From: Gammaproteobacteria bacterium
GTDB lineage: Bacteria > Pseudomonadota > Gammaproteobacteria > Pseudomonadales > Pseudohongiellaceae
Assembly (NCBI GenBank): GCA_030682575.1
Contig: JAUXNX010000003.1
Span: 124,001-188,000, forward strand
Direction of reading: 5' to 3'
Length of the DNA stretch: 64,000 nucleotides
Shown: positions 1 through 64,000 of the stretch, piece by piece
How the letters are laid out: every line of letters begins with the position of its first letter
Numbering within the stretch: the first letter of the stretch is position 1
Translations under genes and position numbers: made by a program
The notes under the pieces: generated by a model
The model's input: only the letters and a program-made list of their open reading frames with translations
The model's database searches: none
Told to the model about the DNA's origin: nothing

Positions 1-118
1 ACAGAATGCGTAGTGGATTACTACAGTTTGCGGAGTAGAGCCTGAACCGATCGATTTTTAGTATATCGCCTCCCCCATCGTTCGGGGTAGTTCAACTTTT
101 ATCTACAAGGAAACCGAT

Positions 119-337
119 ATGCCGATTATCAATGTGAAGCTGATTGAAGGTGTTTTCTCCAGTGCGCAGAAGAAGACAATCATTGAAGACCTGACGGAAG
201 CGATGGTCGCCATCGAAGGCGAGAACCTGCGGGAGTTGACCTGGGTGTACATCGAGGAGATCAAGCAGGGCGACCTGGGAATTGGTGGAAAGACCTTGGG
301 CGCGAGTGATGTGCAGAAGGTGCAGCGGGGTCAGTAG
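119..337 (+). CDS. 4-oxalocrotonate tautomerase-like small protein
   Basis: This 72-residue protein belongs to the 4-oxalocrotonate tautomerase (4-OT) superfamily, small beta-alpha-beta enzymes that use the amino-terminal proline as a general base. Pro2, which becomes Pro1 after Met removal, is present, as are the N-terminal strand (PIINVKLIEG) and the GIGG segment near residue 57. Classical 4-OT is about 62 residues and uses Arg11, Arg39 and Phe50; here the matching places look like Val/Phe, Trp and Leu, so the substrate is probably not 4-oxalocrotonate. The start is supported by AAGGAA six bases upstream of the ATG. No catabolic genes lie beside it. Family assignment is firm; the substrate is unknown. 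Confidence 0.85.
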   Translation: MPIINVKLIEGVFSSAQKKTIIEDLTEAMVAIEGENLRELTWVYIEEIKQGDLGIGGKTLGASDVQKVQRGQ

Positions 338-355
338 CTGTGAGACAAGCAGTTA

Positions 356-1210
356 TTAGGAATTTCTGGTAGCTGCTTCCGCTGTTACAAGACGAGACGT
401 TTCGACGTGCTCCAGCTTTCCGTCTTCATCCACATGCATGGCTGCAGCTTCAAGGAATTCGTTCTTCACGATCTCACGATCCGAAGCAGCCAGAAGATAC
501 AGATCATACATGTCCGAGAAGGAGGCCCAGAGCTCGTCAGGTGTCAATTGTCTGATGCGGGTGATCTCGGCGATCTCGATTTGTTTGAAGTCGGTCGCCA
601 GTAAAGACTGGATGCCATCGCAGGTGCGCACACGGCGATCACCGAACCTTACGTTGGAGTATTGCTCCAGGCGAGCGCAGCGTTTCAGTGCTTCAATATA
701 AGCGACGAATGCAGGAGTCTGCGATGGACGCCCTCCAACAATGGCTGCGAATACGCCGCCCGATTTCAGGACGCGTCGCACTTCCTTCAACACTATTTCC
801 ACTTCATCCATCAGCATCAATGCAAAGTGACACAAAACAAAGTGGTACGTGTCTGCAGGAACTGGAAGGCTCCGGGCGTTAGCGTGATGAAGTGTCGCTC
901 GGGTAGTGAGCCGAGCCGCCGCGATTGCGAGTTCGGAGGCGCACATGTCGACTCCGTGAAGAGTCATCTTGCTGTCATTGCGCTCGGCCAACATCGACAG
1001 AAGAAATCCATCGCCACACGCGAGATCCAGAATAAATCGCGGAGCGTTGTCTTGCGGAATAATGTTCGTGAGTATGGCGTAGGTGGAGGGAAATTCTCGG
1101 CCGCAATACTCCACTTGCAGGTTGCCGAGAGATCTGGAAGTCACGCCGGGATTGGTGCTGTGGAATTCGTTGAGGAAAGACTCGGTGGGTGACTGCTGCG
1201 TTTTCAGCAT
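356..1210 (-). CDS. class I SAM-dependent methyltransferase
   Basis: This 284-residue protein has a Rossmann-type methyltransferase core. Motif I reads LDLACGDGFL (about residues 62-71), followed by an acidic strand end (GVDMCASEL) and the post-motif segment ALMLMDEVEIVLKEVRRVLKSGG, typical of the Methyltransf_11/25 families. The target cannot be told; proteins of this shape methylate small molecules, quinones or lipids. It is convergent with the tautomerase and is followed on the same strand by an FMN-binding protein about 130 bases away, which does not suggest shared function. No strong ribosome binding site precedes the ATG used, so the start could lie further in. Confidence 0.85.
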   Translation of the reverse strand: MLKTQQSPTESFLNEFHSTNPGVTSRSLGNLQVEYCGREFPSTYAILTNIIPQDNAPRFILDLACGDGFLLSMLAERNDSKMTLHGVDMCASELAIAAARLTTRATLHHANARSLPVPADTYHFVLCHFALMLMDEVEIVLKEVRRVLKSGGVFAAIVGGRPSQTPAFVAYIEALKRCARLEQYSNVRFGDRRVRTCDGIQSLLATDFKQIEIAEITRIRQLTPDELWASFSDMYDLYLLAASDREIVKNEFLEAAAMHVDEDGKLEHVETSRLVTAEAATRNS

Positions 1211-1339
1211 GTTGGAGTTCGCGTGAAATAGTTTTGTGCACTGCTTTTCCCTTTTTCAGATACACCACCGCTTGCGGGCAAGATAAAAGAGGACAAACAA
1301 GCCATTTCAGAATCGTCCGTTGCGTGAAGCGTCCTGTGA

Positions 1340-1954
1340 CTATTTCTTGATGTAGGCTTCCGTCACCGCTCTGACAGTCTGTCGCACACCCCTGGACATC
1401 GCACCGGAGGAAATCGTCGCTCCGGCAATGGCGTCAATATCACCGTTCCTGCCAATCGCGAATTTGTTGGTGGCCTTCATGCCAAGGAACTGGGCCACGT
1501 ACCACTTTTCATCGCTGAAGAAGTCGCCAATGATGTAGCGCAGGGACTCGCGGTGATATATCACCTCCAGCCCGACGATCACTCCTTCGAGATTCATCCC
1601 GATCAAGGTATCGACCGGCCCGTTATAACCGGAAGGCTCCGGCGGGAAGTCGGACGTGACAAAGGCATATCCGATCAGGACTTTCTCACCACTGGCAGGG
1701 TCGGTGCGATAGGCCTTGTACACCGGGGGCTCGCCTTCCTTTTCGGAGAAGCTGTCCGCGCCGGGCATGACCTGCTGGAGCAATCGCGGCGTAGTGTGGT
1801 CGGAGTTGGCAGCCTGAATGTCGACAAACAGCCCTGACTCGCCGAGAACGACTTCGATGAAATGACTGCCTCTGTCGAATCCCGCGACCAGCACGAGGAC
1901 GAAGGTGGCAGTAAGCACTTTAAGGGAGGACTTGTAGCGGCGTTGAAGTGTCAT
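1340..1954 (-). CDS. FMN-binding domain protein (RnfG/NosR-like), membrane anchored
   Basis: The 204-residue product has one N-terminal hydrophobic helix (about residues 11-26) and then an FMN-binding domain like that of RnfG, NqrC and NosR. The sequence DAIAGATISSGAM near residues 172-184 matches the GAT-x-[ST] flavinylation motif, in which ApbE links FMN covalently to a Thr or Ser. The protein would sit on the outer face of the inner membrane and carry electrons. No rnf, nqr or nos genes are nearby; the genes transcribed ahead of it encode an SdhB-like iron-sulfur protein and a P450, about 160 bases upstream. Its partner is unknown. Confidence 0.8.
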   Translation of the reverse strand: MTLQRRYKSSLKVLTATFVLVLVAGFDRGSHFIEVVLGESGLFVDIQAANSDHTTPRLLQQVMPGADSFSEKEGEPPVYKAYRTDPASGEKVLIGYAFVTSDFPPEPSGYNGPVDTLIGMNLEGVIVGLEVIYHRESLRYIIGDFFSDEKWYVAQFLGMKATNKFAIGRNGDIDAIAGATISSGAMSRGVRQTVRAVTEAYIKK

Positions 1955-2113
1955 CTTGGTGTCCGATCTTGTGGCGTGTTCGAATTCGTTGGATTTGGTG
2001 GGGAAGCCCGGGACTTGGAGATTACAGGAGGGGTTGGGGTGGGGTCAACGAAGGGGGCACCAGACATGGACTGCTGACTGATAGATTTCCTTGCTGCACT
2101 CAATTTGAGTATT

Positions 2114-2818
2114 TCAGCCCTCCTGCATCAGCTCGCGTCGCAGCCTGCCGATGGCTCCCATGGGATTGAGGCCTTTGGGACACACCCAGGTACAATTTCC
2201 GATGGTGCGACAACGAAACAGACTGAAAGGATCCTCCAGGTCGTTCAGTCGCTCCATTCGGGCCTGATCACGGCTATCAAGAAGGAACCGTAACGACTGC
2301 AACAGCGCCGCCGGCCCCTGATATTGTTCTGGATTCCACCACCAGGAAGGGCATTGGGACGTGCAGCATCCACAGAGAATGCACTCATACAGTCCATCCA
2401 GTTTGGCGCGCTCCTCAGGGGACTGTCGTCGCTCGGTAGCAGGAGGCACATCATGGGTGATGAGCCAGGGCTTGATGCTTGCGTATTGCTCGAAGAAAAG
2501 CGTCTGATCCACCACCAGATCGCGAATCACCGGCATGCCCGGCAAGGGCCTGATGATCAACCTGTTGGATGTTCCGATAGCTTCACCAACAGGCTTGATG
2601 CAGGCCAGCCAGTTCTTGCCGTTGATATTCATGCCATCCGAACCGCAGACCCCCTCTCTGCATGAGCGCCGATACGCCAGCGTCGGATCTTTTTCTCGCA
2701 GGTACTCCAAGGCATCCAGAACCATCCGGTGACGGAATTCTTCTGGAAGTGAGACGTGCTGCATATACGGAGAAATATCGTGCTCGGGATGGTATCGATA
2801 GATCTCGGCGTTGATCAT
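2114..2818 (-). CDS. SdhB-like iron-sulfur protein (succinate dehydrogenase B family paralogue)
   Basis: This 234-residue protein is clearly homologous to SdhB, the electron-transfer subunit of succinate dehydrogenase. All cluster ligands are visible: C53, C58, D61 and C73 for the [2Fe-2S] cluster, C146, C149, C152 and C213 for [4Fe-4S], and C156, C203 and C209 for [3Fe-4S]. The quinone-site Trp is kept (W161), but the His that follows the first 3Fe-4S Cys in E. coli SdhB (His207) is Arg204 here. The longer ORF would overlap the P450; the chosen ATG has AAGGAG nine bases upstream. No sdhA, sdhC or sdhD is present. It starts 16 bases after the P450 stop, so it may donate electrons to the P450 rather than work in complex II (inference). 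Confidence 0.85.
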   Translation of the reverse strand: MINAEIYRYHPEHDISPYMQHVSLPEEFRHRMVLDALEYLREKDPTLAYRRSCREGVCGSDGMNINGKNWLACIKPVGEAIGTSNRLIIRPLPGMPVIRDLVVDQTLFFEQYASIKPWLITHDVPPATERRQSPEERAKLDGLYECILCGCCTSQCPSWWWNPEQYQGPAALLQSLRFLLDSRDQARMERLNDLEDPFSLFRCRTIGNCTWVCPKGLNPMGAIGRLRRELMQEG

Positions 2819-2834
2819 GATCTGCTGCTCCTTC

Positions 2835-3977
2835 TCAGTTGAACCGCAGAGGAAGCTCCGCAAGGCCGTTACCGGGATAGCGCGCGCGACGCGGAGCCTC
2901 GCCAGCAAGCTCAAAGCGCCTGGTCTTCGAGAGCAATTCCTCGATCGCGACCTTCATCTCAAGTCTGGCCAGAGAGGCTCCCTGACACAGATGGATGCCC
3001 TTGCCCCAAACCAGACCACCGTCGGTGCTCCGCTCAATATTGACTGCATTGGGCTCATCGAACGCGCGCGGATCGCGATTGGCAGAGATCCACATAAGCG
3101 TCAGGTGCTCTCCCTTGGGAATGGACCGCCCCTGGATCTTGACCTCCCGCATCGTGGTGCGTGGGTTGCAAACCAGCGGACCATCCACGCGCAGAATCTC
3201 CTCTATCGCTGCAGGAATCAGTGACGGATCGCTGCGCAGCCGATCCTGCAGTGCAGTTTCTTGAGCAAGGTGCAGGACAGCAATGCCCAGACCTGCCGCG
3301 ACAGTGCCATGCCCGGCCGTCCAGTTACGCAGGATGCTCACGATCTGATCGTCGTCCAGCAGCACACCCTCGACCTCGGTACTCAATAGTGCGTCTGTGG
3401 CGTCGGCCCCACGGCTTGGTGCAGCACGGTGCGCATCCAGATTGGCCTTGACCTGCTCAGAGAAGAGGCTGGCAAGAGACTTGCCAGCAATCGGATCCTT
3501 GTTGAAGGCCGCCTGCTGACTGCCATGTACCCAATCACCCAGACGCTCCCACTGTTGTTCGGGCCAACCGAGCAAGGCGCACAGTGTCTTCATCGCGTAT
3601 GGATTGATGAAGGATTCGATGAATTCGACTTCACCGCAGCACAGCAGCGCTTCAAGGTGAGCCGCTGCAATCGGGCGTGCAAGTGGCTCGACCTTCGCCA
3701 TGTGCTGACGATCAAAGTGGGGAGAAAGGGCTGCGCTGTAGCGGCCATGCACCGGCGGATCCATCCCGTTCGGAATGGCGAGGAACTGGGAGACATTGCT
3801 GTACGTTTGCGTATCGGCAAGAACTGCGACAACGTCCTCGTGACTGAACAGTGACCATCCCAGGAATTCGCTGTGTGCCACCGGGCATCGCTCTCGCATG
3901 TCGTCATACGCCTGACGCTGGTCCTGCAGAACTGATGCATCCAGGGGATTCCAATCATCTTCCGGGTCTTCGACCAT
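2835..3977 (-). CDS. cytochrome P450
   Basis: A soluble bacterial P450 of 380 residues, at the short end for the family. The heme-binding loop is WGKGIHLCQG with the cysteine ligand at residue 331, and the K-helix ExxR motif is E260-I-L-R263. The I-helix oxygen-activation segment is AGHGT (residues 221-225); the usual acidic residue before the Thr is Gly. The ATG has AAGGAG six bases upstream. The gene lies 33 bases downstream of an RcnB/CigR-like gene and is followed after 16 bases by the SdhB-like gene. No ferredoxin or ferredoxin reductase gene is adjacent, so the neighbouring iron-sulfur protein is the obvious candidate redox partner. The substrate cannot be predicted. Confidence 0.95.
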   Translation of the reverse strand: MVEDPEDDWNPLDASVLQDQRQAYDDMRERCPVAHSEFLGWSLFSHEDVVAVLADTQTYSNVSQFLAIPNGMDPPVHGRYSAALSPHFDRQHMAKVEPLARPIAAAHLEALLCCGEVEFIESFINPYAMKTLCALLGWPEQQWERLGDWVHGSQQAAFNKDPIAGKSLASLFSEQVKANLDAHRAAPSRGADATDALLSTEVEGVLLDDDQIVSILRNWTAGHGTVAAGLGIAVLHLAQETALQDRLRSDPSLIPAAIEEILRVDGPLVCNPRTTMREVKIQGRSIPKGEHLTLMWISANRDPRAFDEPNAVNIERSTDGGLVWGKGIHLCQGASLARLEMKVAIEELLSKTRRFELAGEAPRRARYPGNGLAELPLRFN

Positions 3978-4010
3978 TGCTCACTCCTTGCAATTATCGG
4001 AGTGAGCCAA

Positions 4011-4469
4011 CTATTGGCCGAGACTCATGATGGCGTCGAACACGATTTCTGTACCATCAAGCAGCAGGAGAATGTCCGAGTCCACCATGCCGTAGTGGTA
4101 ACCCGGCGCAGGGGCGCCCAGCAAATTGCGCAGCTCAACGGGCAACGCGCGATAAGAGACTTCCTGCTTCAACGGCTGACCCATCTGCCAGCGCTTTACC
4201 TGACCTGGGGGATTGCAGCCATTGTTCTTCTTCGCCAGACCGGGTGGGCAACGGCCTTGACGGCTCTCTTCCCTGAAGTAGTCGCGCACGGCGACTTTCT
4301 GATGATCGTCAAAGTGCTTTCGGCCCTCGTTGCGATCCTGCCTGCTCCCCTGACTGTCATTATCCTGATTGCCATGACCTGCGTTGGCGGCCATAAGTGG
4401 CCCGGATATCAACAGCCCGCCGGCAAGCAGGACGAGGATATATCGAGTACTGAATTTCGAAATTTTCAT
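4011..4469 (-). CDS. RcnB/CigR-like periplasmic protein
   Basis: A 152-residue secreted protein. Residues 1-28 form a signal peptide (KFSTRY, hydrophobic ILVLLAGGLLISG, then AANA). The middle is a low-complexity, His-, Asp-, Gln- and Arg-rich linker, followed by a segment RCPPGLAKKNNGCNPPGQ and a C-terminal region ending in YHYGMVDSDILLLL. This layout is that of the RcnB / CigR family; RcnB takes part in nickel and cobalt homeostasis in E. coli, while most relatives are uncharacterised. It lies 33 bases upstream of the P450 and may be co-transcribed, although nothing links the functions. Confidence 0.7.
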   Translation of the reverse strand: MKISKFSTRYILVLLAGGLLISGPLMAANAGHGNQDNDSQGSRQDRNEGRKHFDDHQKVAVRDYFREESRQGRCPPGLAKKNNGCNPPGQVKRWQMGQPLKQEVSYRALPVELRNLLGAPAPGYHYGMVDSDILLLLDGTEIVFDAIMSLGQ

Positions 4470-4685
4470 GGTGTCTCACTTTTTCTTGAGTGGTAGGTAC
4501 TGAGAACGCTCAGTTACGGCTCATCCTAGTCCAACTCAGCAGCAAGAACTGTGCGGAAAGGAACGCTGCCGGGCTGATCCGCACAATGAACCTGTGGAAT
4601 TGCTGATGGTGCAAACACCTGCGGCCGGACTTCGTGAATGCGGTGGCGGGGCAGGCGATTGTGGAACAGGGGGAATTACCAACAC

Positions 4686-5363
4686 TCACAGCAGCCACTT
4701 GAATGCCCCTTCCAGTTTTTCCACGGGATTGCTGTCGATGATTTGATCGTGAGCAACGATGACCCGCTCAACCGGCAGCGACAATATTGGTTCAACCGAT
4801 CGACGCAGCGCCTGCCTGTCCTTGGTGGCCAATTTCATTGTCCTGGACATTGCCAACCGTCCAGAGACCCCGAGAACCTTGGCGACAAATCCAGTCAGGC
4901 CCGCATTATCTGTGCCGAAGCAGAACAACAGATCGGTCAGCAGCAGAGTTCCGGTGGGTCGATGAAACCATATCGTTTCGTTAATGATCGGAAGTCCTTC
5001 GATGAACCAGCTTGGCAGTTCATCACTCCAGGGCGCCTGTTGTGGGATAACCGCAAAGGAATCCAGGTCTGGTCGTTTGGACGCCAAACCTGGCGCCACA
5101 AATCCATGAGCCTCAGGATAGGCATGCAGGAACAGCAAAAAGAACAGGTGATGGCCTTTGTTGGGAGCCACGACATACCGAACCTGCCCAATTTGCGACA
5201 GACTTGCCAACAGCGGAGGCGTTGGCGTGACAGGAGAGTGTACCCACAGAGATCCATCGCTCAGTCGGATGACTGTCATGCGCGTTGTAATGTGCAACGG
5301 ACCGAAGCGCAGCGGTTGTTGACTGAACCAAATGCGACCTTTAACCAGTTCATTCAAGAGCAT
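4686..5363 (-). CDS. DUF4336 family protein (metallo-beta-lactamase-like fold)
   Basis: The 225-residue protein resembles the DUF4336 family, distant relatives of metallo-beta-lactamases. Visible family features are the N-terminal RMTVIRLSDGSLWVHSP segment, VAPNKGHHLFF in place of the usual metal-binding HxHxDH, and a late VIVAHDQII segment. The absence of the canonical HxHxDH makes hydrolase activity uncertain. A GGAGG stretch nine bases upstream supports the ATG. It follows an unknown membrane protein gene after about 110 bases on the same strand. Role unknown. Confidence 0.7.
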   Translation of the reverse strand: MLLNELVKGRIWFSQQPLRFGPLHITTRMTVIRLSDGSLWVHSPVTPTPPLLASLSQIGQVRYVVAPNKGHHLFFLLFLHAYPEAHGFVAPGLASKRPDLDSFAVIPQQAPWSDELPSWFIEGLPIINETIWFHRPTGTLLLTDLLFCFGTDNAGLTGFVAKVLGVSGRLAMSRTMKLATKDRQALRRSVEPILSLPVERVIVAHDQIIDSNPVEKLEGAFKWLL

Positions 5364-5476
5364 TGGATTTTTCCTCCCCTATGGGGTACTCCAGCCATTT
5401 GTCTTCCGAAACAAGTACAGCATCACGCTCAGCAGACACTCCCTTGGAGTGCGTGGACTGTCCTGTCGGTTGAGGA

Positions 5477-6238
5477 TTACAAGAACGGTCTCAGCATGGG
5501 TCGAGCGACGCTCAGCCAAGCCTCAGACTCCATCAGAAGTGTGCGTAGGAAAAACACGGCAAAGACCGCGAAACTGATGAGATAGACCTTGTGAATCTGC
5601 TTGCGTCGATACAGATCGAACGCCATTCCCAACAGCAGTGGTGATATCCATACAAAGAAGAACAGCAGCGGTGGCGCAAGTTCCATGCGGGCAACGGCAG
5701 CGAATACCAATGCGACGGTCGCCGCAAGCATCAGACGCTTGTGCGTCTCGCTCTGGCTGCGCTTTGCAACGGCTGCACCAAAGAATCCGGCAAACAGGAT
5801 CATGTCGCCCAATGGCAGAATCATGAATCCCGCAGCCTGATCAAGCGGCCAATTGCCCGACTGCACATGCAGTGCCGGAGCAACAAAACTGACCGCTGTA
5901 CCCAAAACCAGCACGACTGCACCATAAGCAATACCGAACTTGCCGACACGGCGATGGGCATCGACTTTGCTCTTCGCAACGAGCGTGACCTGCAGTGCCA
6001 ACAGCCCCATCCATCCCGTAAAAATCGCGCCATGCGCATGCATGATCAGTGGCCTCACAACCGGTTCGCCAAACACCAATGAGAAGTAACTGGGCCAGAA
6101 CCCAATCACCACCATCGCACACAGAACCACTGTAATACCCGTGTAAAAAGCACGCTCTATCGTGCGTCCGGTATTGACTTGACTGGAGGGATTTGCAGAA
6201 GAGGAGGCGTGTTGTCGAATCGAATTTGAAGTTTCCAT
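5477..6238 (-). CDS. uncharacterised multispan inner-membrane protein
   Basis: This 253-residue protein has a polar N-terminal 28 residues and then six or seven hydrophobic helices (about 29-48, 65-88, 101-123, 134-157, 168-208 as one or two spans, 218-237). The second span starts with LIMHAHGAIFTGW, whose two histidines within a helix might bind heme or metal, but this is a guess. AAGGAG six bases before the ATG fixes the start. The next gene on the strand is the DUF4336 gene. I do not recognise a characterised family. Confidence 0.7.
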   Translation of the reverse strand: METSNSIRQHASSSANPSSQVNTGRTIERAFYTGITVVLCAMVVIGFWPSYFSLVFGEPVVRPLIMHAHGAIFTGWMGLLALQVTLVAKSKVDAHRRVGKFGIAYGAVVLVLGTAVSFVAPALHVQSGNWPLDQAAGFMILPLGDMILFAGFFGAAVAKRSQSETHKRLMLAATVALVFAAVARMELAPPLLFFFVWISPLLLGMAFDLYRRKQIHKVYLISFAVFAVFFLRTLLMESEAWLSVARPMLRPFL

Positions 6239-6361
6239 GGGATTCTCCTTGTTGTTATTTTTTACTGCCCTCCGAATATAACTCTTAAGTCAAGAATTGA
6301 GAAGCGCGAGCGCCCTGTTCTTGAGGTCCGATGAAATTACAAAGCGTGAGAGTCAATCAAT

Positions 6362-7582
6362 TCACTCTGAACTTGTTCCAGCATTGTTCTGTGATCGCTT
6401 GAACGGCAACCCCCCTTCCGCCCCCACCCTATACTCCTTGATGTACTCCCCCTCCCTCTCCAAAAACTCCCCAATCGCCGCATCAAACCGCGCATCCGCA
6501 ATCCAATGATTAGAATACGTAATGATCGGTTCAAATCCCCGCTGAATCTTGTGCTCCCCCTGCGCTCCTGAATCGAAACTCTGCAACCCCTCTTCTATGG
6601 CGTACTCAATGCCCTGGTAGTAACAAGTTTCAAAATGCAGAAACTGATACTCCTGCAGACAACCCCAGTAGCGGCCATAGAGTTTCTCGGAATCGCGAAA
6701 GCTGAGCGCAGCGGCGATGGGGCGCGCATCGAGTGTGGCGACGACGAGCAGGAGGTTGTCGGGCATCACGTCGCTCAGGCGCTGGAAGAATGCCTGGGTG
6801 AGGTAGCCCTGCTGGCCGCGGATCTGGTAGGTATTCTGGTAGAATCGGTAGAACTGTTGCCACATGGCTGGTGTGATGGCGTTTCCGCGGAAACGTGTGA
6901 ACTGGATGCCTGCGCTGTGGACGGCGTCGCGTTCCTTGCGCAGGTTCTTGCGCTTGCGGGAATTGAAGGTGGCGAGGAAGTCGTCGAACGTTTTGTAGCC
7001 TCGGTTGTACCAGTGGAACTGGCAGGCGATGCGTGGGCGCAGGCCTGCGTTGGTGAGGTGGTCGCTTTGCTGCTGGCCGGGGAAGAGGACGTGCCAGGTG
7101 CTGGCGCCGATGCGTCTGGCTTCTGCGATGACGGCCTGGGCGATGGCGTGGGTGATGTGTGCGTGGTCCTCGCTTTCGGCAATGAGCAGGCGTGGTCCGG
7201 TGCTGGGGGTGAAGGGGACGGATGTCAACAGTTTGGGGTAGTAGCGCATGCCGTGCTGGCGGTAGGCGTCAGCCCAGGACCAGTCGAACACGTATTCGCC
7301 GTAGGAGTGGTTCTTGATGTAGAGGGGCATGACGGCGACGAGTGTGTTGTTGCGGGTGACGGACAGGTGATGCGGTTGCCAGCCGGTGGCGGTGTCGGCG
7401 CAGCCGGTTTGTTCGAGCGCGAGGAGGAACTCGTGACGCAGGAAGGGGCTGGTGGTGTTGGTCGCTGAACTGTCAGAAGAGTTGTCGGGCGCGCTGCTTG
7501 CGAGGGCGTTCCAGTGATCGGCTCGGATGTCGGCGATGCTGGGGTGAAACCGGAATTCGTATGTTGCTGCCACTGCTTTCAC
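6362..7582 (-). CDS. COG3146 GNAT-like N-acyltransferase
   Basis: The 406-residue product matches the COG3146 / FemAB-like group of GNAT-fold proteins found in many Proteobacteria; the segment FHWYNRGYKTFDDFL followed by SRKRKNLRKER and the C-terminal FDSGAQGEHKIQRGF are typical. These enzymes are predicted to transfer acyl groups, but substrates are not established. The ORF-track ATG lies deep inside the upstream gene; the better start is GTG at 7582, which overlaps the TGA of the fatty-acid-hydroxylase gene as GTGA. It is the third gene of the ArsR-rhodanese operon. Confidence 0.8.
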   Translation of the reverse strand: MKAVAATYEFRFHPSIADIRADHWNALASSAPDNSSDSSATNTTSPFLRHEFLLALEQTGCADTATGWQPHHLSVTRNNTLVAVMPLYIKNHSYGEYVFDWSWADAYRQHGMRYYPKLLTSVPFTPSTGPRLLIAESEDHAHITHAIAQAVIAEARRIGASTWHVLFPGQQQSDHLTNAGLRPRIACQFHWYNRGYKTFDDFLATFNSRKRKNLRKERDAVHSAGIQFTRFRGNAITPAMWQQFYRFYQNTYQIRGQQGYLTQAFFQRLSDVMPDNLLLVVATLDARPIAAALSFRDSEKLYGRYWGCLQEYQFLHFETCYYQGIEYAIEEGLQSFDSGAQGEHKIQRGFEPIITYSNHWIADARFDAAIGEFLEREGEYIKEYRVGAEGGLPFKRSQNNAGTSSE

Positions 7583-8382
7583 CTGTTGCGGAATGGCTGC
7601 ATAAGCATGGCGCCCAGCCTTTGGTCCTTCTCCGTGCGAAAGTACTCGAGTCCGATGGTCATGCCAAGGTGTCCTTTCTCGGGCTGATCGCGATAGGTGC
7701 CAAACAGTCGATCCCACCACGGCAGATTGAAGCCGAAGTTGCTGTCGGTTTCCTGCCGGATGATGGAGTGATGCACGCGGTGCATGTCCGGCGTGACGAC
7801 GAGCAGGCGCAGGCAGCGATCCAGCCAAAGCGGCATGCGCACATTGCCGTGATTGAACATGGCGGTGGCGTTGAGCACGATCTCGAAGATGATCACGGCC
7901 AGCGGTGAGGCGCCGAGGGCCACTACCACCGCGATCTTGATGATCATAGACAGCAGTATCTCAATGGGATGGAAGCGCAGTGCGGTGGTGACGTCGAATT
8001 CCTGATCGGCGTGGTGCATGCGGTGCAGGCGCCAGAGCACAGGGACGGCGTGAAAGAGTCTATGCTGAAAGTATACGGCAGCGTCCAGTACCAGAACGGC
8101 CAGGATCAGCGCGAGCCAGCCTGGCACTGCCAGCAGGTTGAACAGACCCCAGCCCTGCTCCTGTGCATATATCGCGGCACCCACGGCGGCCAGGGGGAAT
8201 GCGAGTCGAACCACGGCAGTGTCCAGCAACACGACCAGCAGGTTGGCCGGCCAGCGTTTGGAGCGGCGCAACTGCTGTGGTCGTCGTTCGGCCAGCAACT
8301 CCCATGTCGCCATGACGAGCAACACGGCAAGAAAGATGACGAGTCTTGTCAGGGGTTCGTTGCTCAGCAACGATGTGTTCAC
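7579..8382 (-). CDS. sterol desaturase / fatty acid hydroxylase family protein
   Basis: A 267-residue membrane-bound di-iron oxygenase of the fatty acid hydroxylase superfamily. The eight-histidine pattern is readable: HRLFH, HRMHH and HRVHH, with an extra FNHGN between. There are hydrophobic spans near residues 10-28, 44-65 and 76-96, and another pair in the middle. The ORF-track start lies upstream; GTG at 8382 overlaps the TGA of the ArsR-rhodanese gene as GTGA, giving translational coupling. Members hydroxylate or desaturate sterols, carotenoids, fatty alcohols or sphingoid bases; the substrate here is unknown. Confidence 0.88.
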   Translation of the reverse strand: MNTSLLSNEPLTRLVIFLAVLLVMATWELLAERRPQQLRRSKRWPANLLVVLLDTAVVRLAFPLAAVGAAIYAQEQGWGLFNLLAVPGWLALILAVLVLDAAVYFQHRLFHAVPVLWRLHRMHHADQEFDVTTALRFHPIEILLSMIIKIAVVVALGASPLAVIIFEIVLNATAMFNHGNVRMPLWLDRCLRLLVVTPDMHRVHHSIIRQETDSNFGFNLPWWDRLFGTYRDQPEKGHLGMTIGLEYFRTEKDQRLGAMLMQPFRNR

Positions 8383-9053
8383 AGCCGCGCCTCGCCGTAC
8401 TGCACGGGCAGACCCGCGGCCTTCCATTCCGGAAAGCCTTCCTCGAAGCGTCGGACCCGATAGCCGAGGGTGCGCAGGCGTTTTGCCGCCTCGTGGGAGA
8501 GGACGCAGTAGGGGCCACGGCAGTAGGCGACGATCTCCTTGTCGCGGGGGAGCAGGATAAGCAGGTTTTCCAACTGGTCCAGGGGAATGTTGGTGGCACC
8601 GGTCAGGTGGCCTGCGGCATATTCCGACTCGGGGCGGACATCGAGCACCGCCATGTGTCCGCTCTCCAGTCCCGCCAGCAATTCACTGCGCGATACCGGC
8701 TTCATGACGTCATTGGAATCGTCGTCGCTGAACAGCCGCGCCAGCAGTCTTTCCATCTCTGCCAGATTGGTTTCTGCCACCTGCCGCAGCAGGTTTATCA
8801 AGATGATGATGCGTTCGTCGGTCAGGCGATAGAACATCTGTTTGCCATCCCGCCTCGCTGTCACCAGACCCGCCTTCCGCAGTTGCTGCAGATGCTGCGA
8901 GGCGTTGCCAACGGTCAGATCCGCCAGGCTGGCCAGTGTCTCCACTGATGCTTCGGCCTGGGCAAGGCGTTCCAGCAGGGCCAGACGGTTGCCGTTGGCC
9001 AGGCCATTGGCGACGAGGGCCAGGGTGTCGTGCAATTCCTTTTTGGTGGTCAT
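8379..9053 (-). CDS. ArsR-family regulator fused to rhodanese domain
   Basis: A 224-residue fusion. Residues 1-95 form an ArsR/SmtB winged helix (LTVGNASQHLQQLRKAGLV is the recognition region, then the RRDGKQMFYRL wing). Residues 118-220 form a rhodanese domain with active loop CRGPYC. The ArsR half contains no cysteine, so unlike metal-sensing ArsR or the sulfide sensor BigR, any sulfur sensing would depend on the rhodanese cysteines. It is the first gene of a three-gene coupled operon, and a near-perfect palindrome lies 65-82 bases upstream of the start, suggesting autoregulation. Confidence 0.92.
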   Translation of the reverse strand: MTTKKELHDTLALVANGLANGNRLALLERLAQAEASVETLASLADLTVGNASQHLQQLRKAGLVTARRDGKQMFYRLTDERIIILINLLRQVAETNLAEMERLLARLFSDDDSNDVMKPVSRSELLAGLESGHMAVLDVRPESEYAAGHLTGATNIPLDQLENLLILLPRDKEIVAYCRGPYCVLSHEAAKRLRTLGYRVRRFEEGFPEWKAAGLPVQYGEARL

Positions 9054-9117
9054 TGCCAGGTTCCTCGCGGATGGGATGAGTCCATCAAGCGGGATTGCGG
9101 TTTGATTTGAGCCATCA

Positions 9118-9135
9118 TTCTATCAATTAATAGAA
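9118..9135. promoter_or_regulatory. palindromic operator candidate for the ArsR-rhodanese regulator
   Basis: The 18-base sequence TTCTATCAATTAATAGAA is an inverted repeat with only one mismatched pair. Its AT-rich two-fold layout is typical of ArsR/SmtB operators, and it lies about 65 bases upstream of the ArsR-rhodanese start in the divergent gap shared with the HexR-like gene. Binding is inferred. Confidence 0.6.
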
Positions 9136-9259
9136 CGTTGCCAAGATATCCCATCAACACCGAGAGAGTGATGGTGTTCTGAGTGGCAGAAGTTGCCTTT
9201 CTGGTGGAGTCGAGGGCTGTCTGCGGACGCCTGTGCGGTAGTTAAATATCTGTATTTCC

Positions 9260-9268
9260 TGCTATATT
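9260..9268 (+). promoter_or_regulatory. extended -10 promoter candidate for the HexR-like gene
   Basis: TGCTATATT fits an extended -10 element. No good -35 is seen; the place is taken by GTAGTTAAATAT, which resembles one half of a HexR-type operator. It lies 45 bases upstream of the GTG start. Confidence 0.35.
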
Positions 9269-9313
9269 GCCGCCCAACACTGGCTTGGTCAGTATGGGTC
9301 AAAGGAATTTGAT

Positions 9314-10168
9314 GTGGAACTGCACAACCCGATCAACAGAATAAGGGAGCATCGCGACGCTCTGCGCAAGTCTGAGCGCAAGGTGGCGGACTTCATTCTG
9401 GACAACGCCACGGCAGTGATCAACATGCGAATTGTCGACGTGGCGTCGAATGCCGAGGTAAGCGAGCCGACGGTGCTGCGTTTCTGCCGTGCGCTGGGCT
9501 TTGATGGCTTTCAGTCGTTCAAGCTGCAGTTGGCCCAGCATCTGGGCACCAACGCGAGCTACTCGCAGTTCTCGGTCGACGACGCGGATACCGCCGCCGA
9601 CCTGAGCAACAAGGTGTTCGATTCGACCATAGGCTCCTTGTTGACAGTTCGCGATCAGCTGGACCCGGCGGTGCTGGAGAAGGCGATCGACACGTTGTGC
9701 CATGCGAGCCGCGTGGAGTTCTACGGCTTCGGCGCGTCTGGTTCCGTGGCGGCGGATGCGCAGCACAAGTTCTTCCGGCTGCAGGTGTCTTCGGCGGCGT
9801 ACACGGACCCGCACATTCAGCTGATGTCGGCGATCTCGCTGAGCGAAAAGGATGTGGTGGTGGCAATATCGCAGTCGGGCCGCACCAAGGCGTTGATGCA
9901 GAGTGTGACGCTGGCGATGGAGGCCGGTGCCACGGTGATCTGCCTGGCGCCTCAGGGCACGCCACTGAGCGAGCTGTGCAGCATTCCGATCCATGTGAAC
10001 GTGGAGGAGGACCAGCATGCATTCACGCCGGTGTCGTCACGCATTGCGCATCTGTTGGTGATCGATGTGCTGGCGATGGGTGTGGCGCGGTACCGCAAGT
10101 CGATGCTGAAGGATCATTTGAAGTTGATGAACAAGAGTTTGCGGACGCTGAGGACTTACAAGTCCTGA
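9314..10168 (+). CDS. hexR: HexR-like RpiR-family transcriptional regulator
   Basis: A 284-residue regulator with an N-terminal RpiR-type helix-turn-helix (VSEPTVLRFCRALGFDGFQ, residues about 48-66) and a C-terminal SIS sugar-phosphate-binding domain (FYGFGASGSVAADAQHKFFR, then VVVAISQSGRT). The whole length resembles HexR, which senses 2-keto-3-deoxy-6-phosphogluconate and controls central sugar metabolism genes. The start is GTG with AAAGGA seven bases upstream. No Entner-Doudoroff genes (zwf, edd, eda) flank it, so the HexR name rests on similarity alone; another RpiR paralogue is possible. Confidence 0.75.
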   Translation: MELHNPINRIREHRDALRKSERKVADFILDNATAVINMRIVDVASNAEVSEPTVLRFCRALGFDGFQSFKLQLAQHLGTNASYSQFSVDDADTAADLSNKVFDSTIGSLLTVRDQLDPAVLEKAIDTLCHASRVEFYGFGASGSVAADAQHKFFRLQVSSAAYTDPHIQLMSAISLSEKDVVVAISQSGRTKALMQSVTLAMEAGATVICLAPQGTPLSELCSIPIHVNVEEDQHAFTPVSSRIAHLLVIDVLAMGVARYRKSMLKDHLKLMNKSLRTLRTYKS

Positions 10169-10212
10169 AAGAACACTTCGCGAGTGCGGTTGCTGACCGA
10201 AAACCCAATAGG

Positions 10213-11268
10213 TCAGTGGGTCGCCAGATACTCCTCAATGATTTTCTTGATTCTTGGTCCGGCAGCCACAAAGTGCTTCTTCAGAAACTCTCTCGCCGCG
10301 TCATCAAGCAGTGACTGATCGCTTCCGACAGAGACTTCGTCGTCGTAATACCCTTTGCCAAATTTCTCTTTCAGCCATTCATTTTCTCGCGCCAGAGTTT
10401 CATGTAATGGAGCAACTTCGCCTTCCTGCAGGGTAAATTTTTCTCCTGGAATGGTGAACAGCGCGGGATATTTCGTTGGCAACTGTGCGTGGAATGCGAC
10501 CGTTTTCTCCGAGGCCAGCCGGTGCCCGAAGACATCATTGACTATGGAGTTGATGCGCACTGAATGGCCGCTCCTTCCCTCATTCAATCGTTCTGCAACG
10601 TTGATCTGATCGAGATCCAGTCCGAGGCGCTCAAGGAAATATCCGGGTGGCCCGAATTTGTGACTCGCAGCATCTTCAAAGCTGTAAAATTCCGCACTGG
10701 GAAAGGCATTGATAATATTTTTTATCCGGTCTACAACCAGGCTATCAGCTTTCAGGAATTCCTGTATGACGTCCTCAATTCTGAGTCTTGGCCCAGTGAG
10801 ACCACATACGCGTTGCCCGATCATCGAACTGACCCACGACAATGGTTTTCTGATACAGCACAACAGCGTGATGTGAAATCCCTGCTGTTCAAACCAGTCA
10901 CGCAAATCAATCAATTCGTGAGCCTTGAGTGTAGAGATCCTCTCGGCGACCAGGAGAATTGTCGATGGCTGCGATTCCAATTGCTGGAGGAATATTTTTC
11001 GAGCGTCCTCCTTTATGGTGTTTGGGATTCTATCCGCATGGTTGGTCGAACCTACCTGCAGGCGGTGGTCCGAGAACATCTGATTTATGAGTCTTGAGTG
11101 GTTCTCCGGTGTCTTGTTCTGATTCAAACCGCTCACAGTTTGAACCTTTATCAACGGGTAGCTGTAGGCGTACCTTTCAAGAATCTCCTTGTTTTGCTTG
11201 CACGCTCTCTGAATAGATGTCGTGCCCGTCTTGTGTAATCCCGCCAGTAAAATCAATTCTTTCTTCAT
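10213..11268 (-). CDS. sulfotransferase-like protein
   Basis: A 351-residue protein that begins with the nucleotide-binding loop of PAPS-dependent sulfotransferases: LAGLHKTGTTSIQ at residues 6-18. A second segment, LCCIRKPLSWVSSMIGQ, resembles the 3'-phosphate-binding region (Arg followed by Ser). Bacterial relatives sulfate or modify surface glycans, but no polysaccharide genes are nearby. The chosen ATG places the loop at the usual distance from the N-terminus; two upstream in-frame ATGs are possible. It is convergent with the HexR-like gene. Family probable, substrate unknown. Confidence 0.7.
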   Translation of the reverse strand: MKKELILLAGLHKTGTTSIQRACKQNKEILERYAYSYPLIKVQTVSGLNQNKTPENHSRLINQMFSDHRLQVGSTNHADRIPNTIKEDARKIFLQQLESQPSTILLVAERISTLKAHELIDLRDWFEQQGFHITLLCCIRKPLSWVSSMIGQRVCGLTGPRLRIEDVIQEFLKADSLVVDRIKNIINAFPSAEFYSFEDAASHKFGPPGYFLERLGLDLDQINVAERLNEGRSGHSVRINSIVNDVFGHRLASEKTVAFHAQLPTKYPALFTIPGEKFTLQEGEVAPLHETLARENEWLKEKFGKGYYDDEVSVGSDQSLLDDAAREFLKKHFVAAGPRIKKIIEEYLATH

Positions 11269-11352
11269 GCTGTTATCTCGTTGATCCATGAGCATTGAAA
11301 CTGCTTGCAAGCGAACAATAGGATTATTAACTGGATGCCTGGGAGCCAGTGG

Positions 11353-12249
11353 TTAAATTTGTTCCGAAGCAAAAGTATCACACCCCTCAATAGACCCCTG
11401 TTCCAACCCTCTGCGGAACCAGCTTATGCGCTGCTCCGAGGTGCCATGAGTGAAGGTCTCCGGTTGCGCGTAACCCTGGCCCTGTTGCTGCAGTCGATCG
11501 TCTCCAATCGCGGCTGCCGCGGTCAGTGCCTCTTCAATATCTCCCTCTTCCAGAATCTGCCGTGACCTGTTGGCGTGGTGGGCCCACAGTCCGGCAAAGC
11601 AATCTGCCTGCAGTTCCTGCCTTACGGACATCTGGTTGGCCTGCTCCTGCGGCAGGCTGCGCATCCTGGCACTGACCTCACTGGAAACGCCGGTGAGAGT
11701 CTGCACGTGATGGCCCACTTCGTGCGCGATCACGTATGCCTGCGCGAAGTCTCCTGCAGCACCGTGCCGTATTCGCAACGCATCGTAGAAAGACAGATCG
11801 ATATAGACGCTCTGATCCGCCGGACAGTAGAACGGTCCCATCTCAGACTGCCCTTGGCCGCAGGCGGAGTTGACGACGCCAGTAAACAGAACCAAGGTTG
11901 GCTCGACATATTGTGCGCTCTGGGCGGCAAAGAGTTCCTGCCAGGTGTCTTCGGTATCGGCAAGGACTATTGATACGAAGTCAGCCAGCTCCTGTTGTTC
12001 AGGGGAGACGGACACTTGTTCAGCCCCTTCGCCAGCGCTTTGCGGCCCGCCGAGCATGCTCAGATCCACGAAGCCAAGATAAGAGGCCACATAAAGGCCG
12101 CCGCCGACAAGCAGGATGACTCGCCCAACCTTGGTCCGAATCAAGAAGGGGAGAAAGCGGAACAGGAGAAGCATGCCCCCGCCCGCGCCGGCCATTCTCT
12201 GGCCTCGGCGATCATCGATGTTGGTGCTGCGTCGTCCGCTTCTTTTCAT
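11353..12249 (-). CDS. ypfJ: YpfJ-type neutral zinc metallopeptidase
   Basis: A 298-residue membrane-anchored putative metallopeptidase of the YpfJ/KPN_02809 family. The N-terminus MKRSGRRSTNIDDRRG matches the family's basic start, a hydrophobic span covers about residues 42-60, and the zinc motif HEVGHHVQ is near residue 176 with ELQADCFAG downstream supplying a further ligand. The family is widespread but poorly characterised. AAGGCG seven bases before the ATG supports the start. It follows glmS on the same strand after about 95 bases. Confidence 0.9.
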   Translation of the reverse strand: MKRSGRRSTNIDDRRGQRMAGAGGGMLLLFRFLPFLIRTKVGRVILLVGGGLYVASYLGFVDLSMLGGPQSAGEGAEQVSVSPEQQELADFVSIVLADTEDTWQELFAAQSAQYVEPTLVLFTGVVNSACGQGQSEMGPFYCPADQSVYIDLSFYDALRIRHGAAGDFAQAYVIAHEVGHHVQTLTGVSSEVSARMRSLPQEQANQMSVRQELQADCFAGLWAHHANRSRQILEEGDIEEALTAAAAIGDDRLQQQGQGYAQPETFTHGTSEQRISWFRRGLEQGSIEGCDTFASEQI

Positions 12250-12345
12250 GGCTGTTCGCCTTTTGGCTGTTCAGTGCCGGTGAGCAAGCATCGCAGATTG
12301 GCAGGAAAAAGGATGATGACTGAATCCCACTGTGGAAGCGTGCTG

Positions 12346-14187
12346 CTACTCCACCGTGACGGATTTGGCCAGGTTGCGCGGATGATCCACATCTGTTCCC
12401 TTGAAGATCGCTACGTGGTAAGCCAGTAACTGCAGCGGAATGGTGTAGACGATTGGCGCGAGTATGTCGGACACGCTCGGCACGTTGATCACCTTGCAGT
12501 TACGATCATTTTCGAAACCTGCAGACTCATCTGCAAACACGAACAGCTTGCCACCGCGCGCACTCACTTCTGCGAGATTGCCCTTGAGTTTGCTCAGCAG
12601 TTCATCATTCGGCGCCACGGCGATCACCGGCATCTTGTCATCAACAAGCGCGAGCGGGCCATGCTTGAGTTCGCCGGCGGGATACGCTTCGGCGTGAATG
12701 TACGAAATTTCCTTGAGCTTGAGTGCACCCTCCTTCGCGACCGGGTATTGAATGCCGCGACCGAGGAAAAGCGCGTGGTGTTTGTCCATGAGGCTCTTGG
12801 ACACCACCTTGATCTGCTTGTCGAGCTCCAGCGTCTTGGTTACGAGCGCAGACAGTCCATTCAAGTCCCGCACGTGCTTCTGTTCTATCTCGTCGCTCAT
12901 ACCGGTACGGCGCGCAAGCACCAGTGTCAGCAGCAACAGCGCACACAGCTGTGTGGTAAAGGCTTTTGTAGAGGCAACACCAATCTCGCGCCCTGCGTTG
13001 GTCAGCAGGCAAAAATCGGATTCACGCACGAGTGAACTGGTTGCCACGTTGCAGATGGCGAGATGGCCGACATAACCTCCCCCCTCTTTTGCGTAACGCA
13101 GTGCAGCCAATGTATCTGCTGTTTCACCTGACTGCGAAATGGTGACAAACAAGGTGCCTGGTTGCACGATTATGCTTCTGTAACGGTAATCGCTGGCGAT
13201 GTCAATCTGTGAGGAAATCTTTGCAATATTCTCGAGCCAATACTTGGTGATCATGCCCGCATGATAGCTGGTGCCGCATGCCACAATTTGTACTTGCTTC
13301 ACCTTATCGAAGATGGCTTTTGCTTTCACACCAAATGCCTCTTCAAGCACGTGCGTGTCGCTGATGCGGCCATTGAGTGTATTGCGAATCACGTGCGCCT
13401 GTTCATGAATTTCCTTGAGCATGAAGTGGCCGTATTCGCCCTTTGACACTTCCGCAATTTCGCTGGTGATGTGCGTGACTTCGCGCTTGATCAGTTTGTC
13501 ATTCACATCCCAGATGCGGATCGACGTGAGCGTGAGTTCCGCTATATCACCCTCTTCCAAATACATGAAACGGTCGGTGACCTGGCCAAGTGCAAGGGCG
13601 TCGGAAGCGATGAAATTCTCGCCGATACCAACGCCGATCACGAGCGGGCTGCCACTGCGAGCAACGATGATCTTGTCCGGCTCGTTCTTGCTGATAATGG
13701 AGAGGCCGTAGGCGCCGTGCAGTTTTTTCACGGTGGCTTTCACTGCATCGAGCAGACTGAGGTTGTCTTTCTTGCAGGCCTGGTGGATGAGGTGCACGAC
13801 CGCTTCGGTGTCGGTTTCGGATTCGAAACGATAGCCGTCTTTGGTGAGTTGTTCGCGCAGCTCCTTGTAGTTCTCGATGATGCCGTTGTGCACCAGCGCG
13901 ATGTCGGCGCCGGAGATATGCGGGTGTGCATTGCGTTCGCTCGGTTCACCGTGAGTGGCCCAGCGCGTGTGCGCGATACCGATTCTACCGACGAATGGGC
14001 GCTGGCTCATGGACTCATCCAACTTCTGCACCTTGCCTGTGGCCTTGATGCAATCGATCTCGGAAGTCTGTGCGCTGATGAGCGCCATGCCTGCGGAGTC
14101 GTAGCCTCGGTATTCGAGGCGCTTCAATCCTTCGAGAAGAATTTGCGATACATCACGTTGGGCGACTGCGCCGACTATTCCACACAT
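12346..14187 (-). CDS. glmS: glutamine-fructose-6-phosphate aminotransferase (isomerizing)
   Basis: GlmS makes glucosamine-6-phosphate from fructose-6-phosphate and glutamine, the first committed step to UDP-GlcNAc for peptidoglycan and LPS. At 613 residues it is the usual length. The catalytic N-terminal Cys follows the initiator Met (MCGIVGAVA), two SIS domains follow (GTSYHAGMI and FLGRGIQYPVA), and the C-terminus ends in the conserved KSVTVE. The longer ORF reading is wrong: ATG at 14187 exposes the Cys and has AAGGAG upstream. It starts 16 bases after glmU ends, so the two are one transcript. A glmS-like ribozyme or sRNA site is not evident. Confidence 0.98.
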   Translation of the reverse strand: MCGIVGAVAQRDVSQILLEGLKRLEYRGYDSAGMALISAQTSEIDCIKATGKVQKLDESMSQRPFVGRIGIAHTRWATHGEPSERNAHPHISGADIALVHNGIIENYKELREQLTKDGYRFESETDTEAVVHLIHQACKKDNLSLLDAVKATVKKLHGAYGLSIISKNEPDKIIVARSGSPLVIGVGIGENFIASDALALGQVTDRFMYLEEGDIAELTLTSIRIWDVNDKLIKREVTHITSEIAEVSKGEYGHFMLKEIHEQAHVIRNTLNGRISDTHVLEEAFGVKAKAIFDKVKQVQIVACGTSYHAGMITKYWLENIAKISSQIDIASDYRYRSIIVQPGTLFVTISQSGETADTLAALRYAKEGGGYVGHLAICNVATSSLVRESDFCLLTNAGREIGVASTKAFTTQLCALLLLTLVLARRTGMSDEIEQKHVRDLNGLSALVTKTLELDKQIKVVSKSLMDKHHALFLGRGIQYPVAKEGALKLKEISYIHAEAYPAGELKHGPLALVDDKMPVIAVAPNDELLSKLKGNLAEVSARGGKLFVFADESAGFENDRNCKVINVPSVSDILAPIVYTIPLQLLAYHVAIFKGTDVDHPRNLAKSVTVE

Positions 14188-14203
14188 TTTTACTACTCCT
14201 TGA

Positions 14204-15583
14204 CTATTTTTTGGTTGGGCGCTTCCAGCCTTCGATGTTGCGTTGACGTCCACGGGCGACGCCGAGATTTTCTTTAGGTACGTCGCCGGTGATGGTTGAG
14301 CCTGCTCCAATGGTGACGTTCTCACCTAGCTTTACAGGGGCAACCAGCGCTGTGTTCGAGCCGATAAACACGCCATCATCAATGTGCGTTTCAAATTTGT
14401 TCACACCGTCGTAGTTGCAGGTGATAGTCCCTGCGCCGATGTTTACATCCTTGCCAATGGTCGCGTCACCGATGTAGCTGAGGTGATTGATCTTGGATCC
14501 TGCACCAATTTTCGATTTTTTTGTTTCAACGAAATTGCCGATTTTAGAACCGCTGTTCAGGACAGTGCCAGGGCGTAATCTTGCAAAGGGTCCGATGGCA
14601 CACTTATCTGCAACGAGCACGTCCTCGAGGTGTGAGTTCGCCAGCACCACACTGTCATCACCAATGCGGCAGTTGCGGATAACGACGTTCGGTCCGATCT
14701 TCACGCGATTGCCGAGTGTGACACGACCTTCGAATATGACGTTGACGTCGATCTCGACGTCACGCTCGCAACTCAGTTCACCACGCACATCGATTCGCGC
14801 AGGATCGGCGAGGGTAACACCGCTGAGCAGAAGCTCCTGCGCCTTGCGTGCCTGATAGTGGCGCTCCAGTTGTGAGAGCTGCAGACGGTTGTTCACACCC
14901 AGCACTTCCAGCGGATCTTTCACAGTTACCGTGGTGACTTCACTGCCTTCGGCAACGGCCATCGCAATGACATCGGTCAGGTAGTATTCGCCCTGCGCGT
15001 TGTTGGTCTGCAGACGGCCGATCCAATGCCGCAGTTTGCGCGCGCTGCCGGCGAGTATGCCGCTGTTGGTTTCCTTGATCTTCTTCTGTTCGGGGTTTGC
15101 ATCCTTCTCTTCGATAATGGCAACCGGTTTGCCATTGGCGTCACGCATGATTCTGCCGAGCCCTGTCGGATCAGGGCTGATGACAGTCAGCACCGCGAGT
15201 GCACCGCCTTCGGTCTTCACAATCAGATCGGCAAGTGTCTGGCTGCGAATCAGCGGCACATCACCATAGAGCACCAGCACAATGCTCTCGTCACTGATCG
15301 CGGGCATGGCTTGCATCACTGCGTGACCAGTACCAAGTTGCTGATCTTGATTGGCCCAGTGAATTGCGGGGCTTGGAAACGCATCACGAATCTTTTGACC
15401 TTCGAAGCCCACCACAAGGTGTACACCCTTGGCATCCAATGTGTTGGCACAGTCCACCACGTGTTGCAGCATCGGCTTGCCGCCGATGCGGTGCAGCACC
15501 TTGGGGATATCTGAATACATGCGCGTACCTTTACCGGCCGCGAGAATGACCACTTCTATGGGTGACTTCAAGGTTGGGCTCAT
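14204..15583 (-). CDS. glmU: bifunctional N-acetylglucosamine-1-phosphate uridyltransferase / glucosamine-1-phosphate acetyltransferase
   Basis: GlmU acetylates glucosamine-1-phosphate and then adds UMP to give UDP-GlcNAc. The 459-residue product has an N-terminal nucleotidyltransferase domain (LAAGKGTRMYSDIPK at about residues 14-28) and a C-terminal left-handed beta-helix with hexapeptide repeats ending in ITGDVPKENLGVARGRQ. The start is taken as ATG at 15583 rather than the longer ORF, by length. It lies downstream of the atp operon terminator and upstream of glmS, the order usual in gammaproteobacteria. Confidence 0.98.
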   Translation of the reverse strand: MSPTLKSPIEVVILAAGKGTRMYSDIPKVLHRIGGKPMLQHVVDCANTLDAKGVHLVVGFEGQKIRDAFPSPAIHWANQDQQLGTGHAVMQAMPAISDESIVLVLYGDVPLIRSQTLADLIVKTEGGALAVLTVISPDPTGLGRIMRDANGKPVAIIEEKDANPEQKKIKETNSGILAGSARKLRHWIGRLQTNNAQGEYYLTDVIAMAVAEGSEVTTVTVKDPLEVLGVNNRLQLSQLERHYQARKAQELLLSGVTLADPARIDVRGELSCERDVEIDVNVIFEGRVTLGNRVKIGPNVVIRNCRIGDDSVVLANSHLEDVLVADKCAIGPFARLRPGTVLNSGSKIGNFVETKKSKIGAGSKINHLSYIGDATIGKDVNIGAGTITCNYDGVNKFETHIDDGVFIGSNTALVAPVKLGENVTIGAGSTITGDVPKENLGVARGRQRNIEGWKRPTKK

Positions 15584-15614
15584 GAATGGTGTGTCCGGTA
15601 GGATACTGAATGGC

Positions 15615-15641
15615 AAAAAAAAGGGCAGCTTGCGCCACCCT
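15615..15641 (-). terminator. rho-independent terminator of the atp operon
   Basis: Read on the minus strand, AGGGTGGCGCAAGCTGCCCT folds into an eight-pair stem, including two G-U pairs, with a GCAA tetraloop, followed by eight T residues. It lies between the atpC stop and the glmU start, so it should separate atp from glmUS transcription. Confidence 0.85.
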
Positions 15642-15673
15642 ATTTTTAATGATTTTCACTCTGAATGTAAAAG

Positions 15674-16087
15674 CTATTTTCTGAGCTGTCTCAATGCGCG
15701 CAGTTGCGCGGCCGCCTCTGCCAACTGAGCAGCAGCGCGGGAGTACTCGAACTCTGCATCCTTGTTCGCTATCGCGTCGTTGGCATCCTGAATCGCCTGC
15801 AATGCAGCCGCTTCATTCACATCATCGGCGCGCAGCGCGGTATCAGCCAATACGGTCACCACGCCACCCTGCACTTCGAGGAAGCCACCGGAGACGTAGT
15901 AGATCTGCTCGGAGCCGTCCTGCAGCACCACGCGGACCGGCCCTGGAATCAGCGCGGTCAGCAGTGGAGCGTGGCCAGGCGCAATGCCCAGATCACCCAG
16001 CGTGCCGGTAGCCACGAGCAGCTCTACCAGCCCGGCGAAGATCTTTTGCTCTGCGCTTACGATGTCACAATGCATTGTCATGGCCAT
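15674..16087 (-). CDS. atpC: ATP synthase F1 epsilon subunit
   Basis: The epsilon subunit joins the rotor stalk to the c-ring and can inhibit ATPase activity through its C-terminal helices. The 137-residue product starts with [14 protein letters not shown] and carries GELGI-like [16 protein letters not shown] and VLADTAL segments of the N-terminal beta-sandwich, then a C-terminal helical hairpin ending in LRALRQLRK. It is the last gene of the atp operon, about 55 bases after atpD, and is followed by a terminator. Confidence 0.98.
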
Positions 16088-16142
16088 GTCTTAACTCTCT
16101 GCGTACACGTGCTTCAATTACAGGTTCTATATCAGGTACTTC

Positions 16143-17552
<1,410 letters not shown>

Positions 17553-17627
17553 TTAAGTACTGAATTCCAGAATCTTGCTTGATCTTGTTTGCTTGCGTTA
17601 TTGCTTTCGAGTTGGTGGGCCGTCGGC

Positions 17628-18488
17628 TTATACAGCCGCTGCACCGCCCACAATCTCGGAAAGCTCCTGCGTGATCGAAGCCTGACGCGCCTTGTTATAG
17701 ATAAGGCCGAGGTCCTTGATCAGATCGCCGGCGTTGTCGGTGGCATTCTTCATCGCCATCATGCGCGCGGCCTGTTCGCAGGCATTGTTCTCTACGACTG
17801 CCTGGTAAACCTGTGATTCGATGTAACGGGCCAGCAGCGCATCAAGAAGCTCCTGTGCATCCGGCTCGTAAATGTAATCCCAGTGGTGCTTGTATTCCTT
17901 GTTCTCGGAGGCTTCCAGCGGCAGCAGTTGTGCAACCACGGGAGTCTGCGTCATGGTGTTCACGAACGTGTTGCTGACGATATAAAGACGATCGATCTCG
18001 CCCGCCGCAAACTTGTCCAGCATCACCTTTACGGCACCAATCACGTCTTCCACTTTCGGTGCGTCGCCGATGCCACGCACGGAGGCCACAACATTGCCGC
18101 CGTAGTTATTGAAGAAGGATGCGGCCTTGGCGCCGACTACGCAGAATTCGATTCCGACATTCTGATTCTTCCAACCCACCATCGACTTCATGGCCGCCTT
18201 GAACGAGTTGACGTTCAAACCACCGCACAAGCCACGATCAGAAGACACAACGATATAACCAACGCGCTTCACTTCTCTGTCCGCGAAGTAGACGTGATGG
18301 TATTCGGGTGTCGCGTTGGCCACGTGACCAATCACTTCGCGAATGCGCGTTGCGTATGGTCGACCCAGCGCCATGCGCTCCTGAGCCTTGCGCATCTTGC
18401 TGGCCGCAACCATCTCCATCGCGCTGGTGATCTTCGCAGTATTCTTGATACTGGAGATCTTGGTTCTAATCTCTTTACCGACAGCCAT
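17628..18488 (-). CDS. atpG: ATP synthase F1 gamma subunit
   Basis: The gamma subunit is the central rotating shaft of F1. The 286-residue product begins with the long coiled-coil helix [21 protein letters not shown], has the conserved [11 protein letters not shown] segment near residues 79-89 and ends with the second long helix ([21 protein letters not shown]). It follows atpA after 34 bases. Confidence 0.98.
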
Positions 18489-18522
18489 ATGTCACCGTTT
18501 TCTATCCGTTACGGGCTCTGGG

Positions 18523-20067
18523 TTACCAGGTCTGTGTAGATTTGAACTTCTGGATCAGCGCTTTGAGCTGGCCGGCGATATCGTCGTTGTAGTCGCCCTT
18601 CTCATTGATCCTGGCCAGCAGTGCAGTACCTTCGCTGTTGGCGTAGGACAGCAGTGCGCGCTCGAAGGCTACCACCTTGTTCAGCTCCACATCTTTCAGG
18701 AAACCTTCGTTGGCAGCGAACAGCACCAGCGCCATTTCGGCTACTGACAAGGGTGAGTATTGCGCCTGCTTCATCAGTTCGGTCACACGCTGACCGTGCT
18801 CCAGTTGTGAACGGGTGGCTTCGTCCAGATCGGATGCGAACTGCGCGAACGCTGCCAGCTCACGATACTGCGCCAGAGCGATACGGATACCGCCGCCCAG
18901 CTTCTTGATGATCTTGGTTTGAGCCGCACCACCCACTCGCGATACCGACAGGCCCGCGTTGATCGCTGGACGGATACCAGAGTTGAACAGATTGCTCTCA
19001 AGGAATATCTGACCGTCTGTAATGGAGATCACGTTGGTCGGTACGAATGCAGACACGTCACCGGCCTGCGTCTCGATGATTGGCAGAGCGGTCAATGAGC
19101 CGGTCTTGCCTTTCACTTCTCCATTGGTGAATTTCTCGACGTAGTCGGCGCTCACGCGTGATGCACGCTCCAGCAGACGGGAGTGCAGATAGAACACGTC
19201 CCCAGGATACGCTTCACGGCCTGGTGGACGACGCAGCAGCAATGAGATCTGGCGGTAAGCCCAGGCTTGCTTGGTCAGGTCGTCATAAATGATCAAGGCA
19301 TCTTCACCGCGGTCACGGTAGTACTCGCCCATGGAGCAGCCAGAGTATGGTGCAATGAACTGCATGGAGGCGGGATCGGATGCACTTGCTGCTACAACGA
19401 TGGTGTATTCCATCGCGCCGTGCTCTTCCAGTTTGTGTACAACGTTGGCGATGGAGGACTGCTTCTGTCCGATCGCGACGTACACGCACTTCACGCCTTT
19501 GCCTTTCTGGTTGATGATCGCGTCGACGGCCACAGCGGTCTTGCCCACCTGACGGTCACCGATGATCAGCTCGCGCTGGCCACGACCGATCGGCACCATG
19601 GAGTCGATCGCTTTCAGACCGGTCTGCACTGGCTGGTCAACAGATTGACGGGCGATTACGCCGGGTGCCACTTTTTCTACTGGTGAGCTGAGCTTGGCAT
19701 TGATGGCACCTTTGCCGTCGATTGGCTTCCCCAGTGCGTCAACAACTCTGCCTTCCAATTCGGGGCCAACCGGCACTTCCAGAATGCGCTTGGTGCAGCG
19801 ACAGGTCTGACCTTCAGCCAGTGTCTTGTAGTCACCGAGAACAACCGCACCCACTGAATCTCTTTCCAGGTTCAGCGCCATTCCGAAGATGCCGCCGTCG
19901 AACTCGATCATCTCACCGTACATGACGTCCGCGAGACCGTGAATACGAATGATACCGTCGGAGACGCTGACGATAGTGCCTTCGTTTTTCGCTTGCACGG
20001 AAACATCGAGGTTATCGATCCGCTGCTTGATGATTTCACTGATTTCTGATGGATTCAGTTGCTGCAT
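18523..20067 (-). CDS. atpA: ATP synthase F1 alpha subunit
   Basis: The non-catalytic nucleotide-binding alpha subunit. Its 514 residues match the usual 513-residue length. The N-terminus [17 protein letters not shown] binds delta, the P-loop [13 protein letters not shown] lies around residues 170-182, and the signature [17 protein letters not shown] near residues 367-383 is present. It follows atpH after 23 bases. Confidence 0.99.
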
Positions 20068-20090
20068 GCTTTTTCCTCATTCCCAGTTTT

Positions 20091-20627
20091 CTAGGAATTC
20101 ATTGCTTCGGCTAATTTGGTCAGTTTTCCCCGGACAGAGTTGTCGATCACGGTGTCGCCCGCACGAATGACAGCACCACCAATCAGGTGCTTGTCTACGA
20201 GGGTCTGCAACTTGATTTCTCTGTTCAATCGAGTCTGGAGTGCCTGGGTAATCTTGTTCACAACATCTTTGTTCAGTTCAAACGCGGTCGACAGTTCTAC
20301 GTCGATGGTTTTTTCCTGATTCGCTTTCAGTGCGTCAAACAGCTCGGAGATTTCGCCCAGCAGTGTCAGACGCTTGTTCTCGGCGAGCAGCTTTACCAGA
20401 TTATTGGTCTTGGGCAGAAGTTCGTCGCCGCACAGGCCAATCAGCGTCTCGGCCTGTTGGGAGGCCGTCAACGCAGGGGAAAGCAATCTCCGACGGACTT
20501 GTTCACTTGCGGCAACCTTCGCCAGCAGCTTGAGCGCCTGTGACCACTCGTTCAGCTCCTTCGACGCCAGTGCGACTTCGAAAGACGCCTTCGCGTAAGG
20601 TCTGGCTAATGTAATTGACTCTGCCAT
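20091..20627 (-). CDS. atpH: ATP synthase F1 delta subunit
   Basis: The delta subunit links the top of F1 to the peripheral b stalk. The 178-residue product has the N-terminal helical domain (LARPYAKASFEVAL) and the C-terminal signature LIGGAVIRAGDTVIDNSVRGKL. Position between atpF and atpA confirms it. Confidence 0.97.
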   Translation of the reverse strand: MAESITLARPYAKASFEVALASKELNEWSQALKLLAKVAASEQVRRRLLSPALTASQQAETLIGLCGDELLPKTNNLVKLLAENKRLTLLGEISELFDALKANQEKTIDVELSTAFELNKDVVNKITQALQTRLNREIKLQTLVDKHLIGGAVIRAGDTVIDNSVRGKLTKLAEAMNS

Positions 20628-20640
20628 TTCGTGTTTTCGC

Positions 20641-21111
20641 CTATAGCTCAGCAGCGAGCTTTTTGATCAGCTCTTCGTTCGCTGCCTGATCAATGGAAGA
20701 CTCGAGAATTTTTTCCGCACCAGCGATCGCGATTGCCGCGACCTGAGAGCGCAATACTTCCTTCGCTCTCTGGATCTCCATGTCGATTTCAGCCTTGGCG
20801 CCGGCAATCAGGCGCAGGCCTTCTTCTCTGGCCTTCTCTTTCGCTTCGTCAACAATCTGGTTTGCACGCTTGTTGGCCAGCTCGATGATCTCTGCACTCT
20901 GCTGCTTTGCTTCCCGCAGCTCGTCCGCCACCTTGTTCTGGGCCAGACTCAGATCGCGCTGTGCACGATCAGCCGCTTCCAGACCTTCTGCGATCTTCTT
21001 TTGCCTTTCGAGCAGCGCAGCGGTGATGGGCGGCCAGACATATTTCATGCAGAACCAGACGAAGACAGCAAACGCTATCGTTTGTCCAATTATGGTTGCA
21101 TTAAGTTGCAT
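20641..21111 (-). CDS. atpF: ATP synthase Fo b subunit
   Basis: The b subunit forms the peripheral stalk. The 156-residue protein has one N-terminal membrane span ([20 protein letters not shown]), followed by a long charged helix rich in Ala, Glu, Lys and Gln that would form the b2 coiled coil. It is preceded by atpE and followed by atpH with 13 bases between. Confidence 0.98.
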
Positions 21112-21196
21112 TGTTTCACCTCTGCGATGTTATCCGCGCGGCCTGTAAAAAATTTCAAACGACCGAATAATTGACGTTCGATCACTCTACTGCTCA

Positions 21197-21442
21197 TTAA
21201 CCAACGAAGGGGTTGGCGAACATGACCATGAAGGACACGCCCACACCGATGATGGAGATTACGTCCACGAAACCGGCCACGAGGAAGAACTGAACCTGCA
21301 GTTTGGGAGCCAGCTCTGGCTGACGCGCCGAGCTTTCGATCAGTTTGCCGCCCAGGTTGCCGAACGCAACGGCAGTGCCGGCGCCGCACAATCCGAAAAT
21401 GAGGGCAACAGCGATCACAGAAAATGCCTGAATAGTTTCCAT
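21197..21442 (-). CDS. atpE: ATP synthase Fo c subunit (proteolipid)
   Basis: The c subunit forms the proton-driven rotor ring. It is 81 residues with two membrane helices joined by the polar loop ARQPEL, and the essential acidic residue in helix 2 is Asp in GFVDVIS. There is no glutamate-plus-serine pattern as in sodium-binding rings, so a proton-coupled enzyme is expected. The ORF track starts at a TTG; the ATG at 21442 has GGAG six bases upstream and is preferred. Confidence 0.98.
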   Translation of the reverse strand: METIQAFSVIAVALIFGLCGAGTAVAFGNLGGKLIESSARQPELAPKLQVQFFLVAGFVDVISIIGVGVSFMVMFANPFVG

Positions 21443-21489
21443 CTTTATCTCCAAGTTTTAATAGTAGGTCTAGCAACAAACGTTAAGGG

Positions 21490-22365
<876 letters not shown>

Positions 22366-22386
22366 TTACTTGTCAGTTTGCCGATT

Positions 22387-22776
22387 TTACGGGTTGATCT
22401 GGTTGGGTCTGCTTATGCGGACAAACACAAGCACACCTGTTAGATACACCAGAACAAATCCTGAAAATAAAGCCGCTGCGTTGAGCGGTTCAATATAAAA
22501 AAAGCTCAGGGCAAATCCCGCGCCCGTCAACAGCAGTTTGATTGCCTCGCCGATGTACATCGACCGGACAATCTGCTGAGTTGCTCTTGCTCCCCGATAC
22601 TTGAATGCCTTTGCCGCGAAGTACGCATTCGGCACTGCCGAAATCAGCCCACCGACAAGCAGGGAATATGCGCTGACAGTATTCAGCAACACAAGCCCCA
22701 GAGCGCCCAGTCCGATTGCGACTACTACCTGGGCGGCTATAAGCTTGTAAACGGGAGGTGCTTTTATGCTCGACAT
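22387..22776 (-). CDS. atpI: ATP synthase assembly protein I
   Basis: AtpI is a small membrane protein at the head of atp operons that helps c-ring assembly and may act in ion transport. The 129-residue product has four hydrophobic spans (about 11-32, 38-55, 74-95, 98-118). It is the first gene after the promoter and lies 30 bases upstream of atpB. Confidence 0.93.
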   Translation of the reverse strand: MSSIKAPPVYKLIAAQVVVAIGLGALGLVLLNTVSAYSLLVGGLISAVPNAYFAAKAFKYRGARATQQIVRSMYIGEAIKLLLTGAGFALSFFYIEPLNAAALFSGFVLVYLTGVLVFVRISRPNQINP

Positions 22777-22841
22777 GCGATGGCGAAAATTACCAAAGGC
22801 TCACAGTGTCTGGCTTTTTCCGTTGCCATTCAAAGCAGCGC

Positions 22842-22870
22842 ATTATAGGGATTTCAGGTTGATGAATCAA
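22842..22870 (-). promoter_or_regulatory. atp operon promoter
   Basis: On the minus strand TTGATT and TATAAT are separated by exactly 17 bases, a good sigma-70 promoter. It lies 66 bases upstream of the atpI start and directly after the parB stop codon. Confidence 0.7.
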
Positions 22871-22882
22871 CTGCAAGAACGC

Positions 22883-23782
22883 TCATTGTATGTGTGCGAG
22901 TATGCCGTCCAGCTCATCCAGGCTGTTGTATTTCAATGTCAATTTTCCCGCGCCTTTGGTCGTGTGCTGGATTTGCACGCGCGCGCCAAGCTTTTCAGAG
23001 AGACTTTCTTCGAGACTTCTGATGTCAGGATCACTGACTATCATGGGCTTTTTCCCCGTGCCCTCTTCCGCCAACAATCTTCTCGCAAGAGCCTCTGTCT
23101 GCCGTACTGAAAGGCCTTTGCCGACAACGATCTTTGCCGCTTCACTCTGCTGAGAATCGGTCAATGACAACAATGCGCGGGCGTGGCCCATCTCGAGATC
23201 ACCATGCTCCAGCATCAGACGAACATCTGGATTGAGACCAATCAGACGCAAGAGATTGGCGACCGCGGCCCGGGATCTTCCTACGGCATCCGCGACTTCC
23301 TGCTGTGTGAGCTCGAACTCGTCCTGCAACCGCTTGAGGGCCACGGCCTCTTCGATAGGGTTGAGATCCTCGCGCTGGATGTTTTCGATAAGTGCCATCG
23401 CAATGGCAGATTCATCAGCCACGGGTTTGATTATGGCGGGAATAGTGTCGAGCCCGGCAATCTGGGTAGCGCGCCAGCGTCTTTCACCGGCAATGATTTC
23501 GTAACGGGTATCGGAGATCGGACGGACCACTATAGGTTGCATGACACCCTGGGCCTTGATTGAGACGGCGAGTGCCTGCAAAGCCTCTTCATGCATGTCG
23601 GTGCGGGGCTGATACTTGCCGCGCTGGATCAGATCAATCGGGATGTGGCGCAGATCGCCATCCTTGTCCTGACGAATGGCGCTGGAAGCAGGCGCGTCCA
23701 CGGCGGTGTCGTTGACTGGCTTTTTACCGGCGCCTCCCAACAGAGCATCAAGGCCCCTTCCCAGTTTTCTCTTTGCCGTCAT
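22883..23782 (-). CDS. parB: chromosome partitioning protein ParB
   Basis: ParB binds parS sites near the origin, spreads using CTP, and loads SMC. The 299-residue protein starts with KRKLGRGLDALLGG, has the GERRWRA box of the CTP-binding N-terminal domain (about residues 95-101), ENIQREDLNPIEEA, a helix-turn-helix (LTQQEVADAVGRSRAAVANLLRL) and a C-terminal dimerisation domain. ATG at 23782 is preferred over the one four codons earlier because of ribosome-binding-site spacing. Two parS-type sequences lie in recF in this window. Confidence 0.97.
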   Translation of the reverse strand: MTAKRKLGRGLDALLGGAGKKPVNDTAVDAPASSAIRQDKDGDLRHIPIDLIQRGKYQPRTDMHEEALQALAVSIKAQGVMQPIVVRPISDTRYEIIAGERRWRATQIAGLDTIPAIIKPVADESAIAMALIENIQREDLNPIEEAVALKRLQDEFELTQQEVADAVGRSRAAVANLLRLIGLNPDVRLMLEHGDLEMGHARALLSLTDSQQSEAAKIVVGKGLSVRQTEALARRLLAEEGTGKKPMIVSDPDIRSLEESLSEKLGARVQIQHTTKGAGKLTLKYNSLDELDGILAHIQ

Positions 23783-23837
23783 CTCGTCTTCCATTCCTTA
23801 CTGTATTTGTCTTTGAAATATTCGCAACCTTGGGCCG

Positions 23838-24620
23838 TTATCTGACCTTCGGTCTGGCCTGTTCGTTGCGTCTTATCATTTCGCCCGCCAATGCCAGATA
23901 GGCGATCGCCCCTCTGGACTGCCTGTCGTATTGCAGCACCGGCATACCGTAACTCGGGGCTTCCGCCAGACGGATATTGCGCGGGACAACTGTGCGATAC
24001 ACCTTGTCACCAAAATGAGTGAAGAGCTGTGTCGACACTTCCACCGTCAACCTGCTGCGTGGATCGTACATGGTCCGCAGTATGCCTTCGATTTCCAGGG
24101 TCGGATTGAACGTGTTAGTAACGGCCTGAATGGTCTCGACCAACGCTGACAGTCCCTCGAGCGCATAATATTCACACTGCATGGGAATTATCACACCCTG
24201 CGCTGCCACCAGTGCATTGATGGTCAGCATGTTGAGCGATGGCGGACAGTCGATCACGATGAAGTCGTACTGGGTATCAATGCTGGCGACCAGATCGCGC
24301 AGACGGGTCTCGCGGTTTTCCATCTGCAGCAGTGCGACCTCTGCTGCCACCAGATCACCGTTGGCGGGCAGGATGTCGAAGCCGCTCGGGGTCTGCTGCA
24401 TCGCATCCGCAAAGCTGCACTCCTCCATCAGCACTTCGTAGATCGATGCCTCCAGGTCCGCCTTGTTGATACCGCTGCCCATGGTCGCGTTACCCTGGGG
24501 GTCGAGATCAATAAGCAACACACGGCGCTTGGTCGCTCTCAACGATGCCGCGAGATTCACGGACGTGGTGGTCTTGCCAACGCCTCCCTTCTGATTCGCT
24601 ACTGCCAGTACTCTACTCAA
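23838..24620 (-). CDS. parA: chromosome partitioning ATPase ParA (Soj family)
   Basis: ParA is a deviant Walker ATPase that moves ParB-parS complexes. The 260-residue protein starts MSRVLAVANQKGGVGKTTT with the deviant Walker A motif at residues 10-18, and shows VIDCPPSL as Walker A' and B region. The start codon is TTG and overlaps the rsmG end by eight bases, suggesting translational coupling. It is followed by parB after 55 bases. Confidence 0.97.
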   Translation of the reverse strand: MSRVLAVANQKGGVGKTTTSVNLAASLRATKRRVLLIDLDPQGNATMGSGINKADLEASIYEVLMEECSFADAMQQTPSGFDILPANGDLVAAEVALLQMENRETRLRDLVASIDTQYDFIVIDCPPSLNMLTINALVAAQGVIIPMQCEYYALEGLSALVETIQAVTNTFNPTLEIEGILRTMYDPRSRLTVEVSTQLFTHFGDKVYRTVVPRNIRLAEAPSYGMPVLQYDRQSRGAIAYLALAGEMIRRNEQARPKVR

Positions 24621-25278
24621 TTGGTGTCAACCCCGACGCCTTCAGTTCGATGATATGTCTCTCCCCAGTGTAACCCGGCACGCTGACATTGTTTGCGCTG
24701 ATCATCACGACATTGTCAGGCAGGGCGGCAAGATCTTCAGCTGGATACTGCCCCTTCATCGCGACAATCGTGACCGGCTCTTCTCCTGCGGTCCGGTTGC
24801 ATAAGTGGTGAGTCATGCTCACCAGATCCGTCAATGAAGAGAACGCCCGACAGACAATGATGTCGATGGGTGCGCTGCTCTCATAGAGTTCGAGCCGCTG
24901 GTTTTGAACATCGACATTCTGAAGTCCGAGCTGAACCTTGGCCTGAAAAACGAAGCGCGTCTTCTTGCCGTTGCTGTCGAGCAGGACAAAATCCTTCTCG
25001 GGAAAACAGATCGCCAGGGGAATGCCGGGTAACCCGGGTCCCGTGCCGACATCCAGTATTCGCTGGCCCTTCATGTATGGGACCAAGGTCAGGCTGTCCA
25101 GCAGATGCCTGGACAACATTGCAGATGGATCCTTTACCCCTGAGAGGTTGAAAGCCTTGTTCCACTTGCGCAACAGCTCCAGATAGTCGAGGAGTTGCTC
25201 CTTCTGCCTGTCGCTCAGAGCAAGGCCCAGTTCGTCCAGCCCGCGCTGCAGTTGTTCCGCTATTGTTCTGTTTTCCAT
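24613..25278 (-). CDS. rsmG: 16S rRNA (guanine527-N7)-methyltransferase
   Basis: RsmG methylates G527 of 16S rRNA; its loss gives low-level streptomycin resistance in several bacteria. The 221-residue product has the SAM-binding motif LDVGTGPGLPGIPLAI (about residues 75-90). It lies between mnmG (20 bases upstream) and parA, the standard arrangement near the origin. Confidence 0.97.
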   Translation of the reverse strand: MENRTIAEQLQRGLDELGLALSDRQKEQLLDYLELLRKWNKAFNLSGVKDPSAMLSRHLLDSLTLVPYMKGQRILDVGTGPGLPGIPLAICFPEKDFVLLDSNGKKTRFVFQAKVQLGLQNVDVQNQRLELYESSAPIDIIVCRAFSSLTDLVSMTHHLCNRTAGEEPVTIVAMKGQYPAEDLAALPDNVVMISANNVSVPGYTGERHIIELKASGLTPIE

Positions 25279-25297
25279 CCTGGCATTACCCGCCAGC

Positions 25298-27208
<1,911 letters not shown>

Positions 27209-27617
27209 GATTCACCGGGTTTTTGACCAGAGCAAAAGGCCGATAAGTATAAGCCTTGGATTCGAAATTTGAAGTATTAAATTCGGAGAGACAAAGACTT
27301 ATGAACAAAACAGAGGAAATGAATATGTATAAGAATATATAGGGTTTAATGAAAGAGAGTAGTTAATGATGTTAATGATTATGGTAAGGCTGAATGCTGT
27401 GGAGAAGTCGGAAAACGTTATGGGTATCAACTGGGTGCGGGATTGATAAGTCAGTTGATAGTGCCTGTTTAAGCTCTTGGGAAACTCTTCAACTGCTGTG
27501 CACAAAGCACCGAGTTATACATCCTTCAGAAAGTTGAAAAATTTCATCCACCGATTTTTGAGATGATTACTCTCTTTATGCACACCTTATCCGGATGTTT
27601 TACCCAACGAAGAAATT
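27209..27617. other. AT-rich intergenic region with DnaA-box-like words, upstream of mnmG
   Basis: This 409-base gap separates mnmG from mnmE and has no credible gene. Its first half is strongly AT-rich with TTAATG/ATGATT repeats. It contains TTATGCACA (27576-27584), which fits the TTATNCACA DnaA-box consensus, plus weaker matches: TGTGCACAA (27497-27505, reverse), TTATACATC (27515-27523) and TTATCCGGA (27587-27595). The mnmG promoter must also be here. The place matches the oriC position of enterobacteria, next to gidA/mnmG, though this genome has a better oriC candidate beside dnaA. Confidence 0.5.
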
Positions 27618-29021
27618 TCATTTACCAACGCAGAAACTGGAAAAAATCCTGCCGAGCAGATCATCGGTGGTGAATTCCCCAGTGATTTCCCCCAGATATC
27701 GGTGAGCGTGCTTGAGGTCTTCGGCCACGAGCTCACTTGCCCTGCTGTCGGTCAGTTGCCTTTGGGCCTGCAACAGACAGCTTCTGGCTTTCTCCAGAGC
27801 ATCCAGATGCCGCCTTCGGGCGATGAAGCCACCTTCGCCAGCCGGTTGATATCCCATGCAGTCCTTCAGGTGTTGACGTAGCAGATCCACGCCCTTGTTG
27901 TGCCTGGCGGAGATATTGATACTGGCGACGGTGTTTCCCTTTCTGTCGATTCCTTTTTGCAAACCTTCCGTGCCATTCACCAGATCTATCTTGTTATTGA
28001 TGACTGTGACTCGATCCTGGGCAATCGAACTGGTCAATGATTGAAGACCGATGCTTGTCAGGTAGTCGAACAGATTGTCGGAAGTGACTACATCTTCAGA
28101 AGAATCCACGACCAGCAGAATACGGTCGGCACTTTCAATGGCGTGGAGTGCTCTTCGTATGCCTTCTTTTTCAACAACGTCATCACTTTCACGCAGGCCT
28201 GCAGTGTCAGTGATATGTAATGGCATACCGTCAATATTGATGCGCTCTACCAAAGTATCTCTGGTGGTGCCTGCTATCTCTGTAACGATCGCTGCGTCCT
28301 TGCCAGCAAGAGCATTCAGAAGACTGGACTTGCCGGCGTTGGGTTTACCTGCGATCACCACTGACATACCTTCTCGCAGGATGGCACCCTGTTTTGCCTG
28401 TGCCAGAACTGAATCGACCTGGTTAATGATATCGCGAAGTGATTCTGTGGTTTTACCCTCTGTCAAAAAATCGATTTCCTCTTCAGAGAAGTCAATCGCG
28501 GCTTCAATGTAAACCCGAAGTTCAATAATTGATATGCTTAGCGAATTGATGAGTTTCGAGAAATCACCTTGCAGTGTTCGCAGTGCACTTCTTGCTGCTT
28601 CTTCTGAGCTTGCTTCAATCAAATCTGCGATGGCCTCTGCTTGAGCGAGATCCATCTTGTTATTAATGAATGCTCGTTCAGAAAATTCACCGGGGAGAGC
28701 GATTCTTGCACCGGTCTTCAACACTTCTCTGAGAAGCCGATCAAGAATGAAGTAGCCTCCGTGTCCCTGCAGTTCAAGAACATCTTCACCAGTAAAGGAA
28801 TTGGGAGACGGGAAGAAAAGTGCCAACCCCTGGTCGATAACTTCCGCATCGATTGCAAAAAAGTCTGTGTAGTGGGCATGCCTTGGTGTTGGCAGGAAAT
28901 GAAGAATTTGTTGAGCGATATCGCGGCACAGAGTGCCTGACACGCGCACAATACCCACACCACTTCTTCCTGGTGGTGTGGCTATTGCACAGATGGTATC
29001 GCTGTCAGTGGATAACGACAT
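27618..29021 (-). CDS. mnmE: tRNA modification GTPase MnmE (TrmE)
   Basis: MnmE is the GTPase partner of MnmG in wobble uridine modification. The 467-residue protein has an N-terminal tetrahydrofolate-binding domain ([21 protein letters not shown]), a G domain inserted in a helical domain ([22 protein letters not shown] and NKIDL), and the C-terminal FCVGK motif (CxGK) needed for modification. It lies 25 bases after yidC on the same strand. Confidence 0.98.
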
Positions 29022-29046
29022 CGCGTGTCTGCCGTATTCTGAGTGA

Positions 29047-30738
29047 TCAGGCTTTTTTCGCTTCGAATTCTTTCTCTATTTTGCGAGTGATGTACCACTG
29101 CTGCATTATCCCCAGCACGCTGTTGGCGAGCCAGTACAGCACAAGACCTGCGGGGAACCAGAGGAAGAACACGGTCATCACTACAGGCATGAAACGCATG
29201 ATCTTGGCTTGCATTGGATCAGCAGGCGCTGGACTGAGTAGTGATTGAGCATACATAGATGCGCCCATCAACAGTGGCAGCACAAAAAATGGATCCATTA
29301 CCGAGAGGTCGTTGATCCACAAAACGAAAGGAGCCTGACGTAATTCAACGCTTTCCATCAATACCCAGTAGAGTGCAATGAATACCGGCATCTGCACAAG
29401 CATTGGCAAACACCCTCCAAAAGGATTGATCTTCTCCTTCTGATAAAGCTCCATCGTTGCTTTCTGAAGCTTCATCTTGTCGTCGCCATAACGCTCTTTC
29501 AACTGCACCATCTTCGGCATCACGCGGCGCATATTGGCCATTGAGCGGTAGCTGGTGGCAGACAATTTGTAAAAGAGACCTTTCACGCACACGGTCAGCA
29601 GCAGAATAGACCAACCGTAGTTACCAACGAATGAATTGATTTGTCGGAGCAACCAGTAGATAGGAGATGCGATGAACCATAGAACGCCGTAGTCAATTGT
29701 CAGATCGAGATTAGGAGAAATATCTCTCAAAACGTATTGGTCTTTGGGTCCTGCGTAGAAGTTGATTGACTGAGTGCTCGTTGTTCCCGGCGCCACCGAG
29801 AATTCCTGACTTGTGAACCCGCCAATATATTCGTTTTGATTCTGCGGACTTAATCGCATGGAATAGGTGTTGACCATTTCAGCCGGTGGGATCCACGCTG
29901 AGAGAAAGTAATGCTGACTCAAACCAATCCATCCGCCTGTCAATTCATGTGGAATCAGGCCGCCGGCAACGTCTTCGAACTTAACTTTGTAGTAAGGATC
30001 GTCAGTAGATGTTGCAGCAAAACCGAGGAAAGATCTCATGCCGACACCGCCCATACTGCTCGGGTCTTCAAAATTGGTGCGATTTATCTGACCAAATAGA
30101 TTGGCTGCCCATGTAGAAGCTGAAGCGTTATTGATCTCATAACTGATAGTGATCAGATAACTGCCTCTCTTAAACGAGAAACGTTTGGTGATTTGCACAC
30201 CGAGAGCATCGGTATGTGTCATAGAAACATCTATCGAGTCAGCTGTTTCACTCAAAACATAATTGGACGCGGGCGCCTGATACAGGGCTCGACTGGCACT
30301 GTCTATCCCATTCCTGCCAACCAATCCACTTTTGGCAACATACACCCTTGGACCATTGCTTTCCAACAGGACGAAAGGGTCGTTCTCGACATCTATCTGC
30401 TTACGATAAGCTGGCAGAGACACTTGAATGATATCGCCACCATTTCGGTCGAGAACCACGTCAAGAACATCAGTCCTGACAGTAATTCTGGTATTGCTGT
30501 CCACAGGAGTAGTGGCGGGCGAACTTGCCAGCACAGGAATATCTGTCACGGTTGGAGTAACTGCCACAGGGGCTACGGTTGGAACGTCGGACGCGAATGA
30601 TGCATTACTGGTGCTGGTTTGCACTTCTGTGATCGGAGCCGTTGCAGGCACTTGCGGATAATCTTCCTGCCATGCGAGCAGCAGAAGATAGGAGACGATC
30701 GCCAAGCCACCAAAAATGAGATATTTAATAGAGTCCAT
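29047..30738 (-). CDS. yidC: membrane protein insertase YidC
   Basis: YidC inserts and folds inner-membrane proteins, including Fo c and a subunits. The 563-residue protein has an N-terminal span ([20 protein letters not shown]), a large periplasmic beta-domain (about residues 60-350) and a conserved C-terminal membrane core ([30 protein letters not shown], then [23 protein letters not shown]). It is nine bases downstream of yidD. Confidence 0.98.
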
Positions 30739-30747
30739 GTTCTGCTA

Positions 30748-31002
30748 CTACTGTATTGATGACTTTGAGGGGTTGTTGAGTACTTCTGGTTCAGGGACAG
30801 GGTCAAGTCCACCTGGGTGCCAGGGGTGACAGCGAAGAATTCTGCGCATACCAAGAAGTGAGCCCTTTGCAAGGCCGTGCGTCTCAATGGCGTCCTGAGT
30901 GTAATGCGAGCAGGAGGGATAGAAGCGACATTGGTTGCCAATCAGGTAACTCAGCGAGTGCTGATAGATGGTGATCAGCTTGATGGCAACTTTATCCAGC
31001 AT
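30748..31002 (-). CDS. yidD: membrane protein insertion efficiency factor YidD
   Basis: A small amphipathic protein that assists YidC-dependent insertion. The 84-residue product has the family core CRFYPSCSHYTQDAI and RILRCHPWHPGGLDPVP. Its start overlaps the end of rnpA by 11 bases, as in most proteobacteria. Confidence 0.96.
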   Translation of the reverse strand: MLDKVAIKLITIYQHSLSYLIGNQCRFYPSCSHYTQDAIETHGLAKGSLLGMRRILRCHPWHPGGLDPVPEPEVLNNPSKSSIQ

Positions 31003-31396
31003 TCACTTGATCTCTTGGGGTTGGCTTTTGGCCGGAGGAGCGACCAGCCTTCTGAATGAGTTCTTGCCACAGGCGTTCGATTTTATTGTGCACCAATTCG
31101 TTTTCGAGGGAGCCCAAACCACTGCGGGCTAGGATAACGATGTCCAGCGCAGGGAGCAAACTCTGATTTTGCCTGAAAGACTCACGGATGATTCGCTTTA
31201 CGCGATTCCGAGCAACCGCTTTTGCCACGTTTTTCTTGGCAACCACAAGACCAATACGGGGAAATGAAACATCGCTGTCCACTGCAAGCACAAGAAAATG
31301 CTGGCATGAAACCTTGTAGCGGGCATTCTTGAATACAGGTTGAAAATCCGCAGCACCCAGCAGACGCAGCTTCTTGCTAAAGCTAAAGTCGGACAC
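30992..31396 (-). CDS. rnpA: ribonuclease P protein component
   Basis: The protein subunit of RNase P, which helps the catalytic RNA bind precursor tRNA. The 134-residue basic protein has the RNR signature in AVARNRVKRIIRESFRQNQ (about residues 59-77). The start is GTG at 31396; no strong ribosome binding site is seen. It follows rpmH after 44 bases and overlaps yidD at its end. Confidence 0.96.
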   Translation of the reverse strand: MSDFSFSKKLRLLGAADFQPVFKNARYKVSCQHFLVLAVDSDVSFPRIGLVVAKKNVAKAVARNRVKRIIRESFRQNQSLLPALDIVILARSGLGSLENELVHNKIERLWQELIQKAGRSSGQKPTPRDQVNAG

Positions 31397-31440
31397 AGGG
31401 TTCTACTTTCGTGAATGCTGCAAACTGGAAGGAAAACCGA

Positions 31441-31575
31441 TTACGCAGTCAGCTTGGCGCGACCACATGCACGACGTCTCTTGATAACAAGACGACCGCC
31501 ACGAGTTGCCATGCGAGCTCGGAACCCATGTGTGCGGGCGCGTTTCAGCAGACTTGGTTGGAAGGTTCTTTTCAT
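31441..31575 (-). CDS. rpmH: 50S ribosomal protein L34
   Basis: This 44-codon gene is too short for the ORF track. The translation begins [20 protein letters not shown] and ends GRAKLTA, an unmistakable L34. One residue stands out: the usual Lys in the RRRAKGR tail is Cys (RRRACGR). Its promoter lies in the origin region, and rnpA follows. Confidence 0.98.
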
Positions 31576-31632
31576 GATAACTGTCCAGAATGATTCATAA
31601 AGTAAATTTGCCCGGTTCTAAACCGAGCGCGA

Positions 31633-31661
31633 ATTCTAGATGTTTCAATCTGTTAATGCAA
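31633..31661 (-). promoter_or_regulatory. rpmH promoter
   Basis: On the minus strand TTGCAT and TAGAAT are 17 bases apart, followed by a GC-rich discriminator (TCGCGC) as in growth-rate-controlled ribosomal promoters. The expected transcript start is about 50 bases before the rpmH ATG. Confidence 0.6.
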
Positions 31662-31754
31662 TTACTTATACAGGAATCATCCGGCGTGAACACCAGTGGA
31701 ATTGGAAATCAAAAAAATACATGCAGTTACGGTTTATACGCTGTTAATAACAAG

Positions 31755-31763
31755 TTATCCACA
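31755..31763 (+). promoter_or_regulatory. DnaA box (perfect consensus)
   Basis: TTATCCACA, identical to the high-affinity DnaA box, inside the candidate oriC. Confidence 0.85.
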
Positions 31764-31893
31764 GCATGTTTCATCATGAGAAGAGCACCTCTTTTAGCTG
31801 TTTTTTCCCGGTGTTTTTGCTTTTTATATTCATATCATATTGAAAATAAACAAAAAATTTAAGGACAAGAAAGTTGGTTTTATCGTGACAGGG

Positions 31894-31902
31894 TGTGGAT
31901 AA
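31894..31902 (-). promoter_or_regulatory. DnaA box (perfect consensus, reverse)
   Basis: TGTGGATAA, the reverse complement of TTATCCACA. It overlaps the -35 position of the dnaA promoter candidate, so it may serve both origin function and dnaA autoregulation. Confidence 0.85.
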
Positions 31903-31924
31903 GTCTGGAAGAGCAGGCTAGAAT
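31896..31924 (+). promoter_or_regulatory. dnaA promoter candidate
   Basis: TAGAAT at 31919-31924 is a good -10 element. The matching -35 (TGGATA) is poor and is covered by the reverse DnaA box, a layout expected for a promoter repressed by DnaA. It lies about 48 bases upstream of the dnaA GTG. Confidence 0.45.
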
Positions 31925-31971
31925 CGGTGCTCCAATTAGTTCCAGACGATAACAGATAGGTAATAAGAAGA

Positions 31972-33444
31972 GTGAATTCGGTAAATTGGCAAAGCTGCGT
32001 TAGTTGTTTGAAAAACGAGTTACCTTCCCAACAATTCAACACCTGGATCAGGCCCTTGTATGCAGAGAGTACTGCAAATGAGTTGAGGCTTTATGCTCCG
32101 AACAGGTTTGTACTCGATTGGGTGAAGGAGAAGTTTCTTGGCAGGATCATGGAGCTTTTAATGGAAAGCTCCCGTGGTAACTCCGTTGATCTGGTCTTCG
32201 AGATAGGTACACAGCACTCATCTTCCCCGGCAAATGTCGCAACCATGCCAGTCACACCTATCGCCGACAATGAGCCTGCCTACATACCCAGGGAACTGGT
32301 CTCCGTTCAACTGGAGCCGCCAGAAATTTCCTTCCGAATAGACCAACCTTCGCAAAGATCTACTGGGCTCATCAAGCGCTCCTCCAGGAACATGGAGGTG
32401 ATCATCGAAGGGAAGTTGCGGCATAAGGGAAGCCTCAACCCGGAGAACACGTTCGATAACTTCATAGAGGGTAAATCCAACCAACTGGCTCGTGCCGCTG
32501 CCCTGCAGGTTGCCGAGAACCCTGGTGGTGCTTACAACCCACTTTTTATATACGGTGGTGTAGGATTGGGCAAAACCCATCTCATGCATGCAATTGGCAA
32601 CTATCTGGTGGCAAGAAAGCCTGACGCCAAGGTGGTGTACCTGCATTCCGAGACATTCGTGGCCACGATGGTTACCGCTCTGCAGTTGAACGCCATTAAC
32701 GAGTTCAAGCGCTACTATAGATCTGTGGATGCCTTGTTGATCGACGACATACAATTTTTTGCCGGCAAGGAGCGCTCTCAGGAAGAGTTCTTTCACACAT
32801 TCAATGCCCTCTTGGAGGGGGGCCAGCAAATCATCCTTACTAGCGACAAATATCACAAAGAAATCAATGGATTGGAAGAAAGGCTGAAGTCTCGATTCGG
32901 CTGGGGTTTGTCTGTGGCTGTGGAGCCTCCCGAGTTGGAGACGAGGGCGGCTATTCTTATTAACAAGGCCGAACAGAGCAATATCGAATTACCTGGCGAT
33001 GCTGCAATGTTTATAGCTCAGCGTTTGCGCTCTCATGTTCGCGAGCTTGAAGGTGCGCTCAAGAAGGTTATTGTGCACGCCAATTTCGTGGGTCGTCCAA
33101 TTGATCTGGAGCTGGTCAAGGAGGCGCTGAAGGACCTTTTCGCCCTCCATGACAAGCTTGTGACGATCGACAATATTCAGCGTTCTGTTGCCGAGTATTA
33201 CAAAATCAAGATGTCTGATATGTTGTCCAAGCGACGCAATCGATCCGTGGCCAGGCCTCGTCAGGTGGCGATGAGTCTATCCAAGGAGCTGACCAATCAC
33301 AGCCTACCGGAAATCGGGGACGCATTTGGAGGTCGAGACCACACCACAGTCCTGCATGCCTGTAAACAAGTGAAGAAGTTACGGCAGGCGTCGCTCGATA
33401 TTTCGGAAGACTACAACAATCTGTTGCGAGCGCTGGCAACCTGA
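31972..33444 (+). CDS. dnaA: chromosomal replication initiator DnaA
   Basis: DnaA opens oriC and loads the helicase. The 490-residue protein has domain I ([26 protein letters not shown]), a variable domain II (about residues 85-150), the AAA+ domain III with Walker [12 protein letters not shown] and Walker [10 protein letters not shown], and domain IV with the DnaA-box-reading motif [16 protein letters not shown]. The start is GTG with a weak purine-rich ribosome binding site. dnaN follows after about 90 bases. Confidence 0.99.
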
Positions 33445-33467
33445 TCGCCCGATTTGATATCTACTAA

Positions 33468-33486
33468 CCCCGCAACCAATGCGGGG
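33468..33486 (+). terminator. hairpin between dnaA and dnaN
   Basis: CCCCGC and GCGGGG form a six-pair GC stem with a seven-base loop just after dnaA. There is no T-run, so it is more likely an attenuator or mRNA-stability element than a full terminator. Confidence 0.4.
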
Positions 33487-33535
33487 GAGAGTCTTGAGTA
33501 CTACTAATCAATTCAATCTGAGTGAGTGACTAACT

Positions 33536-34645
33536 ATGCATTTTGTGATTTCCAGGGAAGCTATATTGAAACCGCTGCAACTTGTGTCCGGAGTCGTCGA
33601 AAGACGGCAGACACTGCCTGTACTGTCCAACGTGTTGTTGTCACTTAATGCAAATTCGGAGCTCTCGATAACTGGCACTGATCTGGAAGTTGAGCTTATC
33701 GGTCGAGTTCATGTAGATGGGCCAAGCAAGGCCGGCGACATTACAGTTCCTGCTCGCAAGCTGGTGGACATCTGCAAGTCCTTGGCAGATGACGCGAAGC
33801 TGGAGTTCACCGTCGACGAGTCAAAAATAATCATCAAGTCGGGGCGTAGCCGCTTCAGTCTTGCCACACTGCCCGCAACAGATTTCCCCAATACCGAGGA
33901 GGAACCAGGCACGTATGAGCTGACACTGCCACAACAAGCTCTGAAAAATCTCCTCGATGGAACTTCATTCGCCATGGCTCAACAGGACGTGCGTTACTAC
34001 TTGAACGGCATGTTGTTTGAGTTGGCGAAGGACTATCTTCGCGTAGTGGCTACTGATGGACATCGTCTCGCAATGCAGACGCTGGTCGCACAGAATGCTG
34101 TGGACGCCCCGGTTCAACTCATTCTCCCGCGTAAGGGTGTTGTGGAGTTGGGCAGGCTTTTGACAGGAGACGAGGATGATATAGCCATCGTTTTCGGCCG
34201 TAATCACGTACGAGCCAGAACCAGGGACTTTACCTTTACCTCCAAGCTTGTGGACGGGAAGTTCCCCGATTACAACCGCGTACTACCCAAAGGTGGTGAC
34301 AAGTTTGTGATTGGTGATCGCCAGGAACTGAAGCAAGCCTTTGCCCGCACATCTATCCTCTCAAACGAGAAATACCGAGGTGTTCGCATTCTGCTGACAG
34401 ACGGTGAGATCAAAATCCTGGCGAACAACCCGGATCAGGAGGAGGCGGAAGAATCCGTTTCTGTGGATTACCATGGCGAACCGCTGGAAATCGGTTTCAA
34501 CGTCAGCTACCTCGTGGATGTGCTTTCGGTATTAGCATCCGACAAGGTAAAGCTCACGTTGCTTGATTCAAACAGCAGCGCCCTTCTTGAGGCGGCAAGC
34601 GGAAGCGGAGATGCTCTTTATGTTGTCATGCCGATGCGCCTCTAG
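33536..34645 (+). CDS. dnaN: DNA polymerase III beta sliding clamp
   Basis: The clamp subunit that tethers Pol III to DNA. The 369-residue protein has the three-domain clamp layout; typical segments are VVERRQTLPVLSNVLL (residues 19-34), VATDGHRLAMQ and the C-terminal YVVMPMRL, which forms part of the hydrophobic partner-binding pocket. It lies between dnaA and recF. Confidence 0.99.
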   Translation: MHFVISREAILKPLQLVSGVVERRQTLPVLSNVLLSLNANSELSITGTDLEVELIGRVHVDGPSKAGDITVPARKLVDICKSLADDAKLEFTVDESKIIIKSGRSRFSLATLPATDFPNTEEEPGTYELTLPQQALKNLLDGTSFAMAQQDVRYYLNGMLFELAKDYLRVVATDGHRLAMQTLVAQNAVDAPVQLILPRKGVVELGRLLTGDEDDIAIVFGRNHVRARTRDFTFTSKLVDGKFPDYNRVLPKGGDKFVIGDRQELKQAFARTSILSNEKYRGVRILLTDGEIKILANNPDQEEAEESVSVDYHGEPLEIGFNVSYLVDVLSVLASDKVKLTLLDSNSSALLEAASGSGDALYVVMPMRL

Positions 34646-34693
34646 CCTTGACGGAGTTTTCGTAGAGCGCGCGTATTTGCAGTTGTACTGAAC

Positions 34694-35773
34694 ATGGCAG
34701 CGATTTCCAGACTCGATGTGCTTAGGCTTCGGAACCTGTCCGAAGTCCATATTGCGCCCGCCGAAAGCATCAACATCCTTTTTGGTGACAATGGCAGCGG
34801 GAAGACCAGCCTTCTCGAAGCCATTCATCTGCTTGGTTTGGGACGTTCCTTTCGCAGCCAAAAGCTTGAGCCATTGATTCAGGATGGTTTGGAGGATTGC
34901 GTGGTTTTTGGAGAGCTGCAGGACGGTGTCTCCATTGGTTTAAGCAAAACTCGAAAGCAAGGCGGCCATGTATTGAAGTTGCTCGGAGAAAGGCAGCGCA
35001 GCTGGGTTGACGCCGCTCGCCACCTTCCTGTTCAGATACTCAATTCAGAGAGTTTTTCCCTCTTGGAGGGCAGCCCAAAAGTCAGGCGTAGGTTTCTGGA
35101 CTGGGGAGTGTTCCACGTGGAACACGAGTTCGTGAACAATTGGCGAAAGGCTGCCAAGTGTATCGCTCATAGAAATTTGTTGCTCAAGGAACGGAGTCTC
35201 GACCGAAAGCAGTTGCAAGCCTGGGATGTTGAGCTCGTGCGGTTGGCACGGCAGCTTGATGAGTCGCGTCGCAGCTACTTCACGCTCTTCCACCCTCTTT
35301 TTCAAGAAACCTTGCGCAAGCTTATTGAATTGCCAAACCTGACTATCAGTTACTCGCGCGGCTGGGACGACAGCAAAAGTCTGGAAGAGGTATTTTCAGA
35401 GAGCCTGGCCAGAGACATAAAGTACGGGGTAACCCAGAATGGGCCGCACAGGGCAGATCTGATTGTCCGAGTTGGCCGACTCGGGGCTGAAGAAGTCCTG
35501 TCGCGGGGGCAGCAAAAGTTGCTCGTCAGCGCGATGAAAGTCGCGCAAGGTCATCTCCTCTCCCAGGTTAACGGTGTACGCGGAGTATACCTCGTCGATG
35601 ACTTGCCCTCGGAGCTCGACTTTGCCAACAGGCGACGAGTTTGTGAGCTCCTTGTGGGTCTTGAGTGCCAAGTGTTTCTGACCTGTGTTGATCAGGCAGA
35701 GCTGGAGAATTGTTGGTCTTCGGCGCTATTGCCGCGAAAGTTCCACGTGGAACATGGTAAAATAAGCCAATAA
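34694..35773 (+). CDS. recF: DNA replication and repair protein RecF
   Basis: RecF is an ABC-type ATPase that helps load RecA at gaps. The 359-residue protein has Walker A GDNGSGKTSLLEAI (about residues 30-43), the signature LSRGQQKLLVSAM and Walker B VYLVDDLPSELD. Two stretches of the gene double as parS-type palindromes, each encoding FHVEH: one near residue 141 and one just before the C-terminus. The gene is otherwise ordinary. Confidence 0.98.
   Translation: MAAISRLDVLRLRNLSEVHIAPAESINILFGDNGSGKTSLLEAIHLLGLGRSFRSQKLEPLIQDGLEDCVVFGELQDGVSIGLSKTRKQGGHVLKLLGERQRSWVDAARHLPVQILNSESFSLLEGSPKVRRRFLDWGVFHVEHEFVNNWRKAAKCIAHRNLLLKERSLDRKQLQAWDVELVRLARQLDESRRSYFTLFHPLFQETLRKLIELPNLTISYSRGWDDSKSLEEVFSESLARDIKYGVTQNGPHRADLIVRVGRLGAEEVLSRGQQKLLVSAMKVAQGHLLSQVNGVRGVYLVDDLPSELDFANRRRVCELLVGLECQVFLTCVDQAELENCWSSALLPRKFHVEHGKISQ
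35109..35124. promoter_or_regulatory. parS site 1 (inside recF)
   Basis: TGTTCCACGTGGAACA is a perfect 16-base palindrome of the parS type bound by chromosomal ParB (Pseudomonas form TGTTCCACGTGGAAC). It lies about 3.2 kb from the candidate oriC and about 11 kb from parB. Confidence 0.9.
35739..35754. promoter_or_regulatory. parS site 2 (end of recF)
   Basis: AGTTCCACGTGGAACA matches the first parS at 15 of 16 bases, the only change being the outer T to A. It lies 630 bases further on, within the last codons of recF. Confidence 0.85.
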
Positions 35774-35864
35774 AAATCGGGCATCCATCCGCCCCAAACA
35801 TATTTTAGGTGCGCAGAAACTGAAGGCTAAAGAATCGGTTTCACTGCTGCTGTAACCAGGCTAA

Positions 35865-38309
<2,445 letters not shown>

Positions 38310-38316
38310 CAAATGG

Positions 38317-39066
38317 TTATGAGGTGGTTTGACCATGGTTGTCAGTAGTGATGACCGCCATGTTCTCAGCCACCCAGATTGAGAAAGCATCTGTCACTTC
38401 GGTAGAACTCTTGCCAGTCACAGGCAGGAGTTCTCCGAACCGGATCCGGATGACTCCGGGCTGCTTGATCATTGTGTGTGCAGGCCAGCAGAACCCGGCG
38501 TTATGTATGACCGGCAAGACTGGGGTATTCGCCGTCACTGCGAGCTTTGCTCCTCCACGCGAAAACGGTTTGACAGTGCCCGCAGGACTTCGCGTTCCCT
38601 CGGGAAATATCACCACGGACAAACCCTCCTGCAGTCGTGCCCGCCCCTCAACCAACAACGTCTTGCCCGCTTCTCGGGGCTTGCTCCTGTCAATGGCGAT
38701 TGGCCTTTGCATGCTCATTGCCCAGCCCCAGAATGGAATGCCTAGAAGCTCCTTCTTCAGGATTGGGCAAACTGGTGACACTGCGTAGTAGAGGAAGATT
38801 GTTTCCCATGCGCTTTGATGGGTACTCAAGGTAACGACCGGGTGATTTGGAATGTTCTCCATGCCTTCGACTTCATAGCGAACGCCACAGGTAAGCCGAA
38901 GCCAGATCAGCACAAAACGGCACCATCCACGATAAAGAGTGAAGCGTAGTCTTTGCGGAAGCAGCACAAATAATGTGGTGCCCAGGGTAGATATCACGAC
39001 GGTGGCAAAAAAATAACCGAAGTAAAAAAGCACCGAGCGAATGAAGAGAAACCAACGATTCAACAT
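38317..39066 (-). CDS. plsC: 1-acyl-sn-glycerol-3-phosphate acyltransferase
   Basis: PlsC-type enzymes turn lysophosphatidic acid into phosphatidic acid at the inner membrane. The 249-residue protein has an N-terminal membrane segment, the acyltransferase motif HQSAWE (HX4E instead of the usual HX4D), and FPEGTRSPAG. The Glu form is common in gammaproteobacterial paralogues. It is the last gene of the glyQ-glyS-gmhB-plsC run. Confidence 0.92.
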   Translation of the reverse strand: MLNRWFLFIRSVLFYFGYFFATVVISTLGTTLFVLLPQRLRFTLYRGWCRFVLIWLRLTCGVRYEVEGMENIPNHPVVTLSTHQSAWETIFLYYAVSPVCPILKKELLGIPFWGWAMSMQRPIAIDRSKPREAGKTLLVEGRARLQEGLSVVIFPEGTRSPAGTVKPFSRGGAKLAVTANTPVLPVIHNAGFCWPAHTMIKQPGVIRIRFGELLPVTGKSSTEVTDAFSIWVAENMAVITTDNHGQTTS

Positions 39067-39127
39067 GGGAGATCAACGTCAGGAATGGAGTGAGTGCACT
39101 GTGAAGGATCAGGATAGCGAGACATTT

Positions 39128-39682
39128 TCAAGACGGGTTTCCAGACTGCAGGAGCGAATCCACATAGGCCTTCAGATTGGCAAAAATCTCGACACCAATC
39201 AGCTCGCCATCACCGGCTTCCGCAATGGTAGATGCGCCTTTGCCAGTATGTACCAGCACTGGCCGACAGCCTGCCAGTTTGGCTGCGAGAATATCCTTGG
39301 CGCTATCGCCTACAAACGGGGCGTCTTTCACAGACATACCAAACTCACACTCAATCTGCTCAAGCAAGCCTGTCTTCGGCTTGCGGCATTCACAATTGTC
39401 CTCGGGACCGTGGGGACAAAAGAATACACCGCTGATCTCTCCGCCCGCATCTTCCACCAAGGAACACATCTTCTGATGCATTCCCGCCAGCTCATACTCA
39501 TCGAAATACTTTCTGGCGATACCGGATTGATTGGTGGCAACGGTCACGGTGTATCCTGCGCGACTGAGCGCGGCAATCGCCTCAATGCTGCCGGGGATGG
39601 GAGTCCACTCCTCCAGTGACTTGATGTAGTCATCCGAGTCCTCGTTGATAACGCCGTCTCTGTCCAGAATAATCAGTTTCAT
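39128..39682 (-). CDS. gmhB: D-glycero-D-manno-heptose 1,7-bisphosphate 7-phosphatase
   Basis: GmhB dephosphorylates heptose bisphosphate during synthesis of ADP-heptose for the LPS core. The 184-residue HAD-family enzyme has the nucleophile motif LDRDGVINED at the N-terminus, the CPHGPEDNCECRKP zinc loop typical of GmhB, and GDSAKDILAAKLAG as motif IV. It lies between glyS and plsC, as in Pseudomonas. Confidence 0.94.
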   Translation of the reverse strand: MKLIILDRDGVINEDSDDYIKSLEEWTPIPGSIEAIAALSRAGYTVTVATNQSGIARKYFDEYELAGMHQKMCSLVEDAGGEISGVFFCPHGPEDNCECRKPKTGLLEQIECEFGMSVKDAPFVGDSAKDILAAKLAGCRPVLVHTGKGASTIAEAGDGELIGVEIFANLKAYVDSLLQSGNPS

Positions 39683-39712
39683 GCTGACTGCGCTCCGGTC
39701 GAGGTGATGATC

Positions 39713-41788
39713 TCAGTTGTTGTGAAGATAGGAAATGTCAGCCACTTTGAGGAACAGGCTACGCAGCTCTGCCAGCAGCGCGATGCGATTGCTGCGAATG
39801 ACAACATCGTCATCCATGACCAAAACATCATCGAAAAAACGATCAATGGCTATCTTGCAGCCTGCCAATGATTCCAAGCCTTGAGTGTAGTCACGATTCT
39901 GGAACAATGGTGTGACAAAGGCTTTTTGATCCTCCAGCACTTTGGCGAGCAGTTTTTCTGCCTCCTCCTTGAATAGGTTCGGATCAACTTTGCCAGACTG
40001 ACTACTCGCAGTTTCTTTCTGCAGAATATTGGAGACGCGCTTGTTTGCAGACGCCAGAGACTGTGCTTCGGGTAGTTTACTGAAATGATGCACTGCACGA
40101 ACGCGAAGGTTGAAGTCCAGTGGCTTCACAGGCCGGAGTATCAACACGGACTGGAATACTTCCGCGCTGACCCCTTCTGCCTGATACCAGGCCTTGAATC
40201 TATCCAAGAGGAATTCGAAAACCTGATTGTCGAGACCAGGCTTCAATTGCAGATTGTTGAAGCCATCGCATGCGAATCGAATCGACTGCAGAATATCGAG
40301 ATCGAGTTCTTTCTCAACGATGATCCGCAAAATGCCCAATGCAGCACGGCGCAACGCAAACGGATCCTTGGATCCTGTTGGCGGTTGTCCGATTGCGAAC
40401 AGCCCAACAATAGTGTCGAGCTTGTCAGCAATTGCCAGCACACGGCCAGTCAAAGTATCAGGCAGTTTGTCGCCTGAGAAGCGAGGCATATACTGTTCAT
40501 TGAGAGCTGCTGCCACTTCAGTTGGTTCACCATCGTGCAATGCATAGTAGTTACCAATGATGCCCTGGAGTTCGGCGAACTCCGACACCATGTTGGTGAC
40601 GAGATCGCACTTGGATAACAACGCAGCGCGCTCGCACCATGCTTTGTTCGCGCTTAATTCGTTGGCGATGAGTCCGGCAAGACGTGACACGCGCTGGGAC
40701 TTTTCATATACAGTTCCCAGCTCCTGCTGGAACACGATGGTCTTCAACTGCTCAAGACGAGAAGCTAGCGTTTGCTTGCGATCCGTGTCGTAGAAGAATC
40801 TTGCATCGGCCAGACGCGGGCGGATTACGCGCTCGTTCCCGGCAATTACCTGAGAGGGGTCAAGACTCTTCAGATTGCTGACCGTAACGAAGCTGGGAAG
40901 CAGATTGCCCTGCTGATCCAGCAGATAGAAACACTTTTGATGAGATTTCATCGACGATACCAGCGCCTCTCTTGGGACGGAGAGGAAGTGCTCGTCGAAC
41001 TTGCCAGTCAGTGCAACCGGCCATTCCACAAGGCTGGTCACCTCCTCAAGCAGATCTTCTTCGATCACAACTCGCGCGCCAAGCTTTTCACCTTCGGCAG
41101 ACACCAATTTGCGAATCAGCGCCTTGCGTTGTTCGTAATCAACGATAACGCTGGCTGCTGCGAGTTTTTCTTCGTACTCCGCAGCAGTGTTGATAGTCAC
41201 CGCCTGGTTGTGGAGAAAGCGATGTCCGCGTGATTGGTTACCTGATGAGATCCCAAGAATGCTGGCGGGCACCACGTCACTACCAAAGATCATGACCACC
41301 CAGTGCACAGGCCGCACGAATTCGTCCCGACTGCTTCCCCAGCGCATCTTCTTTGGAATGGGAAGAGCTGCGAGCGAGCGTGCAACCATGTCGGCCAACA
41401 ACAAGCGGGTATCACCACCCCTGGCAACGGAGCGATAGACCAGTTTCACCACACCGTCTTTTTCGACGCAGTCGAGACCTTCCAGCGCCACGCCACAGGA
41501 GCGTGCAAAGCCAGCGGCAGCAGGTGTTGGCTTGCCATCCTTGTCATAGGCAGCGCTGACTGCAGGGCCGAATCGCTCCTGTGCCTTGTCAGCCTGATAC
41601 TCTTGCAAACCTGTGACTCGAACTGCAAGACGGCGAGGAGTGGCGAACGGAACAATTGAATCGAACGCGAGATCTGCTGTCTTCAGCGCGGTGCGGATGC
41701 CATCGAGAAATGACTCTGAGAGTAGTCGCAATGCTTTCGGCGGGAGCTCTCCAGTGCCGATCTCAACCAGAAAATCTTTTGTTGCCAT
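39713..41788 (-). CDS. glyS: glycyl-tRNA synthetase beta subunit
   Basis: The large subunit of the bacterial alpha2beta2 glycyl-tRNA synthetase. At 691 residues it matches the family. The N-terminal segment DFLVEIGTGELPPKALR and the central KMRWGSSRDEFVRPVHWVV are characteristic, and a C-terminal anticodon-binding region follows. AGGACACC before the ATG is the ribosome binding site. It follows glyQ after 69 bases. Confidence 0.98.
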   Translation of the reverse strand: MATKDFLVEIGTGELPPKALRLLSESFLDGIRTALKTADLAFDSIVPFATPRRLAVRVTGLQEYQADKAQERFGPAVSAAYDKDGKPTPAAAGFARSCGVALEGLDCVEKDGVVKLVYRSVARGGDTRLLLADMVARSLAALPIPKKMRWGSSRDEFVRPVHWVVMIFGSDVVPASILGISSGNQSRGHRFLHNQAVTINTAAEYEEKLAAASVIVDYEQRKALIRKLVSAEGEKLGARVVIEEDLLEEVTSLVEWPVALTGKFDEHFLSVPREALVSSMKSHQKCFYLLDQQGNLLPSFVTVSNLKSLDPSQVIAGNERVIRPRLADARFFYDTDRKQTLASRLEQLKTIVFQQELGTVYEKSQRVSRLAGLIANELSANKAWCERAALLSKCDLVTNMVSEFAELQGIIGNYYALHDGEPTEVAAALNEQYMPRFSGDKLPDTLTGRVLAIADKLDTIVGLFAIGQPPTGSKDPFALRRAALGILRIIVEKELDLDILQSIRFACDGFNNLQLKPGLDNQVFEFLLDRFKAWYQAEGVSAEVFQSVLILRPVKPLDFNLRVRAVHHFSKLPEAQSLASANKRVSNILQKETASSQSGKVDPNLFKEEAEKLLAKVLEDQKAFVTPLFQNRDYTQGLESLAGCKIAIDRFFDDVLVMDDDVVIRSNRIALLAELRSLFLKVADISYLHNN

Positions 41789-41857
41789 GGTGTCCTGCGA
41801 TTCTTTAACAATGTTCTAGGGGGTCAAGGGCATATTGGAATCAGCCAGACCATTCAT

Positions 41858-42796
41858 TTACTTTTCCAGGTACTGGTTGCGCAATTCCACTGGCGCCAGC
41901 GGGAAGCCAAGTGCCTTGCGGCTGGCATAATAAGCTTCGGCCACCAATCGAGAGAGAGTGCGGACTCGCAAAATATAACGTTGGCGTTCCGTTACAGAGA
42001 TTGCGTGACGGGCATCCAGCAGGTTGAAATAGTGTGAAGCTTTCAGTACTTGCTCGTATGCTGGCAGCGCCAGTCCTTTTTCGATCAGCAACTGACACTG
42101 TTCTTCGCAATCATTGAAGTAGCGAAACAGGTTATCGACGTTGGCATGCTCGAAGTTGTAAGCGGACATTTCGACTTCGTTCTGCTTGAAGACATCGCCA
42201 TAGGTCACCACTCCGTTTGGACCATTGGTCCAGACGATGTCATAAATGCTGTCGACGCCCTGCAGATACATGGCAATGCGCTCAATCCCGTAGGTTATCT
42301 CGCCACTGACCGGATGACACTCGAGTCCACCTACCTGCTGGAAGTAGGTAAACTGCGTCACCTCCATGCCATTAAGCCAGACTTCCCAGCCCAATCCCCA
42401 GGCACCCAGAGTTGGCGATTCCCAGTTGTCTTCCACAAAGCGGATGTCGTGAATGCGAGTATCAATGCCTAAACTTTCGAGGGACTCCAGGTAGAGCTCC
42501 TGGATATCGGGTGGCGATGGCTTGAGGATGACCTGAAACTGATAATAATGCTGCAAACGATTGGGGTTCTCGCCGTAACGTCCGTCCGTCGGTCGCCGAC
42601 TCGGCTGCACGTAGGCGGTGTGCCAGCTTTCGGGGCCGATCGCACGCAGAAATGTGGCTGGATGAAATGTCCCCGCCCCCACTTCCATATCCAAAGGCTG
42701 CATGAGGACGCAACCTTTGTTTGCCCAGAACTGTTGTAGAGCAAGGATCAATCCCTGAAAGGTTCCAAGATCGGGTTGCGGTGCTGAAGCAGACAA
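41858..42796 (-). CDS. glyQ: glycyl-tRNA synthetase alpha subunit
   Basis: The alpha subunit holds the class II catalytic core. The 312-residue protein shows [33 protein letters not shown] and the [24 protein letters not shown] region. The ORF-track start is too far upstream; a TTG at 42796 with GGAG six bases before it fits the family's usual length and is preferred. Confidence 0.97.
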
Positions 42797-42895
42797 GAAT
42801 ATCTCCAGGGACTGATTTTTAAGGCTTGCGATTATCCTTGATTCCCCAGTCAATATCTATACTTGCAAGGCCGGGAGGCGCGCCAGCGGGGAGTT

Positions 42896-42924
42896 TTGCT
42901 GCCTCGGCAACCCTGAGGTAGAAT
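42896..42924 (+). promoter_or_regulatory. promoter of the LpxL-family gene
   Basis: TTGCTG and TAGAAT are separated by 17 bases in the divergent gap between glyQ and the acyltransferase gene, with about 40 bases left for a leader. Confidence 0.5.
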
Positions 42925-42971
42925 CCTACCGCCAAGGTGATATTCAAGCGTCATGAATTGCTCTGCTGTCT

Positions 42972-43904
42972 GTGGGGCACCGCTTTTCCGCTGATGACAG
43001 GAGTCCGCTCATCCAAGCTCTTAAAGTACTTCTGATCAAGGCGCTGTTGCGGTTCTGTTCCTGGCTGCCGCTTCCTGCCAATCAGGCGTTGGGTGCGCTG
43101 ATTGGAATCATTGTCAGCATTCTGCCAACCGAGTCGCGCCATGTGACCCGGACAAACCTGCGGCTGTGCTTTCCAGCATTGAGCGAAAGCGAGATCAAGG
43201 CCTTGGCAAGGCAAAGCCTCATTGAAACCTGCAAAACAGGGTGTGAGTTTGGCTATATCTGGCACGCCCCGCTCCCGAGGGTTCTTGGCAATATTGTCGG
43301 TATTACAGGGCACGAGTTGCTGAGCGATGCGCTGACCGCAAGAAAGGGGGTCATTGTGTTGGCGCCTCATTTGGGCAGCTGGGAGACCTGCGGCCCCTAC
43401 CTGACCAACTGCGCACCAACCACGTACCTTTATAAACCGCCGAAACTTTCTCAATTCGAAGAGCTTATGGTGGCTTTTCGATCCCGCGGTGGCGCTCGAC
43501 TTGCGCCGACGAATAGAAAGGGAGTTGCGATGCTGGTCAAGGCTCTTGAGCAGGGGGAGATTGTTGGAATATTGCCCGATCAGGAACCCAATCTGGAGGG
43601 TGGGGTGTTCGCCCCTTTCTTCGGGGTGGATGCGTTGACCATGACCTTGATCGCAAGGCTGGCAGCCAGAACCGGCGCTGCAGTAGTCACAGTGTTTGCA
43701 AAGCGACTATCAGCGGGGAGAGGTTTCGAGATAGTGTTCGGAGCGGCACGAGCAGGTATAGACAGTGCGAATCTGCTAGAAGCGGCAACCGCACTGAATC
43801 AGTCTGTTGAGGATTGTGTGCGGCAAGCCATCCCGCAGTATCAGTGGGAATACCACCGTTTCAAACATCAGCCCGATAACACCAAGAACCGGCTTTACCG
43901 CTAG
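42972..43904 (+). CDS. LpxL/HtrB-family lysophospholipid/lipid A acyltransferase
   Basis: A 310-residue inner-membrane acyltransferase of the LpxL/LpxM family, which adds secondary acyl chains to lipid A. Visible are the N-terminal hydrophobic segment (residues 16-45), the catalytic HLGSWE (HX4E), and GILPDQEPNLEGGVFAPFFG. The start is GTG at 42972, with no strong ribosome binding site; the true start could differ by a few codons. Its end overlaps the convergent trkH by four bases. Which acyl position is modified cannot be told. Confidence 0.9.
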   Translation: MGHRFSADDRSPLIQALKVLLIKALLRFCSWLPLPANQALGALIGIIVSILPTESRHVTRTNLRLCFPALSESEIKALARQSLIETCKTGCEFGYIWHAPLPRVLGNIVGITGHELLSDALTARKGVIVLAPHLGSWETCGPYLTNCAPTTYLYKPPKLSQFEELMVAFRSRGGARLAPTNRKGVAMLVKALEQGEIVGILPDQEPNLEGGVFAPFFGVDALTMTLIARLAARTGAAVVTVFAKRLSAGRGFEIVFGAARAGIDSANLLEAATALNQSVEDCVRQAIPQYQWEYHRFKHQPDNTKNRLYR

Positions 43905-45352
43905 CGTCGCCAGAACATTGGCAAAAACAACACCAGCAACGTGAAGATTTCCAGTCGACCCAGCAGCATAGCCGCACAAAGAATCCATTTCGCAGCATTC
44001 GACAGTTGGCTGTAGTTCTCGGCCACACCCTCAAGCCCAGGCCCCAGATTGTTGATGCTCGCACCGACAGCACTGAAAGCGGTAACCACGTCCAGGCCTG
44101 TTGCAATCAGTGCCAGTAGAAGCGCCAGAAATACCATCACGTAAACGGCAAAGAAACCCCAAACCGACTCGATGACTCGATCGGGTACCAGCGTCCTTCC
44201 CAATTTCACGGGTATTACTGAGTTGGGATGAATCAGACGCTGCACTTCGCGCAAACCCTGTTTCAGAATCAATAGAATTCGAATGGCTTTCATGCCGCCG
44301 CCTGTGGAACCGGCGCATGCTCCGATAATGGAAGCGTAGATCAACATGTATGGCAGAACCGAAGGCCATGAACTGAAATCAGCAGTCGTGAAGCCCGTCG
44401 TTGTAGCAATGGACACGGCTTGGAAAACACCGTGAATCAGAGCATCGAAAACGCCATAGGTGCTGGAGAAATACAGAACACTGACCGTCACTACCGACAC
44501 GAGACCCAGGATCGTTGCGTAGAACCTGAGCTCCGGATCACGTAGATACTGCCGAATATTGTGAGTACGCCATGCGGCAAAATGCAGCGCAAAATTGATA
44601 CCCGCCAGGAACATGAAAACTATCGCGATGATGTTGATAAGCGAGCTATCGAAATAGCCCAGGCTGGCATCGTGAGTAGAAAATCCTCCGATGGCTACTG
44701 TCGAAAAACTGTGACAGATAGCATCAAAGAGACTCATGCCGGCAACCCAGAAACTAAGCGCGCAGACCACCGTTAAAGCAAGATAGATATACCAGAGGGC
44801 CTTCGCGGTTTCTGCAAGACGAGGAACAAGATTATCGTTCTTCACAGGCCCGGGACTTTCTGCGCGATATAACTGCATACCACCAATGCCGAGCATTGGA
44901 AGAACTGCTACGGCAAGTGCGACGATACCCATGCCGCCTAACCATTGAAGTTGTTGGCGATAGAACAGGATTGATTTTGGCAGATCGTCCAGCCCGACAA
45001 TGACGGTCGCTCCAGTAGTGCTCAGGCCGGAGATTGACTCGAACACTGCATCGGTGATCGACAAGGGCAAGGACAGTGAAAAGAAAAAAGGCAGTGCACC
45101 GAAGGTTCCCAGTACCGACCAGAACAACGTCACGACGAGAAAACCGTCGCGGGTACGCAGCTCCTTTCTGGAGTTTAGTGTCAGAAGCCACAAAACGAAG
45201 CCGGTGAGAAAGGTTATGAGCAAGGCAGTCAAGAACGACGACATTTCCCCATCGCGATAGAGAAGTGAGACCAGAATCGAAGGCAGATTGGCGAGTATGC
45301 TGAAGAGCATCAGGAGCACGCCGAGAATTCTTAACACAATGGAAAGGTGCAT
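43901..45352 (-). CDS. trkH: potassium uptake channel subunit TrkH
   Basis: TrkH is the membrane channel of the Trk potassium system. The 483-residue protein has many spans and four pore loops with filter glycines: ISGLSTTGATVIV, STVAIGGFSTHD, IATTTGFTTADF and INNLGPGLEG. It follows trkA after 16 bases, so channel and regulator are one operon. Confidence 0.97.
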   Translation of the reverse strand: MHLSIVLRILGVLLMLFSILANLPSILVSLLYRDGEMSSFLTALLITFLTGFVLWLLTLNSRKELRTRDGFLVVTLFWSVLGTFGALPFFFSLSLPLSITDAVFESISGLSTTGATVIVGLDDLPKSILFYRQQLQWLGGMGIVALAVAVLPMLGIGGMQLYRAESPGPVKNDNLVPRLAETAKALWYIYLALTVVCALSFWVAGMSLFDAICHSFSTVAIGGFSTHDASLGYFDSSLINIIAIVFMFLAGINFALHFAAWRTHNIRQYLRDPELRFYATILGLVSVVTVSVLYFSSTYGVFDALIHGVFQAVSIATTTGFTTADFSSWPSVLPYMLIYASIIGACAGSTGGGMKAIRILLILKQGLREVQRLIHPNSVIPVKLGRTLVPDRVIESVWGFFAVYVMVFLALLLALIATGLDVVTAFSAVGASINNLGPGLEGVAENYSQLSNAAKWILCAAMLLGRLEIFTLLVLFLPMFWRR

Positions 45353-45368
45353 AGTCTGTCAACTGGTC

Positions 45369-46742
45369 TCAGAAGAAGGCGAGGCCCACCTGGAAAAGTC
45401 GTTCCACCTCCGGGATGCGTGTCTTGTCAACGAGGAAGAGGATGACGTGATCGCCGGATTGCACCACGATATTGTCGTGAGCGATCAACACTTCATCGTT
45501 GCGGACGATCGCTCCGATAGTGGTTCCTTGTGGAAGCTCGATATCCTCAATAGCTTTGCCGACCACCTTCGATGAATGCGTGTCGCCATGGGCAATAGCT
45601 TCCAATGCTTCTGCCGCTCCGCGTCTGAGCGAGTGAACATTGACAATATCTCCGCGGCGAACGTGGGTCAGCAGGCTGCCTATGGTGGCCTGTTGCGGAG
45701 AAATGGCGATGTCGATTTCGCCACCCTGCACCAGATCCACATAGGCCGGGTTGTTGATCAATGTCATGACCTTGCGGGCGCCCAGGCGCTTGGCCAGCAT
45801 GGAGGACATGATATTGGCTTCGTCGTCATTGGTCAGGGCAAGAAACACATCCGTATCTTCAATGCTTTCCTCAAGCAGAAGCTCCCGGTCAGAGGACTCA
45901 CCGCATAAAACAATAGCTCTGTTCAGGCGCTCCGATAGATACGCACAGCGGTCAGCATTGCGCTCAATGATCTTGGTCTGATAGCGCTTCTCAACCGCCT
46001 CTGCCAATCGTGAACCGATGTTGCCACCCCCGGCAATGATCAGTCTCTTGTAGGGTTTGTCCAGGCGTCGCAATTCACCCATCACAGCGCGAATGTTGCT
46101 TTGCGCTGCGATGAAAAATACCTCGTCATCTGCTTCGATTACCGTCGATCCTTCAGGCATGATCGCCCTATCGCGACGAAAAATCGCCGCCACTCGGGTG
46201 TCGACAGAAGGCATGTGCTCACGCAGGAAGCGGATTTCCTGACCAACCAAAGGGCCGCCATAGTAAGCTTTGACGGCAACCAGTTGAGCTTTCCCTCCTG
46301 CGAAGTCGAGTACTTGCAGTGAGCCGGGGAGATCAATCAGGCGTTCGATGTAGTGCGAAACCAGTTGTTCGGGGCTGATAACGACATCGGCCGCAATGCC
46401 GCCGGGATGAAATAGACCCTCAGCTTCCATGTAGGATGCTGAGCGCAGGCGGCAGATTTTCTTGGGAGTCTTGAAGAGAGTGTGAGCGATCTGACAGGCT
46501 ACGAGATTGACCTCGTCGTTTTCTGTAACGGCGATCAACATGTCGGCGTCTTCCGCGCCAGCCATTCGCAATATGTCTGGATGAGAGGGTTGTCCCACGG
46601 CAGTGCCCACGTCGATGCGATCCTTCAATTCACGCAGACGTTCGGCATTCGGATCGACGATGGTGATGTCGTTGGCTTCTCTGGCGAGATTTTCCGCAAG
46701 GGAGGTTGCAACATGGTTCGCGCCGAGGATGATTATCTTCAT
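45369..46742 (-). CDS. trkA: Trk potassium system regulatory protein TrkA
   Basis: TrkA is the cytoplasmic NAD(H)- and nucleotide-binding gating protein for TrkH. The 457 residues hold two RCK-N Rossmann domains ([17 protein letters not shown] at the N-terminus and [17 protein letters not shown] near residue 232), each followed by an RCK-C domain. The start overlaps the rsmB stop as ATGA. Confidence 0.98.
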
Positions 46743-48064
46743 GTACTGCTGGTTCTCCGCTTTCTCAACAAGGCATAGTAGAAACCGTCATTACCGTCCG
46801 GTTGCGGAAGCAGTTGCCTGCCAAGGCCGCATTCTACTCCCCATTGAGCCTGAATTACTTCATGTTTTGCATCAGGGCTATTCGCGAGGAAGGCAGCGAC
46901 AATCTCAGAGTTTTCCGCTGGAAGCACAGAGCAGGTGGAGTACAACAAAAGACCGTCAGGCTTCAGCGTTTTCCAGAGATTGGCCAACAGTGTCAACTGG
47001 ATCTGACTCAGTTTCACTACATCGTCAGCGCGACGCAACAGCTTGATATCAGGGTGGCGGCGGATAATCCCGGTAGCTGAACAGGGAGCGTCCAGCAGGA
47101 TTCTGTCGAATGGTTCGCCATCCCACCAGTTATCGATATCACCAGCATCGGCCACCGCAATATACGCTGCAAGGTTTAGTCGTTGCAGATTCTCGCGCAG
47201 TTTCTCCAACCGCCGACTGTCGTTATCAATTGCGAGAACCCGAAGAAGTGAGGACACGCTTTCAAGGATGTGGCAGGTTTTCCCACCTGGTGCGGCGCAG
47301 GCGTCCAGCACGCTCAGCCCGGGCTCCAGCTCCAGCAACTCTGGAATCATCTGGGACGCCTCGTCCTGCACGCTGACCAAGCCTTCACGAAATCCTGGTA
47401 TCGAATCAACAGAGCGCGGCGCATCGAGATAAATTGCGGAGCTGGCGAGCGGTCCGGCTCTCCCGCCAATATGTGAGTCGGCAAGCAGTCCGAGGTACTT
47501 TTCCCGGGTGATCTTGCTGGCGTTGACCCGCAGCGTCATTGGCGGGCGCAGATTGTTGGCTGCCAGGGCGGACTCCCAATGTTCGGGCCAGGCAGTTTTC
47601 ATCTGTTTGATGAACCATAGCGGATGAACGTAGCGGGATTCCTGAGCTGCATTCGCCTTTTGAATCAGCGCTTCGCTCTCGCGCAAGAATGATCGCAGAA
47701 CTCCGTTTACCAGGCCCTTTGCCCAACCCTTGCCGATGGCCAGAGTAGCGGCAACAGTCTCGTTGACGACAGCATATTCGGGAACGCGCAGGTAATGCAG
47801 TTGATAAATCCCAATCAGGAGGAGACAACGCAGATCAGCGTCTTTGTCCTTCAGGGGCTTGGTGATTAGCTGCCGAAGTATGGCGTCTAACTGGAAATAC
47901 CAGCGGCAGGTTCCGAAACAGATCTCCTGAAGCAGGGCATAGTCCTGCACATTGGCGTTGGGGCCAGTGGGCCGGTTGAGCAGGGTAGCCAATGAGCCTT
48001 CCTGGGCAATCACGCTGCTCAGAACAAGTGCTGCCTGTGCGCGCACGTTGCTCGGTTGTTTCAT
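46739..48064 (-). CDS. rsmB: 16S rRNA (cytosine967-C5)-methyltransferase
   Basis: RsmB methylates C967 of 16S rRNA. The 441-residue protein has an N-terminal NusB-like helical domain and a C-terminal SAM domain with [16 protein letters not shown], the catalytic segments [17 protein letters not shown] and [13 protein letters not shown]. It overlaps fmt and trkA by four bases each (ATGA), indicating tight translational coupling. Confidence 0.97.
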
Positions 48065-49026
48065 GTTGCGGGGGCTTCTGTGTCTGTAAAGCGCTGACCG
48101 GCGGCGAACAATTCCCTTCGCGAGTTCAGAATTTCACTGATGTGTAATGCGTTTTTGCCTGGCATTTGCAGCATTGTCACATCGAGTATGGAGTCCAGAC
48201 AGGCAATGCTCAGACATTCTTTGCTTGCTTGAACAATGGTGCCCGGCGACAGGTTTGTGGGAGTAGTGTGCGGCTGCGCGTGCAGCAGACGAATACGCTC
48301 TCCCTGCAGGAAGCTGTAGGCAGGCGTGCGGCCAATGCCACCCCGAATTCGACGATTCACAGAGCTGGCATTCTGTGACCAGTCAATCAGTGATTCGGAT
48401 TTCTCAAGCTTGCGGGCATAGGTGCTGAGACTGTCATCCTGGGTTTGGGCGTTGCTGCGCATTGCTTCCAGATTCTCCAGACAGTGAACAAGCCCGACAC
48501 GGCCCACTGCAGCAAGTTTATCCTCCAGTGTTTGCCGATCATCTATGTCGGAAATATCCACTGAAAGCTTGTAAAGCATCGCGCCGGTATCGAGCCCTTT
48601 ATCCATTTGCATGATGGTAACGCCGGTCTCTCGATCACCGGCCAGCAAGGCTCTTTCTATGGGTGCCGCTCCGCGCCATCGTGGCAGCAGAGAGGCGTGA
48701 ACATTGATACACCCAAACTTCGGGATATCCAATACCTCCTGAGGCAGTAACAAACCATAGGCAACCACAATCATGACATCCGGGTTCAGTGCCGCAAGGA
48801 TCTGCTGTTCTTCCGGGGATCTAAGACTGGCTGGTTGAAACACCGGCAAGCCATGCATTATCGCGACAGATTTCACTGCGCTCTGTTGCAACTGCTTGCC
48901 ACGGCCGGCGACTCTGTCCGGCTGGGTGTAGACGCCAATCACTTCGTGAGAAGTATTGAGCAGAGTCTCCAGATGCTGAGCGGCGAACGGTGGTGTTCCA
49001 GCAAAGACAATCTTCAACGCGTGCAT
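48061..49026 (-). CDS. fmt: methionyl-tRNA formyltransferase
   Basis: Fmt formylates initiator Met-tRNA. The 321-residue protein starts HALKIVFAGTPPFAAQHL and has the formyl-donor motif NVHASLLPRWRGAAPIERAL around residues 110-129. The ORF-track start is 59 codons too early; ATG at 49026 has GGAA six bases upstream and gives the normal length. It lies 59 bases after def, the usual partner. Confidence 0.97.
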   Translation of the reverse strand: MHALKIVFAGTPPFAAQHLETLLNTSHEVIGVYTQPDRVAGRGKQLQQSAVKSVAIMHGLPVFQPASLRSPEEQQILAALNPDVMIVVAYGLLLPQEVLDIPKFGCINVHASLLPRWRGAAPIERALLAGDRETGVTIMQMDKGLDTGAMLYKLSVDISDIDDRQTLEDKLAAVGRVGLVHCLENLEAMRSNAQTQDDSLSTYARKLEKSESLIDWSQNASSVNRRIRGGIGRTPAYSFLQGERIRLLHAQPHTTPTNLSPGTIVQASKECLSIACLDSILDVTMLQMPGKNALHISEILNSRRELFAAGQRFTDTEAPAT

Positions 49027-49085
49027 GTGAATTCCGGAATCGACAGAGGTGTCAGTGGCGCGATCATGTGAGCAGGTACGAAGAG

Positions 49086-49592
49086 TCAGGCTGATTCCCG
49101 ATGCGCTTTTTCGAGACGGGAACGAATCCGCTCCCGCTTCAGGGCGCTCAGGTAATCCACGAAGAGCTTGCCATTCAGATGGTCTACCTCGTGTTGGATG
49201 CAAGTGGCTAACAAGCCATCGGTCTCGATCTCGAAAGGCTTGCCATCGCGATCCAATGCGCGAACCTTGACCAGACGAGGACGCGACACGGTTTCATAGT
49301 AGCCAGGCACAGACAAACAACCCTCGTCATACTCCGTGAGATCTTGATCTATAATCTCAATGACGGGATTGATGAAAACCAGAGGCGTGTCCTTGTTCTC
49401 GGACACGTCGATTACGATCAACTGCTTGTGAATGTTGACCTGCGTTGCGGCGAGCCCGATACCCGGAGCGGCGTACATGGTTTCAAGCATATCATCGATG
49501 ATCTCTCGCAGGGCATCGTTGACCTCGGTCACGAGAGACGCTTTTTTGCGTAACCGCAGGTCCGGGAATTCAAGAATTTCTAATATGGCCAT
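49086..49592 (-). CDS. def: peptide deformylase
   Basis: Def removes the formyl group from new proteins. The 168-residue metalloenzyme has all three motifs: [13 protein letters not shown] and QHEVDHL, whose Cys and two His bind the metal. It is the first gene of the def-fmt-rsmB-trkA-trkH run and is divergent from the LysM gene. Confidence 0.98.
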
Positions 49593-49716
49593 AGTGTTGA
49601 GTGTGCTGAATCAGTAAGTTCGCAGGTAAATTTAATGTCAGTACTGTGATCTGCTTCTAGTGCTCAGTATACCTTATTGCTAAGATAACGAACCCCGCCA
49701 CAAGGTTGGAATTGTA

Positions 49717-50775
49717 ATGATGAAGACGCCAGGACTGAAGGGATTAATTGCTTTTTGCGCCATCGGCATCACGATCGTTTTCTCCGCACTGACCGCGAAT
49801 GCTCAAAACCTTCAGCTTGCTTCCGACTCTCCTGACGTCTACGTAGTGAAAGAAGGGGACACACTCTGGGACATTTCCGCCGTGTTTCTTGTCGAGCCAT
49901 GGCGCTGGCCTGAAATCTGGCAGGTGAACCCTGGCGTTACCGATCCTGATCTGATCTACCCCGGCGATGTGCTGAATCTGGTCTATATGGACGGCAGTCC
50001 GCGAATCGTTCTGCAGCGCGGGAATCGCACAACTGTGAGGCTAAGTCCCCAGGTTCGTGAAACCCCCCTTCTCAGCCCCATTCCCGCCATTCCCAGACAA
50101 GCATTGGCTGGATTCCTCAGCGAGAACCGTATTGTCGACAAGGCGACGTTCGAGACTGCACCCTACATTCTCGCCAGCACAACCGGCAACCTGCTCATGG
50201 GAGCCGGACATGAAGTATATATCCGGGGAGATATTGAAGGCTCCGTGAACAGCTATGAGATTTTCAGGCTGGGTGTAGCCTATGTCGATCGGGAGAACGA
50301 CGAAGTACTCGGTCAGGAGGCGGTTAACCTTGGTGCTGCCAGCATCATCTCCAGCGACGAAAACGGAATAAGAAAGGCATTGATTGTCAGCAGTCAGGAG
50401 GAGCTCAAGGCCGGTGATCGACTGTTGCCAAAGGAGGCCAGTTCAATCGATCCCCGATTTTTCCCCCGACCACCGCAAACACAGCTTGATGGCAATGTGA
50501 TTGGTTTGCTGAACAAGGAAAGCAGAGCTGCACAATTTGAGTCACTCATCATCAATTTGGGTGAGCAAGATGGCCTTGCAGTTGGTGATTTGCTTGCCAT
50601 ATATCAGGCGGGCGAGGTGGTACGTGACCCACTGACCAATGAGCGAGTGGAATTGCCGGCGACAGAAATTGGTCTGATGCTGACCTATCGGACTTTCGAA
50701 AAACTCAGTTATGGCGTTATTCTGTCACTGACTCAGCCCTCTGCAGTAGGTAACTCTGTAAAAAACCCGCAATGA
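49717..50775 (+). CDS. LysM domain-containing exported protein
   Basis: A 352-residue protein with a signal peptide (about residues 1-29, ending in ANAQ) and one LysM domain (YVVKEGDTLWDISAVFL... NPGVTDPDLIYPGDVLNL, about residues 43-90) for peptidoglycan binding. The C-terminal 250 residues have no recognised domain. This gene between def and dprA is usual in gammaproteobacteria; the function is unknown. dprA follows after about 45 bases. Confidence 0.9.
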   Translation: MMKTPGLKGLIAFCAIGITIVFSALTANAQNLQLASDSPDVYVVKEGDTLWDISAVFLVEPWRWPEIWQVNPGVTDPDLIYPGDVLNLVYMDGSPRIVLQRGNRTTVRLSPQVRETPLLSPIPAIPRQALAGFLSENRIVDKATFETAPYILASTTGNLLMGAGHEVYIRGDIEGSVNSYEIFRLGVAYVDRENDEVLGQEAVNLGAASIISSDENGIRKALIVSSQEELKAGDRLLPKEASSIDPRFFPRPPQTQLDGNVIGLLNKESRAAQFESLIINLGEQDGLAVGDLLAIYQAGEVVRDPLTNERVELPATEIGLMLTYRTFEKLSYGVILSLTQPSAVGNSVKNPQ

Positions 50776-50821
50776 CCCTTCCCGGTCCAGGCCGGTGAAA
50801 CACAGATCAAGGATGATCAAC

Positions 50822-51970
50822 ATGACGAAGGACGACGAGCTGCGTCAGTGGCTCAATCTGTATCATTTGCCAAGCTTGTCTATCGGACTCTATCCCCGAC
50901 TATTGCGTGCATTCAAAACGCCTGCCGCCATTCTTGGCGCGGATATGGCCGCTCTCGCTGTTCATGGCGTAACCCATACGCTGGCCAGGGAGATGCGCGA
51001 CTGTGATAAATCTCCTGACGCCACGCGCAAAACGGCAGAAGCACTCAACTGGTGTGAACATGTCGATCAGCACATCGTGACGTTCGCGGATCCTTTCTAC
51101 CCCCCATTGTTGCGAGAGATTCCAGACCCCCCTCCTCTGCTTTTTGTCTGCGGGCAGCTGCAAGCGTTACTCATGCCTCAGATTGCAATCGTAGGAAGTC
51201 GACGCTGCAGCGTGGATGGGCGGGAAGTGGCCACAGCGCTCGCGGCAGATCTTGCAAGCCAGGGTTTGTCGGTTTGCAGCGGCCTGGCAATGGGTATCGA
51301 TTCCGCTGCCCATGCCGGGGCGCTCAAGGTTGAAGGTGCAACTGTTGCCGTTCAGGGGACGGGCGCCGATAGAGTCTACCCTCCCGGCAATCGTGCTCTT
51401 GCACGCAGGATTCTTGAGCGTGGTGCGTTGTTGTCGGAGTTGCCGCTCGGCAGCTCTGCGCAGGCTGCTCACTTTCCCAAGAGGAACAGGATTATCAGCG
51501 GGATGAGTCTGGGCGTGATAGTAGTGGAGGCTGCTCTGCAGAGCGGCTCTCTGATAACTGCAAGGCTTGCCATGGAGCAGAATCGTGAGGTTTTTGCGGT
51601 GCCTGGCTCCGTTCGCAACCCCCTTTGTCGAGGAACTCACCGATTGATTCGTGATGGTGTCACTTTGATAGAGACATCCGACCAGGTTCTCGAGCAGTTG
51701 GGAAGCCTGGTCGAAGGGCATCTCTGCGCCCTTCAATTGTCTGGCGTTGTCATCAGTGAGTCAGATAATGGAAAGGTCACAATGCAGTCAAACAGCGCGC
51801 TTACGGAAGAAGAGCGCATTGTGCTGACTGCGCTAGGCTATGATCCCGTATTAATTGATGCGTTGGTGGAAAGAACTGGAATCTCAGCGTCGGAAGTCCA
51901 ATCAGCGCTACTTACTCTGGAGCTCAACGGAAAGGTTCATTGCGAAGCTGGACGGTATACACTGCTCTGA
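50822..51970 (+). CDS. dprA: DNA processing protein DprA (Smf)
   Basis: DprA loads RecA on incoming single-stranded DNA during natural transformation, but it is also present in species not known to be competent. The 382-residue protein has an N-terminal SAM-like region, the Rossmann core IAIVGSRRCSVDGREVA and SGLAMGIDSAAHAGAL, and a C-terminal winged helix (VLTALGYDPVLIDALVERTGISASEV). The ORF-track GTG start is nine codons earlier; ATG at 50822 has AAGGA eight bases upstream. Confidence 0.95.
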   Translation: MTKDDELRQWLNLYHLPSLSIGLYPRLLRAFKTPAAILGADMAALAVHGVTHTLAREMRDCDKSPDATRKTAEALNWCEHVDQHIVTFADPFYPPLLREIPDPPPLLFVCGQLQALLMPQIAIVGSRRCSVDGREVATALAADLASQGLSVCSGLAMGIDSAAHAGALKVEGATVAVQGTGADRVYPPGNRALARRILERGALLSELPLGSSAQAAHFPKRNRIISGMSLGVIVVEAALQSGSLITARLAMEQNREVFAVPGSVRNPLCRGTHRLIRDGVTLIETSDQVLEQLGSLVEGHLCALQLSGVVISESDNGKVTMQSNSALTEEERIVLTALGYDPVLIDALVERTGISASEVQSALLTLELNGKVHCEAGRYTLL

Positions 51971-52044
51971 GCCGCGTGCTTGCAACCAGAAAGAGACTGC
52001 TGTAATTTCTCCGGCTCAAATTTTCCTCTATAGGGGTATTGATA

Positions 52045-52548
52045 ATGACTGGCGCGTTTGTCGCAGTGCTTATGGGTTCGGAGTCAGATCTATCGGTGAT
52101 GCAGGGTGCTGCAGATGTATTGGGGAGTCTGGGCATCCGTTGTGAGATGAAAATCACGTCTGCACACCGCACGCCTGCCGCGACGCAACAATATATTGCG
52201 GATGCTGAATCCCGTGGCTGTGAGGTCTTTATCGCGGGCGCTGGACTGGCTGCCCATCTTGCTGGGGCGGTAGCCGCACATACTCTGCGCCCTGTCATTG
52301 GTGTGCCGATTGATTCGGGCCCCATGCAGGGTATGGATTCCCTTCTCTCAACTGTGCAGATGCCAGCAGGCATCCCTGTAGCCACTGTTGCCATCGGCAA
52401 GACCGGCGCCAAGAATGCCGGATATCTTGCAGCGCAGATCCTGGCACTCAAGGATCCAGAGCTGGCATCCCGAGTCAGAGCTGAGCGGCAGCACAAGGCT
52501 GAGAATGTGCAGGCGCAGGATCGTGCGCTGCAGCAATCACGCTCCTAA
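52045..52548 (+). CDS. purE: N5-carboxyaminoimidazole ribonucleotide mutase
   Basis: PurE rearranges N5-CAIR to CAIR in purine synthesis. The 167-residue protein has VLMGSESDLSVMQGAADVL, the SAHRTP substrate loop and GVPIDSGPMQGMDSLLS. The ATG has AGGGG eight bases upstream; the ORF track starts two codons earlier at TTG. PurK, the enzyme supplying N5-CAIR and often encoded next to it, is not in the window. Confidence 0.97.
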   Translation: MTGAFVAVLMGSESDLSVMQGAADVLGSLGIRCEMKITSAHRTPAATQQYIADAESRGCEVFIAGAGLAAHLAGAVAAHTLRPVIGVPIDSGPMQGMDSLLSTVQMPAGIPVATVAIGKTGAKNAGYLAAQILALKDPELASRVRAERQHKAENVQAQDRALQQSRS

Positions 52549-52568
52549 ACACGATTAGGAGTTTTCCC

Positions 52569-53138
52569 TTGGTCAATGCTGTGGCTAATCGCTGGCAAGT
52601 GAGACATGCTGCCAATCGCTTACTTGACGGCGCGGTCTTGGCCTATCCGACGGAAGCTGTCTGGGGCCTGGGATGCGATCCCGAAAACGAAGTGGCGACA
52701 CTACGATTACTGGAGATCAAGGAAAGACCGGTTCATAAGGGTCTGATCCTGGTGGCCGGTGCCGTGGAGCAGGTTGAGTTTCTGTTGGGCGCCCTTACGC
52801 CAGCGCAGCGAAAGAAGATTCTGGCGACGTGGCCTGGTCCTACCACTTGGCTTATTCCCGATGAGGATGATCTGGTTCCTTGGTGGGTCAAGGGTGAGCA
52901 TTCAAGCGTTGCCATTCGCGTCACTGCACACCCTCTCGCTGCCGCCTTGTCTTTGGCTTTTGGCGGGCCAATTGTGTCCACCTCTGCCAATAAGGCCGGC
53001 CAGAGTCCAGCCAGAACGGCCTTGAAAGTGATCAAACAGATAGGCCACGAGATCGATGGGCTGGTGTATGGAAGGTTGGGATCAGAGCGCAGCCCCTCGA
53101 GAATTGTGGATCTGCTTTCGGACACCATACTGCGTTGA
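52569..53138 (+). CDS. tsaC: threonylcarbamoyl-AMP synthase TsaC
   Basis: TsaC makes threonylcarbamoyl-AMP, the first step of t6A37 tRNA modification. The 189-residue YrdC-fold protein has AYPTEAVWGLGCDP, KGLILVAGAVEQ, AIRVTAHPL and SANKAG segments. The start is TTG with AGGAG seven bases upstream. It lies between purE and hemF in one run. Confidence 0.95.
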   Translation: MVNAVANRWQVRHAANRLLDGAVLAYPTEAVWGLGCDPENEVATLRLLEIKERPVHKGLILVAGAVEQVEFLLGALTPAQRKKILATWPGPTTWLIPDEDDLVPWWVKGEHSSVAIRVTAHPLAAALSLAFGGPIVSTSANKAGQSPARTALKVIKQIGHEIDGLVYGRLGSERSPSRIVDLLSDTILR

Positions 53139-53161
53139 AGCTCTTTTACTTCGGAAATTGA

Positions 53162-54097
<936 letters not shown>

Positions 54098-54138
54098 CAC
54101 CAACTTCGCCACAGACCTGATGGGTTTGGAGACTTGCA

Positions 54139-54975
54139 GTGGATCGTTACGCGGTATTCGGCAACCCGGTGAAACACAGCAGATCCCCTTGGATTCATGC
54201 ACGGTTTGCTCAGCAGACAGGGCAGAGCCTTGTCTATTCCGCCGACGAAATCCCTCTTGATGAGTTTGAGAAGCGTGTGCTGGATTTTTTCGCAAAAGGG
54301 GGTGCCGGTCTGAATATAACGGTTCCTTTCAAGGAGCGGGCCTGGGCACTCTGCGACACCCACGGTGGTTTCGCAGCAAAAGCGGGGGCTGTGAATACGC
54401 TTTTCAGAAACAAGGATGGTCAGTTATGTGGGGACAACACCGATGGCATCGGTTTGCTGCGCGACATCACCGATAACCATCGCGGACAAATTGCCGGAAA
54501 ATCGGTGCTGCTGGTTGGTGCTGGTGGCGCGGTACGAGGAGTGTTGCCAAGCTTTCTGGCGGAAAATCCTGCCAAAGTCACCATTGTTAACAGAACTGTC
54601 ATCAAAGCTCAGGAGCTGGCCGCGCTGCTTGTTGGGCAGGCTGAAATAAGTGCAATTGGTTTCGAGGAGTTGGAGGGCCGAGTATTTGATTTGATTGTTA
54701 ACGGTACTTCGGCTGGCTTGCACGGAGATTTACCACCGATGCCTTCCTCGATAGTAAGTACTGACACATGGTGTTACGACATGATCTATGGACGCGGAGA
54801 TACTGTGTTTCAGGCATGGGCCAGACAGTGTGGGGCAGCAAAGGCGCTTGATGGTGTTGGCATGCTGGTCGAACAGGCTGCACAGGCGTTCTATCTGTGG
54901 CGCGGTATCAAGCCGGAAACAGCAGCGGTCATCGCTGACCTGCGAGCAGAGCTCAGCGCATCGGATCAAGACTGA
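54139..54975 (+). CDS. aroE: shikimate dehydrogenase
   Basis: AroE reduces 3-dehydroshikimate in aromatic amino acid synthesis. The 278-residue protein has the substrate segment VFGNPVKHSRSPWIH, NITVPFKE with the catalytic Lys, and the NADPH motif GAGGAVRGV. The start is GTG with GGAG seven bases upstream. Its end overlaps the convergent gamma-carbonic-anhydrase gene by 10 bases. Confidence 0.97.
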   Translation: MDRYAVFGNPVKHSRSPWIHARFAQQTGQSLVYSADEIPLDEFEKRVLDFFAKGGAGLNITVPFKERAWALCDTHGGFAAKAGAVNTLFRNKDGQLCGDNTDGIGLLRDITDNHRGQIAGKSVLLVGAGGAVRGVLPSFLAENPAKVTIVNRTVIKAQELAALLVGQAEISAIGFEELEGRVFDLIVNGTSAGLHGDLPPMPSSIVSTDTWCYDMIYGRGDTVFQAWARQCGAAKALDGVGMLVEQAAQAFYLWRGIKPETAAVIADLRAELSASDQD

Positions 54976-55502
54976 GCAAGCTTGTGGCGATCTTTCAGTT
55001 CCACGTACTTGCCGGCAGTATAAGCAAAGTATTCCAGCTCTTTGTCAGTCAACCTCCTGATCTGTTTGACTGGAGACCCCACGTACAGGTATCCACTATC
55101 GAGCGTTTTTCCTGGCGGAACCAGACTTCCCCCGCCGACCACAACCTCTGACTCTATCGTGACGCCATCCATGATGATGGCACTCATCCCTACCAAAACC
55201 CTGTTTCTGATAGTACAGCCGTGCAGCATTACCTTGTGCCCCACAGTCACCTCATCACCTATCAATGTCGGGAAGCCGCCCGGATTGAAGGGCCCGGAAT
55301 GGGTGACATGGATAACCGTACCGTCCTGGATACTGCTACGACTGCCAATTCTGATTTGGTGAATGTCCCCTCTTATTACTGTCATTGGCCAGATTGAGCT
55401 GTCCTTACCGATCACCACATCGCCAATTACTACAGCAGTGGAATCCACGAAGGCCGTTTGATCAATTACGGGGGTGTGATTTTCAAAGCTGCGAATCGTC
55501 AT
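54966..55502 (-). CDS. gamma-carbonic anhydrase family protein (YrdA-like)
   Basis: A 178-residue left-handed beta-helix protein. Hexapeptide repeats run through most of it, and the His residues of the trimeric metal site are seen in HVTHSGPF and GHKVMLHGC. Many such proteins bind zinc without proven carbonic anhydrase activity. ATG at 55502 with GGAA six bases upstream is chosen over the one four codons earlier. Next to aroE, as in E. coli. Confidence 0.92.
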   Translation of the reverse strand: MTIRSFENHTPVIDQTAFVDSTAVVIGDVVIGKDSSIWPMTVIRGDIHQIRIGSRSSIQDGTVIHVTHSGPFNPGGFPTLIGDEVTVGHKVMLHGCTIRNRVLVGMSAIIMDGVTIESEVVVGGGSLVPPGKTLDSGYLYVGSPVKQIRRLTDKELEYFAYTAGKYVELKDRHKLAQS

Positions 55503-55653
55503 CGTAGGTTCCAAGCTCGTGCTGAATCAGGGTGGCAATGGAGTCGGGAAATTCCCCCGGGCTTGCAGTAGTATACAAGCACAGAGGTGCCATCCGGACA
55601 ATCGCATCAGAATGCCAACCCAATCACACCACGTCTCTGTAGAGGTCTTGCCC

Positions 55654-57699
55654 GTGAATCCCTTGCTGTCGTTTGAAGAGCTGCCACATTTCCATGAAAT
55701 CAATGCCGAGCACATCGAGCCTGCCGTAACGGCGGTGCTGTCACAAAACAGAGAGCAACTGGCGCGGATTATTGCCAGCGACGGCAACAAAGCATTTCCA
55801 GACTGGGCCTCACTCATGGAGCCACTTGATGAGATGGAGGATCGGTTGAGTAAAGTCTGGTCCACGGTGAGCCATCTCAATGCCGTTCGTAATACGCCTG
55901 AGATTCGTGAAACGTACAACAAGTGCCAGCCAATGATCACCGAGTACTACACCGAGATGGGTCAGAACAAGGATCTGTTTGAGATTGTACGACTTTTGTC
56001 TGATCGAACAGACGAACTTGGTCATGGGGCCTCACAGCGCAAGATTTTGAAAGACTATCTGCTGGATTTCCATTTGGCGGGTGTCGATCTTGACGATGAG
56101 AAAAAGAAGCAGTTCGCAGCAATTGAGTCCGAGTTGAGCAAACTTTCCAATAAATTCAGCAACAATGTGTTGGACGCCACTATGGCTTGGAGCAAGCAGA
56201 TCAAGGACAAATGGCTTCTTGATGGCATCCCTGAAACGACACTGCAGGCAGCACTTGAGGTGGCAAAGCGCAAAAGTATGCAGGGCTATGTGCTGACTCT
56301 GGATGCACCCTGTTATATCAGTGTCATGACGAACGCTGACAACCGCGAGCTTCGTCGCGAAATGTATGAAGCTTATGTCACGCGCGCTTCGGATCGAGCC
56401 ACTCACACTGCCGACTGGGACAATAAGGCTGTAATTGAAGAGATCCTGAGCTGCCGCTCCAAGCTGGCTCATCTGCTGGGATATAGCAGCTACGCCGAAA
56501 TTTCCGTCGCCCGGAAAATGGCAAAGTCTGTCGCCAGGGTAAACGAGTTTCTTGATGATCTTGTGACGATGGCCTTGCCTGCAGCAAAGCGGGAGTATCA
56601 GGAGCTTTGCAGATTTGCGGCGACAGAACATGGACTGGCGTCATTGGAAGCGTGGGACATCCCCTACTACAGCGAAAAACTTCGCAAGCGTAATTATGAT
56701 ATTTCACAAGAAGAGCTTCGGCCTTTCTTCCCTGTTGAGAAGGTCATGGAAGGTTTGTTTGCTATTGCTCGGCTCATTTACGGTGTGGAGATTCGTCGTA
56801 ATTCAACGATGACGGTCTGGGATGACAGTGTTGGCGCTTTCGACATTCTGCGTGGTGACGAGGTGATAGCACGGTTCTATTTCGATCTGTATACCAGGGA
56901 TGGCAAGAAATCCGGGGCCTGGATGGCAGAGTGTCGATCCAGAAGGTTGCTTGCTGACGATGTGATACAGGTGCCTGTTGCTTACCTTGTCTGTAACTTC
57001 GCGAAAGGGAGTGACTTGGTACCGGCGCTGTTGACTCACAACGAGGTCACCACACTTTTCCACGAATTTGGTCATGGGTTGCACCATATGCTCACCCGCG
57101 AGATTCACTTGCGTTCAGCGGGAATCAACGGTGTGGCATGGGATGCAGTGGAATTGCCAAGCCAGCTTATGGAGAACTGGTGCTGGGACAGCCGTGCGAT
57201 TGGGATGATTTCCAATCACCACGAGACTCAAGAAGGTCTTCCCGAAGATCTGCTGAACAAGTTGCTTGCTGCGAAGAACTTCCAGGCAGGAATGAAAACA
57301 GTACGGCAATTGGAGTTTGCACTGTTCGATTTCCAACTGCACCAGATGTCCGGGGATATCACCGAGACTCAGGTTTTCGAAGTGATGAAGCGTGTGCGAG
57401 CACTGACTTCTGTGTATCCTGTGCCAGAGTTCAACCGCTTCCAGAACAGTTTTTCCCACATCTTTGCTGGCGGGTATGCCGCTGGCTACTACAGCTACAA
57501 GTGGGCAGAGGTTCTCTCGGCAGACGTTTTCTCGCGCTTTTCCGAGACAGGAGTCTTTAATTCAGCAACAGGCTCGCAGTTTCTTGACAAGGTGTTGTCC
57601 AGGGGGGGTGGAGCAGATCCATTGGAACTGTTCACAGACTTCATGGGCAGAGAGCCAAAGGTTGAATCACTACTGAAACAGGACGGTCTGCTGCGGTGA
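55654..57699 (+). CDS. prlC: oligopeptidase A
   Basis: PrlC is an M3-family zinc metallopeptidase that degrades short peptides such as signal-peptide fragments in the cytoplasm. The 681-residue length equals E. coli OpdA. The zinc motif is HEFGH in TTLFHEFGHGLHHML, and the C-terminal FSHIFAGGYAAGYYSYKWAEVLSAD is conserved. GTG at 55654 with GAGG eight bases upstream aligns with the family start; the ORF track is 45 codons too long. Confidence 0.97.
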   Translation: MNPLLSFEELPHFHEINAEHIEPAVTAVLSQNREQLARIIASDGNKAFPDWASLMEPLDEMEDRLSKVWSTVSHLNAVRNTPEIRETYNKCQPMITEYYTEMGQNKDLFEIVRLLSDRTDELGHGASQRKILKDYLLDFHLAGVDLDDEKKKQFAAIESELSKLSNKFSNNVLDATMAWSKQIKDKWLLDGIPETTLQAALEVAKRKSMQGYVLTLDAPCYISVMTNADNRELRREMYEAYVTRASDRATHTADWDNKAVIEEILSCRSKLAHLLGYSSYAEISVARKMAKSVARVNEFLDDLVTMALPAAKREYQELCRFAATEHGLASLEAWDIPYYSEKLRKRNYDISQEELRPFFPVEKVMEGLFAIARLIYGVEIRRNSTMTVWDDSVGAFDILRGDEVIARFYFDLYTRDGKKSGAWMAECRSRRLLADDVIQVPVAYLVCNFAKGSDLVPALLTHNEVTTLFHEFGHGLHHMLTREIHLRSAGINGVAWDAVELPSQLMENWCWDSRAIGMISNHHETQEGLPEDLLNKLLAAKNFQAGMKTVRQLEFALFDFQLHQMSGDITETQVFEVMKRVRALTSVYPVPEFNRFQNSFSHIFAGGYAAGYYSYKWAEVLSADVFSRFSETGVFNSATGSQFLDKVLSRGGGADPLELFTDFMGREPKVESLLKQDGLLR

Positions 57700-58076
57700 A
57701 TGGTTGGCTGAATCGTTTGTTTACCTTGTGATTTATCAAGGTTTGCGATACTTGAGCGACAATTTGAGGATGGCATTTTAAATTCAAGCCTTGCTATAAT
57801 GCCCGCGCTTTTATTGCACCCGCGTGATTTTGAACTGGTAATATGTACCCATCCTGGCCATTCCAGGGCGCTTCCTGTTCGCAGTATGCGGTGATTCGGT
57901 TGTTTATTCCTGTCTATCAATCCATTCGATAGAACCGGGGCCGCTACCTTCGCGACCCTCAGGCTTAACTCAGATCGTAGCTGTAATCTTAGCTGCAGGC
58001 CCTCAGCGAATGGGTCTGCGTAAAAATAACGACAAAATTTCACTCAGCCTTTTTTCTTATTATGGAGACACGGCGA
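57700..58076 (+). other. long structured leader upstream of the cox operon
   Basis: This 377-base gap has no gene. It contains a weak terminator-like hairpin after prlC (ACCTTG/CAAGGT, 57723-57742), a promoter candidate at about 57793-57800, and about 270 bases of leader with several stem-loops: CCTGG/CCAGG, CGCA/TGCG, TCTATC/GATAGA, and an eight-pair stem GCAGGCCC/GGGTCTGC (57995-58019) some 58 bases before the coxB start. Confidence 0.6.
57793..57800 (+). promoter_or_regulatory. cox operon promoter candidate (extended -10)
   Basis: The -10 is a perfect TATAAT (57795-57800) preceded by TTGC, which gives a partial extended -10, and followed by a GC-rich discriminator. No good -35 lies 16-18 bases upstream. 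It would start a transcript with about 270 bases of leader before coxB. Confidence 0.5.
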
Positions 58077-59225
58077 ATGTTGCCTAAAGCAAAGCTGTGG
58101 TTAGGCCTGGTGGTTGCTGCTTTTACGTTGTTCAGCACCAATCTGCAGGCAGCCTGGGAACTGAATATGACCCAGGGCGTAACCCAAATCAGTAGAGACA
58201 CTTATGACTTGCACATGCAAATCCTTTGGTGGTGCGTTGCCATCGGGGTTGTTGTATTCGGAGTCATGCTCTGGTCCATCATCAACCATCGCAAGTCGAA
58301 AGGGGCGGTTTCAGCCACTTTCCACGAAAGCACCAAGGTTGAGATCATCTGGACAGTTATCCCTTTTGTCATACTGATTCTGATGGCGATACCGGCAACC
58401 CGCGTGCTGACTGAGGCCTACGACTCTTCAGAGTCCGAAATTGATATCCAGGTCATTGGGTATCAGTGGCGCTGGGAATACAAGTACATGCGTGAAGACG
58501 CCAACGACGAAGAAGTGTCTTTCTTCAGTGTGATGAGCACCTCCAGAGAAGAGATCAGCAATGATCTTCCCAAGCAGGAACATTACCTGCTCGATGTCGA
58601 TAATCCCCTCGTTATTCCCATCAACAAGAAAGTCCGCTTCCTCGTGACCGCCAACGATGTCATCCACGCTTGGTGGGTACCTGCGTTTGCTGTGAAGAAA
58701 GATGCGATCCCCGGATTCATCAACGAAGCCTGGACGATAGTGGAAGAGCCTGGTGTGTACCGCGGCCAGTGTGCGGAGCTCTGTGGTCTTGATCACGGCT
58801 TCATGCCAATCGTAGTTCATGCAGTTGAGCAGGAAGAGTACGAGGCTTGGTATGCACAAAAGCAGGAAGCTGCCCGCGTCACGCGAGAGATGGCTAATAA
58901 CGTCGTTACTATGGATGAGTCAATGGCCAACGGTGCTGATATTTACAACAGAAACTGTGTGGCCTGCCACCAGGCGGCGGGTACTGGCCTGCCGCCGGCA
59001 TTCCCTGCACTGGCTGGCAGCGATGTAGTGAATGGAGATTTGCGCGCCAACATCGATCTGTTGATAAATGGTGTTCCTGGCACCGCGATGGCGGCTTACG
59101 GCCGACAGTTGAACCCAATCGAACTGGCAGCAGTCGTCACCTATATCAGGAACTCGTTCGGCAACACCACGGGCGATTTGGTGCAGCCTGCTGACGTCAA
59201 CACAATCTTGCAAGAAGCACAGTAG
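58077..59225 (+). CDS. coxB: cytochrome c oxidase subunit II with C-terminal cytochrome c domain
   Basis: CoxB receives electrons at its CuA centre. The 382-residue protein has a signal-like N-terminus ending in LQAAW, two membrane spans (about residues 45-66 and 85-106), the CuA motif CAELCGLDHGFM (Cys232, Cys236, His240, Met243), and a fused class I cytochrome c with C294-V-A-C297-H298 and AAYGRQLN near the end. Fusion as in caa3 oxidases gives a built-in electron donor. ATG at 58077 has GGAG nine bases upstream. Confidence 0.97.
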   Translation: MLPKAKLWLGLVVAAFTLFSTNLQAAWELNMTQGVTQISRDTYDLHMQILWWCVAIGVVVFGVMLWSIINHRKSKGAVSATFHESTKVEIIWTVIPFVILILMAIPATRVLTEAYDSSESEIDIQVIGYQWRWEYKYMREDANDEEVSFFSVMSTSREEISNDLPKQEHYLLDVDNPLVIPINKKVRFLVTANDVIHAWWVPAFAVKKDAIPGFINEAWTIVEEPGVYRGQCAELCGLDHGFMPIVVHAVEQEEYEAWYAQKQEAARVTREMANNVVTMDESMANGADIYNRNCVACHQAAGTGLPPAFPALAGSDVVNGDLRANIDLLINGVPGTAMAAYGRQLNPIELAAVVTYIRNSFGNTTGDLVQPADVNTILQEAQ

Positions 59226-59240
59226 AGGACAGTAGAACAA

Positions 59241-60827
59241 ATGAGCGCAGCACACGACGATCATCATCACGGTCCAGCGAAGGGTATATCGCGATGGTTG
59301 TTCACTACCAACCATAAAGATATTGGCTCTCTTTACCTGTGGTTCAGCTTTGCGATGTTCCTGCTTGGCGGCACGTTCGCCATGGTTATCCGGGCAGAGC
59401 TGTTCCAGCCCGGTTTGCAGCTGGTAGATCCGAACTTCTTCAACCAGATGACAACCATGCACGGTCTCATCATGGTGTTCGGTGCGGTAATGCCGGCATT
59501 CGTGGGTCTCGCCAACTGGATGATTCCGATGATGATCGGAGCACCGGACATGGCACTACCACGCATGAACAACTGGAGTTTCTGGATTCTGCCTTTCGCG
59601 TTCGCGATGCTGTCGGCAACGTTGTTCATGGAAGCGGGCGCTCCCAACTTCGGCTGGACGTTCTACGCCCCGTTGTCGACAACGTATGCTCCTGAGACAG
59701 TGACGTTCTTCATTTTCGCAGTGCACATCATGGGCGCGTCATCCATCATGGGCTCGATCAACATCATCGCGACGATCCTGAACATGCGCGCTCCCGGCAT
59801 GACACTGATGAAGATGCCGCTGTTCGTCTGGACCTGGCTCATTACGGCCTACCTGCTGATTGCCGTAATGCCGGTGCTTGCAGGCGTGGTCACCATGATG
59901 CTCTTCGACATCCATTTCGGCACCAGCTTCTTCAATGCAGCCGGCGGCGGTGACCCCGTACTGTTCCAGCACGTGTTCTGGTTCTTCGGTCATCCGGAAG
60001 TGTACATCATGATTCTGCCGGCTTTCGGTATCGTGTCCGCGATCATCCCGACCTTCGCCAGAAAGCGTCTGTTCGGGTATGACTCGATGGTATATGCCAC
60101 AGCGTCAATCGCCTTCCTGTCATTCATTGTGTGGGCACACCACATGTTTACAGTGGGTATGCCGATTGCGGGTGAGCTGTTCTTCATGTATGCCACAATG
60201 CTGATTGCGGTACCAACCGGAGTGAAAGTGTTCAACTGGGTTGCCACAATGTTCCGCGGCTCCATGACTTTCGAAACGCCGATGCTGTTCGCGATCGCGT
60301 TCGTGGTGCTGTTCACCATGGGTGGATTCACCGGTCTGATGCTGGCGATTACACCGGCTGACTTCCAGTACCACGACACCTATTTCGTCGTAGCCCACTT
60401 CCACTATGTACTGGTGCCAGGTGCCGTGTTCTCGATCATGGCGGCAGTCTATTACTGGCTACCCAAGTGGACTGGTTACATGTATGACGAAACGCTGGGC
60501 AAGCTGCATTTCTGGCTCTCATTCATCGGCGTGAATATTCTGTTCTTCCCGCAGCACTTCCTCGGACTGGCGGGTATGCCACGACGAATTCCTGACTACG
60601 CGTTACAGTTTGCTGACTTCAACTGGATCTCCAGTGTTGGTGGTTTCCTGTTTGGTGCGTCGCAGTTGATTCTGCTGGTTGTTGTGATCAAGTGCGTAAA
60701 AGGTGGCAAGAAGGCTACTGCACAAGTATGGGAAGGAGCACAAGGCCTTGAGTGGACAGTCGACTCCCCTGCGCCATACCACACTTTCGCGACACCGCCA
60801 GATCCCAAGTTGATTCACGCACAGTAA
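59241..60827 (+). CDS. coxA: cytochrome c oxidase subunit I
   Basis: CoxA holds heme a, heme a3 and CuB and pumps protons. The 528-residue, 12-span protein begins with an aspartate- and histidine-rich tail and shows [28 protein letters not shown] (CuB region with the D-channel Glu), [24 protein letters not shown] and [11 protein letters not shown]. It follows coxB after 15 bases. Confidence 0.99.
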
Positions 60828-60850
60828 CGATTGCACATACGGAGCGAATC

Positions 60851-61423
60851 ATGAAAAGCGAAAACCCGAGATCTTCCACCAAGCGCCTGGTAACCAAGCT
60901 GCTGTTCGCTGTGGTAGGAATGTTTGCGTTTGGCTTCGCACTGGTTCCTCTGTATGACGTGATTTGTGATATCACGGGCTTGAACGGAAAAACTTCCGGT
61001 CGCTATAGCATGGCTGCCGACTCAGAGCCCGTCCCAGTGAGTGAGCGTGAAATTACAGTGCAGTTCATGGCGCAGAACAGCGCGGGAATGGAGTGGGTCT
61101 TCGGACCTAATGAGGCGCAAGTAAAAGTACATCCGGGCGAAGTCAAAGTTGTCAGTTATCGTGCGAAGAATCCCAATGACTACGTGATGACTGGCCAGGC
61201 CATTCCCAGTGTTGCCCCCAATGAAGCAGCCCAATATTTAAAGAAGCTGGAGTGCTTCTGCTTTGCAGAGCAGGAGTTACAGCCGGGTGAAGAAGTGAAT
61301 ATGGCCATAAGATTCTTTGTGGACGAAAACATCCCGGAAAAAATAACAAAACTGACCCTGTCCTATTCTCTGCACGATATCACCGACTACGAAGTGGCCG
61401 TTGAAGGTATCGCAGCCAGATAG
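60851..61423 (+). CDS. ctaG: cytochrome c oxidase assembly protein CtaG/Cox11
   Basis: CtaG delivers copper to CuB of CoxA. The 190-residue protein has one N-terminal span (LLFAVVGMFAFGFALVPLYDV), NGKTSGR, and the copper-binding CFCF in LECFCFAEQ. The ORF-track start inside coxA is wrong; ATG at 60851 has GGAG six bases upstream. Confidence 0.97.
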   Translation: MKSENPRSSTKRLVTKLLFAVVGMFAFGFALVPLYDVICDITGLNGKTSGRYSMAADSEPVPVSEREITVQFMAQNSAGMEWVFGPNEAQVKVHPGEVKVVSYRAKNPNDYVMTGQAIPSVAPNEAAQYLKKLECFCFAEQELQPGEEVNMAIRFFVDENIPEKITKLTLSYSLHDITDYEVAVEGIAAR

Positions 61424-61470
61424 CAGAGTGAACTGATAGCAATAATTTGACGACCTTTGGAGATAGAAAG

Positions 61471-62397
61471 ATGGCCAGCGCAGGCTCCCACGATACTTAC
61501 TACGTCCCCGAACAAACGAAGCTGCCGTTCTTCGCATCGATTGGTTTGTTCTTGACCGTTTACGGACTGGGCAGTGTTCTCAATGACGTCAAGTCATCCG
61601 AGAGCGCAACATTTTCAACCATGATCTCGTTGGCAGGGTTCATGCTGCTTTCGTTCATACTGTTTCAGTGGTTCAGTACGGTCATTCGAGAAAATCATGC
61701 AGGCATGAATAGTGATCAGCTCAAGCGCTCATATGTATGGGGAATGGCCTGGTTCATTTTTTCTGAAGTTATGTTCTTCGCGGCGTTCTTTGGCGCCTTG
61801 TTCTATGTGCGAACGTTCTCGGTGCCCTGGATCGGTGGTGAAGGAGACAAGGGGATCACAGGTGATATCCTCTGGCCGGAATTCGAAGCCGCATGGCCGT
61901 TGATCGTGAATCCCGACAGTAGTCTGTTTAGCAATCCTCACGAAGGAATGAGCGTCAGCGAATGGAGTCTAAGCTTCTTCGCCAAATACCTGCCCTTCTG
62001 GAATACCGTAATTCTGATTACATCGAGCGTGACTGTGCATTTTGCGCACACAGCCCTCAAGGCAGAAAACCGCAAGGGTCTGATTCAGTGGATGTTCGTG
62101 AGCGTGGCTTTGGGCGTACTGTTCCTGTTCCTGCAAGGCTTCGAGTATGTAGAAGCTTATGGCCATTACGGGATCACATTGGATTCAGGAATTTACGGAT
62201 CGACATTCTTCCTGCTGACTGGTTTCCACGGTTTCCACGTAACACTTGGAACCTTCATGCTGGCGATCATGCTTGTTCGATCCATCAAGGGTCATTTCAA
62301 GCCAGACGACCATTTTGGATTTGAAGCTGCCTCCTGGTACTGGCATTTCGTTGACGTCGTTTGGGTTGGCCTGTTCATATTCGTGTATCTGTTCTGA
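61471..62397 (+). CDS. coxC: cytochrome c oxidase subunit III
   Basis: CoxC stabilises the oxidase. The 308-residue protein has seven predicted spans with WGMAWFIFSEVMFFAAFFGALFYVR and LTGFHGFHVTLGT and ends in WYWHFVDVVWVGLFIFVYLF. ATG at 61471 has GGAG eight bases upstream; the ORF track extends eight codons further. A strong stem-loop follows. Confidence 0.98.
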   Translation: MASAGSHDTYYVPEQTKLPFFASIGLFLTVYGLGSVLNDVKSSESATFSTMISLAGFMLLSFILFQWFSTVIRENHAGMNSDQLKRSYVWGMAWFIFSEVMFFAAFFGALFYVRTFSVPWIGGEGDKGITGDILWPEFEAAWPLIVNPDSSLFSNPHEGMSVSEWSLSFFAKYLPFWNTVILITSSVTVHFAHTALKAENRKGLIQWMFVSVALGVLFLFLQGFEYVEAYGHYGITLDSGIYGSTFFLLTGFHGFHVTLGTFMLAIMLVRSIKGHFKPDDHFGFEAASWYWHFVDVVWVGLFIFVYLF

Positions 62398-62412
62398 TAA
62401 TACTGCAAAGCA

Positions 62413-62446
62413 GATGACAGTGCTGGCTCATGTCAGCACTGTCATC
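62413..62446. terminator. strong stem-loop between convergent coxC and DUF2909 genes
   Basis: GATGACAGTGCTG and CAGCACTGTCATC form a perfect 13-pair stem with an eight-base loop. There is no adjacent T-run on the plus strand, but the position between convergent genes suggests a bidirectional transcription stop or mRNA end. Confidence 0.6.
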
Positions 62447-62495
62447 ACCATAAAAAAGCCTATCAAAAGAAATAGTCAAAAGCGGGAAAGGCTCC

Positions 62496-62702
62496 TCAGA
62501 GCCACGGAGCCTGGATAGACAGTTCGCCGGTCATCAGGCCATAGAAAACGCATACCATCATGATGACGGCCAGCGTAACCCGGACACCCAGAGCGTACAG
62601 CACTCTTTTGGATCTGCCTTTGTCCTTGTAAAAAAAGACGAATCCACAAACCAGACTGACTAGAATACCTGCCAATAGCAGGATGATGATCAACTTGAGC
62701 AT
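62496..62702 (-). CDS. DUF2909 small membrane protein
   Basis: A 68-residue protein with two membrane spans (LIIILLLAGILVSLVCGFVFFY and VTLAVIMMVCVFYGLM) joined by a basic loop (KDKGRSKR). This family (DUF2909, twin transmembrane) is found next to coxC and SURF1 genes in many gammaproteobacteria and is transcribed in the opposite direction, as here. Function unknown, probably oxidase assembly. ATG at 62702 has AAGGA six bases upstream; the ORF-track start is 59 codons too early. Confidence 0.9.
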   Translation of the reverse strand: MLKLIIILLLAGILVSLVCGFVFFYKDKGRSKRVLYALGVRVTLAVIMMVCVFYGLMTGELSIQAPWL

Positions 62703-62762
62703 GCTGTTTCCTTGAGTAGAATGTTCGGGTGCATGATAGCAAACACCGAGGGTTGCTGGACA

Positions 62763-63497
62763 ATGCCGCACTTCAGTCCGGGTTGGAAACTGACACTGTT
62801 CACGGCGGCGTTGGCGCCACTGTTGTTGACACTTGCGCTGTGGCAGCTTGATCGAGAACAGGAAAAGATTGCTATGCAACGGGGCTATGCAGATCGCACG
62901 CAGGCCGCTGCTGTATCAGTGATGCAAGTCGATTGGAATTCTTTAGACATTGCCTATACCAAAGTAAGTGCGCGTGGCACTTTCGACAATGAACGAACAT
63001 ACCTGCTCGATAATCGAATCTATCAGGGTCGAGTTGGATATGAGGTCATTACTCCCTTTGCGGTTGAAGGGAGTGAAACGCTAATGGTCAATCGCGGGTG
63101 GATACCTGCTGGCCCAACCCGTGAGCAGTTGCCGGAAATCCCGAGTATATTCGGGACAGCATCACTGATTGGGACAATTTATGTTCCGTTGGAAGAGCCG
63201 TTTCTGCTCAGTCAAAGAGAGGAAGCTTTTGGCAGCAAATGGCCAAGAGTCGTTCAGAGTATTCGCATCAACGCGATTGCTCAAGAGTTGGGAGTTTCCT
63301 TGCTGCCTTACACGGTTCGACTTGCTGAAGGTTCCGTCGGTTTGGAGCAGAGCAATTGGCCCATCGTGAATATGCAGCCAGAAAAGCATCGCGCGTATGC
63401 AGTTCAATGGTTTGTGATGTTCCTGGCGCTTGTCGGAATGTACGTATATTTCGGAATTAAACACCCTGCTTCGGTAAGAAACAGAGAGGAAAAATGA
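62763..63497 (+). CDS. SURF1 family cytochrome oxidase assembly protein
   Basis: SURF1 proteins assist heme a insertion into CoxA. The 244-residue protein has an N-terminal span (LTLFTAALAPLLLTLALWQL) followed by DREQEKIAMQ, the conserved ETLMVNRGWIPAG, and a C-terminal span (YAVQWFVMFLALVGMYVYFG). The start is taken at 62763 by length; the ribosome binding site is weak. It ends with an ATGA overlap with the next gene. Confidence 0.95.
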   Translation: MPHFSPGWKLTLFTAALAPLLLTLALWQLDREQEKIAMQRGYADRTQAAAVSVMQVDWNSLDIAYTKVSARGTFDNERTYLLDNRIYQGRVGYEVITPFAVEGSETLMVNRGWIPAGPTREQLPEIPSIFGTASLIGTIYVPLEEPFLLSQREEAFGSKWPRVVQSIRINAIAQELGVSLLPYTVRLAEGSVGLEQSNWPIVNMQPEKHRAYAVQWFVMFLALVGMYVYFGIKHPASVRNREEK

Positions 63498-64000
63498 ACG
63501 CAAACGTAATGAACAAGATCAAGCTGACAGTATTGCTGTTGATCACTGCTCTTCCCGTATCATTGGCGACACTTTCGTTCAAATCAGCGATTGAGAATGG
63601 TGATGTTTCTGCAACATCCAATAAGGGTAATTTGATCCTGCCTCCCGCAGATATCACTGCACTGGCAATGCACCATGCGGATGGTCAGCCGGTGTTCCTG
63701 AATTTCGAAGAAGAAATCGCCAGTCTGGGTGATGAAGAATATGAGATTCGACCATGGCTTCTGCTGTACGTCACTGGCAGTGAATGTGATGCAAAGTGCC
63801 AGGAAAGAATTCATTACATGCAGCAGTTACATATCGCACTTGGGAAGAATATCCAGAGAGTCAGACGGTATTATCTGCACGCATCAGATGAGCCTATCGG
63901 CCCAGAGAATGCGCAAATTTTTGAATCACAGTTCCCGAGCATGGGAATAGCATACAGCGAACGAGAAGTGTTGGAGCTGAATATGGCCAGTGCGGGAGTA
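63494..64000 (+). CDS. hypothetical membrane-anchored protein downstream of SURF1 (partial)
   Basis: This gene runs off the window end and is absent from the ORF track. It starts with ATG overlapping the SURF1 stop (ATGA). The 169 residues seen have an N-terminal span (LTVLLLITALPVSLATLSF) and a domain with WLLLYVTGSECDAKCQERIHYMQQL, a strand followed by CxxxC, reminiscent of SCO/thioredoxin-like copper chaperones. Genes at this place in cox operons of Pseudomonas relatives are usually listed as hypothetical. A role in oxidase assembly is inferred from position. Confidence 0.8.
   Translation, partial: MNANVMNKIKLTVLLLITALPVSLATLSFKSAIENGDVSATSNKGNLILPPADITALAMHHADGQPVFLNFEEEIASLGDEEYEIRPWLLLYVTGSECDAKCQERIHYMQQLHIALGKNIQRVRRYYLHASDEPIGPENAQIFESQFPSMGIAYSEREVLELNMASAGV

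Follow-up and report, generated by a model that had tools for sequence, protein, structure and literature searches.

SdhBx, a lone SdhB paralogue encoded directly downstream of a cytochrome P450 gene in the 64,000-nucleotide stretch of DNA analysed here (the window), is read, tentatively, as a stand-alone SdhB isoform of nitrate and nitric oxide (NO) gene sets, most likely partnered by the constitutive SdhA in trans, with the P450 as a fellow member of these sets. The reading draws on the clade to which SdhBx belongs, its gene linkage, its co-occurrence with other genes across genomes and its residue pattern. SdhBx is real and conserved, with no description found in the literature searched, and the proposal of the preliminary description, that it is the electron donor of the P450, is one option and not the best supported.

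A P450 gene followed by a lone SdhB gene

Both genes are on the minus strand, the P450 gene (3977..2835; 380 aa; PF00067, E=6e-20) being followed after a gap of 16 bp (2819..2834) by the gene for SdhBx (2818..2114; 234 aa; PF13085, E=4e-29, and PF13534). As had been described, SdhBx has its own ribosome-binding site, a GAAGGAG box read directly from the sequence before the likely start, the ATG at 2818; the upstream TTG at 2914 is the start given to the automatic open reading frame. Co-transcription of the two genes is probable. The absence of sdhA, sdhC and sdhD from the vicinity also holds, none being present beside SdhBx at its locus or in the adjoining genes of the window. A search of the genome with the 2Fe-2S domain returned exactly two full SdhB-type Fer2_3 genes, of which the second lies in a complete sdhCDAB on another contig, so that SdhBx is not the only SdhB of this organism.

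Downstream of SdhBx, at 1340-1954, is a gene for an FMN_bind protein with 28% identity over ~140 residues to NosR-like proteins of Halomonas (L181 and L050). Further along, the ArsR-rhodanese and sterol-desaturase-like genes at 7579-9053 have homologues, 72% identical, in Halomonas (L155:3390-4880), where these adjoin hmp, Yip1, MarR, P450 and nirF genes, hinting at a possible common island history. A role in anti-phage defence was rejected, since PADLOC gave no match.

Clade and residue pattern of SdhBx

A genome-wide scan returned 80 loci. Those most like SdhBx (L010-L073) share 65-82% identity with it, or 61% for L073, and have no SdhA match nearby, while most of the loci at ~60% identity lie within sdh operons. 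The lone SdhBs form one group in the tree, apart from the SdhB of complex II (SH-aLRT 93; 100/99 in a second tree), as the preliminary description had anticipated, and can be told from canonical SdhB by score (≥437 bits against ≤419 bits). Members come from Pseudomonas, Stutzerimonas, Denitrificimonas, Halomonas and its relatives, Marinobacter, Alcanivorax and the Halieaceae, and all 40 of the SdhBx genomes sampled carry at least one further full SdhB gene. In the window's own family SdhBx is found in 2/99 genomes and the P450 in 3/99; the sole other SdhBx genome there is of the same genus, and in it SdhBx follows nnrS. A second SdhBx is present in Marinobacter azerbaijanicus (L157:5340-8549), followed by a gamma-lyase-like gene and then the P450 gene.

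SdhBx consists of Fer2_3 and Fer4_17 domains and, in agreement with the earlier claim, the alignment shows the full set of iron-sulfur ligands at invariant columns: C53, C58, D61 and C73 for the 2Fe-2S cluster, C146, C149, C152 and C213 for the 4Fe-4S cluster and C156, C203 and C209 for the 3Fe-4S cluster. The 3Fe-4S and quinone-site end (CRTIGNCTWVCPKGLNPM, 2159..2212, minus strand), which includes Arg204, Gly207, Trp211 and Met220, is where the clade-specific changes cluster. Arg204, at the position of E. coli His207, had been taken as a sign that electrons are no longer handed to a quinone. The residue is indeed there, but that interpretation was rejected, because Arg is found in 32 of the 48 complex II SdhB proteins compared (His in the other 16) and also in the complex II SdhB of the window genome itself, where the motif reads CRGIMNC. 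The neighbouring change of Met to Gly, on the other hand, is specific to the clade: at position 210 in E. coli numbering, Gly or Ala is found in 64/67 lone SdhBs against Met in 46/48 canonical proteins. Also specific to the lone clade, in the same numbering, are Val213 to Thr or Ser, Trp214, Met223, Trp162, Ser157, Tyr169, Met97 and Gln107, the fixed changes falling at positions 97, 107, 120, 157, 162, 169, 210, 213, 214 and 223.

Of the invariant complex II positions, 37/43 are kept in the N-terminal domain and 59/70 in the C-terminal domain. In complex II it is the N-terminal half of SdhB that faces SdhA. With the N-terminal half conserved and several of the changes close to the quinone site and to ligands of the 3Fe-4S cluster, the simplest account of the residue pattern would be an isoform that docks on SdhA. 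Because Pro160, Ser161, Trp163, Trp164 and Ile209 of the quinone site (E. coli numbering) are kept, quinone reduction may persist. The identity of 61% between SdhBx and the complex II SdhB of its own genome would allow it to be ordinary redundancy, a decaying duplicate with no separate role, but this is very improbable given that Ser157, Trp162, Tyr169, Trp214 and Met223 are fixed throughout the clade and that the protein is kept across several gammaproteobacterial families with its ligands intact, and has arisen a second time in the Burkholderiales.

The lone SdhBs of the Burkholderiales branch with the complex II SdhB of Burkholderia (99/95), independently of the gammaproteobacterial clade. 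They score 465-516 bits against the NCBIfam model NF009225 (PRK12575), above its cut-off of 443, while the window SdhBx (332 bits) and that of Halomonas (376 bits) fall below it. Some are found in plasmid islands of narGHJI, nnrS and hemerythrin genes, and others, in Mycetohabitans and B. multivorans, are away from NO genes. In two Burkholderia proteins (L214 and L218) all six departures from the invariant positions are at sites also changed in the gammaproteobacterial clade, namely 157, 162, 169, 210, 213 and 223 (p=4e-6, assuming equal mutability of invariant sites); all are in the C-terminal half, several of them beside 3Fe-4S ligands, and the invariant positions of the N-terminal half are untouched. 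The shared sites may simply tolerate change, since the SdhB of Ascaris mitochondrial complex II carries four of the six (Tyr162, Tyr169, Thr213 and Ala223). All six Burkholderia lone SdhBs of the set have Arg207, and both Burkholderia complex II proteins have His. Sets of sdhC-sdhD-sdhB are present on plasmids of Azoarcus KH32C (L226:6250-7690), where a hemerythrin gene follows, and Variovorax SRS16 (L229:5258-6750), both with the 3Fe-4S motif CRTIMNC. No SdhA match was found at either set, which would imply that SdhA is supplied in trans.

Linkage to nitric oxide and nitrate-respiration genes

Genes at the loci were called with a codon-usage gene caller, and most neighbours were named by family clustering and by reading the sequences. 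Directly upstream of SdhBx is norCBQD at two loci (L028 and L029) and norCB at a third (L017). NorR is encoded near SdhBx at L038, L045, L062, L183 and L185 (702 bits to NCBIfam NF003451 for that at L045) and flavohemoglobin (hmp) at 17 loci, the protein at L065 falling just short of the NF009805 cut-off (431.5 against 432). NirK-like proteins are encoded at L071 and L073, where the 178 bits to TIGR02376 are below the cut-off; nnrS, hemerythrin and NarX/NarL genes are other recurrent neighbours, and NirF-like and cytochrome c genes are found beside SdhBx in Halomonas. Three Halomonadaceae negative for NorB (L183-L185) have narG together with NorR, NarXL, NnrS or Hmp beside SdhBx. At the window locus itself there is no clear NO gene, and NorB was not found in the window genome. 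Upstream of SdhBx, NorR, DNR/FNR and sigma-54 motifs showed no enrichment. NsrR-like AT-rich palindromes were seen by eye in this region at L037 and L050. A secreted-looking protein of ~113 aa with a TETPQEGFALA motif is encoded at L055:5593-5934 and at 18 other loci, and in many Halomonas its gene is directly upstream of SdhBx.

The same association is apparent across 121 Halomonadaceae and 299 Pseudomonadaceae genomes, where NorB was scored as two types, with three lower-scoring matches (L204, L206 and L207) read as NorB-like; all p-values for co-occurrence ignore phylogeny. SdhBx, NorB and the P450 occur in 15, 19 and 9 of the Halomonadaceae, with overlaps of 9 for SdhBx and NorB (p=2.5e-5), 7 for the P450 and SdhBx (p=3e-6) and 8 for the P450 and NorB (p=7e-7). 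Among the Pseudomonadaceae SdhBx occurs in 26, the P450 in 21 and NorB in 123, the corresponding overlaps being 22 (p=3e-6), 12 (p=2e-9) and 21/21 (p=3e-9). NorB is thus present in 9/15 Halomonadaceae with SdhBx against 10/106 without it, and in 22/26 against 101/273 Pseudomonadaceae. Among 41 genomes with SdhBx it was found in 31; 29 of the 30 P450-bearing genomes in the two families are NorB-positive.

The preliminary description proposed that SdhBx is a dedicated, three-cluster, ferredoxin-like donor to the P450, for which the pair would be expected to recur, and in part it does. Besides the strong co-occurrence, the two genes lie within ~7 kb of each other in 16 genomes, the window genome included, and same-orientation tandems of the P450 and then SdhBx, 16-136 bp apart, are present in the window, in Seongchinamella (L011) and in a Halomonadaceae genome (L180), in the last case between norR and nnrS. 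Each of the three pairs has a different P450 sublineage, and this recurrence speaks for a functional link between P450 and SdhBx in those genomes. The remodelling of the 3Fe-4S end, fixed in the clade, also fits a dedicated donor. An exclusive partnership, however, leaves unexplained the 20/41 SdhBx genomes that have no P450 of this subfamily (A1) and the 11/30 P450 genomes, in the two families, that have no SdhBx; since the association fails in both directions, neither protein depends on the other. In many genomes the P450 relatives are far from SdhBx, conservation of the SdhA-facing N-terminal domain almost equals that in complex II, which is unexpected for a stand-alone ferredoxin, and SdhA apart there is no candidate reductase for SdhBx at the locus. 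A dedicated donor is therefore possible but not preferred.

At the other extreme, the two could be independent genes of an NO regulon whose products do not interact physically, and which would be adjacent because they are regulated together and because islands of stress genes move horizontally. Their membership of the same wider gene set, in arrangements that vary widely and often place the two several kb from each other or in divergent orientation, would agree with this, as would their sporadic occurrence in the window's family, but recurrence of the tandem with different P450 sublineages makes it rather unlikely. Because relatives of both genes recur beside NO and nitrate genes, it is probable that these are parts of a little-studied NO response, and less so that they are a private electron pair.

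The P450 subfamily and possible roles

The P450 belongs to a denitrifier-associated subfamily, A1, which is set apart by score (>450 bits to the A1 model, against ≤191 bits for other P450s). The window protein scores 578.9 bits to this model and 71.8 bits to PF00067 (cut-off 22.8), shares 32-45% identity with the rest of A1, and has both the ExxR motif (EEILR) and the heme-binding motif (GKGIHLCQG), in which Cys331 (codon 2985..2987, minus strand) is the heme ligand. In the I-helix, RNWTAGHGT (3303..3329, minus strand), the alcohol of the usual O2-activating acid-alcohol pair is kept as Thr225 and Gly occupies the position of its acidic partner; the AGHGT segment is one residue shorter than the GELGT of most relatives. 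The acid, its position judged by alignment to CYP125, is missing from 38/38 distinct A1 sequences read, which have Gly, Ala or Ser instead, and the Thr is kept in nearly all of them. As P450s using other proton routes are known, this loss is only suggestive of a role other than that of a monooxygenase. No function could be assigned from structure, the predicted model (pLDDT 77) matching general bacterial P450s only.

Outside the two families, plasmids of Paraburkholderia and Caballeronia carry the P450 between narGHJI and nnrS/hemerythrin genes, in islands that also hold a lone SdhB; among rhizobia its neighbour is nirK in Ciceribacter and nnrS in both Ensifer and Shinella. The sublineage of the window P450 comprises two members from the window's family and a cyanobacterial plasmid protein, and no NO genes were seen near these relatives, so that the NO context of the window P450 is borrowed from its homologues. 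In one relative from the window's family (L192:1428-3172) the P450 gene, by eye, overlaps a heme oxygenase-like gene and adjoins a bacteriophytochrome-like gene. In one group of Pseudomonadaceae (L193, L196, L198, L201, L158 and L159) the P450 has a conserved location amid housekeeping genes and at a distance from NO genes; these genomes are all NorB-positive.

One role that would unite the conserved SdhA side of SdhBx, its changed 3Fe-4S and quinone side and the NO neighbourhoods is that SdhA and SdhBx form a reductase, soluble or only loosely attached, that draws on succinate to serve several acceptors under NO stress, among them the P450 as an NO reductase or NO scavenger. The missing I-helix acid, the near-constant presence of NorB with the P450 and its proximity to nirK, nnrS and narGHJI would all fit. 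At ~+30 mV, however, succinate is poorly suited to reducing a typical ferric P450, and the residues kept at the quinone site also argue against such a branch, which we consider improbable. It is more doubtful still that A1 is a bacterial counterpart of P450nor, widespread in denitrifying Pseudomonadota and reduced by succinate through a lone SdhB on the ordinary SdhA; were this so, the TCA cycle would be coupled directly to the removal of NO.

Under the preferred reading, that of an SdhB isoform belonging to the nitrate and NO gene sets, SdhBx would still dock on SdhA, which we infer to be provided in trans, with its outlet end tuned for use during nitrate respiration or exposure to NO, and the NO context of its relatives would carry over to the window genome. 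Complex II carries NO-sensitive iron-sulfur clusters. Were NO to damage or block the complex, SdhBx might replace the ordinary SdhB or, alternatively, sit on SdhA and, with its remodelled 3Fe-4S end, give electrons another way out, and succinate oxidation would accordingly continue or be redirected. The P450 would be a heme-thiolate protein of the same gene set in which the acidic half of the normal pair for O2 activation has been lost; in the window genome the two are probably co-expressed, yet the P450 would not be the reason for the presence of SdhBx. To our knowledge, the repair or replacement of complex II during denitrification is poorly understood. Lone SdhBs of at least two origins, often linked to nar, nor and nnrS, together with the sdhCDB sets, suggest that there are swap-in parts of complex II for NO stress. 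The P450 subfamily, tied to denitrification in three proteobacterial classes and with no role found in the literature searched, is a candidate heme enzyme of NO metabolism.

Comparison with known systems

By title and abstract, no literature was found linking sdhB or a P450 with nnrS, norR or denitrification clusters. The main text of the study of the NorR, NsrR, DNR and NnrR regulons by Rodionov et al, 2005 (PMC1274295) mentions neither a P450 nor sdhB or succinate dehydrogenase. These NO regulons overlap with the SdhBx loci in their neighbours (nor, nir, nnrS, hmp, NorR and Rrf2-family regulators) and differ in that no regulator motif is enriched upstream of SdhBx. NF009225 carries only the general name of a succinate dehydrogenase/fumarate reductase iron-sulfur subunit; as with SdhBx, some of its lone SdhBs share nar/NO islands with P450s of subfamily A1. 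SdhBx is like the SdhB of E. coli (1NEK chain B; TIGR00384 dhsB / NF004616; 305.6 bits) in length and in its three sets of cluster ligands, but unlike complex II SdhB it has no co-encoded sdhA, sdhC or sdhD, falls in a separate clade and has fixed residue changes. Fungal P450nor (CYP55), which acts on NO, also has no acid in the I-helix. The nearest solved structures to A1 by profile and fold are not P450nor but ordinary bacterial P450s (CYP125 and CYP109), and the likeness of A1 to P450nor would lie in its tie to denitrifiers, seen in the co-occurrence of A1 with NorB and in its proximity to NO genes.
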